This document shows positions 1 to 64,000 of a stretch of 64,000 nt of DNA, piece by piece. Source of the stretch: Methanococcus vannielii SB (GTDB lineage Archaea; AGJL01; Methanococci; Methanococcales; Methanococcaceae); assembly GCF_000017165.1 (NCBI RefSeq), contig NC_009634.1:1656049-1720048 (forward strand). Reading direction: 5' to 3'. The position numbers and the translations under genes are program-made. The notes under the pieces are model-generated. The model worked only from the letters and a program-made list of their open reading frames with translations, was not told the DNA's origin and did no database searches. Each line of letters opens with the position of its first letter. Positions within the stretch are counted from its first letter, which is position 1.

Positions 1-2
1 TT

Positions 3-107
3 AAAGTATTTAAAGTTAACTATAAAATCGATGGAAACAACGTAAAAGTAAAAAATATCGATAAAACGAGATTTCTTAAAACAAAGGACGTAAATCAATA
101 TTCTTAA
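3..107 (+). CDS. C-terminal end of an unidentified protein (partial)
   Basis: An open frame enters from the left edge and ends at TAA 105-107, giving 34 residues ending KDVNQYS. The composition is lysine- and asparagine-rich like the neighbouring genes. No start is visible because the gene begins outside the window, and the tail is too short to assign to a family. It could also be a chance open frame in AT-rich DNA. Confidence 0.4.
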   Translation, partial: KVFKVNYKIDGNNVKVKNIDKTRFLKTKDVNQYS

Positions 108-274
108 TCTAAATCCTATGCGTTGCAAAAAACTGCTCACGAATTTACGATATAAAATGTTGAAAAAACAGTTAAAAATCAGTAAAATTAAAACGAGTAA
201 TTCGGGGTTATTTTGTTAAAAATAAGGCCAGTTACAAAAAATTGTTCACGAAGTTACTGTTACTACTATAAGCA

Positions 275-494
275 CTGCCGTGCAGATTTTGAAAAATATC
301 TTCGAAAGGTTGTACGCTCGGCAAGAACTGTTGCCGAGCTACTGCTTGAAAATAAACATTTGTGCCTAGGGCAGTATGAATTGGTTTTGGCAGGTTTACA
401 TCCTAAACCACCAAAAGGAGTCGAATTTCATTGCATATGGAGTTTTCGCCCTTTCGGGGCGCTTCGCTCGAAAACATCCTAAGCAATGAAATTC
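275..494. other. GC-richer structured stretch with nested inverted repeats (candidate ncRNA)
   Basis: No convincing gene occupies 108-559. The stretch holds an 8-bp inverted repeat CTCGGCAA/TTGCCGAG (317-324/331-338). It also holds a large nested structure: outer arms GAATTTCATTGC/GCAATGAAATTC (423-434/483-494), inner arms GTTTTCG/CGAAAAC (442-448/469-475), and two small hairpins inside (CCC/GGG at 449-458, GCG/CGC at 459-467). The result resembles a branched RNA fold and is noticeably more GC-rich than its surroundings. Just upstream, 127-148 and about 236-256 are imperfect direct repeats. Strand is unknown. It could be a small RNA, a folded 3' end, or a fragment of a mobile repeat. Confidence 0.35.
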
Positions 495-559
495 ATAGGT
501 TTTCGTGTGGTCGTTGGTCGGATAGGATATAAATTAGGGTTTGGCGTTAGTGCCGGTGC

Positions 560-3148
560 TCACTTTAAAGCGGGATTTTTATAATAATATGTATTTTCAA
601 TAAATAGATTAATTTTTTCAATAGAAATCTCGTCAAGTTGAGTAAATGCTCTTAGTTTCGGGATTCTAGTTATTTTTTCATATAGTTTCGGGCCTTCTCC
701 AGACGGCAGGTGTGAAGCTATTTCTTTTATTAGTAATTCACTGAGTCCACTAATTAAAAATCCACATTCGGGCTCATTTAACTCAGATATTATTTTTGAA
801 ATTTGGAGGAAATTACCGTGATGTATATTTAATATTTCATGTTTGATATTGTCATACTTGATTTCTTTGAATTTTTGATATGTATTAAATGGGGCAATGG
901 ACGCTAGATACTGTTCAACAAGTAAACTATATTTTTCAAGTATGTTTTTGTTAATATCATGCAAATATTTTGCATTTTGATTAATATATGGGTCAGATTT
1001 ATCATCTATGCCTGTTAATATCGTTAAATGTTCTGGAGGAGTAATTTCACGAAGGTTGAGTTCAGCATATACATTTTTCATGTCTTTTTTTAACAATGTT
1101 AACGTTGCACCAATATTGACTCCCGAAAGATCCTTTACATTTTTCATACAGTCCAAAATGAGGTCATGGTCAATATTTTCCAATATAAAAAGCATCTGTT
1201 CTTTGTTAATTCCCGAAAGAATGGCTTCAATCGTCTCAAAATGTTTAACCTCATCAAAAGTATAGAGTTCATTGATAATTTCTACCAATTTGTTATTTTC
1301 AAGATATTCAAAATCTAAATTTATTAATTCGTCAGGGGAATAAACATCAGTTAACCGATCATTTTTATTTTTAGATCTTCTAATTATTTCGTCAATAACC
1401 AGATATGAATCATTACTTTTTTTCAAAGAATTTATTAAAATATGAGTATTCATTATGAGGTCATCGCTAGTTGGTGAAAATAAGTCATGTAATCCCCTAA
1501 CGATTTGTCCTGAAATATACTTTTTTGAATAGTGTTTTACATGTTCTAATGAATAAATAAGCCCATTTGCAATTATTGTTCTATTTTTCGGAGGTACTCG
1601 ATATAGTGAGTTGCCGTTATTTTGTAATTTTAGGATATACCGTTCTAGACGATCACTTTTTGATAATTTGTGCAAAAAACCTTCAAAATCTTTTTCAGTG
1701 AGTCCTTGTTTTTTATATAATTCTAATTCATACGTCTGAAATTCATGTTCTGATTTACAATACATAAAATAATTGTTGAATGAGTTTTCCCCGTAAATCC
1801 TGTTTTCAGGGTTTCCGTCACGTGTATCAAGTATTGCAAATTCTTTAATTGCAGAATTAGGAAATAAAACGGTTAATAATTGATAAACATCATCTGCATC
1901 GATCGAACGGTAATTTTTCAAGTATTCGTTGATTTTATTTTTGTAATATTTATGATCGTATCCCGAACCACCTAATACGCACGTTCCATCAAATACAGAA
2001 TAACCTACAAAAAGTTCTTTATTATGTTTTACCCAATCGTAAATTTCGGGCGTAAAAACTTGCAAAGCAGTTAAAACAATTAAATCTATTTTATTAACTT
2101 GATTTTTTAGAAGATTCCAATTAAAATTAAAAATAGAGATATATCTATTCACATCTCGAATATTTTTGATCATGTTGCTAAAGCACAAGGGATAAAATTC
2201 AAAGTATTGGGGTATATCTCGAGGATTTTCTCCAATTATATTTTTTATTTCTTCTTCCAAAATGTTTTCTAAATCTAATGTATGGGGTTCAGGCATTTTT
2301 ATTGGAAATTGTATAATTTTTTCAAGATAGTGCATCCCATATCCATTTTGATGATTTTCTAAAGCATTAGATACAATTTTTTCATCAAATGATAGGACGT
2401 AAGTTATATTTTTAAAATCAGCAAGGCATTTTACAAGATGGAGTATTTGACCGATTTCTCTGTCATTCAGTCTATCCATGTCATCCATAATAACCAAGAT
2501 TCTGAATGGCAAGTTTTCGAATTTTTTGTCTAATTTCTTTTTTACGGTTACGATGTCGGTAGGTTGTCTGTATCCCTTCAATATTACGGATAAACATTTA
2601 GTGATTATTTTTCCAATTGTGACCGTAATTGTAAGGATTGGATTCAGTGTAATGAATTCAGGACTCATTTTTTCTAAATATTTATCAATACTAGATACCA
2701 ATCCCCACATAACCCCAAAAATTTTTCCAATCCAATCTTTTATATTTTCTAATATGGATTGACGTGTTTTCAATGATTCCGAAAGACATTTAAAGAAATT
2801 TAATATTAAATCATCAGTTTCCGTAAAATACCACGGATTAAATTTTATAGTAAGCATATTACATTTTTCAATTCTTTTGAGTTTTATAAATCTTTTAATT
2901 CGGTTTTGTTTAGAATTTTTGCATTCATTAATTTTTTCTTTAAAATCATTTTCTAGAATTTCCAAAGATTTATCAATCGAAAAGGATTTCCCTGAACCCC
3001 ATGATCCATAAAGTCCAACAACAAATCCATTTTTTTCATTATCTTGCCAGTTCATTATTTCTGCAAGACTTTTATGAAATCCTTCTCTTTCAAGAAGGTC
3101 TTTTTTTTCAGGATTGTTTATCTCCATTAAAATATTGTTATTTCCCAA
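560..3148 (-). CDS. KAP family P-loop NTPase
   Basis: 862 residues. Walker A is GSWGSGKS at residues 48-55. A Walker B-like ILVIMDDMDRL lies near residue 220. Between them are moderately hydrophobic segments (about 135-190), the place where KAP NTPases carry inserted membrane helices. KAP proteins are STAND-like signalling or defence ATPases; the phage-exclusion protein PifA belongs to the family. The remaining 500 residues are alpha-helical and unrecognised. The start is TTG 3148, preceded by a run of eight G five bases upstream. It follows the MCM-N gene by 27 bp, so the two are probably co-transcribed. Function in defence is inferred from family and neighbours. Confidence 0.85.
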   Translation of the reverse strand: MGNNNILMEINNPEKKDLLEREGFHKSLAEIMNWQDNEKNGFVVGLYGSWGSGKSFSIDKSLEILENDFKEKINECKNSKQNRIKRFIKLKRIEKCNMLTIKFNPWYFTETDDLILNFFKCLSESLKTRQSILENIKDWIGKIFGVMWGLVSSIDKYLEKMSPEFITLNPILTITVTIGKIITKCLSVILKGYRQPTDIVTVKKKLDKKFENLPFRILVIMDDMDRLNDREIGQILHLVKCLADFKNITYVLSFDEKIVSNALENHQNGYGMHYLEKIIQFPIKMPEPHTLDLENILEEEIKNIIGENPRDIPQYFEFYPLCFSNMIKNIRDVNRYISIFNFNWNLLKNQVNKIDLIVLTALQVFTPEIYDWVKHNKELFVGYSVFDGTCVLGGSGYDHKYYKNKINEYLKNYRSIDADDVYQLLTVLFPNSAIKEFAILDTRDGNPENRIYGENSFNNYFMYCKSEHEFQTYELELYKKQGLTEKDFEGFLHKLSKSDRLERYILKLQNNGNSLYRVPPKNRTIIANGLIYSLEHVKHYSKKYISGQIVRGLHDLFSPTSDDLIMNTHILINSLKKSNDSYLVIDEIIRRSKNKNDRLTDVYSPDELINLDFEYLENNKLVEIINELYTFDEVKHFETIEAILSGINKEQMLFILENIDHDLILDCMKNVKDLSGVNIGATLTLLKKDMKNVYAELNLREITPPEHLTILTGIDDKSDPYINQNAKYLHDINKNILEKYSLLVEQYLASIAPFNTYQKFKEIKYDNIKHEILNIHHGNFLQISKIISELNEPECGFLISGLSELLIKEIASHLPSGEGPKLYEKITRIPKLRAFTQLDEISIEKINLFIENTYYYKNPALK

Positions 3149-3175
3149 AATTCCCCCCCCTCTTTATGTAAGTCT

Positions 3176-3916
3176 TTATTTTTCATCTTCAATTTTTTCT
3201 GCATATATTCCTTTGATTATGATATCAAATACGCCAGTTTTTTTATTCGGTCTTAAATACGGGATCCCAATGATTCGGAAAATTCCGTTATATATCCCAG
3301 GTGAATTTTTTAATATTATTTCTTGTTCTATATTCGAAGTACTTTTTGATAAAAACTCTTTATTAATTGATATTAAGGTTAATTCTTGAAAATCTTCGTA
3401 TTTAGATTCACTCTGCATAAGAAACATTTTTTGACTACATTTTGGACAAGTTCTTTCCAAACTGGTTTCAAAAGGATTTTCAATTTTAAATATGGCCGAG
3501 TTTCCACAAGTTGTACATGTCAATGCTAAATTTGTAATTCCAGAAACAATTTTCTTTGTACTTTTAATTTTTCCGTCAATTTCAATTAATTTTCCAACAT
3601 GGCAGGTATTAATTTCGTGAATCTCTATTTTGGATAGTAATTCTTTAGGAATATTTTTTATACTGGCCGTTATATTTATTCTTTCACAGTTATAGTCCCA
3701 AAATGCTTCATTGTAACATTTTTCAAGTAGGCAAATCCCTTCATCAGGGTAATTTATAATATATTCTAAAATGGCATTACCTAACGGAGATTTATGGAAT
3801 AAATCGTTTAAATCCATAGTAACTATGTTTTTTTCTTTTGTTAAGTTTTCAAAATGAAATTCTTTTAAATAACTGATAATTTCCGGTTCAAAATTTAAAG
3901 TTTGACTATTCCGCAC
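3176..3916 (-). CDS. Stand-alone MCM N-terminal domain protein (OB fold with zinc finger)
   Basis: 246 residues resembling the N-terminal half of archaeal MCM replicative helicases. There is a helical part (1-100), an OB-fold strand VGKLIEIDGKI (107-117), a zinc finger with C134, C137, C157 and C160, the MCM-like YEDFQELTLI (173-182), and a final stretch matching the end of MCM-N (PGIYNGIFRIIGI, then FDIIIKGIYAEKIE). It stops where the AAA+ ATPase domain would begin, so it cannot unwind DNA itself. In MCM this domain binds DNA and drives ring assembly. The start is GTG 3916 after GGTGA. It is the first gene of a two-gene unit with the KAP NTPase. A TATA-like sequence at about 3951-3960 suggests its own promoter. 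Confidence 0.75.
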   Translation of the reverse strand: MRNSQTLNFEPEIISYLKEFHFENLTKEKNIVTMDLNDLFHKSPLGNAILEYIINYPDEGICLLEKCYNEAFWDYNCERINITASIKNIPKELLSKIEIHEINTCHVGKLIEIDGKIKSTKKIVSGITNLALTCTTCGNSAIFKIENPFETSLERTCPKCSQKMFLMQSESKYEDFQELTLISINKEFLSKSTSNIEQEIILKNSPGIYNGIFRIIGIPYLRPNKKTGVFDIIIKGIYAEKIEDEK

Positions 3917-4045
3917 ATTCTCACCATAAAAATAATAGTTAAAATAGTGGCGATTTATATATTAATTATTATCTAAATTTAAAAAAGAGTAATTTCAATA
4001 AAAAATATTTTAAAATAGTTTATTTTGGGGTAGTTAAATGGTATT

Positions 4046-4990
4046 TTAATCAATATATCCCAACGCTACAAGATTTAATAATAAATTTTCAACTTCTTCT
4101 CCACTATTTAATTGGATAAACGTATATTGGTAATATGGATAAGGTTCCGAGTTTGGGTACAATTCCCTACAAAATTCAATTCCTGATGGCATTTTTATAT
4201 TGTATTTTTTAATATCTTCATGACTGTATAATATATCTATAAATTCATTAATTCGAATACTTTCTTCCTTATAAATTGCGGTTTTTAAAACCCATTTTCC
4301 AGCACTATCCTTAAAATATATCTTTTTCAGCTTTAGTGCCTCTATCATCCATTTTAATCGATTATCTTTAATAAATTTTAAATAATTTTTGTATTTGGTC
4401 TGATCCGGTTTTTTCGGCATTTTTTCTATTTTTGAGTCGATTATATCTTTTAATTTTTCAAAATATTTGTTTTCTAAATTTTTAAATTCCTCACGGTACG
4501 AAAACATTTTTGCCATGTCCCGGGAGTAATCGCTCCATTTTGGTGTTACGACTGATTCAGCCGTTTCATTTTTAATAATTTTTGCAATTTTTAACATGTC
4601 CCTATGATACAGGTCTAGTGATTTTGAAGTGTTTCCTAGTGTTCCAATTCCATTTTTTGCTAAAAAGTATAAAATATACCATTTAGAAATTTTAGCGGAG
4701 TTATCGAGTATTTTTTTCAAATTTAATTCAATATCTTCAAGAGTTTTCCAGGGGCCCGTTATATCTTGAACGACGTCAAAAATTTTAAGTCTTTTTTCAA
4801 AAAATGTTTCATCATCAAAAAAATAATAATATAATTTATTCATTAAATAATTAAATTCCTCAGCATCCTTATTTCTGCCATTATTAACAGATTCCTTGTA
4901 ATGTATTTCCCAATAAGATTTTGGGGTCCAAATATCATTTAGGTCTGTTTTTTTAATTTCTTCAAGGTACTTAAGATATTTTTTCTCCAA
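4046..4990 (-). CDS. Unknown helical protein in defence-like island
   Basis: 314 residues, rich in lysine, aspartate and aromatic residues, predicted mostly alpha-helical, without membrane segments or a signal peptide. No family is recognised. The start is taken at TTG 4990 because a very strong GGGGGAGG site lies five bases upstream; a longer frame back to ATG 5029 lacks one. It lies 129 bp upstream of the MCM-N gene on the same strand, so it may belong to the same system or be a separate cargo gene. Confidence 0.6.
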   Translation of the reverse strand: MEKKYLKYLEEIKKTDLNDIWTPKSYWEIHYKESVNNGRNKDAEEFNYLMNKLYYYFFDDETFFEKRLKIFDVVQDITGPWKTLEDIELNLKKILDNSAKISKWYILYFLAKNGIGTLGNTSKSLDLYHRDMLKIAKIIKNETAESVVTPKWSDYSRDMAKMFSYREEFKNLENKYFEKLKDIIDSKIEKMPKKPDQTKYKNYLKFIKDNRLKWMIEALKLKKIYFKDSAGKWVLKTAIYKEESIRINEFIDILYSHEDIKKYNIKMPSGIEFCRELYPNSEPYPYYQYTFIQLNSGEEVENLLLNLVALGYID

Positions 4991-5257
4991 ATTATCCTCC
5001 CCCACACTATCCGCTAATAAAATGAACATTGTATATTAATAAAACTTATTTTTGGTGCATTTAATATTATTGGTTAAGTTACAACATAACCGGACTAACA
5101 AAAAGAAATCATTACTTAAAAATATATATTGTAGAGTAAATAGTTCAAAGACTGACAAAAATATGCCGAATACCGCAGGGGTGGAATTATTCTATTCAAA
5201 GTAAAAAAGAATACTGATCTAGAATATGCAATTAAAAAAGCATTTTATGCGAAAGAT

Positions 5258-5689
5258 TTGTTATTGGAACGAATTAGATATGCGGTGGATGACTATATCC
5301 CTAATGGGGATTTTTTATATTTGCATGGTGGGGAGGATAGTTTAGACTATACTGATTATATGCCCATCTCATTGGATAGTTTTGGATCGAAATATAAAAA
5401 AGATATTCCAAAAGGTGTTGAATGGGACTATAGTGCAGGAATGTACTGGTGGAGTATTAATAAAGGGAAAAAGAGCAGTGAAATATTAAAACAGATCGGA
5501 GATCGTACACAAAAAAAAGAGATGTTTGAAATATTGGATATTATCGGCATACCTACCGATGAAAAATCTTGGAAATTTGGCTGTTTTAAGGTTTTACGTA
5601 ATGAGGATGGATATACCTTGGATGTATATGGTGGCGAGGAATATATTTCTGAAGATAAGCTTGCAGGTAAACTGGAAAAAATATCTTGA
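5258..5689 (+). CDS. Unknown protein, 5' end uncertain, possibly frameshifted
   Basis: 143 residues from the first TTG; family unknown, with several tryptophan, tyrosine and glycine residues. The frame stays open upstream to 5156 and reads as plausible protein, but contains no ATG or GTG. An ATG at 5163 lies in another frame and stops after 13 codons, so either a frameshift near 5180 has broken the gene or translation starts at ATT 5189 just after GGGGTGG. It is the only plus-strand gene in the left island and is convergent with the SIR2 gene. Confidence 0.5.
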   Translation: MLLERIRYAVDDYIPNGDFLYLHGGEDSLDYTDYMPISLDSFGSKYKKDIPKGVEWDYSAGMYWWSINKGKKSSEILKQIGDRTQKKEMFEILDIIGIPTDEKSWKFGCFKVLRNEDGYTLDVYGGEEYISEDKLAGKLEKIS

Positions 5690-5824
5690 AATTTCTATTC
5701 ATAACTTTTAAATAAATTCTTTTTAGCAGTATGTTTCAAGAGACTACAATTTATATTTTTTATCCAGATCTTGAATTGATATATGATTTAAAATTTTATT
5801 TTGAAAACAGTCTTAATTTAAAAA

Positions 5825-7111
5825 TCATTTTAAATGTTTATTTCTAAATTCTTCATAAATTATGGGCCTTATTTTTCTAAATTCGTCTAAATTTTGCCTG
5901 TTTTCAATATCCCAATTTCCGGCAGTAATATATCTTAACCATTCCGGAGTACTGGCTTTAACTTTTCTTACTCTTAAATCGTATTCAAAAGGTTCAAAGA
6001 GTTTAATTTTTGAATCAGAAGGATCAACTATCCAAACTTTTAAATTTTCATTTCTAACCATCGCATTATACAATCGGATATTAACATGTTCATCGCAGAA
6101 GCTGTATCCTACAACTATTATTTCGTCTAAATTATCTAATATCTGGTCGATCAAAGCTAATTTTTCTTCGCCCGGTTTTGGATTTACTGTTTTACTAAAT
6201 TTATGACCGCCCATTTTAATTGAATTTCTTAAAAACTGGATTTCCCCGTCCATACCACTTACAGATAATTCATTAAGGGTATTTATTTTCAATCCATTAA
6301 AAAAATATTTCATTTCAGTTTTCTTGGATACTATTTTAAGGTAATCAAGGGCAGTATCTGAATTTTTAATGTCCAACTGAATTATAGTTTTACCCTCTTC
6401 AATATTATCAAAATCTCCATAAGAAAATTCGTTAATTGCACCATGTAATTTGATAAGATTTACCCCTTTACCACTTTTTATAAAGTTCATGTTTTCTAAA
6501 CTTAAATCTTTACGGTCAACTGATCCAAATTCGAGTGTATTTTCAAAGTTTAAATTTGAAATTGGAAATTTTACTTTTGAAACAGACCCAAAACTAAGGG
6601 GGATCTTATTATCAATACACAAAAATTCAATTATGAGGTCATGATTTAATGATATAACCCATAATGGATCTTCACCAATAAACTTGCTAAAATCTTTGTA
6701 AAAATGCTTGTTTAGATGGTAAATTGGAAAATAGTGTATATGGTAAGCATAAAATAGATATGAAATAATGTCTAAAATCTTTCCACGTGTATATTCACAA
6801 GTAAGCCGGTATTCTTTAGAAATGTCATGTGAACGGATTATATCTTCAATGTCTTTTAAAAATTCTTCGTAATTTAATGAATTGTTACATTTATGTTTTT
6901 TAAATAGTTCTGCAATGTCAAATAGTGCTTTTGAATCAGTTGGATTATCTTCGCCGTAAGGCTCATGTTTAGACCATGAATTAATATGATCTTTTAAACG
7001 AGTATTGTTATAAAAAAAGAAAAAATCTTTTGATACGTCATTAGCAAGGGGTATTCCTAAATCATATGAAAAACCCGCCCCTATCAACAATCCTTTTCGA
7101 ATTTTAACCAC
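5825..7111 (-). CDS. SIR2-like domain protein, putative NAD-consuming defence effector
   Basis: 428 residues with the SIR2 superfamily signature: GAGFS at residues 11-15, SLNHDLIIE in the middle, LIKLHG, and the late GYSFCDEHVN motif. Stand-alone SIR2-like domains of this type occur in anti-phage systems (for example ThsA, DSR, SIR2-HerA), where they hydrolyse NAD+ on infection. No ThsB, Argonaute or HerA partner is adjacent, so this may be a single-gene system or act with the unknown neighbours. The start is assigned to GTG 7111, which overlaps the GGGTGG site; an ATT codon sits at the normal distance. Activity is inferred from family. Confidence 0.75.
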   Translation of the reverse strand: MVKIRKGLLIGAGFSYDLGIPLANDVSKDFFFFYNNTRLKDHINSWSKHEPYGEDNPTDSKALFDIAELFKKHKCNNSLNYEEFLKDIEDIIRSHDISKEYRLTCEYTRGKILDIISYLFYAYHIHYFPIYHLNKHFYKDFSKFIGEDPLWVISLNHDLIIEFLCIDNKIPLSFGSVSKVKFPISNLNFENTLEFGSVDRKDLSLENMNFIKSGKGVNLIKLHGAINEFSYGDFDNIEEGKTIIQLDIKNSDTALDYLKIVSKKTEMKYFFNGLKINTLNELSVSGMDGEIQFLRNSIKMGGHKFSKTVNPKPGEEKLALIDQILDNLDEIIVVGYSFCDEHVNIRLYNAMVRNENLKVWIVDPSDSKIKLFEPFEYDLRVRKVKASTPEWLRYITAGNWDIENRQNLDEFRKIRPIIYEEFRNKHLK

Positions 7112-7177
7112 CCTATAAAGAAATAACTAAAAAAATGTTAAAAATTAAAATAAAAAATCTAAAAAAATAAAAAAGAT

Positions 7178-7579
7178 TTAAGCAACTGCACTTGTCGCTT
7201 GAATGTTAAATGATTCATTTGAGAGTCCGTATTCATTAAGTGTTTTTGCGTTTATTGATTTTTCAAAGTGTTTGTTTCTTTTTAAAACGTCTAAAATTAT
7301 GTTTATCTGAACAGTTTCCTTATAAACTTCTATAAGTCCGCTAGTTCCAACAATATTACTTAAATCAAATTTATTTAATCCAAAAGTTTCCGAAGCATCA
7401 ATTATTTCAACGCCAGTAATTAATTTTTCCCCTGTTTTAGTTATTCCCATGTCTAAATAGATGTTATCTACTTCAATTGTGTGGTCGTATTCTGCTTCAA
7501 TATTTTTTCTTTTAATATACATTGCATCAGCTAGAGGATCATAGTCTAAAGTTACATCCTTACCTTCGAATTTACTCAT
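7178..7579 (-). CDS. DUF2283 protein, putative antitoxin
   Basis: 133 residues. The N-terminus has the DUF2283 pattern YDPLADAMYIKR, followed by a TGVEIIDAS motif. The start is ATG 7579, preceded by GGAGG; a longer upstream frame overlaps the toxin gene heavily. It overlaps the end of the DUF4258 gene by 8 bp, an arrangement typical of toxin-antitoxin pairs, and DUF2283 genes are commonly found beside DUF4258 genes. A paralogue lies at 17555-17932. The C-terminal extension beyond the usual short DUF2283 domain is unrecognised. Confidence 0.7.
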   Translation of the reverse strand: MSKFEGKDVTLDYDPLADAMYIKRKNIEAEYDHTIEVDNIYLDMGITKTGEKLITGVEIIDASETFGLNKFDLSNIVGTSGLIEVYKETVQINIILDVLKRNKHFEKSINAKTLNEYGLSNESFNIQATSAVA

Positions 7580-7868
7580 GTTTTGTCCTCCGTTTAGTTT
7601 CTTGGGGAATTGGCGAAATAAAGTAGAATTTGTTAAATCTGTATGAAATAACAAGTATAATGTCTTTTTTTAAATCGTACTCGTAGTATAATTTAAATGT
7701 ATCAAAATTTTGATTAATTATTCCTTTACACTTTTTAGTTTTAAGTATATTATAAAGTTCATCGAATTTAAAATTTCTTTCTTTTAACCTTTGAACAAAG
7801 TGATCAGTTAGTTCATAGTTGTTTTCAGAAAGTGTTTTTAAAATTTCTAAAAATTCTTCAATTTCCAT
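7572..7868 (-). CDS. DUF4258-like protein, putative toxin
   Basis: 98 residues with ELTDHFVQRLKERNF near the N-terminus and a strand-rich C-terminal half (LYYEYDLKKDIILVISYRF), the plan of the small DUF4258/BrnT-like nuclease-type toxins. The His and Arg of the HFVQR motif are candidate functional residues. It is the first gene of a two-gene unit with the DUF2283 gene. Toxicity is inferred from family and arrangement only. Confidence 0.6.
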   Translation of the reverse strand: MEIEEFLEILKTLSENNYELTDHFVQRLKERNFKFDELYNILKTKKCKGIINQNFDTFKLYYEYDLKKDIILVISYRFNKFYFISPIPQETKRRTKHE

Positions 7869-8167
7869 TTTTTCACGAATAATTAGTACTTATCTATCAT
7901 ATTATTTTTTTAGTATATTAAAATAGTTGTTTTTATTTTAAAAATGTTTTTTGAACTATTTTTAACTTTTTAATTAATTTAACCTTTCAAAACACAAATC
8001 CTGTAAGGTATGACTAAAATTTAACTCGTCCTCGTGCATTTCCTTCGTTATTTTTAGTAAATGGCATAAACTTTTAAATCGGTTTTTTTAACTAAGTTAT
8101 TTTAAGTTAATATGGCTTAAAATAAGCTTATTTTTATTAAATTTTAATGTGGGGTCATATTTCCGGT

Positions 8168-8220
8168 CTGCTAATCCCGTTACGCTCTGCGTAACCCGAG
8201 TTCAAATCTCGGTCTCCGCG
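8168..8220 (+). pseudogene. 3' fragment of a serine tRNA gene (GCU anticodon loop to discriminator), integrase attachment remnant
   Basis: The fragment begins at the anticodon loop CTGCTAA (8168-8174). It continues with a long class II variable arm GTTACGC-TCT-GCGTAAC (8179-8195), a perfect T arm CCGAG-TTCAAAT-CTCGG (8196-8212), the 3' acceptor strand TCTCCGC and discriminator G (8220), then a T-rich stretch. The 5' half is absent: bases before 8168 do not pair with the anticodon stem or acceptor. This is what a tyrosine recombinase leaves when it inserts into the 3' half of a tRNA gene. No intact copy is in the window. Confidence 0.85.
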
Positions 8221-8460
8221 TTTTCTTTTTTGAGTAATAAATTAAGTTAGAAAACTTAACTTTTATCAAAATTTTTTCGGTTTAACGACGGGACTAAATA
8301 CTGTCTTTATTTTAGTCCTATGTATTTTTGAAATACAGTATTAGTTTTTGAAAAAATTAAAGTATTTTTTTAAAATATTCACGTTTGTAAATACTGGTTT
8401 TTAAAACTCGTGAGGTTTTCAGACTTTTTATTCCAAAGGAATATTTTGGTAGGCCCGTAA

Positions 8461-8570
8461 TAATACAATCAAAACATAGTAATAATATTTGTAACCAAGA
8501 TGTAACCAGAATGTTTAAAATACGTTAAATCACGTATAAAAAATAGGCAAAATACGACAGTCAAATTTGA
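8461..8570. repeat. Left copy of a diverged ~100-bp direct repeat
   Basis: The region matches 18013-18120 in the same orientation; the core 8517-8566 agrees with 18072-18121 at 46 of 50 positions. The core contains the inverted repeat TACGT-6-ACGTA (8521-8536). It also contains GTAACC twice, linking it to the repeats that follow. The two copies bracket the integrase and helicase genes and may be element ends, origin copies or recombination-protein sites. Confidence 0.7.
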
Positions 8571-8691
8571 TAACTGACTTTATGAATACCGCTAATATAA
8601 ACACAGCTAAATAAAATACCAATATTAAATGCGTATTTTTCATAATTTTTTTACAAATTTTTTTCTTTTACTCACGCTTACTGATTTTTTT

Positions 8692-9090
8692 GGTTACAAA
8701 GTTACACCAAAAAAACAAGGAAAAATATTAATTTAAAATCAATTTAAATCGTTGTGTGGTCTTAAAAATGTAACCGTTACATCAGGTTACAAAGTTACAA
8801 ATTTTTCGCTTCAAAATAATACTAAATAATACAAATCCGGAAAAACAGTACAAAAAGATTAGAAAAATATTTTTAATTTCTAAAAATAGAAATGTAACTT
8901 TGTAACTTTTCATTAGAAGTTACAAAGTAACATGGTTTATAGGGTTTGTTTAATAATCTAAGGAGTTTTAGCAATGTAACTTTGTAACCATGAAAAACTT
9001 AATTTTTCTTAAACAAAAATAGTTTTTAGAAAAAAATAATGGATCCGAAAAAATCGGGATTAAAAGTTACTAAAAATTGGTTACAAAATA
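8692..9090. repeat. Iteron-like cluster of GTTACAAAGTTAC repeats, putative replication origin
   Basis: No gene is visible from 8221 to 9116. Copies or near-copies of GTTACAAAGTTAC occur at 8692-8706 and 8785-8801, and in reverse at 8894-8906 and 8976-8989. A perfect inverted form GTTAC-AAA-GTAAC lies at 8919-8931, TGTAAC-C-GTTACA at 8769-8781, and a partial copy at 9079-9087. Clusters of short repeats in both orientations beside a replication gene are typical of plasmid and virus origins. The adjacent helicase gene points away, so the cluster is downstream of it. Confidence 0.55.
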
Positions 9091-9116
9091 CCAGGATTTG
9101 AAAAGTGTTAAAAAAG

Positions 9117-11315
9117 TTATTCTAATTTTTCCTGGATTGGTCTTTCAATTAGTTTATACAGGTACTCTTTTGGTTTTACAACAATCTTTCCAACCATGTT
9201 TTCAAGTAATTCGAGAGATTTTTCTTTAGGTATTCCATGTGCGAGTTCTAATTTTAATGTAATTTCTGCTTCATGAACATGATCTTTTTCTTCCTGGAAT
9301 TCCTTCATCGTATCAACAATGATTTCACTTATGATCTGGTCATCGGGATGTTCAGTAAATTCTTCAGTTATTGGAATCCAAACTGCTTTTTGTGGTTTCT
9401 TTGTTCCAAGAACCCTTGTTGCTTTAACTTCAAAACCATGCGCGTTAAATTCAGAAAGCGTTTTTATTCCCGTATCGCCAAGTTCAATAAAATTCAATCC
9501 TTTTGCAGTTAAAACAATGTGATAATTCTCAATTTTATCTTTTTTAATGTAAATTCCGTATTTTTCAAGCTGCTTTACTCCAACAAAATAATTGGCTCCT
9601 TCTGGCTCTGCAATGTAGTCTAAAATGTTGTATTTGATACCTGATTCAACCCATTCAGATAATTTTAAAACTTCTTTAATGACTGATTTCTTAACTGAGT
9701 CTTTTGAAGTGTAGATATTGCTGTTTCCATAAACTATCGTTTTTGATGGTTCATATTCAAGTTCAAACTCTTTAAAGATAAATTTTGCAATCTCTCGTCC
9801 AATCATTATGACGTTATCGTTTGCATTTTCCCTTGAAGAATCAAATTCCAATGTATCAACATGTTCTTTGATTTTTTCAATATTTTTGTAGATATACGCC
9901 CCTAAAAGTGGCATTTTATCTAATAATTTGTTTCCAATCTGTTCATTATTAACTAAATCATAATCATAAGCACTTAAAACAATAAACCTGTCAACGAGTG
10001 CAGGATCAAACTCTCTAAACTGGTTTGTTGATATAATAAATGGCCTTCTTAAAAGGAAGTTATAGTCTTCTTTTTCGGTTTCCTTATTTCCCCTTGTAAT
10101 TATTGCTTCGTCTTTTGTACCAATCTGTTTTAAAATATCAACAAGTCTTTCTGGAAATTCTTTTAATTCATCAAACCACATTGGCAAGTTTACATACTGC
10201 TCTTTTGCAAGTTTTGCAATACTTCCCTTTAAATCGTCATTTGAATAGGTATCTGTTGTATTTAGGAGTAATTTATTAAATACAATGTTCATTCTCGCAG
10301 TTTTTCCAATTCCCTGTTTTCCAATAATTAAAAGATATGGAAATTTGTCAAGTCTTTTTGTCTTTCCAGTTTCTTTGTTTAAGAGATCATACCTAAAGAG
10401 TGATGACAACGAATATTCAAAAATTATTTTTGTAAAGTCTTCAGCTCCAAAGTATTCTTTAAGAAGCTCTAAAGTATCTTTAATTTCATCTCGTTTGTAT
10501 TTCATTGAAAGCATTTTTTTAAAATCTCTTGCTCTCAAACTTTCTTTTTGTAATTCCCAACCGTTTAATATAATCTTATCTTTTCCGTAGTATCCATAAG
10601 CTACGGTTCGTTTGATAACTTTCTTTGTGTCATCATAACGCTTTATAATGTAGTCGTAAATCCTTCCGTATTCATTTAAAAATTTGATATAGTTGAAATT
10701 CCCTGAAGGTTTTACTGCAGTAATAAAATTATCAAAATAACTTATTTCGTCGTTTAAATCGATTTCATTATCCTTAATAATTAATTTCTTCTGGGTTTCG
10801 AATGTTCTTCCGTTAAAGTATGTAACGTTTTCAATTTTTGGTTTTGTATATGCTGCAATTGCTTTAGAATCTTTAATTCTGTCTCCTTCATCTCGAATTA
10901 AATATTCTATTGCGTAAAGATTTTTTATTTCATTAAATTCTAAATTCCTTGATTCTTCACAGATTTCTTTAAAGAGGCTTCTTTCGCTTATTTCTACAGT
11001 TCCTTCGAGTCCTTTGAATTCAACTTTCACTCCAGGTATTTTCAAAGTTTTGTAAACACGATGATAGATTGATGTAAGATCACTACCTTTTGGGAAAACT
11101 TCTAAAATATGTTCTTTTTTAAGCTCGTATTTTTCTGAAAATTCGTCCAAATCAAAGATAAATATATTATCAACGACTTTCTTTTCAGCTGCGTATTTTT
11201 CAGATAAGTCCCAAACTTTTTCTATTAATTCTATACGTTTTGCACTTTTTTCTGCTAGTTCCTTTTGGGCTTCTTTGATAAGTACATCTTTTTGCACCTG
11301 GCTTATGCTCCTCAT
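9117..11315 (-). CDS. Plasmid/virus-type replication helicase (SF3/AAA-like ATPase)
   Basis: 732 residues. The N-terminal 300 residues are helical and unrecognised. A P-loop IGKQGIGKT lies near 340, followed by Walker B-like LPMWFDELKE and a sensor-like PFIISTNQF, then a winged-helix-like C-terminal region. This order fits phage/plasmid P4- or D5-like replication ATPases. The start is ATG 11315 after GGGTGG, 9 bp past the integrase stop, so the pair forms an operon. It is probably the replication initiator or helicase of the integrated element. No primase motif was recognised with confidence. Confidence 0.7.
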   Translation of the reverse strand: MRSISQVQKDVLIKEAQKELAEKSAKRIELIEKVWDLSEKYAAEKKVVDNIFIFDLDEFSEKYELKKEHILEVFPKGSDLTSIYHRVYKTLKIPGVKVEFKGLEGTVEISERSLFKEICEESRNLEFNEIKNLYAIEYLIRDEGDRIKDSKAIAAYTKPKIENVTYFNGRTFETQKKLIIKDNEIDLNDEISYFDNFITAVKPSGNFNYIKFLNEYGRIYDYIIKRYDDTKKVIKRTVAYGYYGKDKIILNGWELQKESLRARDFKKMLSMKYKRDEIKDTLELLKEYFGAEDFTKIIFEYSLSSLFRYDLLNKETGKTKRLDKFPYLLIIGKQGIGKTARMNIVFNKLLLNTTDTYSNDDLKGSIAKLAKEQYVNLPMWFDELKEFPERLVDILKQIGTKDEAIITRGNKETEKEDYNFLLRRPFIISTNQFREFDPALVDRFIVLSAYDYDLVNNEQIGNKLLDKMPLLGAYIYKNIEKIKEHVDTLEFDSSRENANDNVIMIGREIAKFIFKEFELEYEPSKTIVYGNSNIYTSKDSVKKSVIKEVLKLSEWVESGIKYNILDYIAEPEGANYFVGVKQLEKYGIYIKKDKIENYHIVLTAKGLNFIELGDTGIKTLSEFNAHGFEVKATRVLGTKKPQKAVWIPITEEFTEHPDDQIISEIIVDTMKEFQEEKDHVHEAEITLKLELAHGIPKEKSLELLENMVGKIVVKPKEYLYKLIERPIQEKLE

Positions 11316-11324
11316 TTTCCCACC

Positions 11325-12293
11325 CTATAAAATCTTTTTAATTTGATTTAGCATTTTTTGCTGTCTTTCCTTAGAGTGGGAGTAGTATAGCGTAGTTTCA
11401 ATGGACTTGTGACCGAGGTACTCTTTTACAATATCAATTGGCATACCTTTGTCCAGGAGATCTACTGCTCGACCATGTCTTAAACTGTGGATTACTACTC
11501 TTTTGTTATCCTGAAGTTTTCCCTTTTTCTTTAATTCTTTGACCGCATTTCGAAAAACATCGCTCGGACGGTTTCTTTTTAATGGTTCGCCCCTATAGGT
11601 TTGGAATAAGTTGTCTCCAGGGTTTTTCTTAATATTTGCTTTTAAACAGTAATTTACAAAATCTAACGTGTCTTTTGAGCAGGTAACGATTCTTTCTTCT
11701 TTTCCTTTGGTGTCTCTTAATCTGAATTCCCCTTTTTCTAAATCACTGTCCCCATATTTTAGATTCAAGGCTTCAGAAACTCTTGCACCCGTATCCCATA
11801 AAAACCGGATTATCATTGCATCTCTAACTTTTGTAGTGCTTCTTGATTCTAGAACTTCCATTAAAATCAAGTTTAAAATGTCTGCGCCTAATGAATCGTA
11901 ATGCTTTATTTCAAAACTCGAAAATCTTTTCCTATCTTCACTTTCATTTTTAAAGTCGTTTAGGTTTTCGAGTCTCATTAGTTTGTAAAACACTTTTAAA
12001 ACGTCGTAGTATCTTTTTTGGGTATTTCTTGAAAGTTTCCTTTCGTTTTCAAGGTAATTGAAGAATCTGACAAAGTCCGAGTTTTCCATATCATTCGGTT
12101 CTTTTTCGAGCCGTTCGTATCCAAAATTTAAGAATACTTTTAAACGGTTGAGGTCCCCTTCGATAGTACTTTCTTTTATTCCGTCAAATTCTCGTTCTGA
12201 AACGTATTTATCAATCCATTTTTTTAATTTGGGCGTTTCTTTGATTTCTTCTTTTTTCGGATTTAATAAGATAAGATTTTTAATATTTTGCAT
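11325..12293 (-). CDS. Tyrosine recombinase (integrase, XerC/D-like)
   Basis: 322 residues with a SAM-like N-terminal core-binding region (about 20-115) and a complete catalytic domain: R171 in TGARVSEAL, H269 and R272 in HSLRHG, H295 in YLGHKS and the nucleophile Y304 in YYSHS. The start is ATG 12293 after GGGG. It should integrate and excise the element; the tRNA-Ser fragment at 8168-8220 is the likely kind of target. The gene is intact, unlike SSV-type integrases that are split on integration. Confidence 0.9.
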   Translation of the reverse strand: MQNIKNLILLNPKKEEIKETPKLKKWIDKYVSEREFDGIKESTIEGDLNRLKVFLNFGYERLEKEPNDMENSDFVRFFNYLENERKLSRNTQKRYYDVLKVFYKLMRLENLNDFKNESEDRKRFSSFEIKHYDSLGADILNLILMEVLESRSTTKVRDAMIIRFLWDTGARVSEALNLKYGDSDLEKGEFRLRDTKGKEERIVTCSKDTLDFVNYCLKANIKKNPGDNLFQTYRGEPLKRNRPSDVFRNAVKELKKKGKLQDNKRVVIHSLRHGRAVDLLDKGMPIDIVKEYLGHKSIETTLYYSHSKERQQKMLNQIKKIL

Positions 12294-12326
12294 GATAATT
12301 CCCCGTTAGCTAATTTTGTAGTGTTT

Positions 12327-12485
12327 TTAGTAGGATAGGCGCTTTCCGCCGTCCTCATCTTCGAAAATTGTTATTTTAAGTTTACAAAAATTACAGAATA
12401 CTTCATAACGTGCCCCTAATGGCCACTTTTCCAGTTTAGTTCCTTCATGTTCGATCCATGTTCCGCACACGGGACATTTTATCAT
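12327..12485 (-). CDS. Small zinc-ribbon protein
   Basis: 52 residues from ATG 12485, preceded by GGGGG. CPVC near the N-terminus and CNFC 23 residues later form a zinc ribbon. It is part of the run of small genes upstream of the integrase. Function unknown; such proteins in mobile elements often bind DNA or RNA polymerase. Confidence 0.65.
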   Translation of the reverse strand: MIKCPVCGTWIEHEGTKLEKWPLGARYEVFCNFCKLKITIFEDEDGGKRLSY

Positions 12486-12487
12486 AA

Positions 12488-12664
12488 TTATTCCCCCTCT
12501 GGAAGTTTCCACTTGTGGATTGCGTCAGGAACAAAAACTAATGCTGTTGATATGCTTTTTAAGTCCTCAGACCAATAGCATGTCTTTATAACCCAACCTC
12601 CTGGAACGTTCATTCTATGGGTAGCTGAACCTTGACAGATTTCGATTTTTTCCCAGATGTTCAT
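12488..12664 (-). CDS. Small hypothetical protein of the element
   Basis: 58 residues starting MNIWEKIEICQGSATHRM and ending KLPEGE. No known family. Its ATG overlaps the stop of the gene before it (ATGA at 12661-12664), and the next gene starts 2 bp after its stop, so it is translated in a coupled chain. Two cysteines and three tryptophans are noticeable in so short a protein. Confidence 0.6.
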   Translation of the reverse strand: MNIWEKIEICQGSATHRMNVPGGWVIKTCYWSEDLKSISTALVFVPDAIHKWKLPEGE

Positions 12665-12825
12665 TCTTTCACTTTTCGAGATTCTATGAATTTGTCAGCA
12701 ACAGCATAGCAGTTTTCCGGAATGTCGCCTAAACTATCGAGTTCTATTAAACCAGTTTCAGAAAACCTCAGTTTATCTATCTGATTTATAAAAATAAGTC
12801 CTGCAAAAAAATCTCTAGCTTCCAT
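12661..12825 (-). CDS. Small hypothetical protein of the element
   Basis: 54 residues starting MEARDFFAGLIFINQIDK, acidic and without membrane segments. GGTGG lies four bases before ATG 12825. The stop overlaps the next start by the ATGA pattern. Family unknown; its place in the packed cassette supports a real gene. Confidence 0.6.
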   Translation of the reverse strand: MEARDFFAGLIFINQIDKLRFSETGLIELDSLGDIPENCYAVADKFIESRKVKE

Positions 12826-12826
12826 T

Positions 12827-13042
12827 TTACCACCCTTCAATTCGTTTTAATAAGTTTTCGTATTCTTCTTTAACTTCCAACATTGCTGAAGCTTCGGGGG
12901 CATCTCCCGACCATTCACAAGATTTAATCTCTTTAAAAATCCTTTCAATCTTTTCAGTTAATGCTGTAATCAACATCTTTTTTTCTTCAGCAGTTATTTT
13001 TCCAGGGCAGTAACTGCAGGGTGTAGGTTGAATTACATCCAT
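12827..13042 (-). CDS. Small helical protein with CSYC motif
   Basis: 71 residues. A short cysteine pair (PCSYCPG) near the N-terminus is followed by one long charged helix, probably a coiled coil (residues 18-68). The start is ATG 13042 after GGGGA. It ends 1 bp before the next gene in the chain. No family is recognised. Confidence 0.6.
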   Translation of the reverse strand: MDVIQPTPCSYCPGKITAEEKKMLITALTEKIERIFKEIKSCEWSGDAPEASAMLEVKEEYENLLKRIEGW

Positions 13043-13051
13043 ATTTTCCCC

Positions 13052-13201
13052 TCATTTCTGTTCGTATTTTTTAAAAATTTCTTCTAATTCCACTTTGAAC
13101 TTATCAAAGTCTTTTCCTTTTACGTTAAATTCACGAAAGATTATTCCTTTAATGTCTGCATTTCCAGTTTCGTAATTTTCGACTTTTAAAATGTCAATCA
13201 C
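13052..13201 (-). CDS. Small hypothetical protein, GTG start
   Basis: 49 residues, IDILKVENYETGNADIKG at the start and a lysine-rich helix at the end. The GTG start (13199-13201) overlaps the TGA stop of the gene before it, another coupled junction. A GAGGGG site in its stop region serves the next gene. Family unknown. Confidence 0.55.
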   Translation of the reverse strand: MIDILKVENYETGNADIKGIIFREFNVKGKDFDKFKVELEEIFKKYEQK

Positions 13202-13407
13202 GCTTTCACACCCATTACTTTTCTAAGAAGATTTAACGTCTTATTTTCCATTTTATCGATAATTTTGTAAGTTTTAACATCGTAACTCGAAAACCTTTCA
13301 GGTCCCGAACAGTTGTTTGCAAGTGCTACAAAATCCCCGTTTCTAAACTTTCGAAGAATCAAGTAGAACACTCCATTTTCCGCTTCTAAAAAATCACCTT
13401 CATTCAC
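13198..13407 (-). CDS. Small hypothetical protein of the element
   Basis: 69 residues, strand-rich at first (GVFYLILRKFRNGDFVALAN), perhaps a small beta barrel, with a helical tail. GTG start at 13407, with GAGGG about eight bases upstream. It lies between two other small genes with almost no spacing. Family unknown. Confidence 0.6.
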   Translation of the reverse strand: MNEGDFLEAENGVFYLILRKFRNGDFVALANNCSGPERFSSYDVKTYKIIDKMENKTLNLLRKVMGVKA

Positions 13408-13420
13408 ACCAATCCCTCGT

Positions 13421-13651
13421 TTAAGTGGTTAAATAGTCGTGTCTAATTGTTTTGTAAAATTTCTGTCTTCTTTTAACAGTTTTAGAATCGATCTTTCGCT
13501 TTGCAATTTGGTATTCGTCACGTCTTACAAGCCTTAACTCGTAGCCTTCATCTTTTAAAAATCTTGAAAGGTTTTCAATTTCTCTTTTACTTTGTTTAAC
13601 GCCGTAGCTTTCTGGAATTTCCCCTTTGTAGATTAAATATTGAAATTTCAT
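13421..13651 (-). CDS. Small basic protein of the element
   Basis: 76 residues and strongly basic (pattern KRKIDSKTVKRRQK near the C-terminus), so nucleic-acid binding is possible. ATG start at 13651 preceded by GGGGG. No family recognised. Could be an accessory recombination or replication factor. Confidence 0.6.
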   Translation of the reverse strand: MKFQYLIYKGEIPESYGVKQSKREIENLSRFLKDEGYELRLVRRDEYQIAKRKIDSKTVKRRQKFYKTIRHDYLTT

Positions 13652-13670
13652 GTTTTTCCCCCGTAAAACC

Positions 13671-14156
13671 TTAAAAAATATCCCTCTTTACTTCTTCTCC
13701 GGTACTGCCCAAACAAAGTTTATACTTCTGGTTTGCAGCTTTTTTCGTCAAAGAATGCTCTTTCCCACATTTTTCACAAACATAGTTTTCACGATGTTCT
13801 GAATTGATTAAATCTGATCCGCAACTTTCACAGGTCAGCCTTGCATTATTAACGAGGTCTGTCGAAAGTTCAATAATTTCATATCTTTCAGGTCTTATTC
13901 TTGCGTAAAAATTCGGATCGTCTGCATAAATCGTTTTGTTTGCCCAGTCTGCAAGCCTTGCAGCTTCCCCACTGTTTTCACATATCGCAAGTGTTCTCCT
14001 GTCAATGTAGTGTTTGGTTTCCAAAAACGATTCAAAGCCGTTTTCTTTTAAAAACTCTAAAACTTCCTTTCCATCTATTTCCTGTTCTAAAATTTCCCCT
14101 AATGTTGTAGATTCTACTTGAATCACCGTGTAAGGCTGTAAGTTTTTTAAAATCAA
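13671..14156 (-). CDS. Zinc-ribbon protein of the element
   Basis: 161 residues with a C-terminal zinc ribbon: LTCESCGSDL and, 15 residues on, YVCEKCGKEH, similar in spacing to TFIIB-type ribbons. The N-terminal 100 residues are mixed alpha/beta and unrecognised. The start is TTG 14156 following GGGTGA. The second gene of the leftward transcription unit that begins at the operator; a role in transcription of the element is possible but unproven. Confidence 0.65.
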   Translation of the reverse strand: MILKNLQPYTVIQVESTTLGEILEQEIDGKEVLEFLKENGFESFLETKHYIDRRTLAICENSGEAARLADWANKTIYADDPNFYARIRPERYEIIELSTDLVNNARLTCESCGSDLINSEHRENYVCEKCGKEHSLTKKAANQKYKLCLGSTGEEVKRDIF

Positions 14157-14182
14157 TTTTTCACCCGTAAAACTTTAAAAAA

Positions 14183-14386
14183 TTAATTTTTTTCAAGTCC
14201 TAATTCTTCAGCAAGTTCGCTGTCCGGTTCAACGACCGTTACGATTAAGGTTTTTCCAATGTAGTCCTTTGGAAGTGACGGGTACATTGTTGCAGCGTTC
14301 CCATGAGCTACCGCGTAGCATACGAAGGACGGTAAAACTTCCCTTTCCTTTCTCCAACCTTTTTTGGTTATTTGAATAGCAATCAC
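14183..14386 (-). CDS. Small hypothetical protein, first gene of the leftward unit
   Basis: 67 residues; family unknown. It is the first gene transcribed leftward from the operator-promoter region at 14444-14471. The frame begins with GTG 14386, which is itself part of the AAGGTGAT ribosome-binding sequence; an in-frame ATT lies exactly five bases after GGTGA, so the true start is uncertain. Confidence 0.55.
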   Translation of the reverse strand: MIAIQITKKGWRKEREVLPSFVCYAVAHGNAATMYPSLPKDYIGKTLIVTVVEPDSELAEELGLEKN

Positions 14387-14443
14387 CTTTAAATTTTAAG
14401 TTAAATTTTGAATTTTAAAATTAATTTCTTTTATGAAGTAAAT

Positions 14444-14471
14444 CACTATTGTGACTTATTTCACAATAGTG
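14444..14471. promoter_or_regulatory. Operator: perfect 11-bp inverted repeat
   Basis: CACTATTGTGA, six bases, TCACAATAGTG. It sits between two divergent genes and abuts a TATA-like TATAATTATATAG (14472-14484). It is the probable binding site of the adjacent winged-helix regulator, controlling both its own gene and the leftward operon, like a phage repressor switch. Confidence 0.75.
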
Positions 14472-14585
14472 TATAATTATATAGCTATTTATAGTTTATG
14501 CTTTTTTGCACAATGTTGAAAAAAAAGACAATACTATTAAAATACCCAATCATTACACTTTTATTTAAAAGCAAAAAAAGGCAAG

Positions 14586-14960
14586 ATGATGTTATTAAAA
14601 CTCTTAACGAAAAAGAACGTTAGAGAAGTCTTAGAACTCTTGGCAAATCACGGGGAACTTTATTTTAGCGAGATATTTAAGACTTTAGAGATAAATCAAG
14701 GAACTTTAAACAAATTAATGACGGAACTTATTGAAAATGACATAGTTAAAAAAAGAACGGAAGAAGAAGAAGTTGCTCTTCCAAAAGCATACTATAGTTT
14801 AACTGATTATGGAAAGGACGTTCTTGAAGTTTACGACCTCGAAAAGAAATTGGAGGGTAAAAAATCTTCAGGAAATTCAAAAGAATCTTTAAAAATCAAT
14901 ATAGAAAACGTTGGCAGTAATAGCTTGAATAACAGTTTTAATTTCAGTTCAAAAAAGTAA
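14586..14960 (+). CDS. Winged-helix transcriptional regulator (element repressor)
   Basis: 124 residues. Residues 1-75 form a winged helix (REVLELLANHGELYFSEIFKTL, then TLNKLMTELIENDIV and a wing) of the HxlR/MarR-like kind. A charged linker and an asparagine/serine-rich tail (about 90-124) follow. It is the only rightward gene of the element core and is separated from the leftward operon by the 28-bp operator. Most likely it is the element's repressor; the target is inferred from position. Confidence 0.75.
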   Translation: MMLLKLLTKKNVREVLELLANHGELYFSEIFKTLEINQGTLNKLMTELIENDIVKKRTEEEEVALPKAYYSLTDYGKDVLEVYDLEKKLEGKKSSGNSKESLKINIENVGSNSLNNSFNFSSKK

Positions 14961-15108
14961 TAGCGCCAGTTTATGTTTTTATTTTTAAACGAGATTGTGT
15001 TTGTGAGTTTAAAAAGAGATTGTAATTAATATATTTAAGTGTTTGGTTGGGGAGTAAAAATTAGTTGTTTTTGGTGGGGGTATGGATTTTACGTGGCTTT
15101 AAGGAATA

Positions 15109-16758
15109 TTATTCTTTCGATTGATTTTCTTTTAACTTTTTTAAAATTACTTCGAGATTTGCTATTTTTGAAATTTCAAGTTCAGATAAATCAAAATGTT
15201 TTACCGGATCAGATTTTTCTGAACTTTCTGAATTGCTGAAAAATACGCTGTCATAGGTAAATTCTATTTTTTTAGATTTTAAAATATCATTCAGTACTGA
15301 ATGAACTGCATTATCGTCTAAATTATATAATTTTAATAAATATGCCACCACAGAACTATTATCGGATAAATCAAATATTAATAAAGATAAATAAAACTTT
15401 GTGGCTTCATAAATGTTTTTCCAAGCATATGATTTATTTTTGCCATTAGAATGGTGATATACTAATTTAAACAAATAAAGCTTATGAGTATTTATTATTA
15501 AATTTAAATCACGTTTTTCAACAGTTTCTTTTAAATTTAACGTCAAGTAGTTTATTCTAGACATATATGGATTTATAAAGTAAATATGATCGTTATTTGG
15601 GATCATTAAATTATCAAAAAGAACGTATAATGTATTTGCCATTTGGCTAATTATTCTCTTTAATTGATTTGGATTTTTTAGTGAATAATTTATTATATAT
15701 TCGTAATAACTCAATACTATGAACAATAGTCCGTTTTTATTAAGGCTTTGTTTTTCATCCCTACCATCTAAATCTATTTCTAACGTGAATTTGTGAAATA
15801 GATCTATAAACTCATCCAATTCATTATCTGATAACACAAAGTTTCTATCTTGAATTTTTTTAAACATTTTGGATATTTTTTTAGATATTAACCGCATAGC
15901 CCATTTTGAATCCCCAATATCGAATCCTACATAACTTAAATTATAATATTTGTTTAAATAATACTTAAAAAATGATAAATAGGTTTTAAAATCTATTTTC
16001 TTAGCAATGTATAATTTATAAAATAAATTTTCAATTTCAGAATATTTATATTCTAATTTTGGTGAAACAGAAGTTAAATTGAAATCTTTTTTTAAAACGA
16101 GGTGGTCACACATACTGAATAGTACATTTATCGGAAAAAATGAAGTTTGATACATAAAATCGTTATTATATTTTAACACATCTTTTTCTATTTTTCTAAC
16201 GTTTATTTTGTTAACAACATACTTTGAAAATGAGTATATGTCTATACTTGAAATGGCTACCAAAATAAAACTAATTAAAAGGAAAGTAGTGAATATAAAA
16301 AGAAAAATGGGTACGAGAACTAACAATGTACCAAATGGAAATAAATAACCCCAAAAATTTATAAAAACTAAGTTAACAAGTATCTCGCCATGATTTGACA
16401 TTAAATACAATGCCAGCACATCCATTGAAAGTGCAAAAAAGTAAACTGCCAATATACTTTTAAACCTGCTATCATTTAAAAAAAGAAGTATGGAATCCAT
16501 CCCGTATTTTGAAAGAATCGTTTGAAGAAGTATGAGTATAAAAGGAATCAATATTCCCAAAAATCCTGCCTGTATTTGTGTAATTATCGCAATTAACTCA
16601 TAATAATCACCTAATGTACTTTCTGGAGTTAGTGCATACATCATTAATTTTATCGTTAAAATTGACACTATGAGCAAGTAAGAAAAACCTAAGAATGAAT
16701 AATTTTTTAAAATTAAATCCCAAAATGAATCATTAAGTTTTTTGCCAAACCCGCCCAT
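15109..16758 (-). CDS. Membrane protein with N-terminal helices and large cytoplasmic domain, unknown
   Basis: 549 residues. Four or five hydrophobic helices fall within residues 20-175, followed by about 370 residues of soluble, mostly helical sequence without known motifs. The start is ATG 16758 after GAGGGGAG. It is flanked by the repressor gene and the toxin-antitoxin pair, so it is probably element cargo. The layout of membrane sensor plus cytoplasmic domain resembles some abortive-infection proteins and DUF2254-like proteins, but no specific match can be claimed. Confidence 0.55.
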   Translation of the reverse strand: MGGFGKKLNDSFWDLILKNYSFLGFSYLLIVSILTIKLMMYALTPESTLGDYYELIAIITQIQAGFLGILIPFILILLQTILSKYGMDSILLFLNDSRFKSILAVYFFALSMDVLALYLMSNHGEILVNLVFINFWGYLFPFGTLLVLVPIFLFIFTTFLLISFILVAISSIDIYSFSKYVVNKINVRKIEKDVLKYNNDFMYQTSFFPINVLFSMCDHLVLKKDFNLTSVSPKLEYKYSEIENLFYKLYIAKKIDFKTYLSFFKYYLNKYYNLSYVGFDIGDSKWAMRLISKKISKMFKKIQDRNFVLSDNELDEFIDLFHKFTLEIDLDGRDEKQSLNKNGLLFIVLSYYEYIINYSLKNPNQLKRIISQMANTLYVLFDNLMIPNNDHIYFINPYMSRINYLTLNLKETVEKRDLNLIINTHKLYLFKLVYHHSNGKNKSYAWKNIYEATKFYLSLLIFDLSDNSSVVAYLLKLYNLDDNAVHSVLNDILKSKKIEFTYDSVFFSNSESSEKSDPVKHFDLSELEISKIANLEVILKKLKENQSKE

Positions 16759-16860
16759 AAACTCCCCTCGATAAATATAATTAAATTTAATTTAAAGCGA
16801 CTAAGATATTAAATTTTCGAATTGGGTTTTTTGAAAATGTGGGAAAAAAAGTAAAAAGAG

Positions 16861-17163
16861 TTATTTTTTTGATTTTTTCATCTTGTCATTCCATGAATAC
16901 ATTTCATCATGGTGACCGTAGTTGTCGATGTATATTACATTATTAACTTCATCAACAAAATAGAGAATAACAAAAGAATCATGAACATGCATATGCCTAA
17001 AACCGGCGAGTTCACCAGTCATTGGAATACCACGATTAGGATATTCAAGGATTTTATCAAGCGCGGAATCAATAGCATCTCCATGAACTTTATCTTTTTT
17101 AAAAATTTTTTGAAGTTTTTTCTGGACCCGTTTATCACGAATTGCTAATTTCATATCACTCAT
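16861..17163 (-). CDS. RelE/YafQ-type toxin
   Basis: 100 residues with the small RelE/ParE fold pattern: an N-terminal basic helix pair, then FRHMHVHDSFVILYFVD and the ending YIDNYGHHDEMY, close to the late His-Asp motif of YafQ-like mRNA interferases. ATG 17163 overlaps the stop of the upstream antitoxin gene (ATGA). RelE toxins cleave mRNA in the ribosome; activity here is inferred. Confidence 0.8.
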   Translation of the reverse strand: MSDMKLAIRDKRVQKKLQKIFKKDKVHGDAIDSALDKILEYPNRGIPMTGELAGFRHMHVHDSFVILYFVDEVNNVIYIDNYGHHDEMYSWNDKMKKSKK

Positions 17164-17408
17164 TCTAATCCCAAATGTTTTCTTCTGGATTTTTTATCCG
17201 TTATATCGATAAATTCAGTACTTTTACTGTGTTCTATTGTTTCTTTTACAAATGCAGGGTTATATTCTAAAGCTTCTTTACCGTAGCTTGCAAATTGAGA
17301 AATAAACATATCTATTGCGATAGATTTTTTAGGAATTGAATGTTGGGCCTTAAATATTTCAATAATCCTGTTTGAATCGTCGCTTAAATCGACCTGAACC
17401 TGAACCAT
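17160..17408 (-). CDS. Antitoxin (DUF2683-like)
   Basis: 82 residues starting MVQVQVDLSDDSNRIIEIFK, with a possible ribbon-helix-helix-like N-terminal region and a flexible, charged C-terminal half that would wrap the toxin. The start at ATG 17408 is chosen because GGTGA lies five bases upstream. It is the first gene of a two-gene operon with the RelE-type toxin, behind a palindromic operator. Confidence 0.75.
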   Translation of the reverse strand: MVQVQVDLSDDSNRIIEIFKAQHSIPKKSIAIDMFISQFASYGKEALEYNPAFVKETIEHSKSTEFIDITDKKSRRKHLGLE

Positions 17409-17420
17409 ATGTATCACCGT

Positions 17421-17455
17421 GATATACCTTATATCATTATGATATAGAGTATATC
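17421..17455. promoter_or_regulatory. Nested palindromic operator of the toxin-antitoxin operon
   Basis: The inner perfect inverted repeat is ATATCAT-T-ATGATAT (17431-17445); the outer arms are GATATAC (17421-17427) and GTATATC (17449-17455). It lies 12-46 bp upstream of the antitoxin start, where such operons bind their own antitoxin or toxin-antitoxin complex. Confidence 0.75.
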
Positions 17456-17554
17456 ATCAGAGTATATAAAACTTGCAGATCATTGAAGCTAGGGAAAAAA
17501 GTTTTTTTATAACATTAGTTTGATTTTTGGATTTAAATGTTTTTTTGGTACAAA

Positions 17555-17932
17555 CTACTCGGAAAATCTATAATGTGCTGAAAATTCAACAGTTTTTTCA
17601 AAAAGACTGTAGTCATTTATTTTAGATAATTTAAGCGACAAAAGACGTATTTTATCGTTTTTTAACACGTTTAAAGTAATATATACCTCAATATTTTCTT
17701 CAGTTATTTTAAAAAGAACATTCAAAGACTTAATCTCTTTTAAATCTGATTTTTCAACATCAAAGACTTTTGAAGCATCAGGAATCTCTATTCCTCGTAA
17801 ATCCTGATTCTTTGAAATATCAATAAGAACATTCGAAAAATCCAAAGTTTGTTCATAAATTGAAGTCGAAAAAAATCTTAAGTAAAGTAGGTCCAAGAAC
17901 GGATCATAAGAAAATGAAAATCTGTCTCGCAT
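17555..17932 (-). CDS. DUF2283 protein
   Basis: 125 residues from ATG 17932. YDPFLDLLYLRFF and GIEIPDASKVF match the DUF2283 pattern and the paralogue at 7178-7579, with which it also shares its C-terminal layout. Unlike that copy, no DUF4258 partner lies upstream, so it is an orphan. It is the rightmost gene of the element, 81 bp from the right repeat copy. Confidence 0.65.
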   Translation of the reverse strand: MRDRFSFSYDPFLDLLYLRFFSTSIYEQTLDFSNVLIDISKNQDLRGIEIPDASKVFDVEKSDLKEIKSLNVLFKITEENIEVYITLNVLKNDKIRLLSLKLSKINDYSLFEKTVEFSAHYRFSE

Positions 17933-18012
17933 AGTTTCGCCTGATTTTTTAGGTTTAAGTAAAATCTGTTTTGTAAAATTTATAAAGTTATGGTAAACTT
18001 TTTTCAACTCCG

Positions 18013-18120
18013 TAATAATTCAATCAAGTATGGATAATAACTATATGACTAAAATGTGACCAAGATGTTAAAAAATACGTTAAATCACGTATGAAAAATA
18101 GGTAAAATACGACAGCCAAA
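18013..18120. repeat. Right copy of the ~100-bp direct repeat
   Basis: Matches 8461-8570 in the same orientation, lacking about ten bases near its middle. The TACGT-6-ACGTA inverted repeat is conserved at 18076-18091. It marks the probable right boundary of the integrated element; core genes begin just beyond. Confidence 0.7.
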
Positions 18121-18241
18121 ATTTTGTTAAATACGGATAAAATGAATAGTATTAAATAAAATCTTTATGTTACGTGCTTGTTTTACATAAGTCTTCTATC
18201 ATTTTAATTACCTCAAGATGAAAATATTAAAAAAGAAATAA

Positions 18242-21200
18242 TTACTTTCTTTTTAAGAACTTTAAAATTTCAGGATTATTTTTAAAGTATCCAAATCCAA
18301 TAAGTCCTGTCATTCCTAATGCTGCAATAATTGCAATTATTGTAGTACTTGATGATGAAGAAGAAACAGGTTCATTTACTGTAACTTCATATGCTTTTTT
18401 AGATGAGTCTAATGTATTGGAATCTTGATTTAATGTATTTTTATTATTATTATCTGAACCTACCAAACTACTAGAATCCGTTTTTGTAGTGTTTACCTTT
18501 ACTGTTTCGTTTACCTTTACTTCTTTAACTTCTTCAATTTCTTCATTACTGTATAATTTTTGACTTGAACTACTACTTTTAGAAGTTTTAGGATTACTTT
18601 CTAAATCTGGTTTTATATTAGTATTTGTTGCAGTTTCATATTTTTCCATGAATTCATTTAATGTAGTTTTATCTAAGTTTGAATTAGCAAGTGCCCATTT
18701 ATTAAGTTCAACATTTGCACAAGTGTGATGACAGCATGTAACTCCGTATTCAACTACTGACTTAATGTATTCATTTGCTAAGTTTTGTAGTGTTTCGTCA
18801 GATGCGTCCCAGTAGTCTTTACGAGCTGTTTCAAGCATTCTTGATGTCATTGATTGATATGCGTAAGGATTAGCATCTTTCATGAATTCGTTTACCCCTA
18901 TACCATATTTATCCTCAACATAAATTTTATGGAGTTCATTCCAGTCGTTGTCGGATATTAAATCAGGGGTAACTACATTCCAGCCCCACATATATTCTGT
19001 GAATTTCATGAATTCACGTGCACCTGCATAGTCGTGTTCCATCATTCCTTCAATCCATTTTGGGTTAAGGTATCTTGAACGTAATTCAGTTCTTAATGCC
19101 TCTTGTAGGGTATTTACTTTCATATCATTTGGATTTGCAAGGTTTGCAATATATAGGTCAATATTTTCTCCAGTAAGTGACCGTTTAGTAAGCTGCAATG
19201 CCCCTAAATATTGAAATACATCGTCATTATCCATCAGTCCATAAAGATTGGAACTTCTACTATGCACTGCTGCATCCATGTTTAATATATTTAACCTGAA
19301 CACGTCTTTATATCCTTCCCCCCACGTTCCTTTCCCATATACGTGAGACATTCTTGATAAATATAGTTCAGCAAGTTTATCTTCATTATCCCAGGTATTA
19401 CTTGCAGAAATTGCTTCAGATAATCCAGTGCCGTATGAACCGGGCGCTTCACTAAATATTCTAGCTCTTGAAAGTTCAAAGGCTAAAGTTTCATTGTACC
19501 CCATTTCAAGAAGCGCTTGTTCTATTTTTAATGAATTCCATTTTACATAATTTGTTTCATTTGTTTCATTTAGTTGAGCAACCATTCGTATAGCGTCATC
19601 AATTAATTCGAGCTGGTAAGGATAAGTATCCCGGTAAAGGCCAGAAGGGGTAACAGTTACATCTACCCTTGGATATCCATTCATTTCATCTAAAGGAATT
19701 ACTTTAAATCCCGTTACCCTACCACTACTTCGAACTGGTTTAACACCCAATAGTGCATGGATTTGTGCTTCCATTAAACCTTGATGCCTCATTGTTTCAA
19801 CAGACCAAAGAACAAATGCGACATTTTTAGGATATTCACCATGTGTTTCATAGTATCGATCCAACATTTGACGGGCTAAAATAGTACCCATTGCCTCAGT
19901 TTCCTCATTTGGAATTAGACGCTGATCAAAACTGTAAAAGTTTTTACCTGTCGGTATTGCACTTGGATTACGAATTGGATCATTTCCGGGGCCAGGCGTA
20001 ATATATTCGGCATTTAATGCCCTTAAAGTATTTATTATTTCTTTATTCGTTTCTTTAAGACTATTTGAATATTTAAGAGCAGTTTCAAGATTGGATTCAA
20101 TGTTTACATCTTCAATACCTAATATTTTCAATTGTACCGACGATACATCTGTTCCATTTAATAATATTTCATTTAAGAGTTCAGTTGCTATTTCACCGGC
20201 TTTCATTTCCCTATCTTCAAGATCAGTATAGCTGGCATCTATGTGAGGTTCGATATTGTCTATGAATTCATTTCCAAGCATTGATTTTACTAATGAAACT
20301 AACCTTTCTCCTTCAGGTGCAGTTCCAAATACGTGTAAACCCATCGGCATTAGGGAATTACCAATATTATGCAGGTGGTCATGCAGTACTGTACCAATAA
20401 ATGTCTCAAACTCTAAATCTGTCATTGATTCTATTGTACCGATTGGAATATTTAAGTCAGTTTCAAAATCAAGTGATTTATAGTATTCAGTAATTGTTTC
20501 TCGATATAGTGCGGCCATCTCAGTATTATTTTGGGCCACTGCATTTTCATAAAGGTGAACCCTATCGTGGATTTCTGCAAGGTCTCCATACAATCCCGCA
20601 TTTGAAATTGCAGGAATTAAATGGTCAATAATGACTGCATTCCCTCTTCTTTTAGCTTGGGTACCTTCACCTACGTTATCCATAATGTAAGGATATATAA
20701 CGGGAGTATCTGAAACCATGATTGATGGGTAATCATATTTCCATAATCCTAATTCCTTACCGGGTAACCATTCTTGTGTTCCATGTGTTCCAAAGTGTAT
20801 TATTGCATCTGCATCAAAAATATTATTTATCCAAAAGTATGTTGCAAGATACTGGTGTGTTGGCGGAAGGTGTTTGTCGTGATATAATATTGATTCATCA
20901 GATGCATGACCCCTCATTGGTTGGGGTAGCATTATTAAATTTCCGGATTGCACTACTGGAATAACAAATGAATTTTCATATACCATTATATTTCCAGGAG
21001 CATCGCCCCACATTGATTCAATGTCTGCTTTTACCTGTTGGGGTAGTGTATCATACCAATTTAGATATTCTTCAACAGGAACTAATATTGCGTTTTTAGA
21101 ATTAACAACACTTTCAAGTTCGCCAGGGGCCCATGGACCTACGTTCCTACTTTCAATAAACATGTCAATTATTTGTTTTCCAGTTGGAATTGGTTCATCT

Positions 21201-22897
21201 AACATATAACCTGAATTTTTCATATTTTCAAGTAATAATGGTATACTTTTAGGAACGTCTAAATAACTAGCTCCAATATTATCTTTTCCGCCACCATGAT
21301 TATAATAAATCAAAGCAACTTTTTTGTCTTTATTATCTATGTACTTTAGATTGGCCCAAGATATTGCACGGTTACAAAGCCATTCTACCTGTTCTTCAGC
21401 AGGTTCGTAGTACATTCTTCCAGTATCTGGATCTTTTACTCGTCCTGCAATCCATATAAAGTCAGTTAATCCATCAATTTCAGGTTGAGTAATCTGCCAT
21501 GCAATAGACTGGATATCTAAGCCCCTTGAGTTATAATATTCGTCAGGGGTTTGATAATAATCTTGTACTGCTTTTAAAATAGGTACATTATATTTTTGAA
21601 GGTATTCTACACCTTTTTCCTGATTTCCAAAATTTAAATAAAATCCTTTAAGGGATATTATTGTATCAACAAGTACTTCATCATTTTTTACAAAGTAATC
21701 AACATCACTACTAAATGCATGCTGGGATGCAAAAATAACGTTAATACCATTTGATTCAAGATATTCTATGATTGAATCTTCCGTTTTTAAGTCTATTTTT
21801 TCTTTAGGAAGGTTGCCTGTAACTATCCCGATAGTCGGGGCAGATTTATTATAACCGTTTTCTTCATACCACTCTAAATATTCTGAAGAATTTGAAAATA
21901 TCCTTGGAAATGCTTTTGGGTGATATATTCCGTTAGCAGGTACGTCAGGACTTTTAGGGGGTGCATATTCTATATAGGTATCTTTGATAGTTGCACCAAC
22001 ACACCTAATCCAGTTTTCCATGTTTGAAAAACCGCCATTATAAAGATAGTCTTTTGTAATGTCATGAGGGGATTTTTCCATATCAAATGTTGTAACGTGT
22101 TCTCCAAAGCCCATTCCAAAAAGCCCGATTTTTACACTGTTGTTTTTTGCATCTACTAATTTACCTTCAAATCCTTGAAAGGTATTGTGTCCAATCATAT
22201 ACATTATAATTACGTCCTGATTGGATAAACTTTCTACATTTGTAGCTTCTTCTCCATTCATTACTGTTACGTTGAACATATCTGTAATTATATTTCGTTT
22301 TTTAGTTACTTCTTTAAGGTAATGAATGCTAGAATCGTGATACATAATATATGCTATATTAATTTTTGGTTGAATAATCTCTGGTTCAGGGATTAATTCA
22401 TAACCTATACCTGAAAATTTGTTTCCAATGAATTTTACCATGTTTTCAATATTTATTTCGCCACCTTGAACCCAGTATCGCTCAATATCTTCATATTCAC
22501 TAGAATATAAGTCAACATTTGGCAAATTTTTATTATTCTTCAAATTATACCCAATCACTTTTGAACCGTTTATTTTTGCATTGTTTATATCTGACGTCCA
22601 AACTTCAAGGGTTGTCTCATTTATTGATTCTATAATGATAACGCCATATTTTGAAAAATTAATGTCATTAGCTAAATTTTCTTTTTGAACTATTGTTATA
22701 TTAATTTTTGACGAAATATTTAGATTTTTAGATACATTATGTAATTCTTCAGCATTTGAATTAATCCCAAGGATAAACAAAAACTGATTGGAATTATTTA
22801 TGCTATTATTTCCTACAGGGTCGTCAGCAAAAACTGTAGTAATTGATATTAATAGTATTAATCCAAATAATATGGGTAAAATCTTTTTTAACTGCAT
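18242..22897 (-). CDS. cobN: Secreted, membrane-anchored CobN/ChlH-type metal chelatase subunit
   Basis: 1551 residues of the CobN/magnesium-chelatase H family. Family hallmarks are visible: HFGTHGTQEWLPGKE, EGTQAKRRGNAVIIDH, NFYSFDQRLIP, ETMRHQG, SEAPGSYGTGLSEA and a late CCHHTC. A signal peptide (LPILFGLILLISITTVFA) precedes residue 30. A serine-rich linker, a membrane helix (IIAIIAALGMTGLIGFGYF) and a lysine-rich tail end the protein, so the chelatase domain should lie outside the cell. The start is ATG 22897 after GGAGG. No ChlI/ChlD ATPase partner is nearby. The family inserts Co or Mg into tetrapyrroles using ATP; outside the cell a role in binding or salvaging metal or corrinoid is more likely. 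The symbol reflects family only. Confidence 0.85.
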   Translation of the reverse strand: MQLKKILPILFGLILLISITTVFADDPVGNNSINNSNQFLFILGINSNAEELHNVSKNLNISSKINITIVQKENLANDINFSKYGVIIIESINETTLEVWTSDINNAKINGSKVIGYNLKNNKNLPNVDLYSSEYEDIERYWVQGGEINIENMVKFIGNKFSGIGYELIPEPEIIQPKINIAYIMYHDSSIHYLKEVTKKRNIITDMFNVTVMNGEEATNVESLSNQDVIIMYMIGHNTFQGFEGKLVDAKNNSVKIGLFGMGFGEHVTTFDMEKSPHDITKDYLYNGGFSNMENWIRCVGATIKDTYIEYAPPKSPDVPANGIYHPKAFPRIFSNSSEYLEWYEENGYNKSAPTIGIVTGNLPKEKIDLKTEDSIIEYLESNGINVIFASQHAFSSDVDYFVKNDEVLVDTIISLKGFYLNFGNQEKGVEYLQKYNVPILKAVQDYYQTPDEYYNSRGLDIQSIAWQITQPEIDGLTDFIWIAGRVKDPDTGRMYYEPAEEQVEWLCNRAISWANLKYIDNKDKKVALIYYNHGGGKDNIGASYLDVPKSIPLLLENMKNSGYMLDEPIPTGKQIIDMFIESRNVGPWAPGELESVVNSKNAILVPVEEYLNWYDTLPQQVKADIESMWGDAPGNIMVYENSFVIPVVQSGNLIMLPQPMRGHASDESILYHDKHLPPTHQYLATYFWINNIFDADAIIHFGTHGTQEWLPGKELGLWKYDYPSIMVSDTPVIYPYIMDNVGEGTQAKRRGNAVIIDHLIPAISNAGLYGDLAEIHDRVHLYENAVAQNNTEMAALYRETITEYYKSLDFETDLNIPIGTIESMTDLEFETFIGTVLHDHLHNIGNSLMPMGLHVFGTAPEGERLVSLVKSMLGNEFIDNIEPHIDASYTDLEDREMKAGEIATELLNEILLNGTDVSSVQLKILGIEDVNIESNLETALKYSNSLKETNKEIINTLRALNAEYITPGPGNDPIRNPSAIPTGKNFYSFDQRLIPNEETEAMGTILARQMLDRYYETHGEYPKNVAFVLWSVETMRHQGLMEAQIHALLGVKPVRSSGRVTGFKVIPLDEMNGYPRVDVTVTPSGLYRDTYPYQLELIDDAIRMVAQLNETNETNYVKWNSLKIEQALLEMGYNETLAFELSRARIFSEAPGSYGTGLSEAISASNTWDNEDKLAELYLSRMSHVYGKGTWGEGYKDVFRLNILNMDAAVHSRSSNLYGLMDNDDVFQYLGALQLTKRSLTGENIDLYIANLANPNDMKVNTLQEALRTELRSRYLNPKWIEGMMEHDYAGAREFMKFTEYMWGWNVVTPDLISDNDWNELHKIYVEDKYGIGVNEFMKDANPYAYQSMTSRMLETARKDYWDASDETLQNLANEYIKSVVEYGVTCCHHTCANVELNKWALANSNLDKTTLNEFMEKYETATNTNIKPDLESNPKTSKSSSSSQKLYSNEEIEEVKEVKVNETVKVNTTKTDSSSLVGSDNNNKNTLNQDSNTLDSSKKAYEVTVNEPVSSSSSSTTIIAIIAALGMTGLIGFGYFKNNPEILKFLKRK

Positions 22898-23008
22898 AAT
22901 ATCCTCCAATTAGGCTTAAAAATTATTTTAAAAGGTTTAAAATTTGAATTTTTAAAAAATTAAATAGTTTAAATTCCTACCACCTATAAAGTTTAATTTA
23001 TATAATTG

Positions 23009-23080
23009 CAATTAAAATTGAATATGTGTAGTTATATATATTATTTTCTAGTTATATTTATGAAACTACAATTAAAATTG
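23009..23080. promoter_or_regulatory. Two CAATTAAAATTG sites exactly 60 bp apart upstream of cobN
   Basis: CAATT-AA-AATTG is an inverted repeat at 23009-23020 and again at 23069-23080. TAGTTATAT lies between them twice (from 23029 and 23049). The sites lie 112-183 bp upstream of the cobN start, with no gene between. They look like regulator-binding sites, possibly metal-responsive. Confidence 0.5.
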
Positions 23081-23200
23081 AAGATTTTTAAATTTAAAAA
23101 AAAGAGAATTTAAAATAAATTTTATGGTAACGACTGAAAAATATAAACTTTTAAAATTGGAAAATTTTTTAAAATAAAAAATAAAGACTAAAATCCGGTT

Positions 23201-23545
23201 TCACTGATTTTTAGTAGTTATTAAATTTACTTTTTTAAATTTTTTAACGATTTTTTCAAGTAAACTTTCTTTTTTATCCTGAAAAATGTTAATTCCTTTT
23301 TCAATAATTTGAAGTTCTAATGAAGTATCGTAATCACAAATCCCTTTATAACATACTTCTTTAAATTCTCCGTTTTTGCATATTAACTCTTTATCAACTA
23401 AGTACTGAATATTTTTAACAATATTTCGCTTAGGAATATTTTTAAATTCTTTAAAAACATCTCCAAGCTTAAATGTAAATACATTTTTTTTCTGATTTTC
23501 GTGCATATACCTTAAAATTCTTACTTTAATTTCTTCGTCATTCAT
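23201..23545 (-). CDS. Small winged-helix-like DNA-binding protein
   Basis: 114 residues. MNDEEIKVRILRYMHENQKK followed by a second helix pair and VKNIQYLVDKELI suggests a winged helix at residues 1-70, then a linker and a basic helical tail. The start is ATG 23545, eight bases after GGTGA; an upstream ATG lacks a site. It lies upstream of cobN on the same strand, so it may regulate cobN through the two CAATTAAAATTG sites. That link is inference. Confidence 0.55.
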   Translation of the reverse strand: MNDEEIKVRILRYMHENQKKNVFTFKLGDVFKEFKNIPKRNIVKNIQYLVDKELICKNGEFKEVCYKGICDYDTSLELQIIEKGINIFQDKKESLLEKIVKKFKKVNLITTKNQ

Positions 23546-23725
23546 ATAATTTCTCACCATTCATATTTTTTATAATATCGTTACTTTAAAATTTTAAGTA
23601 TTGTTAAATAATTTAATTTAACTTAAATATACTTTAAATATATAATGTTTTCCATAGTCGATACTATTTATAAATATATCTAAGTTTAATATAGTTTATA
23701 AACTAATAAATTTCTGGAAGATAAA

Positions 23726-23959
23726 ATGAATTTTAAAATGAGTTTAAAAAGATATTTTAAAAGTAGTAGTGCAGAATTTTTATTTAAAATTTTTTTAATA
23801 TTATTTATAATTTCTTCACTTTTAAACGTGTTTTATGGAGTTATAAGTAAGATTTTTCCAATCACTATTGTATTAACACCAAAAATTCAGATTGTTATCG
23901 GCATTATAATGCTTTTAAATCTTATAGGCATCGTATTTTTTGAATACCGCCTAAATTGA
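23726..23959 (+). CDS. Small two-helix membrane protein
   Basis: 77 residues with two hydrophobic helices (about 20-42 and 52-72) and a basic N-terminus (KMSLKRYFKSSS). GGAAG precedes ATG 23726. No family is recognised. It stands alone between the winged-helix gene and the fmd operon. Confidence 0.45.
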   Translation: MNFKMSLKRYFKSSSAEFLFKIFLILFIISSLLNVFYGVISKIFPITIVLTPKIQIVIGIIMLLNLIGIVFFEYRLN

Positions 23960-24149
23960 CTTATTTTTTTAATATTTTTTAAAATCTACTAATTTTTAAC
24001 TACCAACCCAATTTTTTATTTTCTATATTTTATATATTTATAAATTTATATATTTAAAAATATATTTGGTAATATATATTCATTTCGGCTTGAATCTAAT
24101 GTAAATATATATAATTACAAATCTATAAGTAGGTAATAAGATATGTTTA

Positions 24150-24168
24150 ATAATAGATAATCTATTAT
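24150..24168. promoter_or_regulatory. Palindrome in the fmd operon leader
   Basis: ATAATAGAT-A-ATCTATTAT, nine-base arms, 48 bp before fmdE and about 40 bp after a TATA-like AAATATATA (24103-24111). It shares the AATAG...CTATT half-sites with the modA promoter palindrome. A second hairpin AAAAATTC/GAATTTTT follows at about 24173-24195. Confidence 0.55.
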
Positions 24169-24215
24169 CTAAAAAAATTCTCAAAAGGAATTTTTAGGCA
24201 TATCTGGGTGAATAA

Positions 24216-24791
24216 ATGCATGAAGCAGATGAAATACTGAATTTAGTAAGTGACCCCCACTTGCTTAGTCAGTTCAAGAGAATAACTAAATTTCACGGTT
24301 TTCCAACTGCTGGAGCACTTGTTGGAATTCAGATGTATAACCTTTCAAAAGAAATACTGAATTTTAATGAAAACGATAGAATTTACGTTGTAAGTGAAAC
24401 TTACAACTGCCTACCCGACGCTTTTCAAATTTTAGGTAATGCTTCTATTGGGAATAAAGGCCTTCGAATAGATGATAACGGTAAAATGGCTGCAAAAGTT
24501 AATGCATGGGCCCCTTCTGGAGATACTATTAACGGAGTTCGTATAATTTTAGATCCTGAAAAGACTAAGAAATACCCTATACTCCATGCATGGTACATGA
24601 ATACTGAAAAAATAACCCATAAAGCAGCAGTAACTGAGCTTTTAAAAGCAGGTTTTGAGGTTTACTCTTACGAATTCGTAGAAGTTATAGCCCCTTCAAA
24701 ACCAAAAAAGAAGGTTGAACTTTGTGAAATATGCAAAGAACCATTCCTACAGAAAAATGGCGAAACAAAATGTTTAGCATGTACTAAATAA
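24216..24791 (+). CDS. fmdE: Molybdenum formylmethanofuran dehydrogenase subunit E
   Basis: 191 residues of the FmdE family: KFHGFPTAGALVGIQM near the N-terminus, YNCLPDAFQILG in the middle and a C-terminal zinc ribbon (CEIC ... CLAC). GGTGA lies four bases before ATG 24216. It is the first gene of fmdEACB, the order reported for the molybdenum enzyme, whereas tungsten Fwd operons have separate fwdD, F and G genes. Subunit E is not strictly needed for catalysis; it is thought to be an accessory or assembly factor. Confidence 0.88.
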   Translation: MHEADEILNLVSDPHLLSQFKRITKFHGFPTAGALVGIQMYNLSKEILNFNENDRIYVVSETYNCLPDAFQILGNASIGNKGLRIDDNGKMAAKVNAWAPSGDTINGVRIILDPEKTKKYPILHAWYMNTEKITHKAAVTELLKAGFEVYSYEFVEVIAPSKPKKKVELCEICKEPFLQKNGETKCLACTK

Positions 24792-24832
24792 TTCAAAAAT
24801 TGATTTTGCCAAATTAAACTACTGGTGGTATG

Positions 24833-26584
24833 ATGACCAAAATGGTTGTAAAAGGAGGGACTGTTTACGACCCTCTAAATGGTATTGATGGAGAAGTAAT
24901 GGACATATTCATCAAAGATGGAAAAATTGTTGAATGCATGTCCGAAAGCGAATTAAGAGACGCTAAAGTACTTGATGTAACTGGAAAAGTTGTAATGCCG
25001 GGAGGAGTTGATTCACACACTCACGTGGCAGGATGTAAGGTAAATACTGGGCGAGTAATGTGTCCAGAAAACCAGTACAAATCCCCTATGGGAAAAACTC
25101 ATAATACCCACTCTGGTTCTGGAGACATAGTGCCTTCAACATATGCTCAAGGATATACTTACGCTTCAATGGGTTATACTACCTTATTTGAAGCAGCAGT
25201 TCCCCCAATGGCTGCGAGACACTCTCACGAGGAATTTAAATCATTACCTATCGTAGATAAAGCAGGCTACCTGCTTTTGGGGAGTAACTGGTTTGTAATG
25301 AAATATCTAAAAGAAGGAAATATCGATAAAGCTGCAGCATATATTGCATGGGCTCTTGAAACCACAAAGACATACGGTATAAAACTTGTAAACCCCGCAG
25401 GTGTTGAAAACTGGAAATGGGGTAAGAATGTTCACTCTCTTGATGATAGAGCACTCCATTTTGATGTAAGTGCAAGAGAAATGATTGAAAACCTTGCAAT
25501 TATCAATGAAAGATTTGGACTTCCAATGTCAATTCACCTTCACGCAAATAACTTGGGTCACCCAGGAAATTGGGAAATTACTCTAGACACAATGGATGTT
25601 ACAAAGAAAATTAAACCGGTTGTAAACAAAGCCGGTTATGATACGGGCGTAAAAACAAAATATTCTCATGACAGAGAACAAAGTGTCTACATGACACACA
25701 TTCAATTCCACTCATTTGGTGGGACATCATGGAAAGATTTTGAATCAAAAGCAGATGTAATTGCAAAACACATAAACAAGTCAGACCACATTGTAATGGA
25801 TAGTGGTAGCGTTGCATTTGGAAAAGCGATATGTATGACGGGGGATGGTCCGGGTTTATACGACATTGCAACAATGACTGGCGGTAAATGGGCAAATGAA
25901 GACGTTGAACTTGAATGTGGTTCTGGAGTAACTCCGTTTTTATATGATCATAAAAACAAAGTACACAGTATTCAATGGGCAATGGGGCTAGAACTCATGC
26001 TTTTAACAGACCCCAAAAAAGCAATTATGACAACCGATAACCCTAATGCAGGGCCATTTATGAAATACCCTGTATTAATTAGGTGGTTAATGTCAAGAAA
26101 AGCAAGAGAAGACATGATGAAAGAATGCCATAAAGGGGCATCAGAAAGAACCACACTTGCAAATATCGATAAAGAATTAAGTCTTTATGAACTTGCAACA
26201 GTTACACGGGCAACTCCTGCAAAGGCAGTAGGTATTGGCTATAGAAAAGGACATTTGAGCCCAGGTGCTGATGCAGATATTACGGTATATGACATAAGCC
26301 CAGATTACAATTCAAATGACTATATGGCAATTGAAAAAGCCTTTAAGACTGCAAAATACACCATAAAAGATGGGGAAGTAATAACTAAAGAGGGAAGAAT
26401 TATTGAAACGCCAAAAGGTAGAACATACTACGCCGATGTTAAGGTTAATAATGAACTTCAAAATGAAGTCATTGGAGACATTAAAGAATGGTTTAGAAAG
26501 TACTACTCAATAAGCTTTTCAAACTACCCTGTTCCAGAAAAATACTTAACAAATCCAACTCCCCTTAACATTAATGCGAGATAG
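24833..26584 (+). CDS. fmdA: Formylmethanofuran dehydrogenase subunit A (amidohydrolase)
   Basis: 583 residues of the metal-dependent amidohydrolase fold. DSHTHVAG near residue 63 gives the first two histidines, then GIKLVNPAG holds the lysine that is carboxylated in the family, HLHANNLG further histidines and TTDNPNAGP the catalytic aspartate. In the enzyme complex this subunit condenses formate, delivered by a tunnel from subunit B, with methanofuran. Start at ATG 24833, four bases after GGTGG. Nearly touches fmdC downstream (9 bp). Confidence 0.93.
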   Translation: MTKMVVKGGTVYDPLNGIDGEVMDIFIKDGKIVECMSESELRDAKVLDVTGKVVMPGGVDSHTHVAGCKVNTGRVMCPENQYKSPMGKTHNTHSGSGDIVPSTYAQGYTYASMGYTTLFEAAVPPMAARHSHEEFKSLPIVDKAGYLLLGSNWFVMKYLKEGNIDKAAAYIAWALETTKTYGIKLVNPAGVENWKWGKNVHSLDDRALHFDVSAREMIENLAIINERFGLPMSIHLHANNLGHPGNWEITLDTMDVTKKIKPVVNKAGYDTGVKTKYSHDREQSVYMTHIQFHSFGGTSWKDFESKADVIAKHINKSDHIVMDSGSVAFGKAICMTGDGPGLYDIATMTGGKWANEDVELECGSGVTPFLYDHKNKVHSIQWAMGLELMLLTDPKKAIMTTDNPNAGPFMKYPVLIRWLMSRKAREDMMKECHKGASERTTLANIDKELSLYELATVTRATPAKAVGIGYRKGHLSPGADADITVYDISPDYNSNDYMAIEKAFKTAKYTIKDGEVITKEGRIIETPKGRTYYADVKVNNELQNEVIGDIKEWFRKYYSISFSNYPVPEKYLTNPTPLNINAR

Positions 26585-26593
26585 GTGAGATGT

Positions 26594-27868
26594 ATGGGAG
26601 AAATTATACTTAAACTAAAATATGATGGCACAATGCCTTTAGAATGTGAAGTAATCACGCCAGATACTTTTGAAGGAAAATCAAAAGATGAAATTAGTGC
26701 TTTAAAAGTATTCAGGGGCCCAGAAGAGCTTCTTCTTTCGGACGTTTTCGAAATTTCGGGAGATTTCACATGTTCAAAGGAAAATATGGTAATCAAAATT
26801 TTAGGGAATGCTGGAAATGTAAAACTAATTGGTTACCAAATGACTGCAGGTAAAATCATAGTTGAAGGCGATGCTGGTTTTCACATTGGCTGTGAAATGA
26901 AAGGCGGAGAAATTATTGTAAATGGAAATGCTAAGCACTGGGCAGGGAGAGAAATGGAAGGGGGACTCCTTCACATCTTTGGAAATGCTGGTGACCACGT
27001 TGGCAGTTCATACCGCGGTAGATGGGAAGGAATGCTCAATGGTACCATCATAGTTGAAGGCGATGCTGGATACCATGTTGGAGATGGCTTAGTAAATGGT
27101 AAAATAATAGTAAAAGGTAACGTTGGAGGATTCTGCGGCGTTAAACAGAACGGCGGATTAATATACGTCGGCGGAAATGCATTTAGAACCCTCGGGGTAG
27201 AAATGAAAGGCGGAACAATTGTTGTCTGCGGAAAAGTCATGAATTTTGCACCTGGCTTTGAATCAGCAGGAATTGTACGTGATTTTGAAACCGATCTTAC
27301 AGGTTATGCAATTCCCAATAAACTAATAGTTTTTAAAGGCGACTATGCATTCTATCCAAAACCTAAAGGAAAACTTTATTTATCCCTATCAGAAAACTCT
27401 GAATTATTAAATGATAGAATGCCTGCTGAAGAAAGACCTATTGAGTTTGTTGGAAACGCATTAACGGTTGTACTCAATACTGGAAGTACAATTGAGGAAG
27501 GTAAGGTCATTAAAGGTGGAAAAAAATACTATCCTGAGTATGTAAAAGAAGCAGCATACTGTGAAATACACCCTGATGACTATAATTTGCTTGGAAGACC
27601 TGAAAAGGTTAAAGTTATCAGCCAAGACCAAAGGTATAGTGTAGTAGTATACGTAAAACCTTCAGATGATGTTTTAAGGAGAAATGCGTTTATTCCAAGA
27701 GGAGTATGGGCAAATTCAATAATTGATGCTTTATCAGGAAGTACTGGATCTCCAGTATATAAGGGAGGAATCGTGTATATCGAACCTTCAGATGATGAAG
27801 TATACCATGCAGAATATATTATTGACAACATCTACAAAGGTGAATCAAATGGCAAGTCAAACATTTAA
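26594..27868 (+). CDS. fmdC: Formylmethanofuran dehydrogenase subunit C fused to a subunit D domain
   Basis: 424 residues. The first ~270 form the glycine-rich beta-helix of FwdC (repeats such as GNAGDHVG, GDAGYHVG, GNVGGFCG), also found in glutamate synthase. The last ~150 (ALTVVLNTGSTIEEGK ... LSGSTGSPVYKGGIVYIEP) match FwdD, the molybdopterin-dinucleotide-binding C-terminal domain. Such a C-D fusion is known for FmdC of the molybdenum enzyme. ATG 26594 lies five bases after GGTGA, itself at the fmdA stop. It overlaps fmdB by 20 bp. Confidence 0.92.
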   Translation: MGEIILKLKYDGTMPLECEVITPDTFEGKSKDEISALKVFRGPEELLLSDVFEISGDFTCSKENMVIKILGNAGNVKLIGYQMTAGKIIVEGDAGFHIGCEMKGGEIIVNGNAKHWAGREMEGGLLHIFGNAGDHVGSSYRGRWEGMLNGTIIVEGDAGYHVGDGLVNGKIIVKGNVGGFCGVKQNGGLIYVGGNAFRTLGVEMKGGTIVVCGKVMNFAPGFESAGIVRDFETDLTGYAIPNKLIVFKGDYAFYPKPKGKLYLSLSENSELLNDRMPAEERPIEFVGNALTVVLNTGSTIEEGKVIKGGKKYYPEYVKEAAYCEIHPDDYNLLGRPEKVKVISQDQRYSVVVYVKPSDDVLRRNAFIPRGVWANSIIDALSGSTGSPVYKGGIVYIEPSDDEVYHAEYIIDNIYKGESNGKSNI

Positions 27869-29177
27869 GGATATAATATGTCCTGTATGTGGCGGTGCAT
27901 GTGATGACATTGAAGTAGTTTGGGATGAGGAAACTCGTGACTTAACTGTTAGAAATGCATGCAAAATGGGCGCTGCAAAGTTTGGGGAAGTTATAAGCCA
28001 CCACAGAATAATGTCACCACAGATAAGGAAAAATGGAGTACTTGTTGATGTTTCGTGGGACGAAGCAATAGAGAAAGCTGCAGAAATTTTGGCAAATTCA
28101 AAAAGACCTCTTCTTTACATGGGTGCAGAAACATCGTGTGAAGCAATGGAAGTAGGTCTTCACATGGGCGAATATATCGGTGGAATAGTTGATTCTTGCT
28201 CAACAGTGTGTCACGGACCTTCCTTAATGGGGGTTCAAGAAGCTGGAAAACCTGGCGCAACTGCTGGGGAAACAATGAACAGAGCTGACGTTGTCATATA
28301 TTGGGGAACCAATCCAATGGACTCAATGCCAAGACATTTGTCAAAGTATGCACTATTTCCAAAAGGATACTTTGTAGAAAAAGGGAGGCTTGGAAGAACT
28401 GTTATAACCGTAGACCCAAGAAGAACTGCAACTGCAAAAGCATCCGATATACACGTTCAATTAAAGCCAAACTCTGATTATGAGATGTTTTCAGCACTTT
28501 TAATGGCAGTAAGAGGTAAAATGCCTCACCCGAGTGTTGAAAAAGTAACTGGTGTTCCCGTAGAAACGATATTACAGGCTGCTGAAATAATTAAAAACTC
28601 GAAATTCACATCAATTTACGGCGGTCTCGGGTTACCTGCATCAGATGGTAGACATAGAAATATTGAATGTGTATTGACGCTTGTAAAAGAGCTTCAAAGA
28701 CACACAAAAGTTACAATTGGTTTAATTAGGGGCCACTGTAACGTTGCAGGATTTAACGTGCTTGCATCGTATCTTTACGGATTCCCATTCGGACTTGACT
28801 TTGCAAGGGGCTATCCAAGATATAATCCTGGAGAATATACTGCAAACGATGTTTTACGAGAAAAAGAAGTTGATGCAGCACTTATCATGGCGTCAGACGT
28901 TGGTGCACACTACCCACAGGAATCAGTAAGCCACTTAAAAGACATTCCTGTAATAACTTTAGATATTGCACCATGTCCCTCGACCTCAGTTGCAGACGTG
29001 GTCTTACCGGGTGTTTTGGATGCACTTGAGTGTGATGGTACGTTTTATAGGTTTGATGAAATACCAATCTACTTCAAACCGTTTACAAAATCTCCATTTA
29101 CATTCACACAAAGTAACGAGGACACTCTAAAACAGTTGTTTAAGAGAGTAAAAGAACTTCGTGAACAAAAAAAGTAA
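27849..29177 (+). CDS. fmdB: Formylmethanofuran dehydrogenase subunit B (molybdopterin catalytic subunit)
   Basis: 442 residues. CPVCGGACDD plus a later NACKMG bind the [4Fe-4S] cluster. SCSTVCHGPS carries the metal-binding active residue at Cys121, encoded TGT rather than TGA, so this is the cysteine and not a selenocysteine form. The protein reduces CO2 to formate at the molybdopterin site. ATG 27849 lies five bases after GGTGA inside fmdC, so the two are translationally coupled. The Fe-S subunits F and G are not in the window and must be encoded elsewhere. Confidence 0.93.
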   Translation: MASQTFKDIICPVCGGACDDIEVVWDEETRDLTVRNACKMGAAKFGEVISHHRIMSPQIRKNGVLVDVSWDEAIEKAAEILANSKRPLLYMGAETSCEAMEVGLHMGEYIGGIVDSCSTVCHGPSLMGVQEAGKPGATAGETMNRADVVIYWGTNPMDSMPRHLSKYALFPKGYFVEKGRLGRTVITVDPRRTATAKASDIHVQLKPNSDYEMFSALLMAVRGKMPHPSVEKVTGVPVETILQAAEIIKNSKFTSIYGGLGLPASDGRHRNIECVLTLVKELQRHTKVTIGLIRGHCNVAGFNVLASYLYGFPFGLDFARGYPRYNPGEYTANDVLREKEVDAALIMASDVGAHYPQESVSHLKDIPVITLDIAPCPSTSVADVVLPGVLDALECDGTFYRFDEIPIYFKPFTKSPFTFTQSNEDTLKQLFKRVKELREQKK

Positions 29178-29258
29178 AAATATTTTAGTATTTATTTTTT
29201 TAATATTTTTTAAAATCGTTAAAATAGATCATTTAATGAAAATTAAATTTAAATTAAG

Positions 29259-29351
29259 TATTAATTAATCATTAAGGAATATTTATTCAAAAGGATGCTT
29301 GCCTTGTTTGTAATGTATTAATTAATCATTAAGCATTAATTAATCATAAAG
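29259..29351. repeat. Three copies of an ATTAATTAATCATWAAG repeat
   Basis: TATTAATTAATCATTAAG occurs at 29259-29276 and 29316-29333; a variant at 29334-29351 runs into the last codons of moeA. The repeats fill the gap between the convergent fmdB and moeA genes. They may act in transcription termination or be remnants of slippage. Confidence 0.5.
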
Positions 29352-30461
29352 CCAAACTTCGACATCTCCTTCCGCAATTTCAATACCTTCTTTTAGCTCA
29401 ACAATTCCATTAGAGTATGCAATCGAAGTTATATGACTTGAATCTTTAAATACTGGATTTACAAACCCATTTTGATAAATTACCGGTACATAAAATCTTT
29501 TATCCACTTCTTTTTTAAATTCACCAAGTATTTTAGCACTAACGATTTTTTTACAGTTTTTAGAGTGTGAATATCGGCATATTAATGGGTATATAAATAA
29601 ATAAGAACAAATTATACATGAAGTTACTTTTCCCGGAGTACAAATTATCGGAATTCCATCGATTTCTCCTGCAAGAACTGGTTTTCCAGGCCTCATTTTT
29701 ACGCCATGAAATAGGACTGTTCCAAGTTCATTAACCACATCTGGAGTATAGTCTCTTTTTCCAACAGAAACACCTCCTGAAGTAACTATAATATCGTAAT
29801 TTAAACCTTCAAGTATTTTATTTCGTAATTCGGCCCTATCATCTTTGGATACCCCTAAAAATACGGGAATTCCCCCTGCTTTTCTTACAATTCCTGCAAT
29901 CGTTTTTGAATTCACATCAGAAATTTTTTCAAGTTCATCACCAGTTGAAATTATTGCAACTTTTGGAATTTTATAAACTTTTAATTCAGAAATTCCCAAG
30001 GATGCTAAAAGTCCAACATTTCTTTCGTTAATTGTACTACCTTTTTCTAAAACAAGCTGTCCTGAAACAATATCTGAGCCTTTTTCAACAATATATGTAC
30101 TTTCAGGTATGTCAAAAACGGTTATAATATTCCCCTCAAGTTTAGTATTTTCAATTGGAATTATGCAGTATGCATTTTTAGGAACTTTTCCACCAGTTGC
30201 AACAAAAACACACTGATTTTTTTCAATATTTACGTTTCTAAGATCCCCTGCATGAACTTCATCAATAACTGTATAATGCTCAAGAAATGGGGCGGTAACC
30301 GCATAGCCGTCCATGTTAGACTTTCTAAATTCGGGAATGTTAGACTTAGATACGATATCTTTAGCTAAGATTCTACCGTAGGCGTCAAAAAGGCTTATTT
30401 TTTCCGTTTTTTCAAAATTAAATTTTTTCAAAATATGTTCTGCTTCAGGAACTGATATCAT
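29340..30461 (-). CDS. moeA: Molybdopterin molybdenumtransferase MoeA
   Basis: 373 residues. NMDGYAV in domain III, SGGVSVGKRDYTPDV in the active-site MoCF-like fold, and a PGKP loop are all present, so the protein looks complete. It inserts molybdate into adenylylated molybdopterin. Start at ATG 30461 with AGTGA four bases upstream; a TTG 12 bases earlier is the alternative. It is convergent with fmdB and divergent from modA, so it is the probable molybdenum-specific MoeA. A second, fused MoeA is at 59990-61840. Confidence 0.88.
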   Translation of the reverse strand: MISVPEAEHILKKFNFEKTEKISLFDAYGRILAKDIVSKSNIPEFRKSNMDGYAVTAPFLEHYTVIDEVHAGDLRNVNIEKNQCVFVATGGKVPKNAYCIIPIENTKLEGNIITVFDIPESTYIVEKGSDIVSGQLVLEKGSTINERNVGLLASLGISELKVYKIPKVAIISTGDELEKISDVNSKTIAGIVRKAGGIPVFLGVSKDDRAELRNKILEGLNYDIIVTSGGVSVGKRDYTPDVVNELGTVLFHGVKMRPGKPVLAGEIDGIPIICTPGKVTSCIICSYLFIYPLICRYSHSKNCKKIVSAKILGEFKKEVDKRFYVPVIYQNGFVNPVFKDSSHITSIAYSNGIVELKEGIEIAEGDVEVWLYD

Positions 30462-30647
30462 GTTTTCACTCAAGGTTTTGACATGTAAGAGATAAGTTAT
30501 AGATGATGAATAGATAACGTATATTAATTACTCAAATAATAAGTACTTAATCAATATGCATTACATTATATAAATACTTTACATTAAATTTTGTTCATTA
30601 ATTCAAAATGTTGTATTAATAAAGCAAAATTATATATATTAGTAAAT

Positions 30648-30663
30648 AATAGTAATTACTATT
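30648..30663. promoter_or_regulatory. Perfect 16-bp palindrome in the modA/moeA divergent promoter
   Basis: AATAGTAATTACTATT, directly after a TATA-like TTATATATATTA (30630-30641), so it should overlap the modA transcription start. Its half-sites AATAG and CTATT are the same as those of the fmd leader palindrome. A repressor responding to molybdate or tungstate could bind both. Confidence 0.6.
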
Positions 30664-30712
30664 TTGTTAAAAAAGTAACTATATACTATTAATATATCTA
30701 AGTGGTGAAACA

Positions 30713-31483
30713 ATGAAAGGGCATATCATTTTTGCAGGTGTTCTTGCATTAATGCTACTATTTGCAGGATGTATTTTAGAACCTGCTGAAGAAACGAAAA
30801 TAACAGTTTCTGCTGCTTCAAGTTTAACTGAAGCTTTTACAGATATAAAAACTGAATTTGAAAAAGATAATCAAAATATTAAAGTTACATTGAATTTTGG
30901 AGCATCGGGTTCATTAAGGCAGCAAGTTGAGGCTGGGGCTCCAGTTGATGTGTTTGCATCGGCTTCAGAAAGCCACGTAAATATACTTGAAAAGGCAAAT
31001 TTAACTTTGAAGGATTCAAAAGCTATTTTTGCAAAAAACAGCCTTGTACTAATTGTTCCAAAAGGTAATCCTTTGAAAATTTCATCTGTAACTGATTTAA
31101 AAAATGCTAATGTGACAAAAATTGCAATTGGAAACCCTGAAACTGCACCTGTTGGAAAATACACGAAAGAATCTTTATTAAAAATGGAACTTTGGGATAA
31201 TTTAGAGCCAAAAGTAGTTTATGGTGAAAATGTAAGGCAGGTTTTAACATACTTGGAAACTGGTGACGTTGATGCAGGATTTGTTTACATGACAGATGCA
31301 AAAATTGCAAAAGAAAATACTATTGACGTAATAACTACTGTTCCTACAGTAACTGAAATTATTTACCCAGTATGCATTATAGATTCGTCTAATAATAAAA
31401 AAGAAGCACAAATTTTTGTAAATTATTTAAAAAGTGAAACTGGAAAACGAATATTGTTAAATTATGGTTTTACTGTAAATTAG
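30713..31483 (+). CDS. modA: Molybdate ABC transporter, substrate-binding lipoprotein
   Basis: 256 residues. A lipoprotein signal ends in LLFAGC with Cys20 as lipid anchor. ModA family motifs follow: TVSAASSLTEAF, NFGASGSLRQQVEAGAPVDVFASAS, GDVDAGFVYMTDA. It captures molybdate (or tungstate) outside the membrane. GGTGA lies four bases before ATG 30713. The modB gene begins 9 bp downstream. Confidence 0.92.
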   Translation: MKGHIIFAGVLALMLLFAGCILEPAEETKITVSAASSLTEAFTDIKTEFEKDNQNIKVTLNFGASGSLRQQVEAGAPVDVFASASESHVNILEKANLTLKDSKAIFAKNSLVLIVPKGNPLKISSVTDLKNANVTKIAIGNPETAPVGKYTKESLLKMELWDNLEPKVVYGENVRQVLTYLETGDVDAGFVYMTDAKIAKENTIDVITTVPTVTEIIYPVCIIDSSNNKKEAQIFVNYLKSETGKRILLNYGFTVN

Positions 31484-31492
31484 GGATAAACT

Positions 31493-32158
31493 ATGGATTC
31501 AATCATTTTCCCATTATTTCTTACATTAAAAATTTCTTTTATTTCTACACTTTTTGTAGTACTTTCGGGGGTCATTATTTCGTATTTTCTTGTAAGAAAA
31601 CAGTTTTTTGGGCGAAATTTTTTAGAAGTTTTGGTAACTATGCCAATGGTTTTACCGCCAACAGTTTTAGGGTACCTTCTTGCACTACAGCTTGGCAGAA
31701 ATGGGCTTATTGGTGGATTATATTATAATATTACGGGAAAAGGATTACTATTCACATGGCAAGCTGCAGTAATTGCTGCATTTATTGTATCTCTTCCATT
31801 AATGATTAGAACAACAACTGCAGCAATTTTAGCAGTAGATAGGGAATTAGAATATGTATCATATACTCTAGGAAAAACGGAACTTGAAACAGCACTTAAA
31901 ATAACGTTACCATTATCAAAAAAAGGAATAATTGCAGGGTCGATCCTTAGTTTTGCACGTTCTGTCGGGGAATTTGGTGCAACATTAATGGTTGCAGGAA
32001 ATATTCCTGGAAAAACGAATACAATGTCTTTATCAATTTATCAGGCATTTCAGACGGGAAATTATGAAATGGCGAATTTTTTAGTTATAATATTAATATT
32101 AATGTCATTTTTTACAATATTCTTCACAGAATTATTTATAAACAAGTTAAAATTATAA
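31493..32158 (+). CDS. modB: Molybdate ABC transporter permease
   Basis: 221 residues, five or six membrane helices, with MPMVLPPTVLGYLLA and the cytoplasmic coupling loop EFGATLMVAGNIPGKT that contacts the ATPase. Translation from ATG 31493 after AGGGA. A ModC ATPase is expected next but the following gene is a TetR regulator, so the ATPase must be encoded elsewhere or shared. Confidence 0.92.
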   Translation: MDSIIFPLFLTLKISFISTLFVVLSGVIISYFLVRKQFFGRNFLEVLVTMPMVLPPTVLGYLLALQLGRNGLIGGLYYNITGKGLLFTWQAAVIAAFIVSLPLMIRTTTAAILAVDRELEYVSYTLGKTELETALKITLPLSKKGIIAGSILSFARSVGEFGATLMVAGNIPGKTNTMSLSIYQAFQTGNYEMANFLVIILILMSFFTIFFTELFINKLKL

Positions 32159-32289
32159 CATTTTTAAAATTCTTTTAAAATCATTATTTTATTCTACAGG
32201 TACAATGTTATTTTACCTTATTTAACTTTTTAACTTTTTTATACATTTTTCAGTTAATTTTATATATCAAAACTGCAATGTATCATACA

Positions 32290-32309
32290 TACCTTCTGGT
32301 AGGTAGGTA
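32290..32309. promoter_or_regulatory. Possible TetR auto-operator
   Basis: TACCT (32290-32294) and AGGTA (32301-32305) form an inverted repeat just before the tetR start, with a second AGGTA-like copy that also serves as ribosome-binding sequence. Binding here would block the tetR and exporter promoter. Short, so tentative. Confidence 0.35.
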
Positions 32310-32311
32310 AA

Positions 32312-32926
32312 ATGACAACAAAAGAAAACATAATTTTACAAGCATCATCACTATTTCTTAAAAAAGGATACAAACAAACGTCTTTAAATGAAATCGCAGA
32401 AAATGTGAATATAACGAAAGGTGGAATCTACCACTATTTTAAAGATAAACACGAGCTTTTTTTAGAAATGGTGCATTACTTTAAGTTAACATTTGAAAAC
32501 TTGTTTTTAGAAATGGAAAATGAGTCTTCTCTTGAAAATTTGCTTAAAAATTACTTTAAGCACGTTGAAATACTAGAATTAAAGTTAGTTGAAGATTTAA
32601 AACTTTCAAACGAAGATATTAAAAGATATTCTCAGCTACAGTCCAGATTTTTTTTGGACGCTCAGGTTTATGGCCCTAAAGATATAGATTTTCAATTGTA
32701 TAATGTAAAGGGACGTAGAATGTATGATATTTTAAAGAAAAAAGTAGAAGAAGCAAAAATTGGTGGTGAAATTTTAAAAGATTTGGATGTTGAAGAAACA
32801 TGTATTGAAGCAATGGCAATTTTTGACGGATACATTGTTTTAAAACGATTATCTTTAATTGAAAATGCTTATTATTACGGGAACCGGAGTATTGGCCGAT
32901 TTTGGAATAGGATTAAAACGGAATGA
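32312..32926 (+). CDS. TetR family transcriptional regulator
   Basis: 204 residues with the TetR helix-turn-helix at 10-48 (ILQASSLFLKKGYKQTSLNEIAENVNITKGGIYHYFKDK split over helices 1-4). The C-terminal helical domain would bind a hydrophobic effector. It stands 80 bp upstream of the RND exporter gene in the same direction, so exporter control is likely. Confidence 0.9.
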   Translation: MTTKENIILQASSLFLKKGYKQTSLNEIAENVNITKGGIYHYFKDKHELFLEMVHYFKLTFENLFLEMENESSLENLLKNYFKHVEILELKLVEDLKLSNEDIKRYSQLQSRFFLDAQVYGPKDIDFQLYNVKGRRMYDILKKKVEEAKIGGEILKDLDVEETCIEAMAIFDGYIVLKRLSLIENAYYYGNRSIGRFWNRIKTE

Positions 32927-33006
32927 GTTTTATTGCAACAGTAAAGGCAAAAATTTATTCTTACTGATTATGAGCCTACTTGAAGGCATAACTAATGGTG
33001 ATTTAA

Positions 33007-34173
33007 ATGAAAATTGAAAAATTGCTGTCCGATATAGCCCGAGTTTCTGAAAAACACCCTGTAAAAGTACTTGCCCTAGCAATGATTGTTACAATATTGA
33101 TGGGATTTTTAGCAACAGGCATTAAATCGGTTACTGACTATGAAAAAATGGTTCCTGACACTGAACCTGTAATCATAGCTTTAAATGAAATAAGAGATGA
33201 ATTTGGCGGGACTGAAACTATAATGCTTGGAATAAAACTTGCACCGTCAGACAGTCCTGAAAAAGTGACCGATATTCGTGATCCTCGTGTTTTGGAACTC
33301 GTGAAATTTTTAAAGCAGGATCTTTCAAGTATTGACATGGTAACCTCAGTTAGTTCTGGAGCTGAAGTAATAATTGCTCAAAATAATGGTGTGGTTCCAA
33401 ACGATATTAATACTGTAATTTCAATACATAATAGACTTCCAGAAAGTTCCAAATCCAGCATATACAATAGCGATTATTCAATGGTCGTAGTTTATGCAAT
33501 GACTGATGCAGGAACTGAAGATAAAAAAGCAGTCGTAAAAGAAATTAATTCACGGATTAATGAAGCACCAATTCCCCCCGGAATTCAGGTAATTACAACA
33601 GGAACTCCAGCATTAAGTGAGCTTGTAAGTAGGTTAATGAAAGAAAGCCAGTCGGTAACTGGGGCTGCATCACTTCTTGCAATATTTTCAATACTGTTTC
33701 TATACTTTAGAAAAGTTGTAAAAGCACTTTTACCATTAATTCCCGTAGTTGTTGCAATTATATGGGCGGCAGGTTCAATGGCATTACTAGATATTCCGTT
33801 AGATACTGCAACTTCAGTAGTAGCTTCATTACTTTTGGGGCTCGGGATTGACTATGGTGTGCACTTATACCATAGATACGAAGAAGAGAGAAAAGACGGA
33901 AAAACAATTGCACAAGCCGTAGATATTTCGGTAGTAAGTACCGGAAGTGCAGTTATAGTAACAACCGCAACAACAGTTGCAGGATTTGCAGCACTTACAA
34001 TTGCACCTCTTTCAATGATGGCAAACATGGGTAAAGTCTGTGCACTGGGTATATTTTACTGCATGGTTTCAGTTATAGTGCTTCTTCCACCGCTACTTGT
34101 GGTAGAGGAGAGATATATTGACCCCTTAATGAAAAAAATTACCTCAAAATTAAAAGGTGATTCTAATGAATAA
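33007..34173 (+). CDS. Half-size RND family exporter (HAE3/MMPL-like)
   Basis: 388 residues, about half a normal RND protein. One membrane helix lies at the N-terminus (about 18-38), then an outer-face domain to about 205, then five helices with the proton-relay-like GLGIDYGVHLYHRYEEER. Half-size RND proteins assemble as dimers of halves. SD GGTGAT before ATG 33007. It overlaps the next gene (CARDB protein) by 8 bp, which suggests they work together. Substrate unknown; hopanoid/lipid-like molecules are typical of HAE3. Confidence 0.82.
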   Translation: MKIEKLLSDIARVSEKHPVKVLALAMIVTILMGFLATGIKSVTDYEKMVPDTEPVIIALNEIRDEFGGTETIMLGIKLAPSDSPEKVTDIRDPRVLELVKFLKQDLSSIDMVTSVSSGAEVIIAQNNGVVPNDINTVISIHNRLPESSKSSIYNSDYSMVVVYAMTDAGTEDKKAVVKEINSRINEAPIPPGIQVITTGTPALSELVSRLMKESQSVTGAASLLAIFSILFLYFRKVVKALLPLIPVVVAIIWAAGSMALLDIPLDTATSVVASLLLGLGIDYGVHLYHRYEEERKDGKTIAQAVDISVVSTGSAVIVTTATTVAGFAALTIAPLSMMANMGKVCALGIFYCMVSVIVLLPPLLVVEERYIDPLMKKITSKLKGDSNE

Positions 34174-35728
34174 CATATCTAAAATAATTTTATCAATTAG
34201 CTGTTTACTGCTGCTGTTTTTAAATGTAAACGCACTTGAAATAAACGAACCGCAGTTTAATCCAAATATTATACACCCTGGAGACGACGTAGACGTATGG
34301 ATTAAATTAACAAATAATGAAAGGTCCGGTGAATCGATAGAAAATTTAAGAGTAACTGTTAATTCAAAATATCCATTTGAATTAAAACAAGTAAATCCTA
34401 AAAAAGGAGTTTATGAAATATCCCACTTAAATGAAGGAGAAAGTGACACTGCATACTTTAAACTACACATAAGTAATGATGCATCAACAAGAGACTACAG
34501 GCTTGATGTAACTGTTTCGTATGACATTGTAGAATATAGGGGCGGAAAAAAAGAAGTAATTTCAAGAGAATATACAAAAATATACTATATTCCAGTCTAT
34601 GGTTTAGCAAACTTTGAAATAAATTCAAATGGAGTTACAATAACTCCTTCAAGAACAGAAGAAGTAAAACTTAGCGTATCAAACATGGGAACCGGAACTG
34701 CAAAGCAAACAACACTTACAATTGGTTCAAATAACATGATAAACCCTATTGATACAACAAAGTATTATCTTGGAAATATTGATTCAGGAAGTACGACTTC
34801 ATTTAATGTAAAGCTTCACGCAAGTCAAAATACAAAAGAAGGTTCTTATTTAATTCCCGCAACATTAAACTGGATTGATGAAGATGGAACTGAAAAATCT
34901 GAAAATATAAACATAGGGTTTGTAGTTAGGGGAGACATAAATTTAGGAATTTCAAACGTTATAACTGAACCAAGGGAAATAAAAGCACAAGACACCTATG
35001 TTAGAATTGATGTAGATTTTACAAACAATGGACATGGGGAAGCTAGAAATATACAAATTGATATGCTAAATGAATATCCATTCAGGGACTCATGGAGTAA
35101 TGCAAACTTTAAAAACATAGGAACATTAACGTCTGGCGATGTAAAAACTGGAACATTTTATATTGATGTCGATAAAGATGCAAAATCTGGAACTTATAAA
35201 ATTCCTTTAAAAATAACGTATTTAGATATATTCAACAATGAACACGTTGAAATTCACCACGTAAATATCTTTTTAAAACCAAAAGCAGTACTTGAAATTG
35301 TACCTGAAGTTTACGTTTTAAAAGCAGGTCGTGAGAATAAAATTCTTCTAAAAGTTCAAAATAATGGAACACAAAAAGCAGAAAGCGTAAAAATAACTGC
35401 AATTAAAAATACTGCTCAACCATTTGATTACCCTCAAAAAACAGATTCAATTGGAACACTTGGAATAAATGAAACCGGCCAAGGAATATTGGTAATCGAT
35501 GTTGATAAAAAAGCAGTTAATAAAGACTACTTTATTAACATTGAGATAAGAAGTGTTGGAGATTCAGAACAAGGAGATAATAATGTATACCTTTCACAAA
35601 AAACTGTGAAAGTTAAAGTTGAAGGAAGAAATAAGTCTATTACAATACCTGCAGCTTTAATTGTATTAATAATAGGATTTGGCGGATATTACGTATATAA
35701 CAAACGTAAAAAAGGAAGAAGTGATTAA
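34166..35728 (+). CDS. Secreted CARDB/S-layer-like protein (COG1361 type), membrane anchored
   Basis: 520 residues. Signal peptide (residues 1-24, ISCLLLLFLNVNA), three or four repeated Ig-like beta domains with N(N/M)G motifs (VSNMGTGTAKQT, FTNNGHGEARNI, VQNNGTQKAESV), then a C-terminal helix (IPAALIVLIIGFGGYYV) and basic tail. The start at ATG 34166 is five bases after GGTGA within the RND gene. Probably an extracytoplasmic partner of the RND exporter. A similar protein is paired with an ABC exporter at 41025-42314. Confidence 0.78.
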   Translation: MNNISKIILSISCLLLLFLNVNALEINEPQFNPNIIHPGDDVDVWIKLTNNERSGESIENLRVTVNSKYPFELKQVNPKKGVYEISHLNEGESDTAYFKLHISNDASTRDYRLDVTVSYDIVEYRGGKKEVISREYTKIYYIPVYGLANFEINSNGVTITPSRTEEVKLSVSNMGTGTAKQTTLTIGSNNMINPIDTTKYYLGNIDSGSTTSFNVKLHASQNTKEGSYLIPATLNWIDEDGTEKSENINIGFVVRGDINLGISNVITEPREIKAQDTYVRIDVDFTNNGHGEARNIQIDMLNEYPFRDSWSNANFKNIGTLTSGDVKTGTFYIDVDKDAKSGTYKIPLKITYLDIFNNEHVEIHHVNIFLKPKAVLEIVPEVYVLKAGRENKILLKVQNNGTQKAESVKITAIKNTAQPFDYPQKTDSIGTLGINETGQGILVIDVDKKAVNKDYFINIEIRSVGDSEQGDNNVYLSQKTVKVKVEGRNKSITIPAALIVLIIGFGGYYVYNKRKKGRSD

Positions 35729-35866
35729 AAACGAATAATTTATTTTTTTATTTTATTTTATTTTATTTTATTTTTTTAGTTATAATTCTAAAATTCTAAA
35801 AGATTATATTCTAAGAATTTTAATTTAATAATTAAACTAAATAATATTATTTTGGAGAGGGTTATT

Positions 35867-36871
35867 TTGAACACTAAAGAATATGATATTTTAAAACGAC
35901 TTTTAATGCTTTTTTCAGTATTTGCACTTTTATATATGTTATGGCCATTTGTAAGTATCGTGTCAATTGCAATTGCAGTAGCATACATGGCAAAACCATT
36001 ATACAATAACCTCTGGCCAAAACTTGGAAGGACTTACGGGGCTTTTACCTGTCTTTTGGGAATTGTAGTACCTATGATTTTACTTGTTCTTTTGGTTATA
36101 AAAGATGTTGTATTTTTCCTTGTTTCATTAGATGTTCGCATTATGGTTGATTTTCTAACTAATGTCGTATCTCACTTTGAATTTTTACAGTTAAATGAGT
36201 CAGATATTTCTAAAATAGTTTCTGAACTATGGAAACTTTCAAAACCTATCTTAGATAGCATTGCCTCCCAAATTTCAGCAATACCATCTTTAATGATGAA
36301 GTTACTACTGCTTTTCTTTCTAACATTTTATTTTTTAAAAGACGGATATAAGATAAAAGATATTTTTCTTTCATACGTCCCAGAGGATAGAAAAGAGCAT
36401 GCAACACTAGTTATTCGGGAAGTCCATGCAGCATTTAAAATATTATTCATTGGAAATGCCGTTACATCACTTTGCGTAGGAATTATTTCAATTATCGGGT
36501 ATTCTTTAATGGGGGTTCCAAATTCAATTACATTGGGGGCACTTTCTGGAATACTAAATATACTGCCGGTTGTTGGAGGTTGGACGATATATTTTCCATT
36601 AACTATCTATTACCTATTGATAGGAGATATTACAAAAAGTATATTGATACTCCTATTTGGAATAATATTCTTATCACTTGCACCTGACTTTGCAATACGG
36701 CCAAAAATAGTTGCAAAATCTAGTGATTTACACCCCGTGCTTGTTTTAATTGCATTTTTAGTTGGGCCATTAGCATTTGGAATTTCAGGTCTTGCAATAG
36801 GCCCAATAATTGTTGGAACGGTTTACGCAGTCCACAAAGCACGCCAAAAAATTTTGGAAATGGGGGGATAA
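35867..36871 (+). CDS. AI-2E/PerM family permease
   Basis: 334 residues, seven or eight membrane helices in the AI-2E transporter pattern: a short helix pair at the start, a long soluble stretch at about 105-150, then LPVVGGWTIYFPLTIYYL and the ending GPLAFGISGLAIGPIIVGTVYA. Start TTG 35867 after GGAGAGGG. The family includes Na+/H+ antiporters and signal exporters; substrate here is unknown. It has its own promoter, 139 bp after the CARDB gene. Confidence 0.82.
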   Translation: MNTKEYDILKRLLMLFSVFALLYMLWPFVSIVSIAIAVAYMAKPLYNNLWPKLGRTYGAFTCLLGIVVPMILLVLLVIKDVVFFLVSLDVRIMVDFLTNVVSHFEFLQLNESDISKIVSELWKLSKPILDSIASQISAIPSLMMKLLLLFFLTFYFLKDGYKIKDIFLSYVPEDRKEHATLVIREVHAAFKILFIGNAVTSLCVGIISIIGYSLMGVPNSITLGALSGILNILPVVGGWTIYFPLTIYYLLIGDITKSILILLFGIIFLSLAPDFAIRPKIVAKSSDLHPVLVLIAFLVGPLAFGISGLAIGPIIVGTVYAVHKARQKILEMGG

Positions 36872-37051
36872 TTTTAAATTTAACATTAAATTCAACTTTA
36901 GTTTTTTTATACCATATACCAACTAAGTTGTTTAAAATATGTTAATTTCTAAGTCAATTTAAAATCATTTTTTATCTACCAAACGAATAACAAAGACTAT
37001 TTTTATACCTTTTAACAATATTGAGATATATGTAAATTTGGAGGAGTAAGT

Positions 37052-37873
37052 ATGTTTTTTAAAAATTACGTTACCGAACCATTAAAATATGGTTTAACTG
37101 ACAGTTCAAAAATTGTTAAAGGGGGATTACTTTATGGAATTGGAATGGTACTTATGTACAGTTCAATTTTTGCAATATTTTATCCGTTAATTGGGCAATT
37201 GGTTCCTTTAAATTTTCCATATAACAGCGGAATTATAATGACAATAGGCTTTCTAATTGGACTAATATCGCTAATATTAATGATTGTTGTAAGTGGCTAT
37301 TTCTTGAATATAATTAAAAAATCAATAAATAAATCGGAAAATCTTCCAGACTGGAATAACTATTATGGGCTCTTTAAAACAGGCTTTGTTTTTTTTATTG
37401 GAGTAATGTTTATTTCAATAGCATTTACAATAATTCAACAGCTAATTAATTATTTAATTGGATATACTGGAACAAATGAAGGCATTTTGATAGCAATTTC
37501 AATTTTTATTTCCATATTCCAATCATTATATATTCCTATTGCATCGATAAGTTATGCACACAAAGGGGATTTTTACGCATTTTTTGACATGCCATATATT
37601 TTAAAAAAGATGTCGCTTGAATATCTAGCGGTATTTATTGTAGTTATGATTGTAACTACAATAATTACGTTAGTTCCAACGGCAATTGTAATTTTAATTG
37701 CAGTATTTGCCATAATATTTATTTACGGCAGTATTGCCTATTCTACAGAACTAGTCCTAGCTTCTGGTTTTATCGGGGGCCCCTTAATGATAATTTTATC
37801 AATTTTATACTTTTATTCGGGCGTCTATTCATACAGGGCATTTACAAACTACTTTATTTCAAAAATAGATTAA
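37052..37873 (+). CDS. DUF4013-like membrane protein
   Basis: 273 residues, about six membrane helices, with the N-terminal pattern YVTEPLKYGLTDSSKIVKGG typical of DUF4013 archaeal proteins. GGAGGAG before ATG 37052. Function of the family is unknown. It stands alone between two terminator-like AT-rich gaps. Confidence 0.7.
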   Translation: MFFKNYVTEPLKYGLTDSSKIVKGGLLYGIGMVLMYSSIFAIFYPLIGQLVPLNFPYNSGIIMTIGFLIGLISLILMIVVSGYFLNIIKKSINKSENLPDWNNYYGLFKTGFVFFIGVMFISIAFTIIQQLINYLIGYTGTNEGILIAISIFISIFQSLYIPIASISYAHKGDFYAFFDMPYILKKMSLEYLAVFIVVMIVTTIITLVPTAIVILIAVFAIIFIYGSIAYSTELVLASGFIGGPLMIILSILYFYSGVYSYRAFTNYFISKID

Positions 37874-37924
37874 TTATTTACATATTTAATTTAATTAATA
37901 TTATTTTTAATATTATTTTTTAAT

Positions 37925-38449
37925 TTAATATTCATCCTTATACAATATCCCGTCATGACCTGTAATTATATTTTTTCCAAGACTTTTTATATGTTTTATT
38001 GAATTTAGTGCAAGTTCAAAGTCAGTATGGACTTTTGGAGGCAACTCTTTTAAAATGTTATTTTTCAAAGGTGAAGCGTCTCCTGAAATAATATAGTCTT
38101 GATATACTACTGAAATACTGTCAGAGGTATGGCCTGGAGTTGGTATAATTTTAATTTCAGGGTCATTTAATTTAGAAATATTTGAAAAATTGATAATTAA
38201 TGCATTTTTAAATAATTCATTATTTGAAACGTGGTCGAAATGAAAATGGGTGTTTATCACATAATCTATTTCATCTAATTTTACGCCTTTATTGTTAAAA
38301 TAAGATATTAGATGGTTACGTTTGGATTTTGACGAAGTATCGACTACTATTTTATTATGCCGTGTTTCAATATATGTAACTGATGAAGAAACATCTAAAA
38401 TTTTTTCACTGCTTCGTTCTAAATATCCAAAATATACTAAATCGATCAT
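37925..38449 (-). CDS. Metallo-beta-lactamase fold hydrolase
   Basis: 174 residues with THFHFDHVSN (HxHxDH), a later GHTSDSISVV histidine, SGDAS aspartate and final GHDG histidine, a full set of two-metal ligands. It is shorter than typical lactonases or glyoxalase II (about 200-250). Substrate cannot be read from sequence. ATG 38449 after GTGA. Confidence 0.8.
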   Translation of the reverse strand: MIDLVYFGYLERSSEKILDVSSSVTYIETRHNKIVVDTSSKSKRNHLISYFNNKGVKLDEIDYVINTHFHFDHVSNNELFKNALIINFSNISKLNDPEIKIIPTPGHTSDSISVVYQDYIISGDASPLKNNILKELPPKVHTDFELALNSIKHIKSLGKNIITGHDGILYKDEY

Positions 38450-38558
38450 GATTTCACGGTTTTAAAATAGTAATCATATAGGAATAGATATGGATTTTAT
38501 GATTTAATAGTAGTTATAATTAACCCATAATTAGCTATTTATAATTTATAATTTATAA

Positions 38559-38714
38559 TTAGTTATTTTCCCTAATTTTCTTTTTGTTATTTAAATCATC
38601 TATACAAACGATTTTAATTGTTTTTTTAGCCCTTACTTTATTATCAAATTCTTTTACCTTTTTAATGGACTTATTTTTTTCATTAATTTCTAAAAAAGTT
38701 CTTAATTTTTTCAT
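38559..38714 (-). CDS. Small basic hypothetical protein
   Basis: 51 residues, very lysine-rich (MKKLRTFLEINEKNKSIKK at the start), within the 410-bp gap between the hydrolase and the next gene. GAGAT is the only possible ribosome site. It could be real or a chance frame in AT-rich DNA. Nothing else was seen in the gap. Confidence 0.35.
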   Translation of the reverse strand: MKKLRTFLEINEKNKSIKKVKEFDNKVRAKKTIKIVCIDDLNNKKKIRENN

Positions 38715-38860
38715 ACTAATCTCTTTTTAGTTTTTTAGTACATGACTCGCTATACCTATATAAAGCAGTCGGATACTTCAATTATATCGGATAAAATAAC
38801 GTTTTAAAATTTTCAAAAAATAATAATTGACAAATTTAAATAATTATTAAAGTTTACCCA

Positions 38861-39130
38861 TTATTTACCAAAATCTATATCTATGGCTTCAAAAGCTTTT
38901 TTAAGTGCTTCAAGCATTTTTTTAGCATTTTTTGGAGTTATTATTAAAGAACCCCTGTGAATTGAAGATTCAACCCTTTTTAACTTGTCCCCTTCTTTTT
39001 CAATAAAGTGGCCGTCTTCAAAAATATCCATTTTAAATGCACAGTCAAATTCCCTTGTAACCATTATGTCGACCACAAATACTTCAAAAAAATTGTCAGA
39101 TTTTGCAATTGGAAGTGTCCTATTTTCCAT
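38861..39130 (-). CDS. Small hypothetical protein
   Basis: 89 residues: strands (FFEVFVVDIMVTREFDCAFKMDIF) then SLIITPKNAKKMLEALKKAFEAI, a pattern seen in small DNA- or RNA-binding PC4-like folds, but the resemblance is weak. GAGGGGG before ATG 39130. Single gene; function unknown. Confidence 0.6.
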   Translation of the reverse strand: MENRTLPIAKSDNFFEVFVVDIMVTREFDCAFKMDIFEDGHFIEKEGDKLKRVESSIHRGSLIITPKNAKKMLEALKKAFEAIDIDFGK

Positions 39131-39250
39131 TTTAATGCCCCCTCAGAATATTGGCTAAAAAATTAAACGTATCTTAAACATATAATTTATTCTAATATAC
39201 TATATATATGGATAGACTTTTATAAATTCCTAAAGTTATTATGCCAATTT

Positions 39251-39640
39251 TTAAAGCTTTAGTCTAAGCAGTAATCCCATTGAAATACTCATTATTGGAA
39301 TTATCAAATATCTAAGGCCGATTTGTGAGGCGTAGTCAAAGTAGGTCATTCCAGAAAGTGGCATAAGTATTAAAATATCCAATAAAATGTTTATAAATAG
39401 CCATGAAAATCCGATAATAATTCCTTCTATAAAATAATCTTTTTTAATATCTTTAAAGTACAAAATAAGCAAACTAACGCCTATAATTCCGGAAAATACT
39501 ATCATAATAGATTTAAATAAGAATATATCTATTAAAAGAATTCCTTCTTTTGAATAAAACGCAAAAGATAAAATAAACGGAAATAACCACGTTATAAGTC
39601 CGAAAAATATATTTTTCAAGTATTTTTTAATAACTACCAC
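39251..39640 (-). CDS. Small membrane protein, four helices
   Basis: 129 residues with four hydrophobic helices and short basic loops. No family recognised. The frame starts at GTG 39640, which overlaps the GGGTGG ribosome site; an ATT codon lies five bases after that site, so the true start is unclear. A strong palindrome lies 42 bp upstream. Confidence 0.55.
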   Translation of the reverse strand: MVVIKKYLKNIFFGLITWLFPFILSFAFYSKEGILLIDIFLFKSIMIVFSGIIGVSLLILYFKDIKKDYFIEGIIIGFSWLFINILLDILILMPLSGMTYFDYASQIGLRYLIIPIMSISMGLLLRLKL

Positions 39641-39681
39641 CCTAATCTTTTTAAAATATAAATTAATATTGGTGGCAGGAT

Positions 39682-39703
39682 ATAATTACAACTTTGTAAT
39701 TAT
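39682..39703. promoter_or_regulatory. Perfect 10-bp inverted repeat between two minus-strand genes
   Basis: ATAATTACAA-CT-TTGTAATTAT. It is upstream of the four-helix membrane protein gene and downstream of the FtsX-type gene. It has no strong T-run on either side, so an operator for the membrane protein is more likely than a terminator. Confidence 0.45.
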
Positions 39704-39773
39704 AAATGATATTTATAAATTTTCTGATTTAAATCTTTAAAGACAAAAAACTTGTAAAAATAAAAAAAGAAAA

Positions 39774-41012
39774 TTAATCACTTTTTAAGGCATCAACAGG
39801 CTTTAATTTTGAAGCATTGTATGCAGGAATAATTCCTGCAATAATTCCTGCAATAAGTGAACATCCTATTGCAATTACAACGGATTTAGTACTTAATACA
39901 AAGTGATAAGAACTACCCATACTTTGGGCAATAAATAAGACGATTAATTGAGAAATTATGGTTCCAAGGATTAACCCTAAAAACCCCCCAACGAGCCCTA
40001 TTATTGCAGAGTTAAATACAAATAGTAATAATATATCCTTATTTCTCGCACCAATTGATTTCATAATTCCGATTTCACGGGTTTTTTCAAGAACGGTTGT
40101 AAACATTGTATTTGAAATACCCGTAATTCCAACAACTAACGAAATTCCGGCTATAAATGAAAGAAATGTGGTAAGCATTGAAATTATTTCTTCAGGGCCA
40201 GAAAACGACATCGGGGTTCTTAAATTAAAATCGATAGTGTCCTTATTGACTTGCCTTGACATCATCAATTTTTTTTCAATAGTATTAAGTGATTCAGTCT
40301 GATTTACCCCTTCTTTTAAAGTAAATACGATAGAATCGTAAACTCCACTCTTTTTTTCGCTAATTGAATACGTGGCATCTTTATCGCTTTCCAATGTGTA
40401 AACGGCTTCATAGGGCATATATATTATATTTGAGTTAGCTCCCCCCATACGTCCAAAACCCTGAGTTTCATCTTCTTTTAGGATTCCAACGACTTTAAAC
40501 TGCTTATTTCCAATAATAACCATCTGATTTATTCCAATTTCACGATTAAATGCGTTTTTAGCAGTATAATAGGATATAACAACTGAATTTCTGTCACCCG
40601 ACTGTAAAAGCCTACCTGATGATAGTTCTTCTTCAGACATTACTGGCCAGACATTTTGGTCTACTCCAATAATGTTTGCAGTTTCATGCCCTCCTGCAAA
40701 TCGTATTTCATTTCTCGTAGATACTCGTATATCAACGTATTCAATATCCGATATTCCTTTAAGAATAATTACATCTCTTTTTGTTAATTCGGACGTTTTA
40801 TCTTTATTATTTTGTGAAGCTGTGAGAGTAATTTCTTTACTTACCATACCATCTAACTTTGAACTCACAGATTCTGATAAAAAGTCTCCAGCACTGATTA
40901 TTGCAATTACCGATGCAATTCCTATTACTATGCCTAAAATGGTAATCCAGCTACGTAATTTACTTGATTTTACCATTTTAGCTGCCAGTTTAAATAATTT
41001 TAAGGGTTTCAT
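39774..41012 (-). CDS. ABC transporter permease, MacB/FtsX family
   Basis: 412 residues. N-terminal helix (WITILGIVIGIASVIAIISAG), a large extracytoplasmic MacB-type domain (50-280), then three helices with GITGISNTMFTTVLEKTREIGIMKSIGARNKDIL, the coupling motif of FtsX permeases. It is the third gene of the leftward operon after the ATPase and the CARDB protein. ATG 41012 follows GGTGG. MacB-type exporters move peptides or lipoproteins by a mechanical cycle. Confidence 0.9.
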   Translation of the reverse strand: MKPLKLFKLAAKMVKSSKLRSWITILGIVIGIASVIAIISAGDFLSESVSSKLDGMVSKEITLTASQNNKDKTSELTKRDVIILKGISDIEYVDIRVSTRNEIRFAGGHETANIIGVDQNVWPVMSEEELSSGRLLQSGDRNSVVISYYTAKNAFNREIGINQMVIIGNKQFKVVGILKEDETQGFGRMGGANSNIIYMPYEAVYTLESDKDATYSISEKKSGVYDSIVFTLKEGVNQTESLNTIEKKLMMSRQVNKDTIDFNLRTPMSFSGPEEIISMLTTFLSFIAGISLVVGITGISNTMFTTVLEKTREIGIMKSIGARNKDILLLFVFNSAIIGLVGGFLGLILGTIISQLIVLFIAQSMGSSYHFVLSTKSVVIAIGCSLIAGIIAGIIPAYNASKLKPVDALKSD

Positions 41013-41024
41013 CAATGTCCACCC

Positions 41025-42314
41025 TTATCTATTTTTAATTATTTCTTTTTTTTTAGAAATTAAGTAAAATCTTCCAAGTACTACTGAGACTATAATGGAA
41101 ATTATTACGACCACATATGAAATTAATTTGTATACTGAGTCTTTAATACCTTGTAACGGAGTAGTTCTCCCTTTATTCCTTACATTATCTTCAATATTTT
41201 TTGTATTATCTGATTCAAAAAAAGAATTCAAATAAATGCTAACTTCTTTTTGAACAATAATTCTGTTTCCCTCAAAATCCGTGTATGTAATATCAACTAA
41301 AAGTGGTAATTCAGTATTTTGGATTTTAACTAATTCGAAATTTGAAAAGGTATAATCCCCATTGTCTAAGTTTCCAATTATCGAACTACTCGACCCAGTA
41401 ACTGTCCAACCATCCTGTTTTGGAATAGATGCAATTACGGAACTTGCACTACTTTTTCCAATATTCATTACAGTAAATGAGTATTCACTACCGCTTTTTC
41501 CATAATATGCTACGTCAAAATCCGTTCTACCTAATATGGATACCCCTGCAATATGGGTTTCAACCGAGTTACTATTTTTTAATGAATCATCGTATTTTAA
41601 ATTTATTGAAAGTTCATAAACCCCCGGATTTACGTTAGTACTTGCAAGTACATTATATGTTAAATTTTGACTTTCAGAAACGCCGATGTAAGAAATGGTT
41701 TTAATGTTTCCTGAACCCAATGGAAGAAGTGCATTATTTTCGCTAGTCCAAGAGAATTCAAGATTTTTTATTGGCGCAGATCCCGTATTTTTTACTGTGA
41801 AAGTAACTTCTGTTTTTTCACCCGGAATTATTTCGTCAATATTTATTCTTACTTCAGCACTCTCTTTGGTTCCAACTGTTATAGTTATTTCTTTAGTATA
41901 TCCCAAAGAGCTATCCTCTCCTTTTTTATACAATCTAACGTTAATCGGGTAATCTCCGGCGATAGCGTCTTCACTAACTCTTAATCGGAATTTTGCAATT
42001 ATAGCATCATTTCCGTCTTCGTAACCATTTATAATTCCTATATTTTGAGTTTTAGACTCCCCTTCAACTAGTTTAAACGGGTATGTTGGATCTATTTCAA
42101 TTATAAATTCTCCTTCTCCTTTTCCACCATTATTTTCAACCCTAACTCTTAAATCAAAGGTTTCACCTGAAATTGCAGGATCTGGGTCTTGATTTACTTT
42201 ATTTATATTTAATATCACGTAATCATTCACGTCTCCGTAAAAAGTGTATGTAAAATTTCCGGTAATAGAAAATAACAGTATTAAAATCACTGATCCAGTT
42301 TTAAAGTAGTTCAT
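41025..42314 (-). CDS. Secreted CARDB-like (COG1361) protein of the ABC exporter operon
   Basis: 429 residues: signal peptide (residues 1-28), about three Ig-like beta domains with VENNGGKGEGEF, VKNTGSAPIKNL and VMNIGKSSASSV, and a C-terminal membrane helix (LISYVVVIISIIVSVVLG) with basic tail. It sits between ATPase and permease genes, 4 and 10 bp apart, where bacteria encode the adaptor MacA. A periplasmic-adaptor-like role is inferred from position. Confidence 0.8.
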   Translation of the reverse strand: MNYFKTGSVILILLFSITGNFTYTFYGDVNDYVILNINKVNQDPDPAISGETFDLRVRVENNGGKGEGEFIIEIDPTYPFKLVEGESKTQNIGIINGYEDGNDAIIAKFRLRVSEDAIAGDYPINVRLYKKGEDSSLGYTKEITITVGTKESAEVRINIDEIIPGEKTEVTFTVKNTGSAPIKNLEFSWTSENNALLPLGSGNIKTISYIGVSESQNLTYNVLASTNVNPGVYELSINLKYDDSLKNSNSVETHIAGVSILGRTDFDVAYYGKSGSEYSFTVMNIGKSSASSVIASIPKQDGWTVTGSSSSIIGNLDNGDYTFSNFELVKIQNTELPLLVDITYTDFEGNRIIVQKEVSIYLNSFFESDNTKNIEDNVRNKGRTTPLQGIKDSVYKLISYVVVIISIIVSVVLGRFYLISKKKEIIKNR

Positions 42315-42318
42315 ATCA

Positions 42319-43026
42319 TCACTCGTAAATTTTATTTTGGTTTAAATTATTGGTTATTTTAACAATTTCCCCATCTTTTAATTCAACTATTGTTTTTGCA
42401 TACTTTGAAAGATTTGGGTCGTGTGTAATCATGATAATTGTTTTTCCCGTCTCCCAAAGCTTTAAAAATAATTTCATAATTTCGTTTCCGGTTGCACTAT
42501 CAAGAGCCCCAGTAGGTTCGTCTGCTAAAATTATTTCTGGATCACATGCCAAAGCCCTTGCAATTGATACCCGTTGTTGTTGACCTCCTGAAAGTTGGGA
42601 TGGCTTATTATTCATTTTATCTTCAAGGCCAACATCTTTTAGCGCTTTTTTTGCAGCACGTTCGGCAGTATAATCATTAATTTCCTGTAATTCAAGTGGC
42701 AAAATCACGTTTTCAAATGCAGTCATGTTTGGAATCAAATTATACTGTTGAAAAACAAAACCAATCGTCTTTCCACGAAGGTTTGATAATTCAGATTCAG
42801 TCATTTTTGAAATATCTTTTGACTTTAAGTAAATTTCACCTTTTGTAGGTTCATCAAGGCATCCTATCATGTTCATCATCGTGGATTTTCCAGAGCCCGA
42901 TGATCCAACAATTGCAATAAAATCGCCTTTATTTATTTCAAGGGAAACTCCTTTTAGGGCCTGAACCTCAACTTCGCCCATCTGGTAGGTCTTCCAAACA
43001 TTATTCAATGTTATAATTTTATACAT
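42319..43026 (-). CDS. ABC transporter ATPase (LolD/MacB type)
   Basis: 235 residues with Walker A GSSGSGKST, Q-loop FVFQQYNLIPNMTA, signature LSGGQQQR, Walker B IILADEPTGALDS and H-loop THDPN. The short form with this signature pairs with FtsX/MacB permeases. It is the first gene of the three-gene operon, starting at ATG 43026 after GTGA. Confidence 0.93.
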   Translation of the reverse strand: MYKIITLNNVWKTYQMGEVEVQALKGVSLEINKGDFIAIVGSSGSGKSTMMNMIGCLDEPTKGEIYLKSKDISKMTESELSNLRGKTIGFVFQQYNLIPNMTAFENVILPLELQEINDYTAERAAKKALKDVGLEDKMNNKPSQLSGGQQQRVSIARALACDPEIILADEPTGALDSATGNEIMKLFLKLWETGKTIIMITHDPNLSKYAKTIVELKDGEIVKITNNLNQNKIYE

Positions 43027-43227
43027 AATTTCACTTTAAAATATTTTTTAAGTTATTATTCCATTTAGACTTTTTTTTGAAATTTATTGCAAAAAATAGT
43101 TCCAAATACGATTAAATGCATTAAAAATATGGGGATATAAATTTAATTAGTATATCACCCTTTTTTAAAACTAATGAGTATTGAGTTATTGGTAAAGATT
43201 TCAAATGTTTTCATAGGGAAACAATTA

Positions 43228-43695
43228 TTAATTATTTTTTCCATTGGAAAGCTGCCGCTTATTCATTTTAGGAACTTTATCCCTTATTTCTTCAAGTTTT
43301 TCGGGATTATTAATTAAGTCCTGAATCAATTGGATTTTTTCTTCAATTCTCCCATTAGTCTGCTCTTTTTCACAATTTTTGTACTTTTCTTCGAGGACTA
43401 AAAGTTCACTTTTAAGTGCGTCTTGAATTTCTTCATAAGTCATATTTTCAAAATTTATAAAATGAAACTTTTTAAAGTTCAAAGTTTTGTTGTATTCTTC
43501 TTTATTTTCGTTCTTAACCTTTTCAAAGGTAAGGTTTTTGAATTCTTGACTTTCTTTATAAGTCATATTTTCAAAGTTTAAATGACCATATTTACCTTTA
43601 AATTCCCTATTTTCAGCATTCTGCATTGCAGGGTATGCAAAAACTACGGAAATTAGTGCAAGTGATATAATGGCCCCTAACACTATCTTTTTCAT
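43228..43695 (-). CDS. Secreted small protein with internal repeats
   Basis: 155 residues with a signal peptide (KKIVLGAIISLALISVVFA, cleavage near 20). The motif NFENMTYxE occurs twice, in HLNFENMTYKESQEF and FINFENMTYEEIQDA, and the rest is charged and helical. No family recognised. It lies 200 bp upstream of the ABC exporter operon on the same strand, so it may be a substrate or companion. Confidence 0.65.
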   Translation of the reverse strand: MKKIVLGAIISLALISVVFAYPAMQNAENREFKGKYGHLNFENMTYKESQEFKNLTFEKVKNENKEEYNKTLNFKKFHFINFENMTYEEIQDALKSELLVLEEKYKNCEKEQTNGRIEEKIQLIQDLINNPEKLEEIRDKVPKMNKRQLSNGKNN

Positions 43696-43880
43696 ATTAT
43701 CGCTCCAATTTTTCCCTTTATCTTCTTAGCTTTTTTTACACGTTTTAGTCAAATGGGTATAATTTGGGTATGGATTTTATTTTGGCATGTTTGTAAGTTT
43801 AGTTGGAAATTATTGGAATCTATAATTTCCCAATAAGTTATTTCCAATTAATACAAGCTAATTTTTTAAGGGAGATTATA

Positions 43881-44000
43881 TTTTGAAAGCAGTGATTTCA
43901 AACTGCTTCATGTATCCATTAACGGAACGTAATAAGTAAGTATTTCAAAACAGTTATCAAAAGATATGGAACAGTATTTTGAGGAATGATTACAAGGATA
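43881..44000 (+). pseudogene. Possible remnant of a small DNA-binding protein gene
   Basis: The 600-bp gap 43696-44298 has no intact gene. A frame opened by TTG 43881 ends after about 18 codons. A following frame reads VSISKQLSKDMEQYFEE before a stop, reminiscent of the start of ribbon-helix-helix proteins. This may be a broken small regulator gene; evidence is thin. Confidence 0.2.
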
Positions 44001-44215
44001 ATCATATAACTGATATCTAAAACTTGTTAAATTATTTAAAAAAATAGTTTAAACCTTTTTTAAATTAAAAAAACTGTTTTTAAATCTTTTTGAAAATAAA
44101 TTAAGGTTTTATTTTAAAAATTCAGGATAAGAAATCTATTTTTTTAAGTATTCAAATCTTATTTTTTTAAGTTTGTATATATGTAGCATAAAAACAATAT
44201 AAAAAATTTTAATCC

Positions 44216-44232
44216 GTTCCATTATATGGAAC
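44216..44232. promoter_or_regulatory. Inverted repeat GTTCCAT-TAT-ATGGAAC
   Basis: Seven-base arms, 67 bp upstream of the 44299 gene. A further ATGGAAC occurs at about 43963. It is a candidate operator for the two-gene unit that encodes a membrane-bound winged-helix protein. Confidence 0.45.
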
Positions 44233-44298
44233 AATGGTTTCACGTTATTTTGATATACTCTTTAATCAATTATTTAATAAAAAAAACTGGTAGACATA

Positions 44299-45027
44299 AT
44301 GAAAAAAATATTAAGTATATTTATAATACTTTTAAGCTTAGGGGTCATAATCGGGTTAATGGTGCCATTTAACATGTTTTATGGTGAAAAAGATGTATTT
44401 ATAATAACTAATTTTGAAGAAATACCTAAATTTAATCCTTATGGGGATAACCCGTTATCTGAAAAACAGAAAATGGCAATTGAAATTGCTATTTCAAATG
44501 AAAATGTTTCAAAATATTTAAATGAATATAAACTTCTTCCTGGAACTTTACTAATTAAAGAAGATTTTGAAAAGTATGGCCCAGATTACAAGGGAATTTT
44601 ACTTTTAAAAAATAAGGAAATAGTTTATGTTTTAGTTGATACAACATATAGTAATGTAGTTGATATAAAAAAGTATAGTTTAGATGAATTTATGGCTAAA
44701 ACAGCTGTTATCGAACAAAATGGGGGATATTTAGAAATTAAGGTTACCGGATTTACTGAAGATGAATTAAACTCTGTTGAAGAAGTGCTTCAAAACGATC
44801 CGAGGACGAAAGGTCTTTTGAAAGGTAAGAATTATACGTTAGTTATTCAGGATATTGTATATATAAATGATCAAAAGCTTCAAAATGTATCTCAGGCAAT
44901 GGTAATTTTAGATATTGAAAACGGCCAAAGGTATGTAGTATTGATAGACCTTACAGAAAAAAAAGTGTTCAGAATTGGAAAACCAATGAATCGTAAGTTT
45001 GGGAATAATCATGAGTCCAAAAGTTAA
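44299..45027 (+). CDS. Secreted or membrane-anchored hypothetical protein
   Basis: 242 residues. An N-terminal hydrophobic segment (ILSIFIILLSLGVIIGLMVPF) acts as signal or anchor; the rest is alpha/beta and looks extracytoplasmic. No family recognised. It overlaps the next gene by 17 bp, so the pair is coupled: an outside domain and a membrane-bound DNA-binding protein, possibly sensor and regulator. Confidence 0.7.
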   Translation: MKKILSIFIILLSLGVIIGLMVPFNMFYGEKDVFIITNFEEIPKFNPYGDNPLSEKQKMAIEIAISNENVSKYLNEYKLLPGTLLIKEDFEKYGPDYKGILLLKNKEIVYVLVDTTYSNVVDIKKYSLDEFMAKTAVIEQNGGYLEIKVTGFTEDELNSVEEVLQNDPRTKGLLKGKNYTLVIQDIVYINDQKLQNVSQAMVILDIENGQRYVVLIDLTEKKVFRIGKPMNRKFGNNHESKS

Positions 45028-45658
45028 AATTTTTTTATATATGCTAATATTTATAGTTTCAGTTGTAGTATTAACGTCAAAATTCTTGTATCCTCCAAAT
45101 ATACAGGTAATAGTTCAAGCTGATACCACTTATATTCAAGAAGTTCCAAATGTATACACAATCTATGATTGCATCATCATGGTTTTATCATCATTTTTAT
45201 TAGCAATAAGTACCACGCTAATTTATTTTACATTAAAAGAGTTAGAGACGCCCGAATCCAAAAATACCGGAAATATTACTTTAAACGATTTATCTGAATT
45301 AAATGAACATATTGGAAATATAATTTCTTTAAAAGTGGAAAGCGAAATTAAGAAAGGAACTGAAAACATTGAAAATTTAAATATGGAAGAACCATCTAAA
45401 AAAGCGATAAATAATGATAAAAAAGAGTTAGAAGACGCTGAAAAAATTCAAAAGTTGGTAAATATATTAAAAGGAAATGAAAAAACAATTATAACTGTTT
45501 TAATGAATCATGGTGAAATGACACAAAGGGAGCTTTTTGAACGGACTAAAATTCCAAAATCAACACTTTCAAGAACATTATCTGATTTAGAACTTAGGGG
45601 CATAATTTTACGATATGATCACGGCATAAGTAAAAAAGTAAAATTAAACAAGCTATAA
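45011..45658 (+). CDS. Membrane-bound winged-helix transcriptional regulator
   Basis: 215 residues. Two membrane helices (about 7-25 and 53-78) enclose a short outside loop. A charged linker follows, then a C-terminal winged helix (about 145-212: IITVLMNHGEMTQRELFERTKIPKSTLSRTLSDLELRGII). This layout fits archaeal membrane-tethered regulators. ATG 45011 after GGGAA. Probably responds to its extracytoplasmic partner and binds the inverted repeat upstream of the operon. Confidence 0.8.
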   Translation: MSPKVKIFLYMLIFIVSVVVLTSKFLYPPNIQVIVQADTTYIQEVPNVYTIYDCIIMVLSSFLLAISTTLIYFTLKELETPESKNTGNITLNDLSELNEHIGNIISLKVESEIKKGTENIENLNMEEPSKKAINNDKKELEDAEKIQKLVNILKGNEKTIITVLMNHGEMTQRELFERTKIPKSTLSRTLSDLELRGIILRYDHGISKKVKLNKL

Positions 45659-45690
45659 TTTTTTAAATATCGTTAACTTAAATTATTTTA

Positions 45691-45912
45691 TTAACTTACA
45701 TTAATCTTAGATATTTTTTCACAAGTTTCTGATGAAAGGTTAAGTAATGAGTTACTAGTCTGGTTTGCGGTTTTTCCAGCCCCTGTATCGGAATATTTTG
45801 AATTTAATACATAAAAATAACTTGCAACTACAGAAACTACTACTGCACCTGCAACTAAAATTCCAATTTCCATTGAAACCTGCCCTGTTTTAGAAGATAT
45901 TTTTTTAAACAT
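45691..45912 (-). CDS. Type IV pilin-like protein with class III signal peptide
   Basis: 73 residues. KKISSKTGQVSMEIGILVAG is the class III signal with the QxSxE core of methanococcal pilins (DUF361), which the peptidase EppA cuts before Gln. The hydrophobic helix that follows packs in the pilus core. No other pilus genes are near. The mature part is short, so it may be a minor pilin. Confidence 0.8.
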   Translation of the reverse strand: MFKKISSKTGQVSMEIGILVAGAVVVSVVASYFYVLNSKYSDTGAGKTANQTSNSLLNLSSETCEKISKINVS

Positions 45913-46028
45913 AATTTCCCCGACATAAAAAACAATTATTAAACTTTCAAAACATGTTTAATAATATCTTCTAAATCCTATATATATTGTAATATAAACG
46001 TTAATAACAATAAATTTAAAAAGAGTTT

Positions 46029-47081
46029 TTAAACTATTTTAAACCGTCTTTTAGTTAGATTTGCAAGTTTTACAAGACTTAACATTATTGGAACTTCGAC
46101 TAATACTCCAACCGTAGTTGCAAGAGCGGCTCCACTTTCAATTCCAAAAAGCGAGATTGCAACTGCAACCGCAAGTTCGAAGAAATTACTTGCGCCAATA
46201 AATGATGCTGGGGCACAAACATTATGTGGAAGTTTCCACTTAAATCCCCACATATATGATATTCCAAATATAAAATACGTCTGTATAATTAATGGAATTG
46301 CAATTAATAAAATATACAAAGGATTATTTAAAATTAAATCCCCCTGAAATGAGAATAATAGAATTAAAGTCAATAGTAACCCAAAAACTGAAATATTATT
46401 TAATTTTGGAATAAATCTTTTTTCAAACCATTCTATCCCCTTATTTTTTAAAAAGTATATTCTTGAGGAGTATCCAAAAACTAAAGGTATTACAACATAC
46501 AAAATTACGGAAATAAATAACGTGTCATAGGGAACTGGAATATTACTTAAACCCATTAAAAGTCCAACAATTGGTGCAAAAGCTATTAAAATAATTAAAT
46601 TATTTGTTGAAACTTGTAGTAATGTATAAAGAGGATCTCCTTTTGAAAGGTGAGACCAAACAAATACCATTGCAGTACAAGGTGCTGCTCCAAGAAGTAT
46701 TGCGCCTGCAACATATTCTTTTGCAAGTTCTAGCGGTAATAATTCAAGATATCCTGAAAATAATGTTACAAGGAAAAAGTATGCAATTAAAAACATACTA
46801 AATGGTTTTATTAGCCAGTTTATTATCCAAGTGATTGAAAGACCTTTAAATAAGTGAGATTTACCTAAATTTTTAACTGCAGAAAAGTCTATTTTAACCA
46901 TCATTGGGTATATCATAAACCATATTAATACTGCAATAGGAATATTAACTCCCGATAATGTAATATTTGATAGGTACATTGGTAAATCCGGTAAAAATTT
47001 TCCAAGCAGTATTCCAAAAATAATACATAAAAATACCCAAAATGAAAGATACTTTTCAAAAAAACCGATATTTTTTGCCAT
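46029..47081 (-). CDS. acr3: Arsenite efflux permease ACR3
   Basis: 350 residues, ten membrane helices, with the ACR3 pattern GAAPCTAMVFVWSHLSKGD and SNFFELAVAVAISLFG. It extrudes arsenite using the proton gradient. Last of three genes in the arsenic operon with a thioredoxin-like gene (13 bp before) and arsC. GGTGG precedes ATG 47081. Confidence 0.9.
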   Translation of the reverse strand: MAKNIGFFEKYLSFWVFLCIIFGILLGKFLPDLPMYLSNITLSGVNIPIAVLIWFMIYPMMVKIDFSAVKNLGKSHLFKGLSITWIINWLIKPFSMFLIAYFFLVTLFSGYLELLPLELAKEYVAGAILLGAAPCTAMVFVWSHLSKGDPLYTLLQVSTNNLIILIAFAPIVGLLMGLSNIPVPYDTLFISVILYVVIPLVFGYSSRIYFLKNKGIEWFEKRFIPKLNNISVFGLLLTLILLFSFQGDLILNNPLYILLIAIPLIIQTYFIFGISYMWGFKWKLPHNVCAPASFIGASNFFELAVAVAISLFGIESGAALATTVGVLVEVPIMLSLVKLANLTKRRFKIV

Positions 47082-47094
47082 TTTTCATCCACCA

Positions 47095-47331
47095 TTAATA
47101 TAGTTTAGATAATTCTTCTTTGATTTCTTCAACACCGGGGACTTTTCCTTCAAATATTACTCCCTCGTTAACCGCAATTCCGGGAGTTATCATTACATAT
47201 TCTGAAATTTCGGCAATATCTGTAACTTTTACAATTTCAGCATTAATTTTAAGTTCATCAACCGCTTTTTTTACATTTTTGTAAACTTCAGTACATTTTT
47301 TACATCCTGTTCCAAATATTTTTATGTCCAT
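47095..47331 (-). CDS. Small thioredoxin-like protein (redox-active disulfide type)
   Basis: 78 residues with the active pair GCKKC at residues 9-13 and the cis-proline TPGIAV, the small archaeal thioredoxin-like fold. Placed between arsC and acr3, it probably reduces the arsenate reductase. GGAGT before ATG 47331. Confidence 0.85.
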   Translation of the reverse strand: MDIKIFGTGCKKCTEVYKNVKKAVDELKINAEIVKVTDIAEISEYVMITPGIAVNEGVIFEGKVPGVEEIKEELSKLY

Positions 47332-47377
47332 AGTTTTACTCCTTATTTTTTATAATCTATAATATTTTATTATTGTT

Positions 47378-47453
47378 ATTTTTCTAGCTAAACACATTTT
47401 TTATTATTTATACTTCTTTTTCTAGCTAAACACATTTTTTATTATTTATACTT
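47378..47453. repeat. 38-bp tandem duplication at the arsC 3' end
   Basis: Two copies with period 38, each holding TTCTAGCTAAACACATTT. The second copy includes the stop codon and last two codons of arsC, so the duplication copied the gene's end into the intergenic gap. Recent, because the copies are nearly identical. Confidence 0.75.
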
Positions 47454-47853
47454 CTAATTTTAAAAGTTCTTCAACTTTTATTTTTATTTCATCCCTAATT
47501 TTTCGATAGACTTCAATTTCTTTTCCTGAAGGATCTTCAATATTCCATAAAATATGTTTTTTTGCATTAACGATTGGACAAGAATCAATACAGCCAAGGG
47601 TAACTAAAATATCGATATTTTCAATTTTTTTAAGAAGTTCCAAAATAGTTTCCGGCTTTTTTTTAATCGTTAACCCTAATTCTTCCATAACAGTTACTAC
47701 TTTTTCGTCAAACTGTTCTGTTTTTTCAAGACCTGCACTGTATGCATTTAATCCTAAACTTTTAGCAAAAGATTCAGCCATAACGCTTCTCCTTTTATTA
47801 TGGATGCAAACAAAAGCTATTTTCTCACTTTTCAATTTTAATGGAATATCCAA
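47446..47853 (-). CDS. arsC: Arsenate reductase, low-molecular-weight phosphatase type
   Basis: 135 residues with the P-loop CIHNKRRS: nucleophile C16 and R22 (Cx5R). It reduces arsenate to arsenite for export by ACR3. Cys near 80 and 84 (GCIDSC) are candidates for the disulfide relay that the thioredoxin-like partner would reduce. The start is TTG 47853, four bases after GGTGA. First gene of the operon. Confidence 0.88.
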   Translation of the reverse strand: MDIPLKLKSEKIAFVCIHNKRRSVMAESFAKSLGLNAYSAGLEKTEQFDEKVVTVMEELGLTIKKKPETILELLKKIENIDILVTLGCIDSCPIVNAKKHILWNIEDPSGKEIEVYRKIRDEIKIKVEELLKLEV

Positions 47854-48000
47854 GTTTTCACCAAAAAGGTTAATTAATAACTATCAATATATTTTAAACT
47901 ATATTTATAGTTTTCGATATATCAATATATATTGGTATATATTGATTTATTTTTAAAATATTTAAATATTCAAATATTTTTAAGTATGGTATAAATAAAA

Positions 48001-48107
48001 TAAATTTAAAATAAGTTTTAAAAATAAATTTAAAATAAGTTTTAAAAATAAATTTAAAATAAGTTTTAAAAATAAATTTAAAATAAGTTTTAAAAATAAA
48101 TTTAAAA
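48001..48107. repeat. 24-bp tandem repeat, four and a half copies
   Basis: Unit TAAATTTAAAATAAGTTTTA plus AAAA, starting at 48001, 48025, 48049, 48073 and partly 48097. It fills most of the gap between arsC and the SulP gene (47854-48156). No gene lies there. Such arrays vary by slippage and may affect expression of the arsenic operon. Confidence 0.85.
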
Positions 48108-48156
48108 TTGAAGTTATTTTTATATTTTAAATTTATTTTTTATTACCTATATTTTT

Positions 48157-49815
48157 TTATTTTGGACATGCATTTAGTTCAGGATGCCTTTTTTTCACGA
48201 CTTTCTTTGCAAATTCTAGTGCAGTATCGATATTCTCACAAAAATGCTCTTTACCAATTTTTTCAGTTAGTCCACATTTTTCAAACTTGTGAGTTAGTAT
48301 TTCATTAGCTCCAGAAATAATTAGTTCGATATTTTGTTTTTTACAGGATTCAACAAATTCTTCAAAGTTTTTTATTCCCGTAGCATCAATTATTGGAACG
48401 TGCCTCATACGCAGTATTATTGCAGTAGGTTTTCTTTTTGTAACGACATCAAGGGTACTCTTAAATTTATCGGCAATTCCAAAGAAAAATGGCCCATTTA
48501 CTTCATAAACTTCTATACATGGCGGCACATCTTTTAGTGTAATTGAATGAGGGTCTTCTTCAGGTGAAAGTTTGCTGACCTTTGAAATCTCGCTAACTTC
48601 AATTAGCCTTTGTATAAATACTAATACTGCAAGTACCATTCCAGCTTGGATTGCAACGTTTAAATTTATGAACACCGTTAAAAGAAACGTTACTAGTAAA
48701 ACCAAACTGTCTCTTTTTGGCGCAGTAAATAATATTGATTTAAAATGCTTTATCTCTGACATGTTCCATGCAACAATTACTAAAATTGCAGAAAGTGTTG
48801 CAAGAGGTATTTTAATAATTAAAGGTGCTAAAATAAGCATGAATACAAATAACATTACTGCATGGGTTATTCCAGAAATTCTTGAAGTTGCTCCTGCTTT
48901 GATGTTTGTTGCAGTACGTGCAAGGGCGCCTGTTGCAGGAATTCCTCCAAAGATTACTGAAAAAATGTTTGCAAATCCCTGCCCTATAAGTTCTTTGTTT
49001 GACTTGTGTTTATCTCCAGTCATGCCATCAGCTACAACAGCACAGAGTAATGACTCTATTGCACCTAAAAACGCAATAGATAAGGCACTTGGAAACAAAT
49101 GTTCTATTTTTTCAAGCGTTATTTCTGGAATCATTGGCATCGGAATTACGTTTGGGATCTGGCCGAATTTTGATTCTATTGTTTCAACAGGTAAATTAAA
49201 TATATTTACTAGTAAAATACTCGCTATTATTGCAATAATTGGCCCAGGAATATTTTTAACAATTTTTTTTGAATGAATTATTAAAACTACTGAAATTAAT
49301 GATAGTATCAGTGCATAAGGATTTATTGATGAAATGTGTGAAATATATAAAAACCATTGATCAATGAATTTTGCAGGAACGCTTTCTAAACTCAGCCCAA
49401 AGAAGTCTTTTATCTGCGAAGAAAATATAATTACTGCAATTCCCGATGTAAATCCCATTGTAACCGGATATGGTATATATTTAATAATACTTCCAAGTTT
49501 TAGTATCCCCATTAATATTAAAAGTAGCCCTGCAATTATTGTTGCAATTACGAGTCCTTCATAGCCGTGAGTTACGACAATGCTATATAATATAACTACA
49601 AAAGCTCCAGTTGGCCCACCTATTTGGTATTTGCTCCCTCCAAATAGTGAAATAAGTAGCCCTGCAATTATTGCAGTAAAAAGACCTTTTTCAGGTGAAA
49701 CGCCTGATGCTATTGCAAAAGCCATTGCAAGGGGCAGTGCGACAATTGCAACAGTAGTTCCTGCAAACAAATCTGCTCGAATATTTTCAAATTTTATGTT
49801 TTGATTTAGTTTCAT
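48157..49815 (-). CDS. SulP family anion transporter with STAS domain
   Basis: 552 residues, 12-14 membrane helices (residues 15-410) with GGSKYQIGGPTGAFVVIL and SVIFGGIPATGALARTATNIKAGA, then a cytoplasmic STAS domain (about 430-540) with IIDATGIKNFEEF. The family carries sulfate, bicarbonate or other anions. Substrate cannot be read; a link to arsenate or molybdate is possible but unproven. ATG 49815 after GAGGGA. Confidence 0.9.
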   Translation of the reverse strand: MKLNQNIKFENIRADLFAGTTVAIVALPLAMAFAIASGVSPEKGLFTAIIAGLLISLFGGSKYQIGGPTGAFVVILYSIVVTHGYEGLVIATIIAGLLLILMGILKLGSIIKYIPYPVTMGFTSGIAVIIFSSQIKDFFGLSLESVPAKFIDQWFLYISHISSINPYALILSLISVVLIIHSKKIVKNIPGPIIAIIASILLVNIFNLPVETIESKFGQIPNVIPMPMIPEITLEKIEHLFPSALSIAFLGAIESLLCAVVADGMTGDKHKSNKELIGQGFANIFSVIFGGIPATGALARTATNIKAGATSRISGITHAVMLFVFMLILAPLIIKIPLATLSAILVIVAWNMSEIKHFKSILFTAPKRDSLVLLVTFLLTVFINLNVAIQAGMVLAVLVFIQRLIEVSEISKVSKLSPEEDPHSITLKDVPPCIEVYEVNGPFFFGIADKFKSTLDVVTKRKPTAIILRMRHVPIIDATGIKNFEEFVESCKKQNIELIISGANEILTHKFEKCGLTEKIGKEHFCENIDTALEFAKKVVKKRHPELNACPK

Positions 49816-49970
49816 ATGGCTTTATCCCTCGTTTAATACGCTTATAGCTGTTATATGTGATTTTTTTGGATTATTAAGAGTATCATACTTAGTATTTAAA
49901 GTTATTTACAGACTATAAACGAGGTAAAAATGGCCATATAATCAATTAGCTATTAGTAATAAACAATTAA

Positions 49971-50006
49971 TGCCAAAAATTGGTATGAATCTGCCAAAAA
50001 TTGGTA
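49971..50006. promoter_or_regulatory. Two operator-like repeats 21 bp apart with leaderless promoter
   Basis: TGCCAAAAATTGGTA occurs at 49971-49985 and 49992-50006, each nearly an inverted repeat (CCAA/TTGG). Just after lies TATAAATA (about 50009-50016), 29 bp before ATG 50041. No ribosome site precedes that ATG, so the mRNA is probably leaderless. Two sites 21 bp apart lie on the same DNA face. Confidence 0.65.
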
Positions 50007-50040
50007 AGATATAAATACGATAAAACATAACTTAGAGAAT

Positions 50041-50658
50041 ATGAACTCAATTGATAAAATTTACCGAGCATACTATACATCAAAGAAAAATCCACTATAT
50101 TTTAGCGAATTAAAAGAATTAACTGGACTTTCGAATAGTTCGCTTCAAAATAGCTTAAAAAAACTTGAATCTGAAAAACAAGTAAAAAAGATTAAGGAAA
50201 AGTCAAATACCTTTTATCTACTTAAAAATTCAAAAAAAACAGTATTTAAATTTTCAGAAATTGATGTGGAACGTTTCCAAAAATTAAACAGGAATGTAAG
50301 GGCACCAATACAAGAACTAATTGAAAATTCGCCAAAACAGCTTTCTTTTATATTATTATTTGGTTCTGCTTCAAGAAAGAAAGAAACTGAAGATAGTGAT
50401 ATTGATTTAATGGTAGTAACTTATTCATTTTCAGATTTAGAACTTAAAAATAAGTATAAAGAAGAATTAGATGCTTTTTTTGAGATGGCAAAATCAAAAG
50501 CGGAAGTTATATCGTTATACCCAATCAATATAGTATTGGTTGAATTAGATTTTTTCATGAAGTCAAAAGATCACCTCGTAAATCAGGCTAAATTAACAGG
50601 TTTTCCAGTTTTTGGACATCAAAATTATCACGAGGCAGTTTTAAATGTTAAACGTTGA
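50041..50658 (+). CDS. HTH-nucleotidyltransferase (MNT) protein
   Basis: 205 residues. A winged-helix part (5-62: FSELKELTGLSNSSLQNSLKKLES) precedes a minimal nucleotidyltransferase domain with GS at 108-109 and D120, D122 (SDIDLMVV). MNT-HEPN pairs are toxin-antitoxin systems in which MNT can add AMP to HEPN. The HTH likely binds the two sites upstream. Overlaps the HEPN gene by 14 bp. Confidence 0.85.
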   Translation: MNSIDKIYRAYYTSKKNPLYFSELKELTGLSNSSLQNSLKKLESEKQVKKIKEKSNTFYLLKNSKKTVFKFSEIDVERFQKLNRNVRAPIQELIENSPKQLSFILLFGSASRKKETEDSDIDLMVVTYSFSDLELKNKYKEELDAFFEMAKSKAEVISLYPINIVLVELDFFMKSKDHLVNQAKLTGFPVFGHQNYHEAVLNVKR

Positions 50659-51157
50659 AGAATATTTTAAAAATAAGTCAAAACTCGAAAGAAATTATGA
50701 ATTCCACATTTCAAAAAAGACTCTATCCTATGAATCCCATGCAAAGTCCCTAGTTAATGCCCACGTAGATAAAGCAAAGCACAATCTTTCATTTGTAAAC
50801 AATAATTTAAAATATCCAGAATATAACGATTGGAGCGTTGTTGGGCTTTATTATGCAGCATATCATGCAGCACTATCCCTTCTTGCAAAAAAGAATTTTA
50901 TCTCAAAAAGCCATAATGCAACAGTTGTTTTTTTAATAAGGCACTATACGAAAGAATTTAGCGAAAAAGATATTCAATTAATTGATGAACTCTTAATTAC
51001 TAAAAAAGATTTGGCTTTTTACACGGCACTGCGTTCAGAACGACAAAATGCAAGCTATTCAACAGATATAATGTTTGGCCAAAATAAAGTTAGGGAACTT
51101 TTAAAAAAGACAGTAGAGTTTGTAAATAAGGTTGATGACATACTTGAAGAAATTTAG
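50645..51157 (+). CDS. HEPN domain protein, partner of MNT
   Basis: 170 residues, all helical. SVVGLYYAAYHAALSLLAKK and the late SERQNASYST fit the HEPN core; the canonical R-x4-6-H nuclease motif is not evident, the final His being replaced by Tyr. Toxicity is therefore uncertain. Start inside the MNT gene, coupled translation. Confidence 0.8.
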   Translation: MLNVEEYFKNKSKLERNYEFHISKKTLSYESHAKSLVNAHVDKAKHNLSFVNNNLKYPEYNDWSVVGLYYAAYHAALSLLAKKNFISKSHNATVVFLIRHYTKEFSEKDIQLIDELLITKKDLAFYTALRSERQNASYSTDIMFGQNKVRELLKKTVEFVNKVDDILEEI

Positions 51158-51224
51158 CTTCACTTATGTTTTTAGTTTAATTTAAAAATAGTTATATTTT
51201 AAAATAATTATGAGATTTTAATAA

Positions 51225-52295
51225 TTATTTATCCTTTTTTTCATCATTTAATTTGATATTTAGGTCATTTGGGAACCAAATTGTTCGCTGTGGGAATGGA
51301 ATTTCAATTTTTTCGTTATCAAGGGCTTTTTTAATATTTCTTATCATTTCTTTTCTAATATCTAGCCATTTTTCCGTTGGCGCCCATGCTCTAACTGTAA
51401 TATCTACACTACTATCTCCTAAATTATTTGCAAAAACTACGGGTTCTGGTTCAACAAGTACATAAGTCATTTCTCGAAGTACTTTTACTATAATTTCAAC
51501 TGCACGGTCTATATCTTCTTTATATGCAATTCCAATTGTGACTTCTGCACGTCTTGCGGGATACTTTTTGTTATTAATTATCTCTGAATTAAAAACTTTT
51601 TCGTTAGGAATTCTAACTAATACTCCATCCCAAGTTCTTATTCTAGTCGACATCATTTTAATGTCATTTACCATTCCAGATTTATTTCCAATTTCAACTG
51701 AATCACCAATTTTCAACGGTTTGTCAAAATAAAGAAATATTCCGGATATAAAGTTTGAAACAACCGTTTGTGATGCAAAACCTAATATTATACCCGTAAT
51801 TCCCCCTGCAACTAGTAATGTACCTAAACGGTCAGTTAATCCCAATATTTGAAAGCTAATTCCAAAAGCAATAATCATTACAAGGTAATTAAATAATGAT
51901 GCTTTTAACCGGTATTCTACAAATTTTCCTTCCTGGGCCCCCTTTACAAGTAAATATCGTTTGGAACGGTTAGATATTCGGTATGAAAAATAAATAATTA
52001 AAAAGGAGTAAATCAAAGATTTTAAGTCAAAACCAAAGACTTCATATGAAAATAACCCTTCTAGGACGTTTAATGCAAAAATTACGAATATTGCAAGAAT
52101 AAATATTGAAACTAATCCTGCAGTATCTTCATTTAATATCCAAGGGTGTTTGGTATTTTCTGAAAGTACTTTCAGCTGTTTTTCAATAAAATGGGATAGT
52201 AAAAGCCCTAAAGCTATAATACTTACTAATTTTATAATTGACATATGGGGTAATCCATAAAATGAACCATCTAGACTAAAAAATAATTCAAACAT
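51225..52295 (-). CDS. mscS: MscS family mechanosensitive channel
   Basis: 356 residues: five membrane helices, the pore-lining AGGITGIILGFASQTVVSNFISG helix, then the MscS beta domain (PLKIGDSVEIGNKSGMVNDI, TRIRTWDGVLVRIPNEKVF) and alpha/beta C-terminus. It opens on osmotic down-shock. Preceded by GGAGAA; 2 bp from the upstream DUF432 gene. Confidence 0.9.
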   Translation of the reverse strand: MFELFFSLDGSFYGLPHMSIIKLVSIIALGLLLSHFIEKQLKVLSENTKHPWILNEDTAGLVSIFILAIFVIFALNVLEGLFSYEVFGFDLKSLIYSFLIIYFSYRISNRSKRYLLVKGAQEGKFVEYRLKASLFNYLVMIIAFGISFQILGLTDRLGTLLVAGGITGIILGFASQTVVSNFISGIFLYFDKPLKIGDSVEIGNKSGMVNDIKMMSTRIRTWDGVLVRIPNEKVFNSEIINNKKYPARRAEVTIGIAYKEDIDRAVEIIVKVLREMTYVLVEPEPVVFANNLGDSSVDITVRAWAPTEKWLDIRKEMIRNIKKALDNEKIEIPFPQRTIWFPNDLNIKLNDEKKDK

Positions 52296-52297
52296 TT

Positions 52298-52936
52298 TTA
52301 GATTCTCCTTAAAAAACCGCTTACTGGAGTAACGTTTTTAGTCCCATTCAATCCTGATTTCGGGGATTTTATAGTATTTATCATCTCAACGTTTCCATTT
52401 TTTGCCATATTTACCACGGTAGGATAATATGCTTTATTTTCGGAATAAAACATTATCGTATCCCATATTGGAAAAACCAATTTTTCAAAAGTTTTCCATT
52501 CATTTGAACCGTTACTAAGTATGAATTTAACATTACAGTATGATTCAGGTTCTTCAGTATATACTGGGCTTTTATGATACCTTGAAATATCTCCAACATC
52601 GACTGTACCATATAAACAGTATTTTTCCTTTCCAACTTTAAAATGGTCAAGATGGCTTGTACCTATAGTTACTTCTACTTCAAAGGGAGCTTCACAGTAC
52701 CCCTTAAAACTGTCTTTTGGAGGTACTACAACGGGCTCTTCAAAAAATATTGACATATAATGAACTCCATATCCGGTAGCCGGACTTGGAATTATTTTTA
52801 AAGAATAAGAAGATTTTTTAATAAGACACGAATACTTTCCACGTTTATATCTGATTAAATTATTATACTCTTCAATTTCAATTTCAAAATCAAATACTTT
52901 GAATTTTTCAGGCATTAGCGGTTTATATCCAAACAT
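52298..52936 (-). CDS. DUF432 protein
   Basis: 212 residues, mostly beta strands, with the DUF432 patterns IIPSPATGYGVHYMSIFFEEPVVVPP split across strands and PFEVEVTIGTS. Function unknown. It is co-transcribed with mscS, so a role in channel control or osmotic response is plausible. No ribosome site precedes ATG 52936, but a TATA-like TATAAAT lies about 29 bp upstream, fitting a leaderless mRNA. Confidence 0.75.
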   Translation of the reverse strand: MFGYKPLMPEKFKVFDFEIEIEEYNNLIRYKRGKYSCLIKKSSYSLKIIPSPATGYGVHYMSIFFEEPVVVPPKDSFKGYCEAPFEVEVTIGTSHLDHFKVGKEKYCLYGTVDVGDISRYHKSPVYTEEPESYCNVKFILSNGSNEWKTFEKLVFPIWDTIMFYSENKAYYPTVVNMAKNGNVEMINTIKSPKSGLNGTKNVTPVSGFLRRI

Positions 52937-53030
52937 GAACAAATATTCTATTTTTCAAAGATTTATACTTTTTGTAAAATACTTTTTGCAAACTAAAAAA
53001 AGCAATATTTTAAAAATTTTATTTTTAAAT

Positions 53031-54101
53031 TTATGGTTTTAAAAAGTAAAGGTGGCTTTTACATTTGCAATCGCTACATCCAAAGCCAAAAATTCCCTTT
53101 AGAATAGCTTCAAAATCTTTTGAAACACTGCACTCAAAACTGCCATCTGTAACATATATTTCCTTAATGTTTCCAAATTCCAGTAAATAATCTATATGCC
53201 ACCGTTTCTTTTTTTCATCCGATAAGTGGCGGTTTATCCGGTTATAAAGATTTAATGAATTGCCCATTGCAGAACCGATATAAAAATAATCTCCTTTTTC
53301 AAATTGAATTTCTTTTTTCCCAACTAAAATATTCTTTGAATTATTTATCTTTATTCTTAACACGTAAGTTCCACGTTCTCTTGGAATTTTTGTTTTTGAA
53401 ACCTTTTTAAAATTATATTTTTCATAAATCTTTAAAATTTCTAAAATCGAACTATAATAAGGGCATATTTTTTTAATCTCGGGAAAACAAGAACTGCATT
53501 TTGGAACAAAACCACATATATCTTGCCCGAAAATTACTAAACTGTTATTTATTTGTTTCCAGTATTTTTTTGGAAGCTTTTTTCTTAGGGCCATTTCTGT
53601 TTCATTAGGGTTTTTCGTATCTACGTAATTTAAACGATTTGTAATTCTATGAACGTGCGTATCAACACATATTGCATCTTCACTAAATGCAAGAGTCATT
53701 ACTAGGTTTGCAGTTTTTCTACCGACTCCTGGAAGTTTTACAAGTTCATCGATTGAATTTGGGATTTTTGAATTGTACTTTTCAACCAAGATTTTTCCAA
53801 GTTCTTTTAAGTTTTTAGATTTTGTTTTATAAAAGCCAGCCGGATAAACAAGCTTTTCTAACTCGTTAATTGGAATATTTAAAAGGTCTTCTGGATTTTG
53901 TATTACTCTAAAAAGATTTTTTGAGACTTTTGCAGTAGTTTCATCTTTTGTTCTTGCGCTTAAACTTGTGGAAACTAAAATTTTAAATGCCCGTTCTTCA
54001 AAAGTTGAATTTTTAGAAATTTGATCTACAACTGCATCTTTTTTTAATTTTTCGCTTAAAATATCTAAAAATCCATCAAAATTACTTTCAATCGGGTCCA
54101 T
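53031..54101 (-). CDS. nth: Endonuclease III fused to a DUF123 domain
   Basis: 356 residues. The first ~215 are endonuclease III: helix-hairpin-helix [11 protein letters not shown] with catalytic Lys, Asp in VDTHVHR, and four cysteines for the [4Fe-4S] cluster, whose spacing (x5, x2, x7) differs from the usual x6, x2, x5. The last ~130 are DUF123, a GIY-YIG-like fold ([11 protein letters not shown] ... RINRHL). Excises oxidised pyrimidines. This fusion is known in methanococci. ATG 54101 after GGAGA. Confidence 0.88.
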
Positions 54102-54265
54102 TTTTATCTCCAAAAAGATTTTTTATACTACTTAAAATAAAAATTATAATGTGTAAAATTAATCACGTATCTTATTTATCCATTTTATATTTATTTATCG
54201 ATATTTAATGATTTATACTAATATATACTAATATATACCCATGTTTAATTATAAAGGGGTTTTTT

Positions 54266-54898
54266 ATGCACAAATTAATTGTTAAGGAACTTCAAAGTCA
54301 CTTGCCCTATACCATTTTTGGCGGGATTTTAGGAGTTATATTTTTAAGTATTTTTTATGGGGTATCTTCTGATTTATCCTATTTTTTATTTTACAAACTA
54401 CATTCTCTACACGTTTTTTTAAGCGCATTTGTGACAACATCAGTTTATAAGCTTAAAAAAACAAACGTATCAGGGTTAAAAGATATTTTGCTTTTATTTT
54501 TTATCGGGTATATCGGTTCAATAGGAATTGCAACACTTAGTGACTCCTTAATTCCTTATTTTGGGGAAATATTGTTGGATTTACCAAACAGGGGTCCCCA
54601 TATCGGTTTTATTGAAGAATGGTACATAATAAACCCCCTTGCATTTCTTGGAATAATTATTGCTTATTTTAGACCGTTAACAAAACTTCCACACTCATTT
54701 CATGTATTATTAAGTACTTCTGCATCCCTTTTTCATATAATAATATCATTAAATAGCAGTTTATCTATTTTTACATATTTAATAATTTTATTTTTCTTAA
54801 TTATTGCTGTATGGATACCCTGCTGTACTAGCGATATAATATTTCCAATGATTTTTGTAAATGATAAAAATGCCTTAAATACTATAAAAAACTTATAA
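54266..54898 (+). CDS. Multi-helix membrane protein, unknown
   Basis: 210 residues with about six hydrophobic helices; H-rich loops (KLHSLHVFL, LPHSFHVLL). The ending IAVWIPCCTSDIIFP is distinctive. No family recognised with certainty. GGGG precedes ATG 54266. Single gene. Confidence 0.65.
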   Translation: MHKLIVKELQSHLPYTIFGGILGVIFLSIFYGVSSDLSYFLFYKLHSLHVFLSAFVTTSVYKLKKTNVSGLKDILLLFFIGYIGSIGIATLSDSLIPYFGEILLDLPNRGPHIGFIEEWYIINPLAFLGIIIAYFRPLTKLPHSFHVLLSTSASLFHIIISLNSSLSIFTYLIILFFLIIAVWIPCCTSDIIFPMIFVNDKNALNTIKNL

Positions 54899-55097
54899 TT
54901 TTGGGATTATTTATTAGTTAATATATTTATATATAATTATATTAATATATTCTTTATTTTCTATTTTTTCTTTATTTTTTTAGTTTTAAGTTCATGCTTA
55001 GAGTTACATTCATATTATATACTATAATTTAGTATGAATTATTGAATTGCATTTTAATTGGGGCACATGGATATAAAACCCAAATTATGGTGAAACC

Positions 55098-56093
55098 GTG
55101 TATAAAATCTGCGTAATAGAAGGAGACGGGATCGGGAAAGAAGTAATTCCTGCAGCAATAACCGTTCTTAAAGCAACAGGTTTGGAATTTGATTTTAACT
55201 ATGCCGAAGCTGGGGACGAAGTTTTTGAAAAGACTGGAGTGGCACTTCCGGAAAAAACCATTGAAGCAGCAAAAAATGCTGATGCAGTACTTTTTGGTGC
55301 AGCCGGTGAAACTGCAGCTGACGTTATCGTAAAATTAAGAAAAATATTGGATACTTATGCAAATGTAAGGCCAGTAAAATCTTATAATGGCATAAACTGT
55401 TTAAAAACCGGAATTGATTATGTAATTGTAAGGGAAAATACTGAAGGGCTGTATGCTGGAATTGAAGCAGAAATTGCTGATGGAATTACTACTGCTACTA
55501 GGGTTATTACAAGGAGCGCTTCTGAAAAAATTTTTAAATTTGCATTTGAAATGGCAAAAAATAGAAAAGAAGAGGGTAAATCTGGAAAGGTAACCTGTGC
55601 ACATAAAGCAAATGTTTTAAAAATAACTGATGGCCTTTTCAAAAGAACATTTTACGACGTTTCAAAAGGATATAACTTACCCGCTGAAGACTTTTATGTT
55701 GATGCAATGAATATGTATATTATTTCAAGGCCTGAAACTTTTGACGTAGTTGTTACTTCAAACCTTTTTGGAGATATTCTTTCAGACGGTGCAGCAGGAA
55801 TGGTTGGGGGACTTGGAATGGCCCCATCTGGAAATGTAGGGGATAAATACGGATTATTTGAACCAATTCACGGTTCAGCTCCAGATATTGCGGGAAAACA
55901 GATTGCAAATCCTACTGCAACTATTTTAGCCGCTGTTATGATGCTTAGGTTTTTAAATGAAAATAAAATTGCAGAAATGGTTGAAAAAGCACTTGAAGAA
56001 GTACTTGAGCTTAAACTTACAACTCCAGATTTGGGTGGAACCCTTTCAACCAGTCAGATGGCAGAAGAAGTATCAAAAAGACTTAAAAATTAA
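55098..56093 (+). CDS. leuB: 3-isopropylmalate dehydrogenase (LeuB) or close paralogue
   Basis: 331 residues of the isocitrate/isopropylmalate dehydrogenase family: IEGDGIGKEV at the start, VRENTEGLYAGIE, the catalytic K in CAHKANVLK, the Asp cluster SNLFGDILSDGAA and the NAD site GSAPDIAGKQIANP. The family includes LeuB and homoisocitrate dehydrogenase AksF (coenzyme B synthesis); length and single-copy context with purC and serB favour LeuB, but not decisively. Start GTG 55098, four bases after GGTGA. Confidence 0.8.
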   Translation: MYKICVIEGDGIGKEVIPAAITVLKATGLEFDFNYAEAGDEVFEKTGVALPEKTIEAAKNADAVLFGAAGETAADVIVKLRKILDTYANVRPVKSYNGINCLKTGIDYVIVRENTEGLYAGIEAEIADGITTATRVITRSASEKIFKFAFEMAKNRKEEGKSGKVTCAHKANVLKITDGLFKRTFYDVSKGYNLPAEDFYVDAMNMYIISRPETFDVVVTSNLFGDILSDGAAGMVGGLGMAPSGNVGDKYGLFEPIHGSAPDIAGKQIANPTATILAAVMMLRFLNENKIAEMVEKALEEVLELKLTTPDLGGTLSTSQMAEEVSKRLKN

Positions 56094-56248
56094 TAAACTA
56101 TTTAACTTTAGATTTTAATTATTTTACTGCCCTCAACACTTTAACTTTTATATTTAAATTTTATGCTTTAGAAAACTTAATAAACTAACTGTGTTATTAT
56201 TAATTTAGAAAAACCAATTAGTTTTGAGTAAAAAATGGGTGAGCAATT

Positions 56249-56983
56249 ATGGACTACGATATCTTGAAAATCATGGAAAAAGCCCCACTTTATTCTGGAA
56301 AAGCTAAATCCGTTTACGAAATTGAAGGAACGGATGAAGTTTTAGTGGAATTTAGGGACGATATTACCGCAGGAAATGGTTTAAAACATGATGTAAAGTC
56401 CGGTAAAGGTTACTTAAACACAATAATTTCTGTAGAGTTATTTAAATTACTCGAAGAAAATGGTGTTCAAACACACTTTATCAAGTATGTGGAACCAAGC
56501 CACATGATTTCAAAAAAAGTCGATATTATCCCCCTTGAAGTAATCGTTAGAAACGTTGCTGCTGGAAGTTTGTGTAAAAAATACCCATTTGAATCCGGTA
56601 AAGACTTAGAAACGCCGATTTTACAGTTTGACTATAAAAATGATGATTACGGCGACCCTATGTTAAATAATGAGATTGCAATTGCTTTAAACCTTGCAAC
56701 TGAAGAAGAATTGGCAGAAATTAAAAAACTTGCTTTAGAAGTAAATACGGTTCTTAAAAATTATTTTGATACAATCGGGATAATTTTGGTTGATTTTAAA
56801 ATTGAAGTTGGAAAAACTTCTGATGGAAAAATAATAGTTGCAGATGAAATCAGTCCTGATACCATGAGGCTGTGGGATAAAGAAACTAAAGACGTGCTTG
56901 ATAAAGACGTATTTAGAAAAGATCTTGGAGATGTCTTAGAAAAATATAGAATCGTTGCTAAAAAAATTGGATGCTTAAAATAA
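56249..56983 (+). CDS. purC: SAICAR synthetase
   Basis: 244 residues with family motifs YSGKAKSVYEI, VEFRDDITAGNG, EVIVRNVAAGS, IILVDFKIEVG and ADEISPDTMRLWD. It joins CAIR and aspartate in purine synthesis. GGGTGA precedes ATG 56249. Lies between leuB and serB, each with its own gap. Confidence 0.95.
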   Translation: MDYDILKIMEKAPLYSGKAKSVYEIEGTDEVLVEFRDDITAGNGLKHDVKSGKGYLNTIISVELFKLLEENGVQTHFIKYVEPSHMISKKVDIIPLEVIVRNVAAGSLCKKYPFESGKDLETPILQFDYKNDDYGDPMLNNEIAIALNLATEEELAEIKKLALEVNTVLKNYFDTIGIILVDFKIEVGKTSDGKIIVADEISPDTMRLWDKETKDVLDKDVFRKDLGDVLEKYRIVAKKIGCLK

Positions 56984-57020
56984 TTAATTTTTATTTTTTC
57001 TTTTACCAACTGGTGTAATT

Positions 57021-57662
57021 ATGGTGGCTAAACCTGTTAAAAAACTTATTTTGTTTGATTTAGATAGTACCCTTATAGACTGCGAAGTTATTGATGAAAT
57101 TGCAAAACTTGCAGGAGTGGAAGGGGAAGTTAAAAAAATAACAAATGATGCAATGAAGGGCAACCTTAAATTTGAAGATTCTTTAAAACAGCGTGTTATA
57201 TTTTTAAAGGGCCTTGAATCCGAAAAAATTGACTTTTTTGTTCAAAAAATTCCAATAATGAATGGAGCAAAAGAACTTATTTTAGAACTTAAGAAAATTG
57301 GTTATGTTACTGGAGTTGTAAGTGGGGGATTTACTTTTGCAGCCAATGAGGTTAAAAAAATACTTTCACTTGACTATGCTTATTCAAACACTCTTTTGTC
57401 AAATGACGGTAGGCTTACAGGTGAAGTAATTGGCCCAGTTATGGGTGAATCTGCAAAAGGCGATATTTTAGAAGAAATTGCAAAAAAAGAGAATATTTCC
57501 CTTGAAAATACGGTGGTAGTTGGGGATGGTGCAAATGACATTAGCATGTTTGAAAAAGCAGGATTTAGAATTGCTTTTTGTGCCAAGGAAATTTTAAAGT
57601 CAAAAGCTGACGTATGCATAGATAAAAAAGACTTAAGAGAAATATTGGACTATTTAAAATAA
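57021..57662 (+). CDS. serB: Phosphoserine phosphatase
   Basis: 213 residues of the HAD superfamily: DLDSTLIDCE (nucleophile D13, D15), VSGGFTFAANEVK, and VVGDGANDISMFEKAGFRIAF. It makes serine from phosphoserine. 37 bp after purC, with GGTGT before ATG 57021. Confidence 0.92.
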   Translation: MVAKPVKKLILFDLDSTLIDCEVIDEIAKLAGVEGEVKKITNDAMKGNLKFEDSLKQRVIFLKGLESEKIDFFVQKIPIMNGAKELILELKKIGYVTGVVSGGFTFAANEVKKILSLDYAYSNTLLSNDGRLTGEVIGPVMGESAKGDILEEIAKKENISLENTVVVGDGANDISMFEKAGFRIAFCAKEILKSKADVCIDKKDLREILDYLK

Positions 57663-57783
57663 TTTAATCGCTTTTTTTACACGTAATTTATTTTTTGACA
57701 CTTTTTTCAGATATTAAATAAAAATATTTATATATCTTACAATAAAAATTTATTAATGTTAAATAGGGGGTTTGGTGTTAAAA

Positions 57784-58386
57784 ATGGATTACAATACGAT
57801 AAAAATTAAACTTGACCAAATAAATAATCAGATAAAAGAGCTCTATGAAAAATCTAAGGAATTAAAAGATATTAGAGATACTGCAAATGATGATGTTAAA
57901 AAATATAAGGATTTAAGGGAAGATATAAATAACCATGTAAAAGAGCAGATTGAAGAAATACGTGTTTTAAAGCAGAAACGGGCAGAAATGCTAAATGAAT
58001 TTAAATCCATGAAGATTAGCAAAAATTATCTTTCACAAAAAATTGAACAGCTTGAAAATACGCTTCAAACAAAGCCGATGTCACTTGACCAAGAAAAAGA
58101 GATTATAAAAGATATTGAGTCTTATCAAAAACTTTATGAAAAGGCAAAAGAGCTCGAAGAGTTAAACGAAACTATAAAAACAAAGTCTGATGGCATATCT
58201 CTTCTTGTAAATCAATCTTCAGATGAGCATAGAAAGGTGCTTGAGAATGCAAAAATAAGTGCTGAAACTCACCAAGACCTTTTAAAAACCTATGCAAAAA
58301 TAAACGAGTTAAAGTCAAAGGCTTCAGAAATGTATGATGAATTAAAGGAGCAGAAGATAAAAGAAATGGCAGAAGAAGAATTTTAA
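57784..58386 (+). CDS. Coiled-coil protein (phosphoserine phosphatase-like neighbour)
   Basis: 200 residues that are almost wholly charged helix with heptad patterns, so a long coiled coil or hairpin of coiled coils. Homologous archaeal proteins are often misnamed phosphoserine phosphatase because they sit beside serB. ATG 57784 is chosen six bases after GGTG; GTG 57775 after GGGGG is the alternative. Function unknown; structural or ribosome-linked roles are possible. Confidence 0.75.
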   Translation: MDYNTIKIKLDQINNQIKELYEKSKELKDIRDTANDDVKKYKDLREDINNHVKEQIEEIRVLKQKRAEMLNEFKSMKISKNYLSQKIEQLENTLQTKPMSLDQEKEIIKDIESYQKLYEKAKELEELNETIKTKSDGISLLVNQSSDEHRKVLENAKISAETHQDLLKTYAKINELKSKASEMYDELKEQKIKEMAEEEF

Positions 58387-58412
58387 TCTTTTTAAATAAT
58401 TCACGTGAAATT

Positions 58413-58928
58413 ATGAATTATGTTAATGTACAACCTTACAAATTAATAGGGAACCTTTCAGTAATACATGGTTTAAAAAACGAAGAAAAAATTCTTCTTG
58501 GAACTGACGGAAGTATAACAAACCTTTTAGAAATAATTTTTGGACAAGAGGTGATGGTAAGAACAATTTATCAGGAAATAGTGGATAATATAAATTATAG
58601 ATCTGTAGTATTATATGTAAACGAGATTCCATTAATATATGCTACATCTAAAACTCCTTTAGAAAATATAGGCGAACGTAAAATTCGTGAAACGATAAAA
58701 AAAGACCTTTTATCAGCAGATATACCAATTGGTAAAATTTTAAGAAACCATAACCTCGAAACTAGGCGAGAAATTATAGATATCAGTGTTAAAGAAGCTT
58801 CAAAAGAGGCTAAAAACTTACTAGTGCCTAAGAGAAAATACGTTCCCCAAAGAACGTACAATATAATTTATAACCAAAAAGTATTGATGGAGATAACTGA
58901 AGTATTTAACTTGAGCGATTACCTCTAG
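58413..58928 (+). CDS. Chorismate pyruvate-lyase family protein (DUF98)
   Basis: 171 residues: LGTDGSITNLLEIIFGQEV, NYRSVVLYVNEIPLIYATSK, DIPIGKILRNHNLETRREI match the archaeal DUF98/UbiC-like fold. The family releases pyruvate from chorismate to give 4-hydroxybenzoate, proposed as precursor of methanopterin's arylamine. GTGA before ATG 58413. 11 bp ahead of the radical-SAM gene. Confidence 0.8.
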   Translation: MNYVNVQPYKLIGNLSVIHGLKNEEKILLGTDGSITNLLEIIFGQEVMVRTIYQEIVDNINYRSVVLYVNEIPLIYATSKTPLENIGERKIRETIKKDLLSADIPIGKILRNHNLETRREIIDISVKEASKEAKNLLVPKRKYVPQRTYNIIYNQKVLMEITEVFNLSDYL

Positions 58929-58939
58929 TAAGTGATTTT

Positions 58940-59953
58940 ATGTTAAAAGAAGCACTTTTTTACGAGTTTCTTGAAAATTCTTCTAGCGTCAAATGCAATT
59001 TATGCTATAAACACTGTAAAATATCTATTGGAAAACGGGGAATATGTGGCGGTAGAAAAAACATTTCAGGTAAACTTTATTCTATAAACTATGGAAAGTT
59101 ATGTGCAACTGCAATTGACCAAATTGAAAAAAAGCCATTATTTAATTATCGGCCAAAAACAAGTGTTTTTTCAATTGCAAGTGCAGGGTGTAACTTTAAG
59201 TGTATGCACTGCCAAAACTGGGAAATAAGTCAGGCATTGCCAGAAGAAATTCCATTTACTGAGTTGACTCCCAAAGAGGTTTTAAATCTTGCTAAAAATT
59301 ACCATTGCGAGGGAATTGCTTATACGTACACGGAACCAACAATATTTTATGAGTTTATGAAGGATACAATAGATGCTTCAAAAAACATGAATTTATTTAA
59401 TGTAATGATTACAAATGGATATATTGAAAAAGAACCATTAAAAAAGCTTGGAATAGATGCTATGAATATAGATATTAAGGGAAATAGTGAATTTTATAAA
59501 AAAGTATGCTTTGGGGAACTTGAACCGGTTTTAGAAACGTGTGTTTTAGCAAAAAAGCTTGGAATTCATGTCGAAATAACTAACCTCATAGTTCCAAAAT
59601 ATAATGACAATCAAAAAGATATCGAGTTTATTGTAAATTTTGTAAAAGATGAACTTGGAATAGATACTCCACTTCACTTTACTGCATTTTATCCAACTTA
59701 CAAATTAACTAATATTGAAAAAACAAGTATTAATACCCTTAAAAAAGCAAGGGATATCGGGGTAAATGCAGGATTACACTACGTATATGTTGGCAACGTT
59801 CCTTATGGTACTGGATATAATACTTACTGCCCAAACTGTGGGGAAACATTAATAGAACGGTTTAGTTATCAACGACCAAATATTAATTTAAATACGGATT
59901 CAAAAGTTCCTAACTGCCCAAAATGCGGTGAAAAAGTAAATATTACTATTTAA
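58940..59953 (+). CDS. amrS: AmmeMemoRadiSam system radical SAM enzyme
   Basis: 337 residues. C84, C88 and C91 in CNFKCMHC bind the [4Fe-4S] cluster. An N-terminal ferredoxin-like CNLCYKHC and a C-terminal zinc ribbon (CPNCGE ... CPKCGE) complete the layout of the pyruvate-formate-lyase-activase-like AmmeMemoRadiSam group. The partner AMMECR1 gene is at 61934; a Memo gene is not in the window. Substrate unknown. Confidence 0.88.
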   Translation: MLKEALFYEFLENSSSVKCNLCYKHCKISIGKRGICGGRKNISGKLYSINYGKLCATAIDQIEKKPLFNYRPKTSVFSIASAGCNFKCMHCQNWEISQALPEEIPFTELTPKEVLNLAKNYHCEGIAYTYTEPTIFYEFMKDTIDASKNMNLFNVMITNGYIEKEPLKKLGIDAMNIDIKGNSEFYKKVCFGELEPVLETCVLAKKLGIHVEITNLIVPKYNDNQKDIEFIVNFVKDELGIDTPLHFTAFYPTYKLTNIEKTSINTLKKARDIGVNAGLHYVYVGNVPYGTGYNTYCPNCGETLIERFSYQRPNINLNTDSKVPNCPKCGEKVNITI

Positions 59954-59989
59954 ACTTTTTTAATTTTAAATATATTTTTGGTGATTTTT

Positions 59990-61840
59990 TTGAGGTACTT
60001 GGAATTATGTACGATTGAATATGCAAAAAATATAATCAATAGTTTTCTTGAAAAAACAGGTATCGAAGAGGTAACACTTTTAGAACTTTCAGGAAGGATT
60101 CTTGCAGAAGATATAGTTTCAGATATTGATGTTCCCCCATTTGACCGCTCAAGAATGGATGGTTATGCATTAAAAGCAAAAAATACGTTTGATGCAGATG
60201 AAAATAGTCCTGTTGAACTGAAAATTATTGATTCAGTAAGGGCGGGAAATAATTCAAACTTTGAAATAAATGATTTTGAGTGTATAGAAATTGCAACTGG
60301 GGCCCCAATGCCTAAAGGGGCAGATGCAGTTTTAATGGTTGAATATACTGAAAATTTAGGTAATTTTGTAAAAATTTACGATGCAGTTTCCCCTCATGAA
60401 AATATCCAATATTGTGGAAACGACATAATGGCGGGGGAGCTTATATTACGTAAAAATACAAAGATTTCGCCAAGGGATATCGGTGCAATTTCGGCAATTG
60501 GTAAAAATAAGGTAAAAGTATACAAAAAATTAAATATTGGACTTATTTCAACAGGAAATGAGTTAATAAATCCAGATGAAAAATTAAGTCATTATAAAAT
60601 TTACGATGTAAATACGTATACAATAGCGTCTTCAATAGTTGAAAAAGGTTGGAACTTTAATTTTTATGGGATTGTTAGGGATAATAAGGAAGAATTAGTC
60701 AATAAACTAAAGCAAGCAATTACTTGCGATGTGGTACTTTTAAGTGGTGGAACGTCTGCGGGAGTTGGCGATTTGACTAGCACTGCAATAGAAGAACTAG
60801 GTGGCGAAATTTTAGCTCATGGTATTAAAATTAAACCTGGAAAACCAACTATTATCGGAAAAATTGGTGAAAAATTAATTGTTGGCCTTCCAGGATATCC
60901 AACATCATGTCTTACAATATTCGATGTACTTTTTAATGAAAAGGGAAAGACACTACGAGCACACGTTCATAATAGATATATCTCTGCAAAAGGTAGGGAA
61001 GAATATCTTCCGGTTTCAATAATCAAAGGAAAAGATGGGTACGGAGCATATCCTGTCCTTAAGGGAAGCGAAGCAATAACTTCGTTAACGTATGCTGATG
61101 GATATATCGTTATTCCCGAACATACTGAAATTATAGAAAATGAATCTTTTGATGTTCACATGTTTTCAGATGTAAAAGTTGGTTTAAACATTATAGGTAG
61201 CCACTGTATTGGAATTGACTCAATACTTAAAGCTGGACAGATTTTTGCAAGAACTGTAAATACCGGTTCTATCGGAGGAATAATGTCAATAATGCGAAAA
61301 GAAGCAGACATTTCTGGAATTCATCTGCTTGATACGAGTGGTGAATATAACGTACCTTATTTAAAAAAGTACGGTGTAAAGGATGCAGTTTTAGTAAACG
61401 GGTACCTAAGGGAACAGGGATTTTTAATTAAACCCGAACTTTGTATATCGTCATTAGATGAAGTTGTAAAAAAATTACCCGATTATAAAATATTAAATAG
61501 AAATAAAGGTTCAGGCACAAGAATTCTTTTTGATAAGTTTTTAAAAGATAATGCTATTGATAAAAAATTGTTAAATGGCTATGAATTAGAAGCAAAAACA
61601 CACTCTGCAGTTGGTGCAGCTGTTCTTATGGGTAAAGTTGAGATTGGGTTAGGTATAAAAACCGTTGCGGATTATTATGGCCTTACTTTTATTCCAATTG
61701 CTGATGAAAATTATGACTTTTTAATCTCGAAAGAAAAATTAAATGACCCAGAAGTATTAAAGTTTTTAGAAGTATTAAAAACGGAAAAACTTCCATTTAA
61801 AAAATCGAAAGACACTGGAAAAATAATATATGAATGTTAA
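59990..61840 (+). CDS. MoeA fused to a periplasmic-binding (PBP/LysR-substrate-like) domain
   Basis: 616 residues. The first ~400 are Moe[42 protein letters not shown] and [10 protein letters not shown]. The last ~210 are a PBP-like domain ([68 protein letters not shown]), related to ModE/ModA-like molybdate-binding modules. Start TTG 59990, five bases after GGTGA. The active-site loop (TSAGVGDLT) differs from the other MoeA (VSVGKRDYT), so the two may handle different metals. Lies between radical-SAM and AMMECR1 genes. Confidence 0.87.
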
Positions 61841-61933
61841 ATATTTTACATTTTAGATATATTTAAAAATCAGTAGTTTGATATTTAACATATATATTTG
61901 ATTTTCGAGATTTAACGTTAGGAGGGGTTTTAA

Positions 61934-62545
61934 TTGAAATTAAATCTTGAAGAAGGTGCAATACTTGTTAAATATGCCCGTGAAGTATTGGTTCATTATT
62001 TGAAGGGTGAAGAGATAAAATTTGTTGGATACCCTGAAAAATTTAATAATGTAAGGGGAATTTTTGTATCGATTCATACATATCCGGGCCATGATTTAAG
62101 AGGATGTATTGGTATTCCTGAACCAATAATGCCCCTTATTGATGCACTAAAAGAAGCATCAATTAGTGCGGCAGAACATGACCCTAGATTTCAGCCAGTT
62201 AAATCAAAAGAATTATCTGAAATAATATTTGAAATTAGTGTTTTGACGATGCCTGAAGAAATCAACGTTGAAAATCCTATGGATTATCTTCAAAGGCTTG
62301 AAATTGGGCGAGATGGATTAATAATTGAATTTGGCCCTTACAGGGGATTACTTCTTCCCCAAGTTGCTACGGAATATAACTGGGATAAAAAGCAATTTTT
62401 GTCAAATCTCTGTTTAAAAGCAGGACTTCCAAAAACAGCATGGCTTGAATATAGTGTAAGATTACAATCATTTCAAGCACAAATTTTTGAAGAACTAAGT
62501 CCAAATGGCCCAATTATTGAAAAAACGACATATACGGGTTGTTAA
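61934..62545 (+). CDS. amrA: AMMECR1 domain protein (AmmeMemoRadiSam protein A)
   Basis: 203 residues with LRGCIGIPEPIMPL, EHDPRFQPV, LEIGRDGLIIEFGPYRGLLLPQVA and WDKKQFLSNLCLKAGLP, the AMMECR1 fold. Start TTG 61934 six bases after AGGAGGGG. Together with the radical-SAM gene it forms two of three AmmeMemoRadiSam parts; role unknown. Confidence 0.92.
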   Translation: MKLNLEEGAILVKYAREVLVHYLKGEEIKFVGYPEKFNNVRGIFVSIHTYPGHDLRGCIGIPEPIMPLIDALKEASISAAEHDPRFQPVKSKELSEIIFEISVLTMPEEINVENPMDYLQRLEIGRDGLIIEFGPYRGLLLPQVATEYNWDKKQFLSNLCLKAGLPKTAWLEYSVRLQSFQAQIFEELSPNGPIIEKTTYTGC

Positions 62546-62590
62546 TCCAAACTAGATATTTACATTCATTTAATGTATTTTTTATAGGTA

Positions 62591-63922
62591 ATGACTATTT
62601 TTATAAAAAATTTAAGTGATTTTATGGAAATGCTACATTTAAACGACGTTTCAAAATTTAATGAACTTACTGCACAAATAAAAGATAAAATTGAAAAAAA
62701 AGAAGGATTAATCCGAATTATTACTCATCATGATACAGATGGACTAACAGCAGGTTTTATTATTTTAAAAACTCTTTATAGACTAAATAAAACATTTCAG
62801 ATGACAATTTTAGAACAACTGACAAAAGAAAATTTAGAAAAACTTTCGCTAGAAAATAAGGATAATTTATATATATTTTGTGATATGGGGAGTGGTCAGT
62901 CAGATATTATAGAAAATTTAGGTTTTGATGCAATTATTCTTGACCACCACCCCCCAACTAATTTTGAGGCAAAATTTGGAAAGATATTGCAATTAAATGC
63001 ACATATTATCGGTTCTAATGGCTCAAAAGAAATTTCTGCGAGTGGGATTTGCTATCTTGTTGCAAGAACGTTTGGATATTATGATTTAGCACCTATTGCA
63101 ATTATTGGTGCAATTGGGGATATGCAACATAAACCATTTCTTGGATTGAACAAATATATATTAAACGAAGCAAGAAAAAACAGGTATTTAAGTGTTATTA
63201 AAGATTCAGTATACAACTGTTATAATTTACCTATTTCAAAGGCTATTTATTACTCAACACAGCCTTATATTCGAGAATTAAATACTCTTGATGCAATTAA
63301 TTTATTATTGGATAAAATAGAAATTAATTCGAAAAAAAATGGGACTACTGTAGAAGAATCTGAAAAAATGTTTAGTGAACTTCAAAATTATGTTAAAATT
63401 GAAGAATTATGTATTGATAAGTATAATATAAATCATAATCTAAAAGACGGATTTTACATTTCGGAAGTTTTAAATTCTTGTGGAAGGATGGAATTAACAT
63501 CTACTGCAATAGGTATACTTTTAGGGGATGAAGAATGCATAAAGCAGGGTGAAAATGCATATATTACGTATAAGGAAGAACTCGTATTGGAACTTCAAAA
63601 AATAAAGATATTAACGTTAGAAAATATTGAATATTTTATTGGTGACAAGGGAAAAACCGGAATAATGGCATCTTTAATGGTAAAAAATAAGCCAGTATTT
63701 GGATTTAGTGAAAATGGTGAATACTATAAAGTATCTTCGAGGGGAAACAGTGAACTTGTCAGATGCGGGCTTAATCTTTCAGAAGTAATGAAAATTTCAA
63801 AAAAATACGGGGGTGATGGCGGGGGACATGATATCGCATCTGGAGGCATAATTCAAAAAGCATATTTAACTGAATTTTTAAATGAAGTTGATAAACTTGT
63901 AACGGATCAACTGAAAAAATAA
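62591..63922 (+). CDS. DHH family phosphoesterase, RecJ/GAN-like
   Basis: 443 residues. DHH domain with HHDTDG (46-51), CDMGSGQSD and LDHHPP, and a C-terminal DHHA1 domain ending in GGDGGGHDIASGG. Archaeal homologues (GAN, RecJ-like) are single-strand DNA/RNA exonucleases that associate with the GINS-MCM-Cdc45 replisome. The start at ATG 62591 follows AGGT. Last gene in the window; 63923-64000 shows no feature. Confidence 0.87.
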   Translation: MTIFIKNLSDFMEMLHLNDVSKFNELTAQIKDKIEKKEGLIRIITHHDTDGLTAGFIILKTLYRLNKTFQMTILEQLTKENLEKLSLENKDNLYIFCDMGSGQSDIIENLGFDAIILDHHPPTNFEAKFGKILQLNAHIIGSNGSKEISASGICYLVARTFGYYDLAPIAIIGAIGDMQHKPFLGLNKYILNEARKNRYLSVIKDSVYNCYNLPISKAIYYSTQPYIRELNTLDAINLLLDKIEINSKKNGTTVEESEKMFSELQNYVKIEELCIDKYNINHNLKDGFYISEVLNSCGRMELTSTAIGILLGDEECIKQGENAYITYKEELVLELQKIKILTLENIEYFIGDKGKTGIMASLMVKNKPVFGFSENGEYYKVSSRGNSELVRCGLNLSEVMKISKKYGGDGGGHDIASGGIIQKAYLTEFLNEVDKLVTDQLKK

Positions 63923-64000
63923 CTTATAAAACTCTAAAAAATTATTGTTACATACCTAAAAACAATACATATTACAACACGTTTTCATATTATGCAAATC

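Follow-up and report, generated by a model that had tools for sequence, protein, structure and literature searches.

A motorless MCM N-terminal domain protein beside a KAP-family NTPase in an integrated element of Methanococcus vannielii

Main finding

Methanococcus vannielii SB encodes a real and unusual relative of the MCM helicases, a protein of 246 amino acids that consists of the MCM N-terminal domain (MCM-N) and ends before the AAA+ motor. Its gene is followed after 27 bp by one for a KAP-family P-loop NTPase, and this MCM-N/KAP pair is known from one genome. Both genes are cargo of a mobile element of about 14.6 kb integrated in a tRNA-Ser gene. Sites of the MCM-N protein that couple the domain to the motor are selectively lost, and its core is kept. 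Positions are those of the window, the 64,000 nucleotides of contig NC_009634.1 that we analyzed (1,656,049 to 1,720,048), unless stated otherwise.

An MCM N-terminal domain without its motor

The MCM-N gene (3176..3916, reverse strand) has a GTG start with a Shine-Dalgarno (SD) sequence, GGTGAG, just 5' of it. The initial annotation of this DNA had assigned its product to the N-terminal region of MCM, and the profile and sequence comparisons agree. The Pfam model MCM_OB (PF17207) matches the protein with 46.2 bits (E 4.6e-12), above the curated cut-off, and the NCBIfam MCM model does so at E 2.5e-13. The sequences of the solved Pyrococcus furiosus and M. thermautotrophicus MCM N-domains match in phmmer with E between 3e-7 and 1e-5, and a 686-aa MCM encoded elsewhere in this genome is 34% identical over residues 3-245. 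Together with the matches of the KAP protein reported below, these values exclude chance as the source of the two domain assignments. Identity to other MCMs ranges from 23% to 37%, the latter being the maximum to any relative.

The A, zinc and OB subdomains of the MCM N-terminal region are all present, and the C4 zinc site (C134, C137, C157 and C160; 3437..3517, reverse strand) is exactly as first claimed, its ligands being invariant in 40 of the 40 full-length MCMs compared. The structure prediction that the initial annotation had proposed alongside an HMM search favours the same identity. The AlphaFold2 model (pLDDT 84, pTM 0.78) has PfMCM-N as its closest PDB structure (TM 0.81, E 1.8e-17); since the input alignment was made of MCM relatives, this supports the MCM-N fold and is not independent proof of it. 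The reading frame stops no more than 1-2 residues from the entry of the N-C linker of full-length relatives, so that the gene indeed ends before the motor. The protein thus shares the three subdomains and the C4 site with the archaeal MCM helicases (the resident 686-aa MCM and the MCMs of pT26-2-type plasmids and of the virus MFTV1), but it has neither AAA+ motor nor winged helix.

We searched for the missing motor in the rest of the genome, whose 1,720,048 bp form one contig. The motor model PF00493 matches only the three other, full-length MCMs encoded there; no separate motor half exists in the genome, and a split MCM with its motor in another gene is ruled out. A frameshifted or hidden AAA+ remnant inside the element is ruled out as well, as the best tblastn match there has E 0.04. 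Readthrough or fusion from MCM-N into KAP was also rejected: although KAP starts in the frame of MCM-N, two stops in that frame lie between the genes. The low identity to the resident copy (34%) and to any relative (at most 37%) rules out a recent truncation of the resident MCM.

Selective loss at the motor-coupling sites

We compared the MCM-N protein site by site with full-length MCMs. Conserved sites were defined as those at least 90% conserved in the 18 closest full-length MCMs, and 22 long-branch full-length MCMs served as controls. In the zinc/OB region the protein has 18 of the 24 conserved sites, which equals the best controls (11-18). Within residues 177-203, where both the allosteric communication loop and the second ssDNA-contact strand lie, it has only 3 of 19, compared with 5-16 in the controls. 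The two regions of the protein differ significantly (Fisher P-value 1.7e-4), and the difference between core and loop (0.59) lies outside the range of the controls (mean 0.02, sd 0.17, maximum 0.40). The allosteric communication loop provides the coupling between N domain and motor (PMC3972481, PMC3970758), and the conserved form that it has in MCM helicases is absent here. In the degenerate loop region (residues 180-203; 3308..3379, reverse strand), Q182, Q183 and P184 of other MCMs are replaced by I, S and I, and the glutamine at position 182 is present in 40 of the 40 other MCMs. Long evolution in the absence of a motor would predict just such a loss, limited to motor-coupling sites, and uniform decay would not. 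The pattern of sites therefore argues against simple decay of MCM-N, and fits selection that may have acted on the fold and not on motor coupling over a long motorless existence.

The initial annotation had described the protein as the DNA-binding, ring-forming half of MCM. Its identity as an MCM N-domain stands, and the attribute 'DNA-binding' is doubtful because conserved basic residues are replaced. Those lost include residues common to most relatives (K124, K128, K180, R212 and K221). In our own reading of the phmmer alignment, the position of K180 is that of PfMCM R186, an ssDNA-contacting arginine whose change to alanine lowers ssDNA affinity about sixfold (PMC3970758). By the same reading, the retained Y173 aligns with PfMCM F179, which is needed for hexamers (PMC4627082). 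The GC content at first codon positions of the gene (GC1 0.325, against 0.35-0.41 in neighbouring and homologous genes) is compatible with some relaxed constraint. A stop codon could arise through 134 single substitutions; the frame is nevertheless open. In a tree of MCMs the protein sits on a long branch (2.14) and its placement is not settled.

A PifA-like KAP NTPase in the same putative operon

The neighbouring gene (560..3148, reverse strand; 862 aa, TTG start) encodes a KAP-family P-loop NTPase, as had been claimed (PF07693, E 8e-40), and PifA is its nearest model among those for defence proteins (PADLOC, E 5e-52). PifA is responsible for the exclusion of T7 by the F plasmid, and QatA and Tmn are other defence NTPases of the KAP family. 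With these the 862-aa protein shares the KAP P-loop domain, the Walker motifs (Walker A GSWGSGKS and Walker B D222-D223, from alignments) and a predicted hydrophobic insert. It differs from them in that the strong match covers the NTPase part only (residues 90-427 of 862, the best stretch being 64-396 of the 720 positions of the PifA profile), and its C-terminal half diverges. Hydropathy peaks at 1.77 at residues 171-189 and two helices are predicted with low confidence (141-161 and 172-191); the hydrophobic segments predicted near residues 161-191 would sit inside the NTPase domain. We know of no MCM-N gene partner in PifA, Qat or Tmn.

In the structure model of the KAP protein the NTPase core is well modelled and the C-terminal half is helical with low confidence. 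The best solved match in Foldseek is the defence ATPase RdrA of RADAR (E 5.8e-6), but its TM-score is only 0.28; ORC/Cdc6 and BrxC come next, and the low TM-scores of all of these indicate the ATPase class only. Unlike RADAR, the locus has no recognised RdrB deaminase gene among the neighbours of KAP. The nearest KAP relative, in another Methanococcus, is 56% identical and has the same start residue; it is not accompanied by MCM-N, and its upstream gene encodes an unrelated protein.

The two genes are separated by a junction of 27 bp (3149..3175, reverse strand) within which lie the ribosome-binding site for KAP and a G8 tract (C8 at 3153-3160). Since the junction is too short for a promoter of its own, we infer bicistronic transcription of MCM-N and KAP. 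The only promoter-like sequence that we could recognise lies ahead of MCM-N, with none ahead of KAP: a putative TATA-box-like element, ATATATAAAT (3953..3962, reverse strand), about 37 bp 5' of the MCM-N start. A scan for sigma-70 promoters remained at background level, with a model that is ill-suited to archaea. Spacing and promoter position suggest a single operon, with co-transcription of MCM-N and KAP as the likely arrangement. The run of eight G on the coding strand, in the ribosome-binding region of KAP, is a possible slippage site that could tune KAP translation.

The gene pair is cargo of an element integrated in tRNA-Ser

The left border of the element is tRNA-Ser(GCT), at contig positions 1649680-1649766, to the left of the window. 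At its right border, attR (8165..8227), 63 bp from the 3' part of this tRNA gene are repeated with 97% identity. The element thus has a tyrosine integrase and a tRNA 3' end duplicated at both borders. From the tRNA onwards it encodes a type II restriction enzyme (PADLOC, E 1.4e-71), a C5 methyltransferase, the integrase and proteins of 230, 411 and 163 aa, followed by KAP, MCM-N, an orphan 327-aa protein, a SIR2-like protein and a DUF4258/DUF2283 pair. The restriction enzyme and methyltransferase genes are convergent and lie directly inside the tRNA-Ser end (L131:9849-12108).

The orphan gene, upstream of MCM-N (4046..5029, reverse strand), had no credible match in Pfam, PADLOC or NCBIfam and no relative in 22 genomes of the family. 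The SIR2-like protein (5825..7111, reverse strand; 428 aa) is of the defence type (PADLOC Aga_SIR2/SIR2, E 2.5e-11). With the type II restriction-modification genes and KAP it makes for a defence-flavoured setting, all within one integrative element. The two small overlapping genes of the DUF4258/DUF2283 pair, identified by profile matches (7178..7868, reverse strand), look like a toxin-antitoxin-style unit. They are 89-91% identical to a pair in the element of another Methanococcus species (L187:16459-17149), and the 411-aa proteins of the same two elements are 43% identical, which points to recent exchange of the pair.

Related elements in other Methanococcus genomes can be recognised by the 411-aa protein and the integrase; in those examined, neither MCM-N nor KAP lies beside the 411-aa gene, and other genes are found there. 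Mobile elements repeatedly capture MCM genes for their own replication. Ten genomes have a full-length MCM gene at most about 3 kb from an integrase of this family. Here the methyltransferase occupies the place downstream of the integrase and MCM-N is several kb away, so that MCM-N is not an in-place remnant of the integrase-MCM arrangement. Its position outside the integrase-adjacent replicative slot, its degenerate communication loop and its lost basic residues set it apart from the archaeal MCM helicases. These helicases, like MCM-N, also occur on mobile elements integrated in tRNA-Ser: the pT26-2-type plasmids of Methanococcales integrate there and encode MCM or MCM-like Rep proteins (PMC6972569).

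A second integrated element adjoins the first one and is flanked by direct repeats of about 120 bp (81%; 8455-8573 and 18010-18130). Its integrase (11325-12293) is 65% identical to that of the first element, and it encodes an AAA-type replication protein (9117-11315). Near tRNA-Ser of another Methanococcus (L186), we found a replication protein and an integrase that are 76% and 79% identical, respectively, to those of the second element. Membrane proteins of 549 aa (15109-16758) and 552 aa (L187:12787-14445) lie beside the replication modules of both elements, here and in L187, and may represent a shared type of cargo.

The pair is known from one genome

The initial annotation had made its interpretation depend on the two genes being found together elsewhere and had proposed a survey of archaeal genomes; the pair turned up in one genome only. 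We inspected the neighbourhoods (6 kb, or to the contig end) of the best 80 of 191 KAP relatives in GTDB contigs, and none had MCM-N beside KAP. The same was true of 8 KAP loci in viral contigs, giving 0 of 88 loci from public collections, and none of 7 other strong KAP genes in genomes of the family had an MCM beside it. Overall, the searches of GTDB contigs, IMG/VR, phages and plasmids gave no second pair.

Other stand-alone MCM-N proteins were sought in collections with one genome per species. Among 36 Methanococcales genomes, the protein described here is the only short MCM whose frame does not run off its contig. The short MCM frames checked among the matches listed for 148 genomes of the Halarchaeum phylum are contig-end cuts too, and the short frames checked in these surveys (in G017, G058, G144 and G178) were rejected on this ground. 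Across about 184 archaeal genomes, the matches listed thus include no other stand-alone MCM-N. The plasmid and phage MCMs matched in our searches are all full length. Gp43 of MFTV1, a head-tailed virus of Methanococcales, is an MCM of 743 aa that has both motor and OB domains, and the plasmid pMEFER01 also encodes its own MCM. In the literature searched we found neither an MCM-N/KAP pair nor a motorless MCM, in keeping with the earlier remark that no described system of this kind was known. Taken as a whole, the initial interpretation is partly supported.

Possible functions of the gene pair

The reading that we tentatively favour, as possible rather than probable, is that of a cargo operon in which a motorless MCM-N docks on MCM rings and is co-expressed with a defence-type, PifA-like KAP NTPase that acts against MCM-driven replicons. 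MCM-N would descend from a full-length Methanococcales MCM and would have been maintained after the loss of its AAA+ motor. It would fold and assemble through its N-tier and zinc-finger faces, an assembly that may enable it to dock on, or mix into, MCM rings. It would then probably direct KAP to invading replicons driven by MCM, or block their rings, and the host or the element would be protected (superinfection exclusion). Invading replicons are the suggested target since in this order an MCM of their own serves the replication of plasmids and of at least one head-tailed virus. This reading agrees with the defence role of the KAP relatives PifA and QatA and with the restriction-modification and SIR2-like genes of the element; against it count the single instance of the pair, the persistence of KAP without MCM-N in another Methanococcus, the low GC1 and the lost basic residues. 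A more specific version, in which a motorless N-tier ring would recognise MCM helicases loaded on invader DNA and activate a membrane-linked KAP NTPase as an anti-replicon pair, seems to us quite unlikely. If it were true, a mimic of a replisome subunit would be the sensor of a defence system.

The evidence does not decisively separate the favoured reading from three others. A mobile-element MCM may have lost its motor by deletion or recombination, leaving a neutral or decaying fragment in front of an independent KAP defence gene. We regard this as somewhat doubtful. It accounts for the uniqueness of the pair, the lower GC1, the long branch and unsettled tree position of MCM-N and the solitary KAP of the other Methanococcus, and elements of this type often carry a full-length MCM next to the integrase. 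MCM-N lies outside that slot, however, and its frame has stayed open despite the 134 substitutions that would close it and ends at a domain boundary. The gene also has SD and TATA-like signals, and its product keeps the zinc site and 75% of the core sites, as many as the best long-branch functional MCMs, with loss only at motor-coupling sites. That same combination, of a kept fold and zinc face with an absent motor and coupling loop, would suit a decoy or dominant-negative subunit that mixes with or caps MCM rings, be they of competitor plasmids and viruses or of the host, and by itself makes them stall, KAP being an independent neighbour. Such competitors exist (MFTV1 and pMEFER01 encode MCM), and KAP does occur alone elsewhere; yet 23-37% identity is perhaps too low for mixed rings and the operon shared with KAP would be a coincidence, which makes this explanation unlikely.

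MCM-N could instead bring the host MCM to the origin of the element, together with the conserved 411-aa protein, KAP being either unrelated or an ORC-like loader; we consider this improbable. The element has no MCM motor of its own, and the KAP model weakly resembles ORC/Cdc6 folds, a similarity that is, however, generic to the ATPase class. Orc1/Cdc6 is absent from Methanococcales (PMC3984812), and that article cites Krupovic 2010 for the proposal that MCMs of mobile elements form mixed complexes with host MCMs. Against this role, the elements of other genomes that encode this 411-aa protein have no adjoining MCM-N or MCM.

Should the operon be inert, it would be an example of helicase relics that persist in archaeal elements. 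A captured MCM that has lost its motor and kept its fold would otherwise represent a helicase scaffold that was reused, possibly in conflict between replicons. It also lends itself to a simple test of the ability of an MCM N-tier protein to sense MCM rings, or to poison them, inside the cell.
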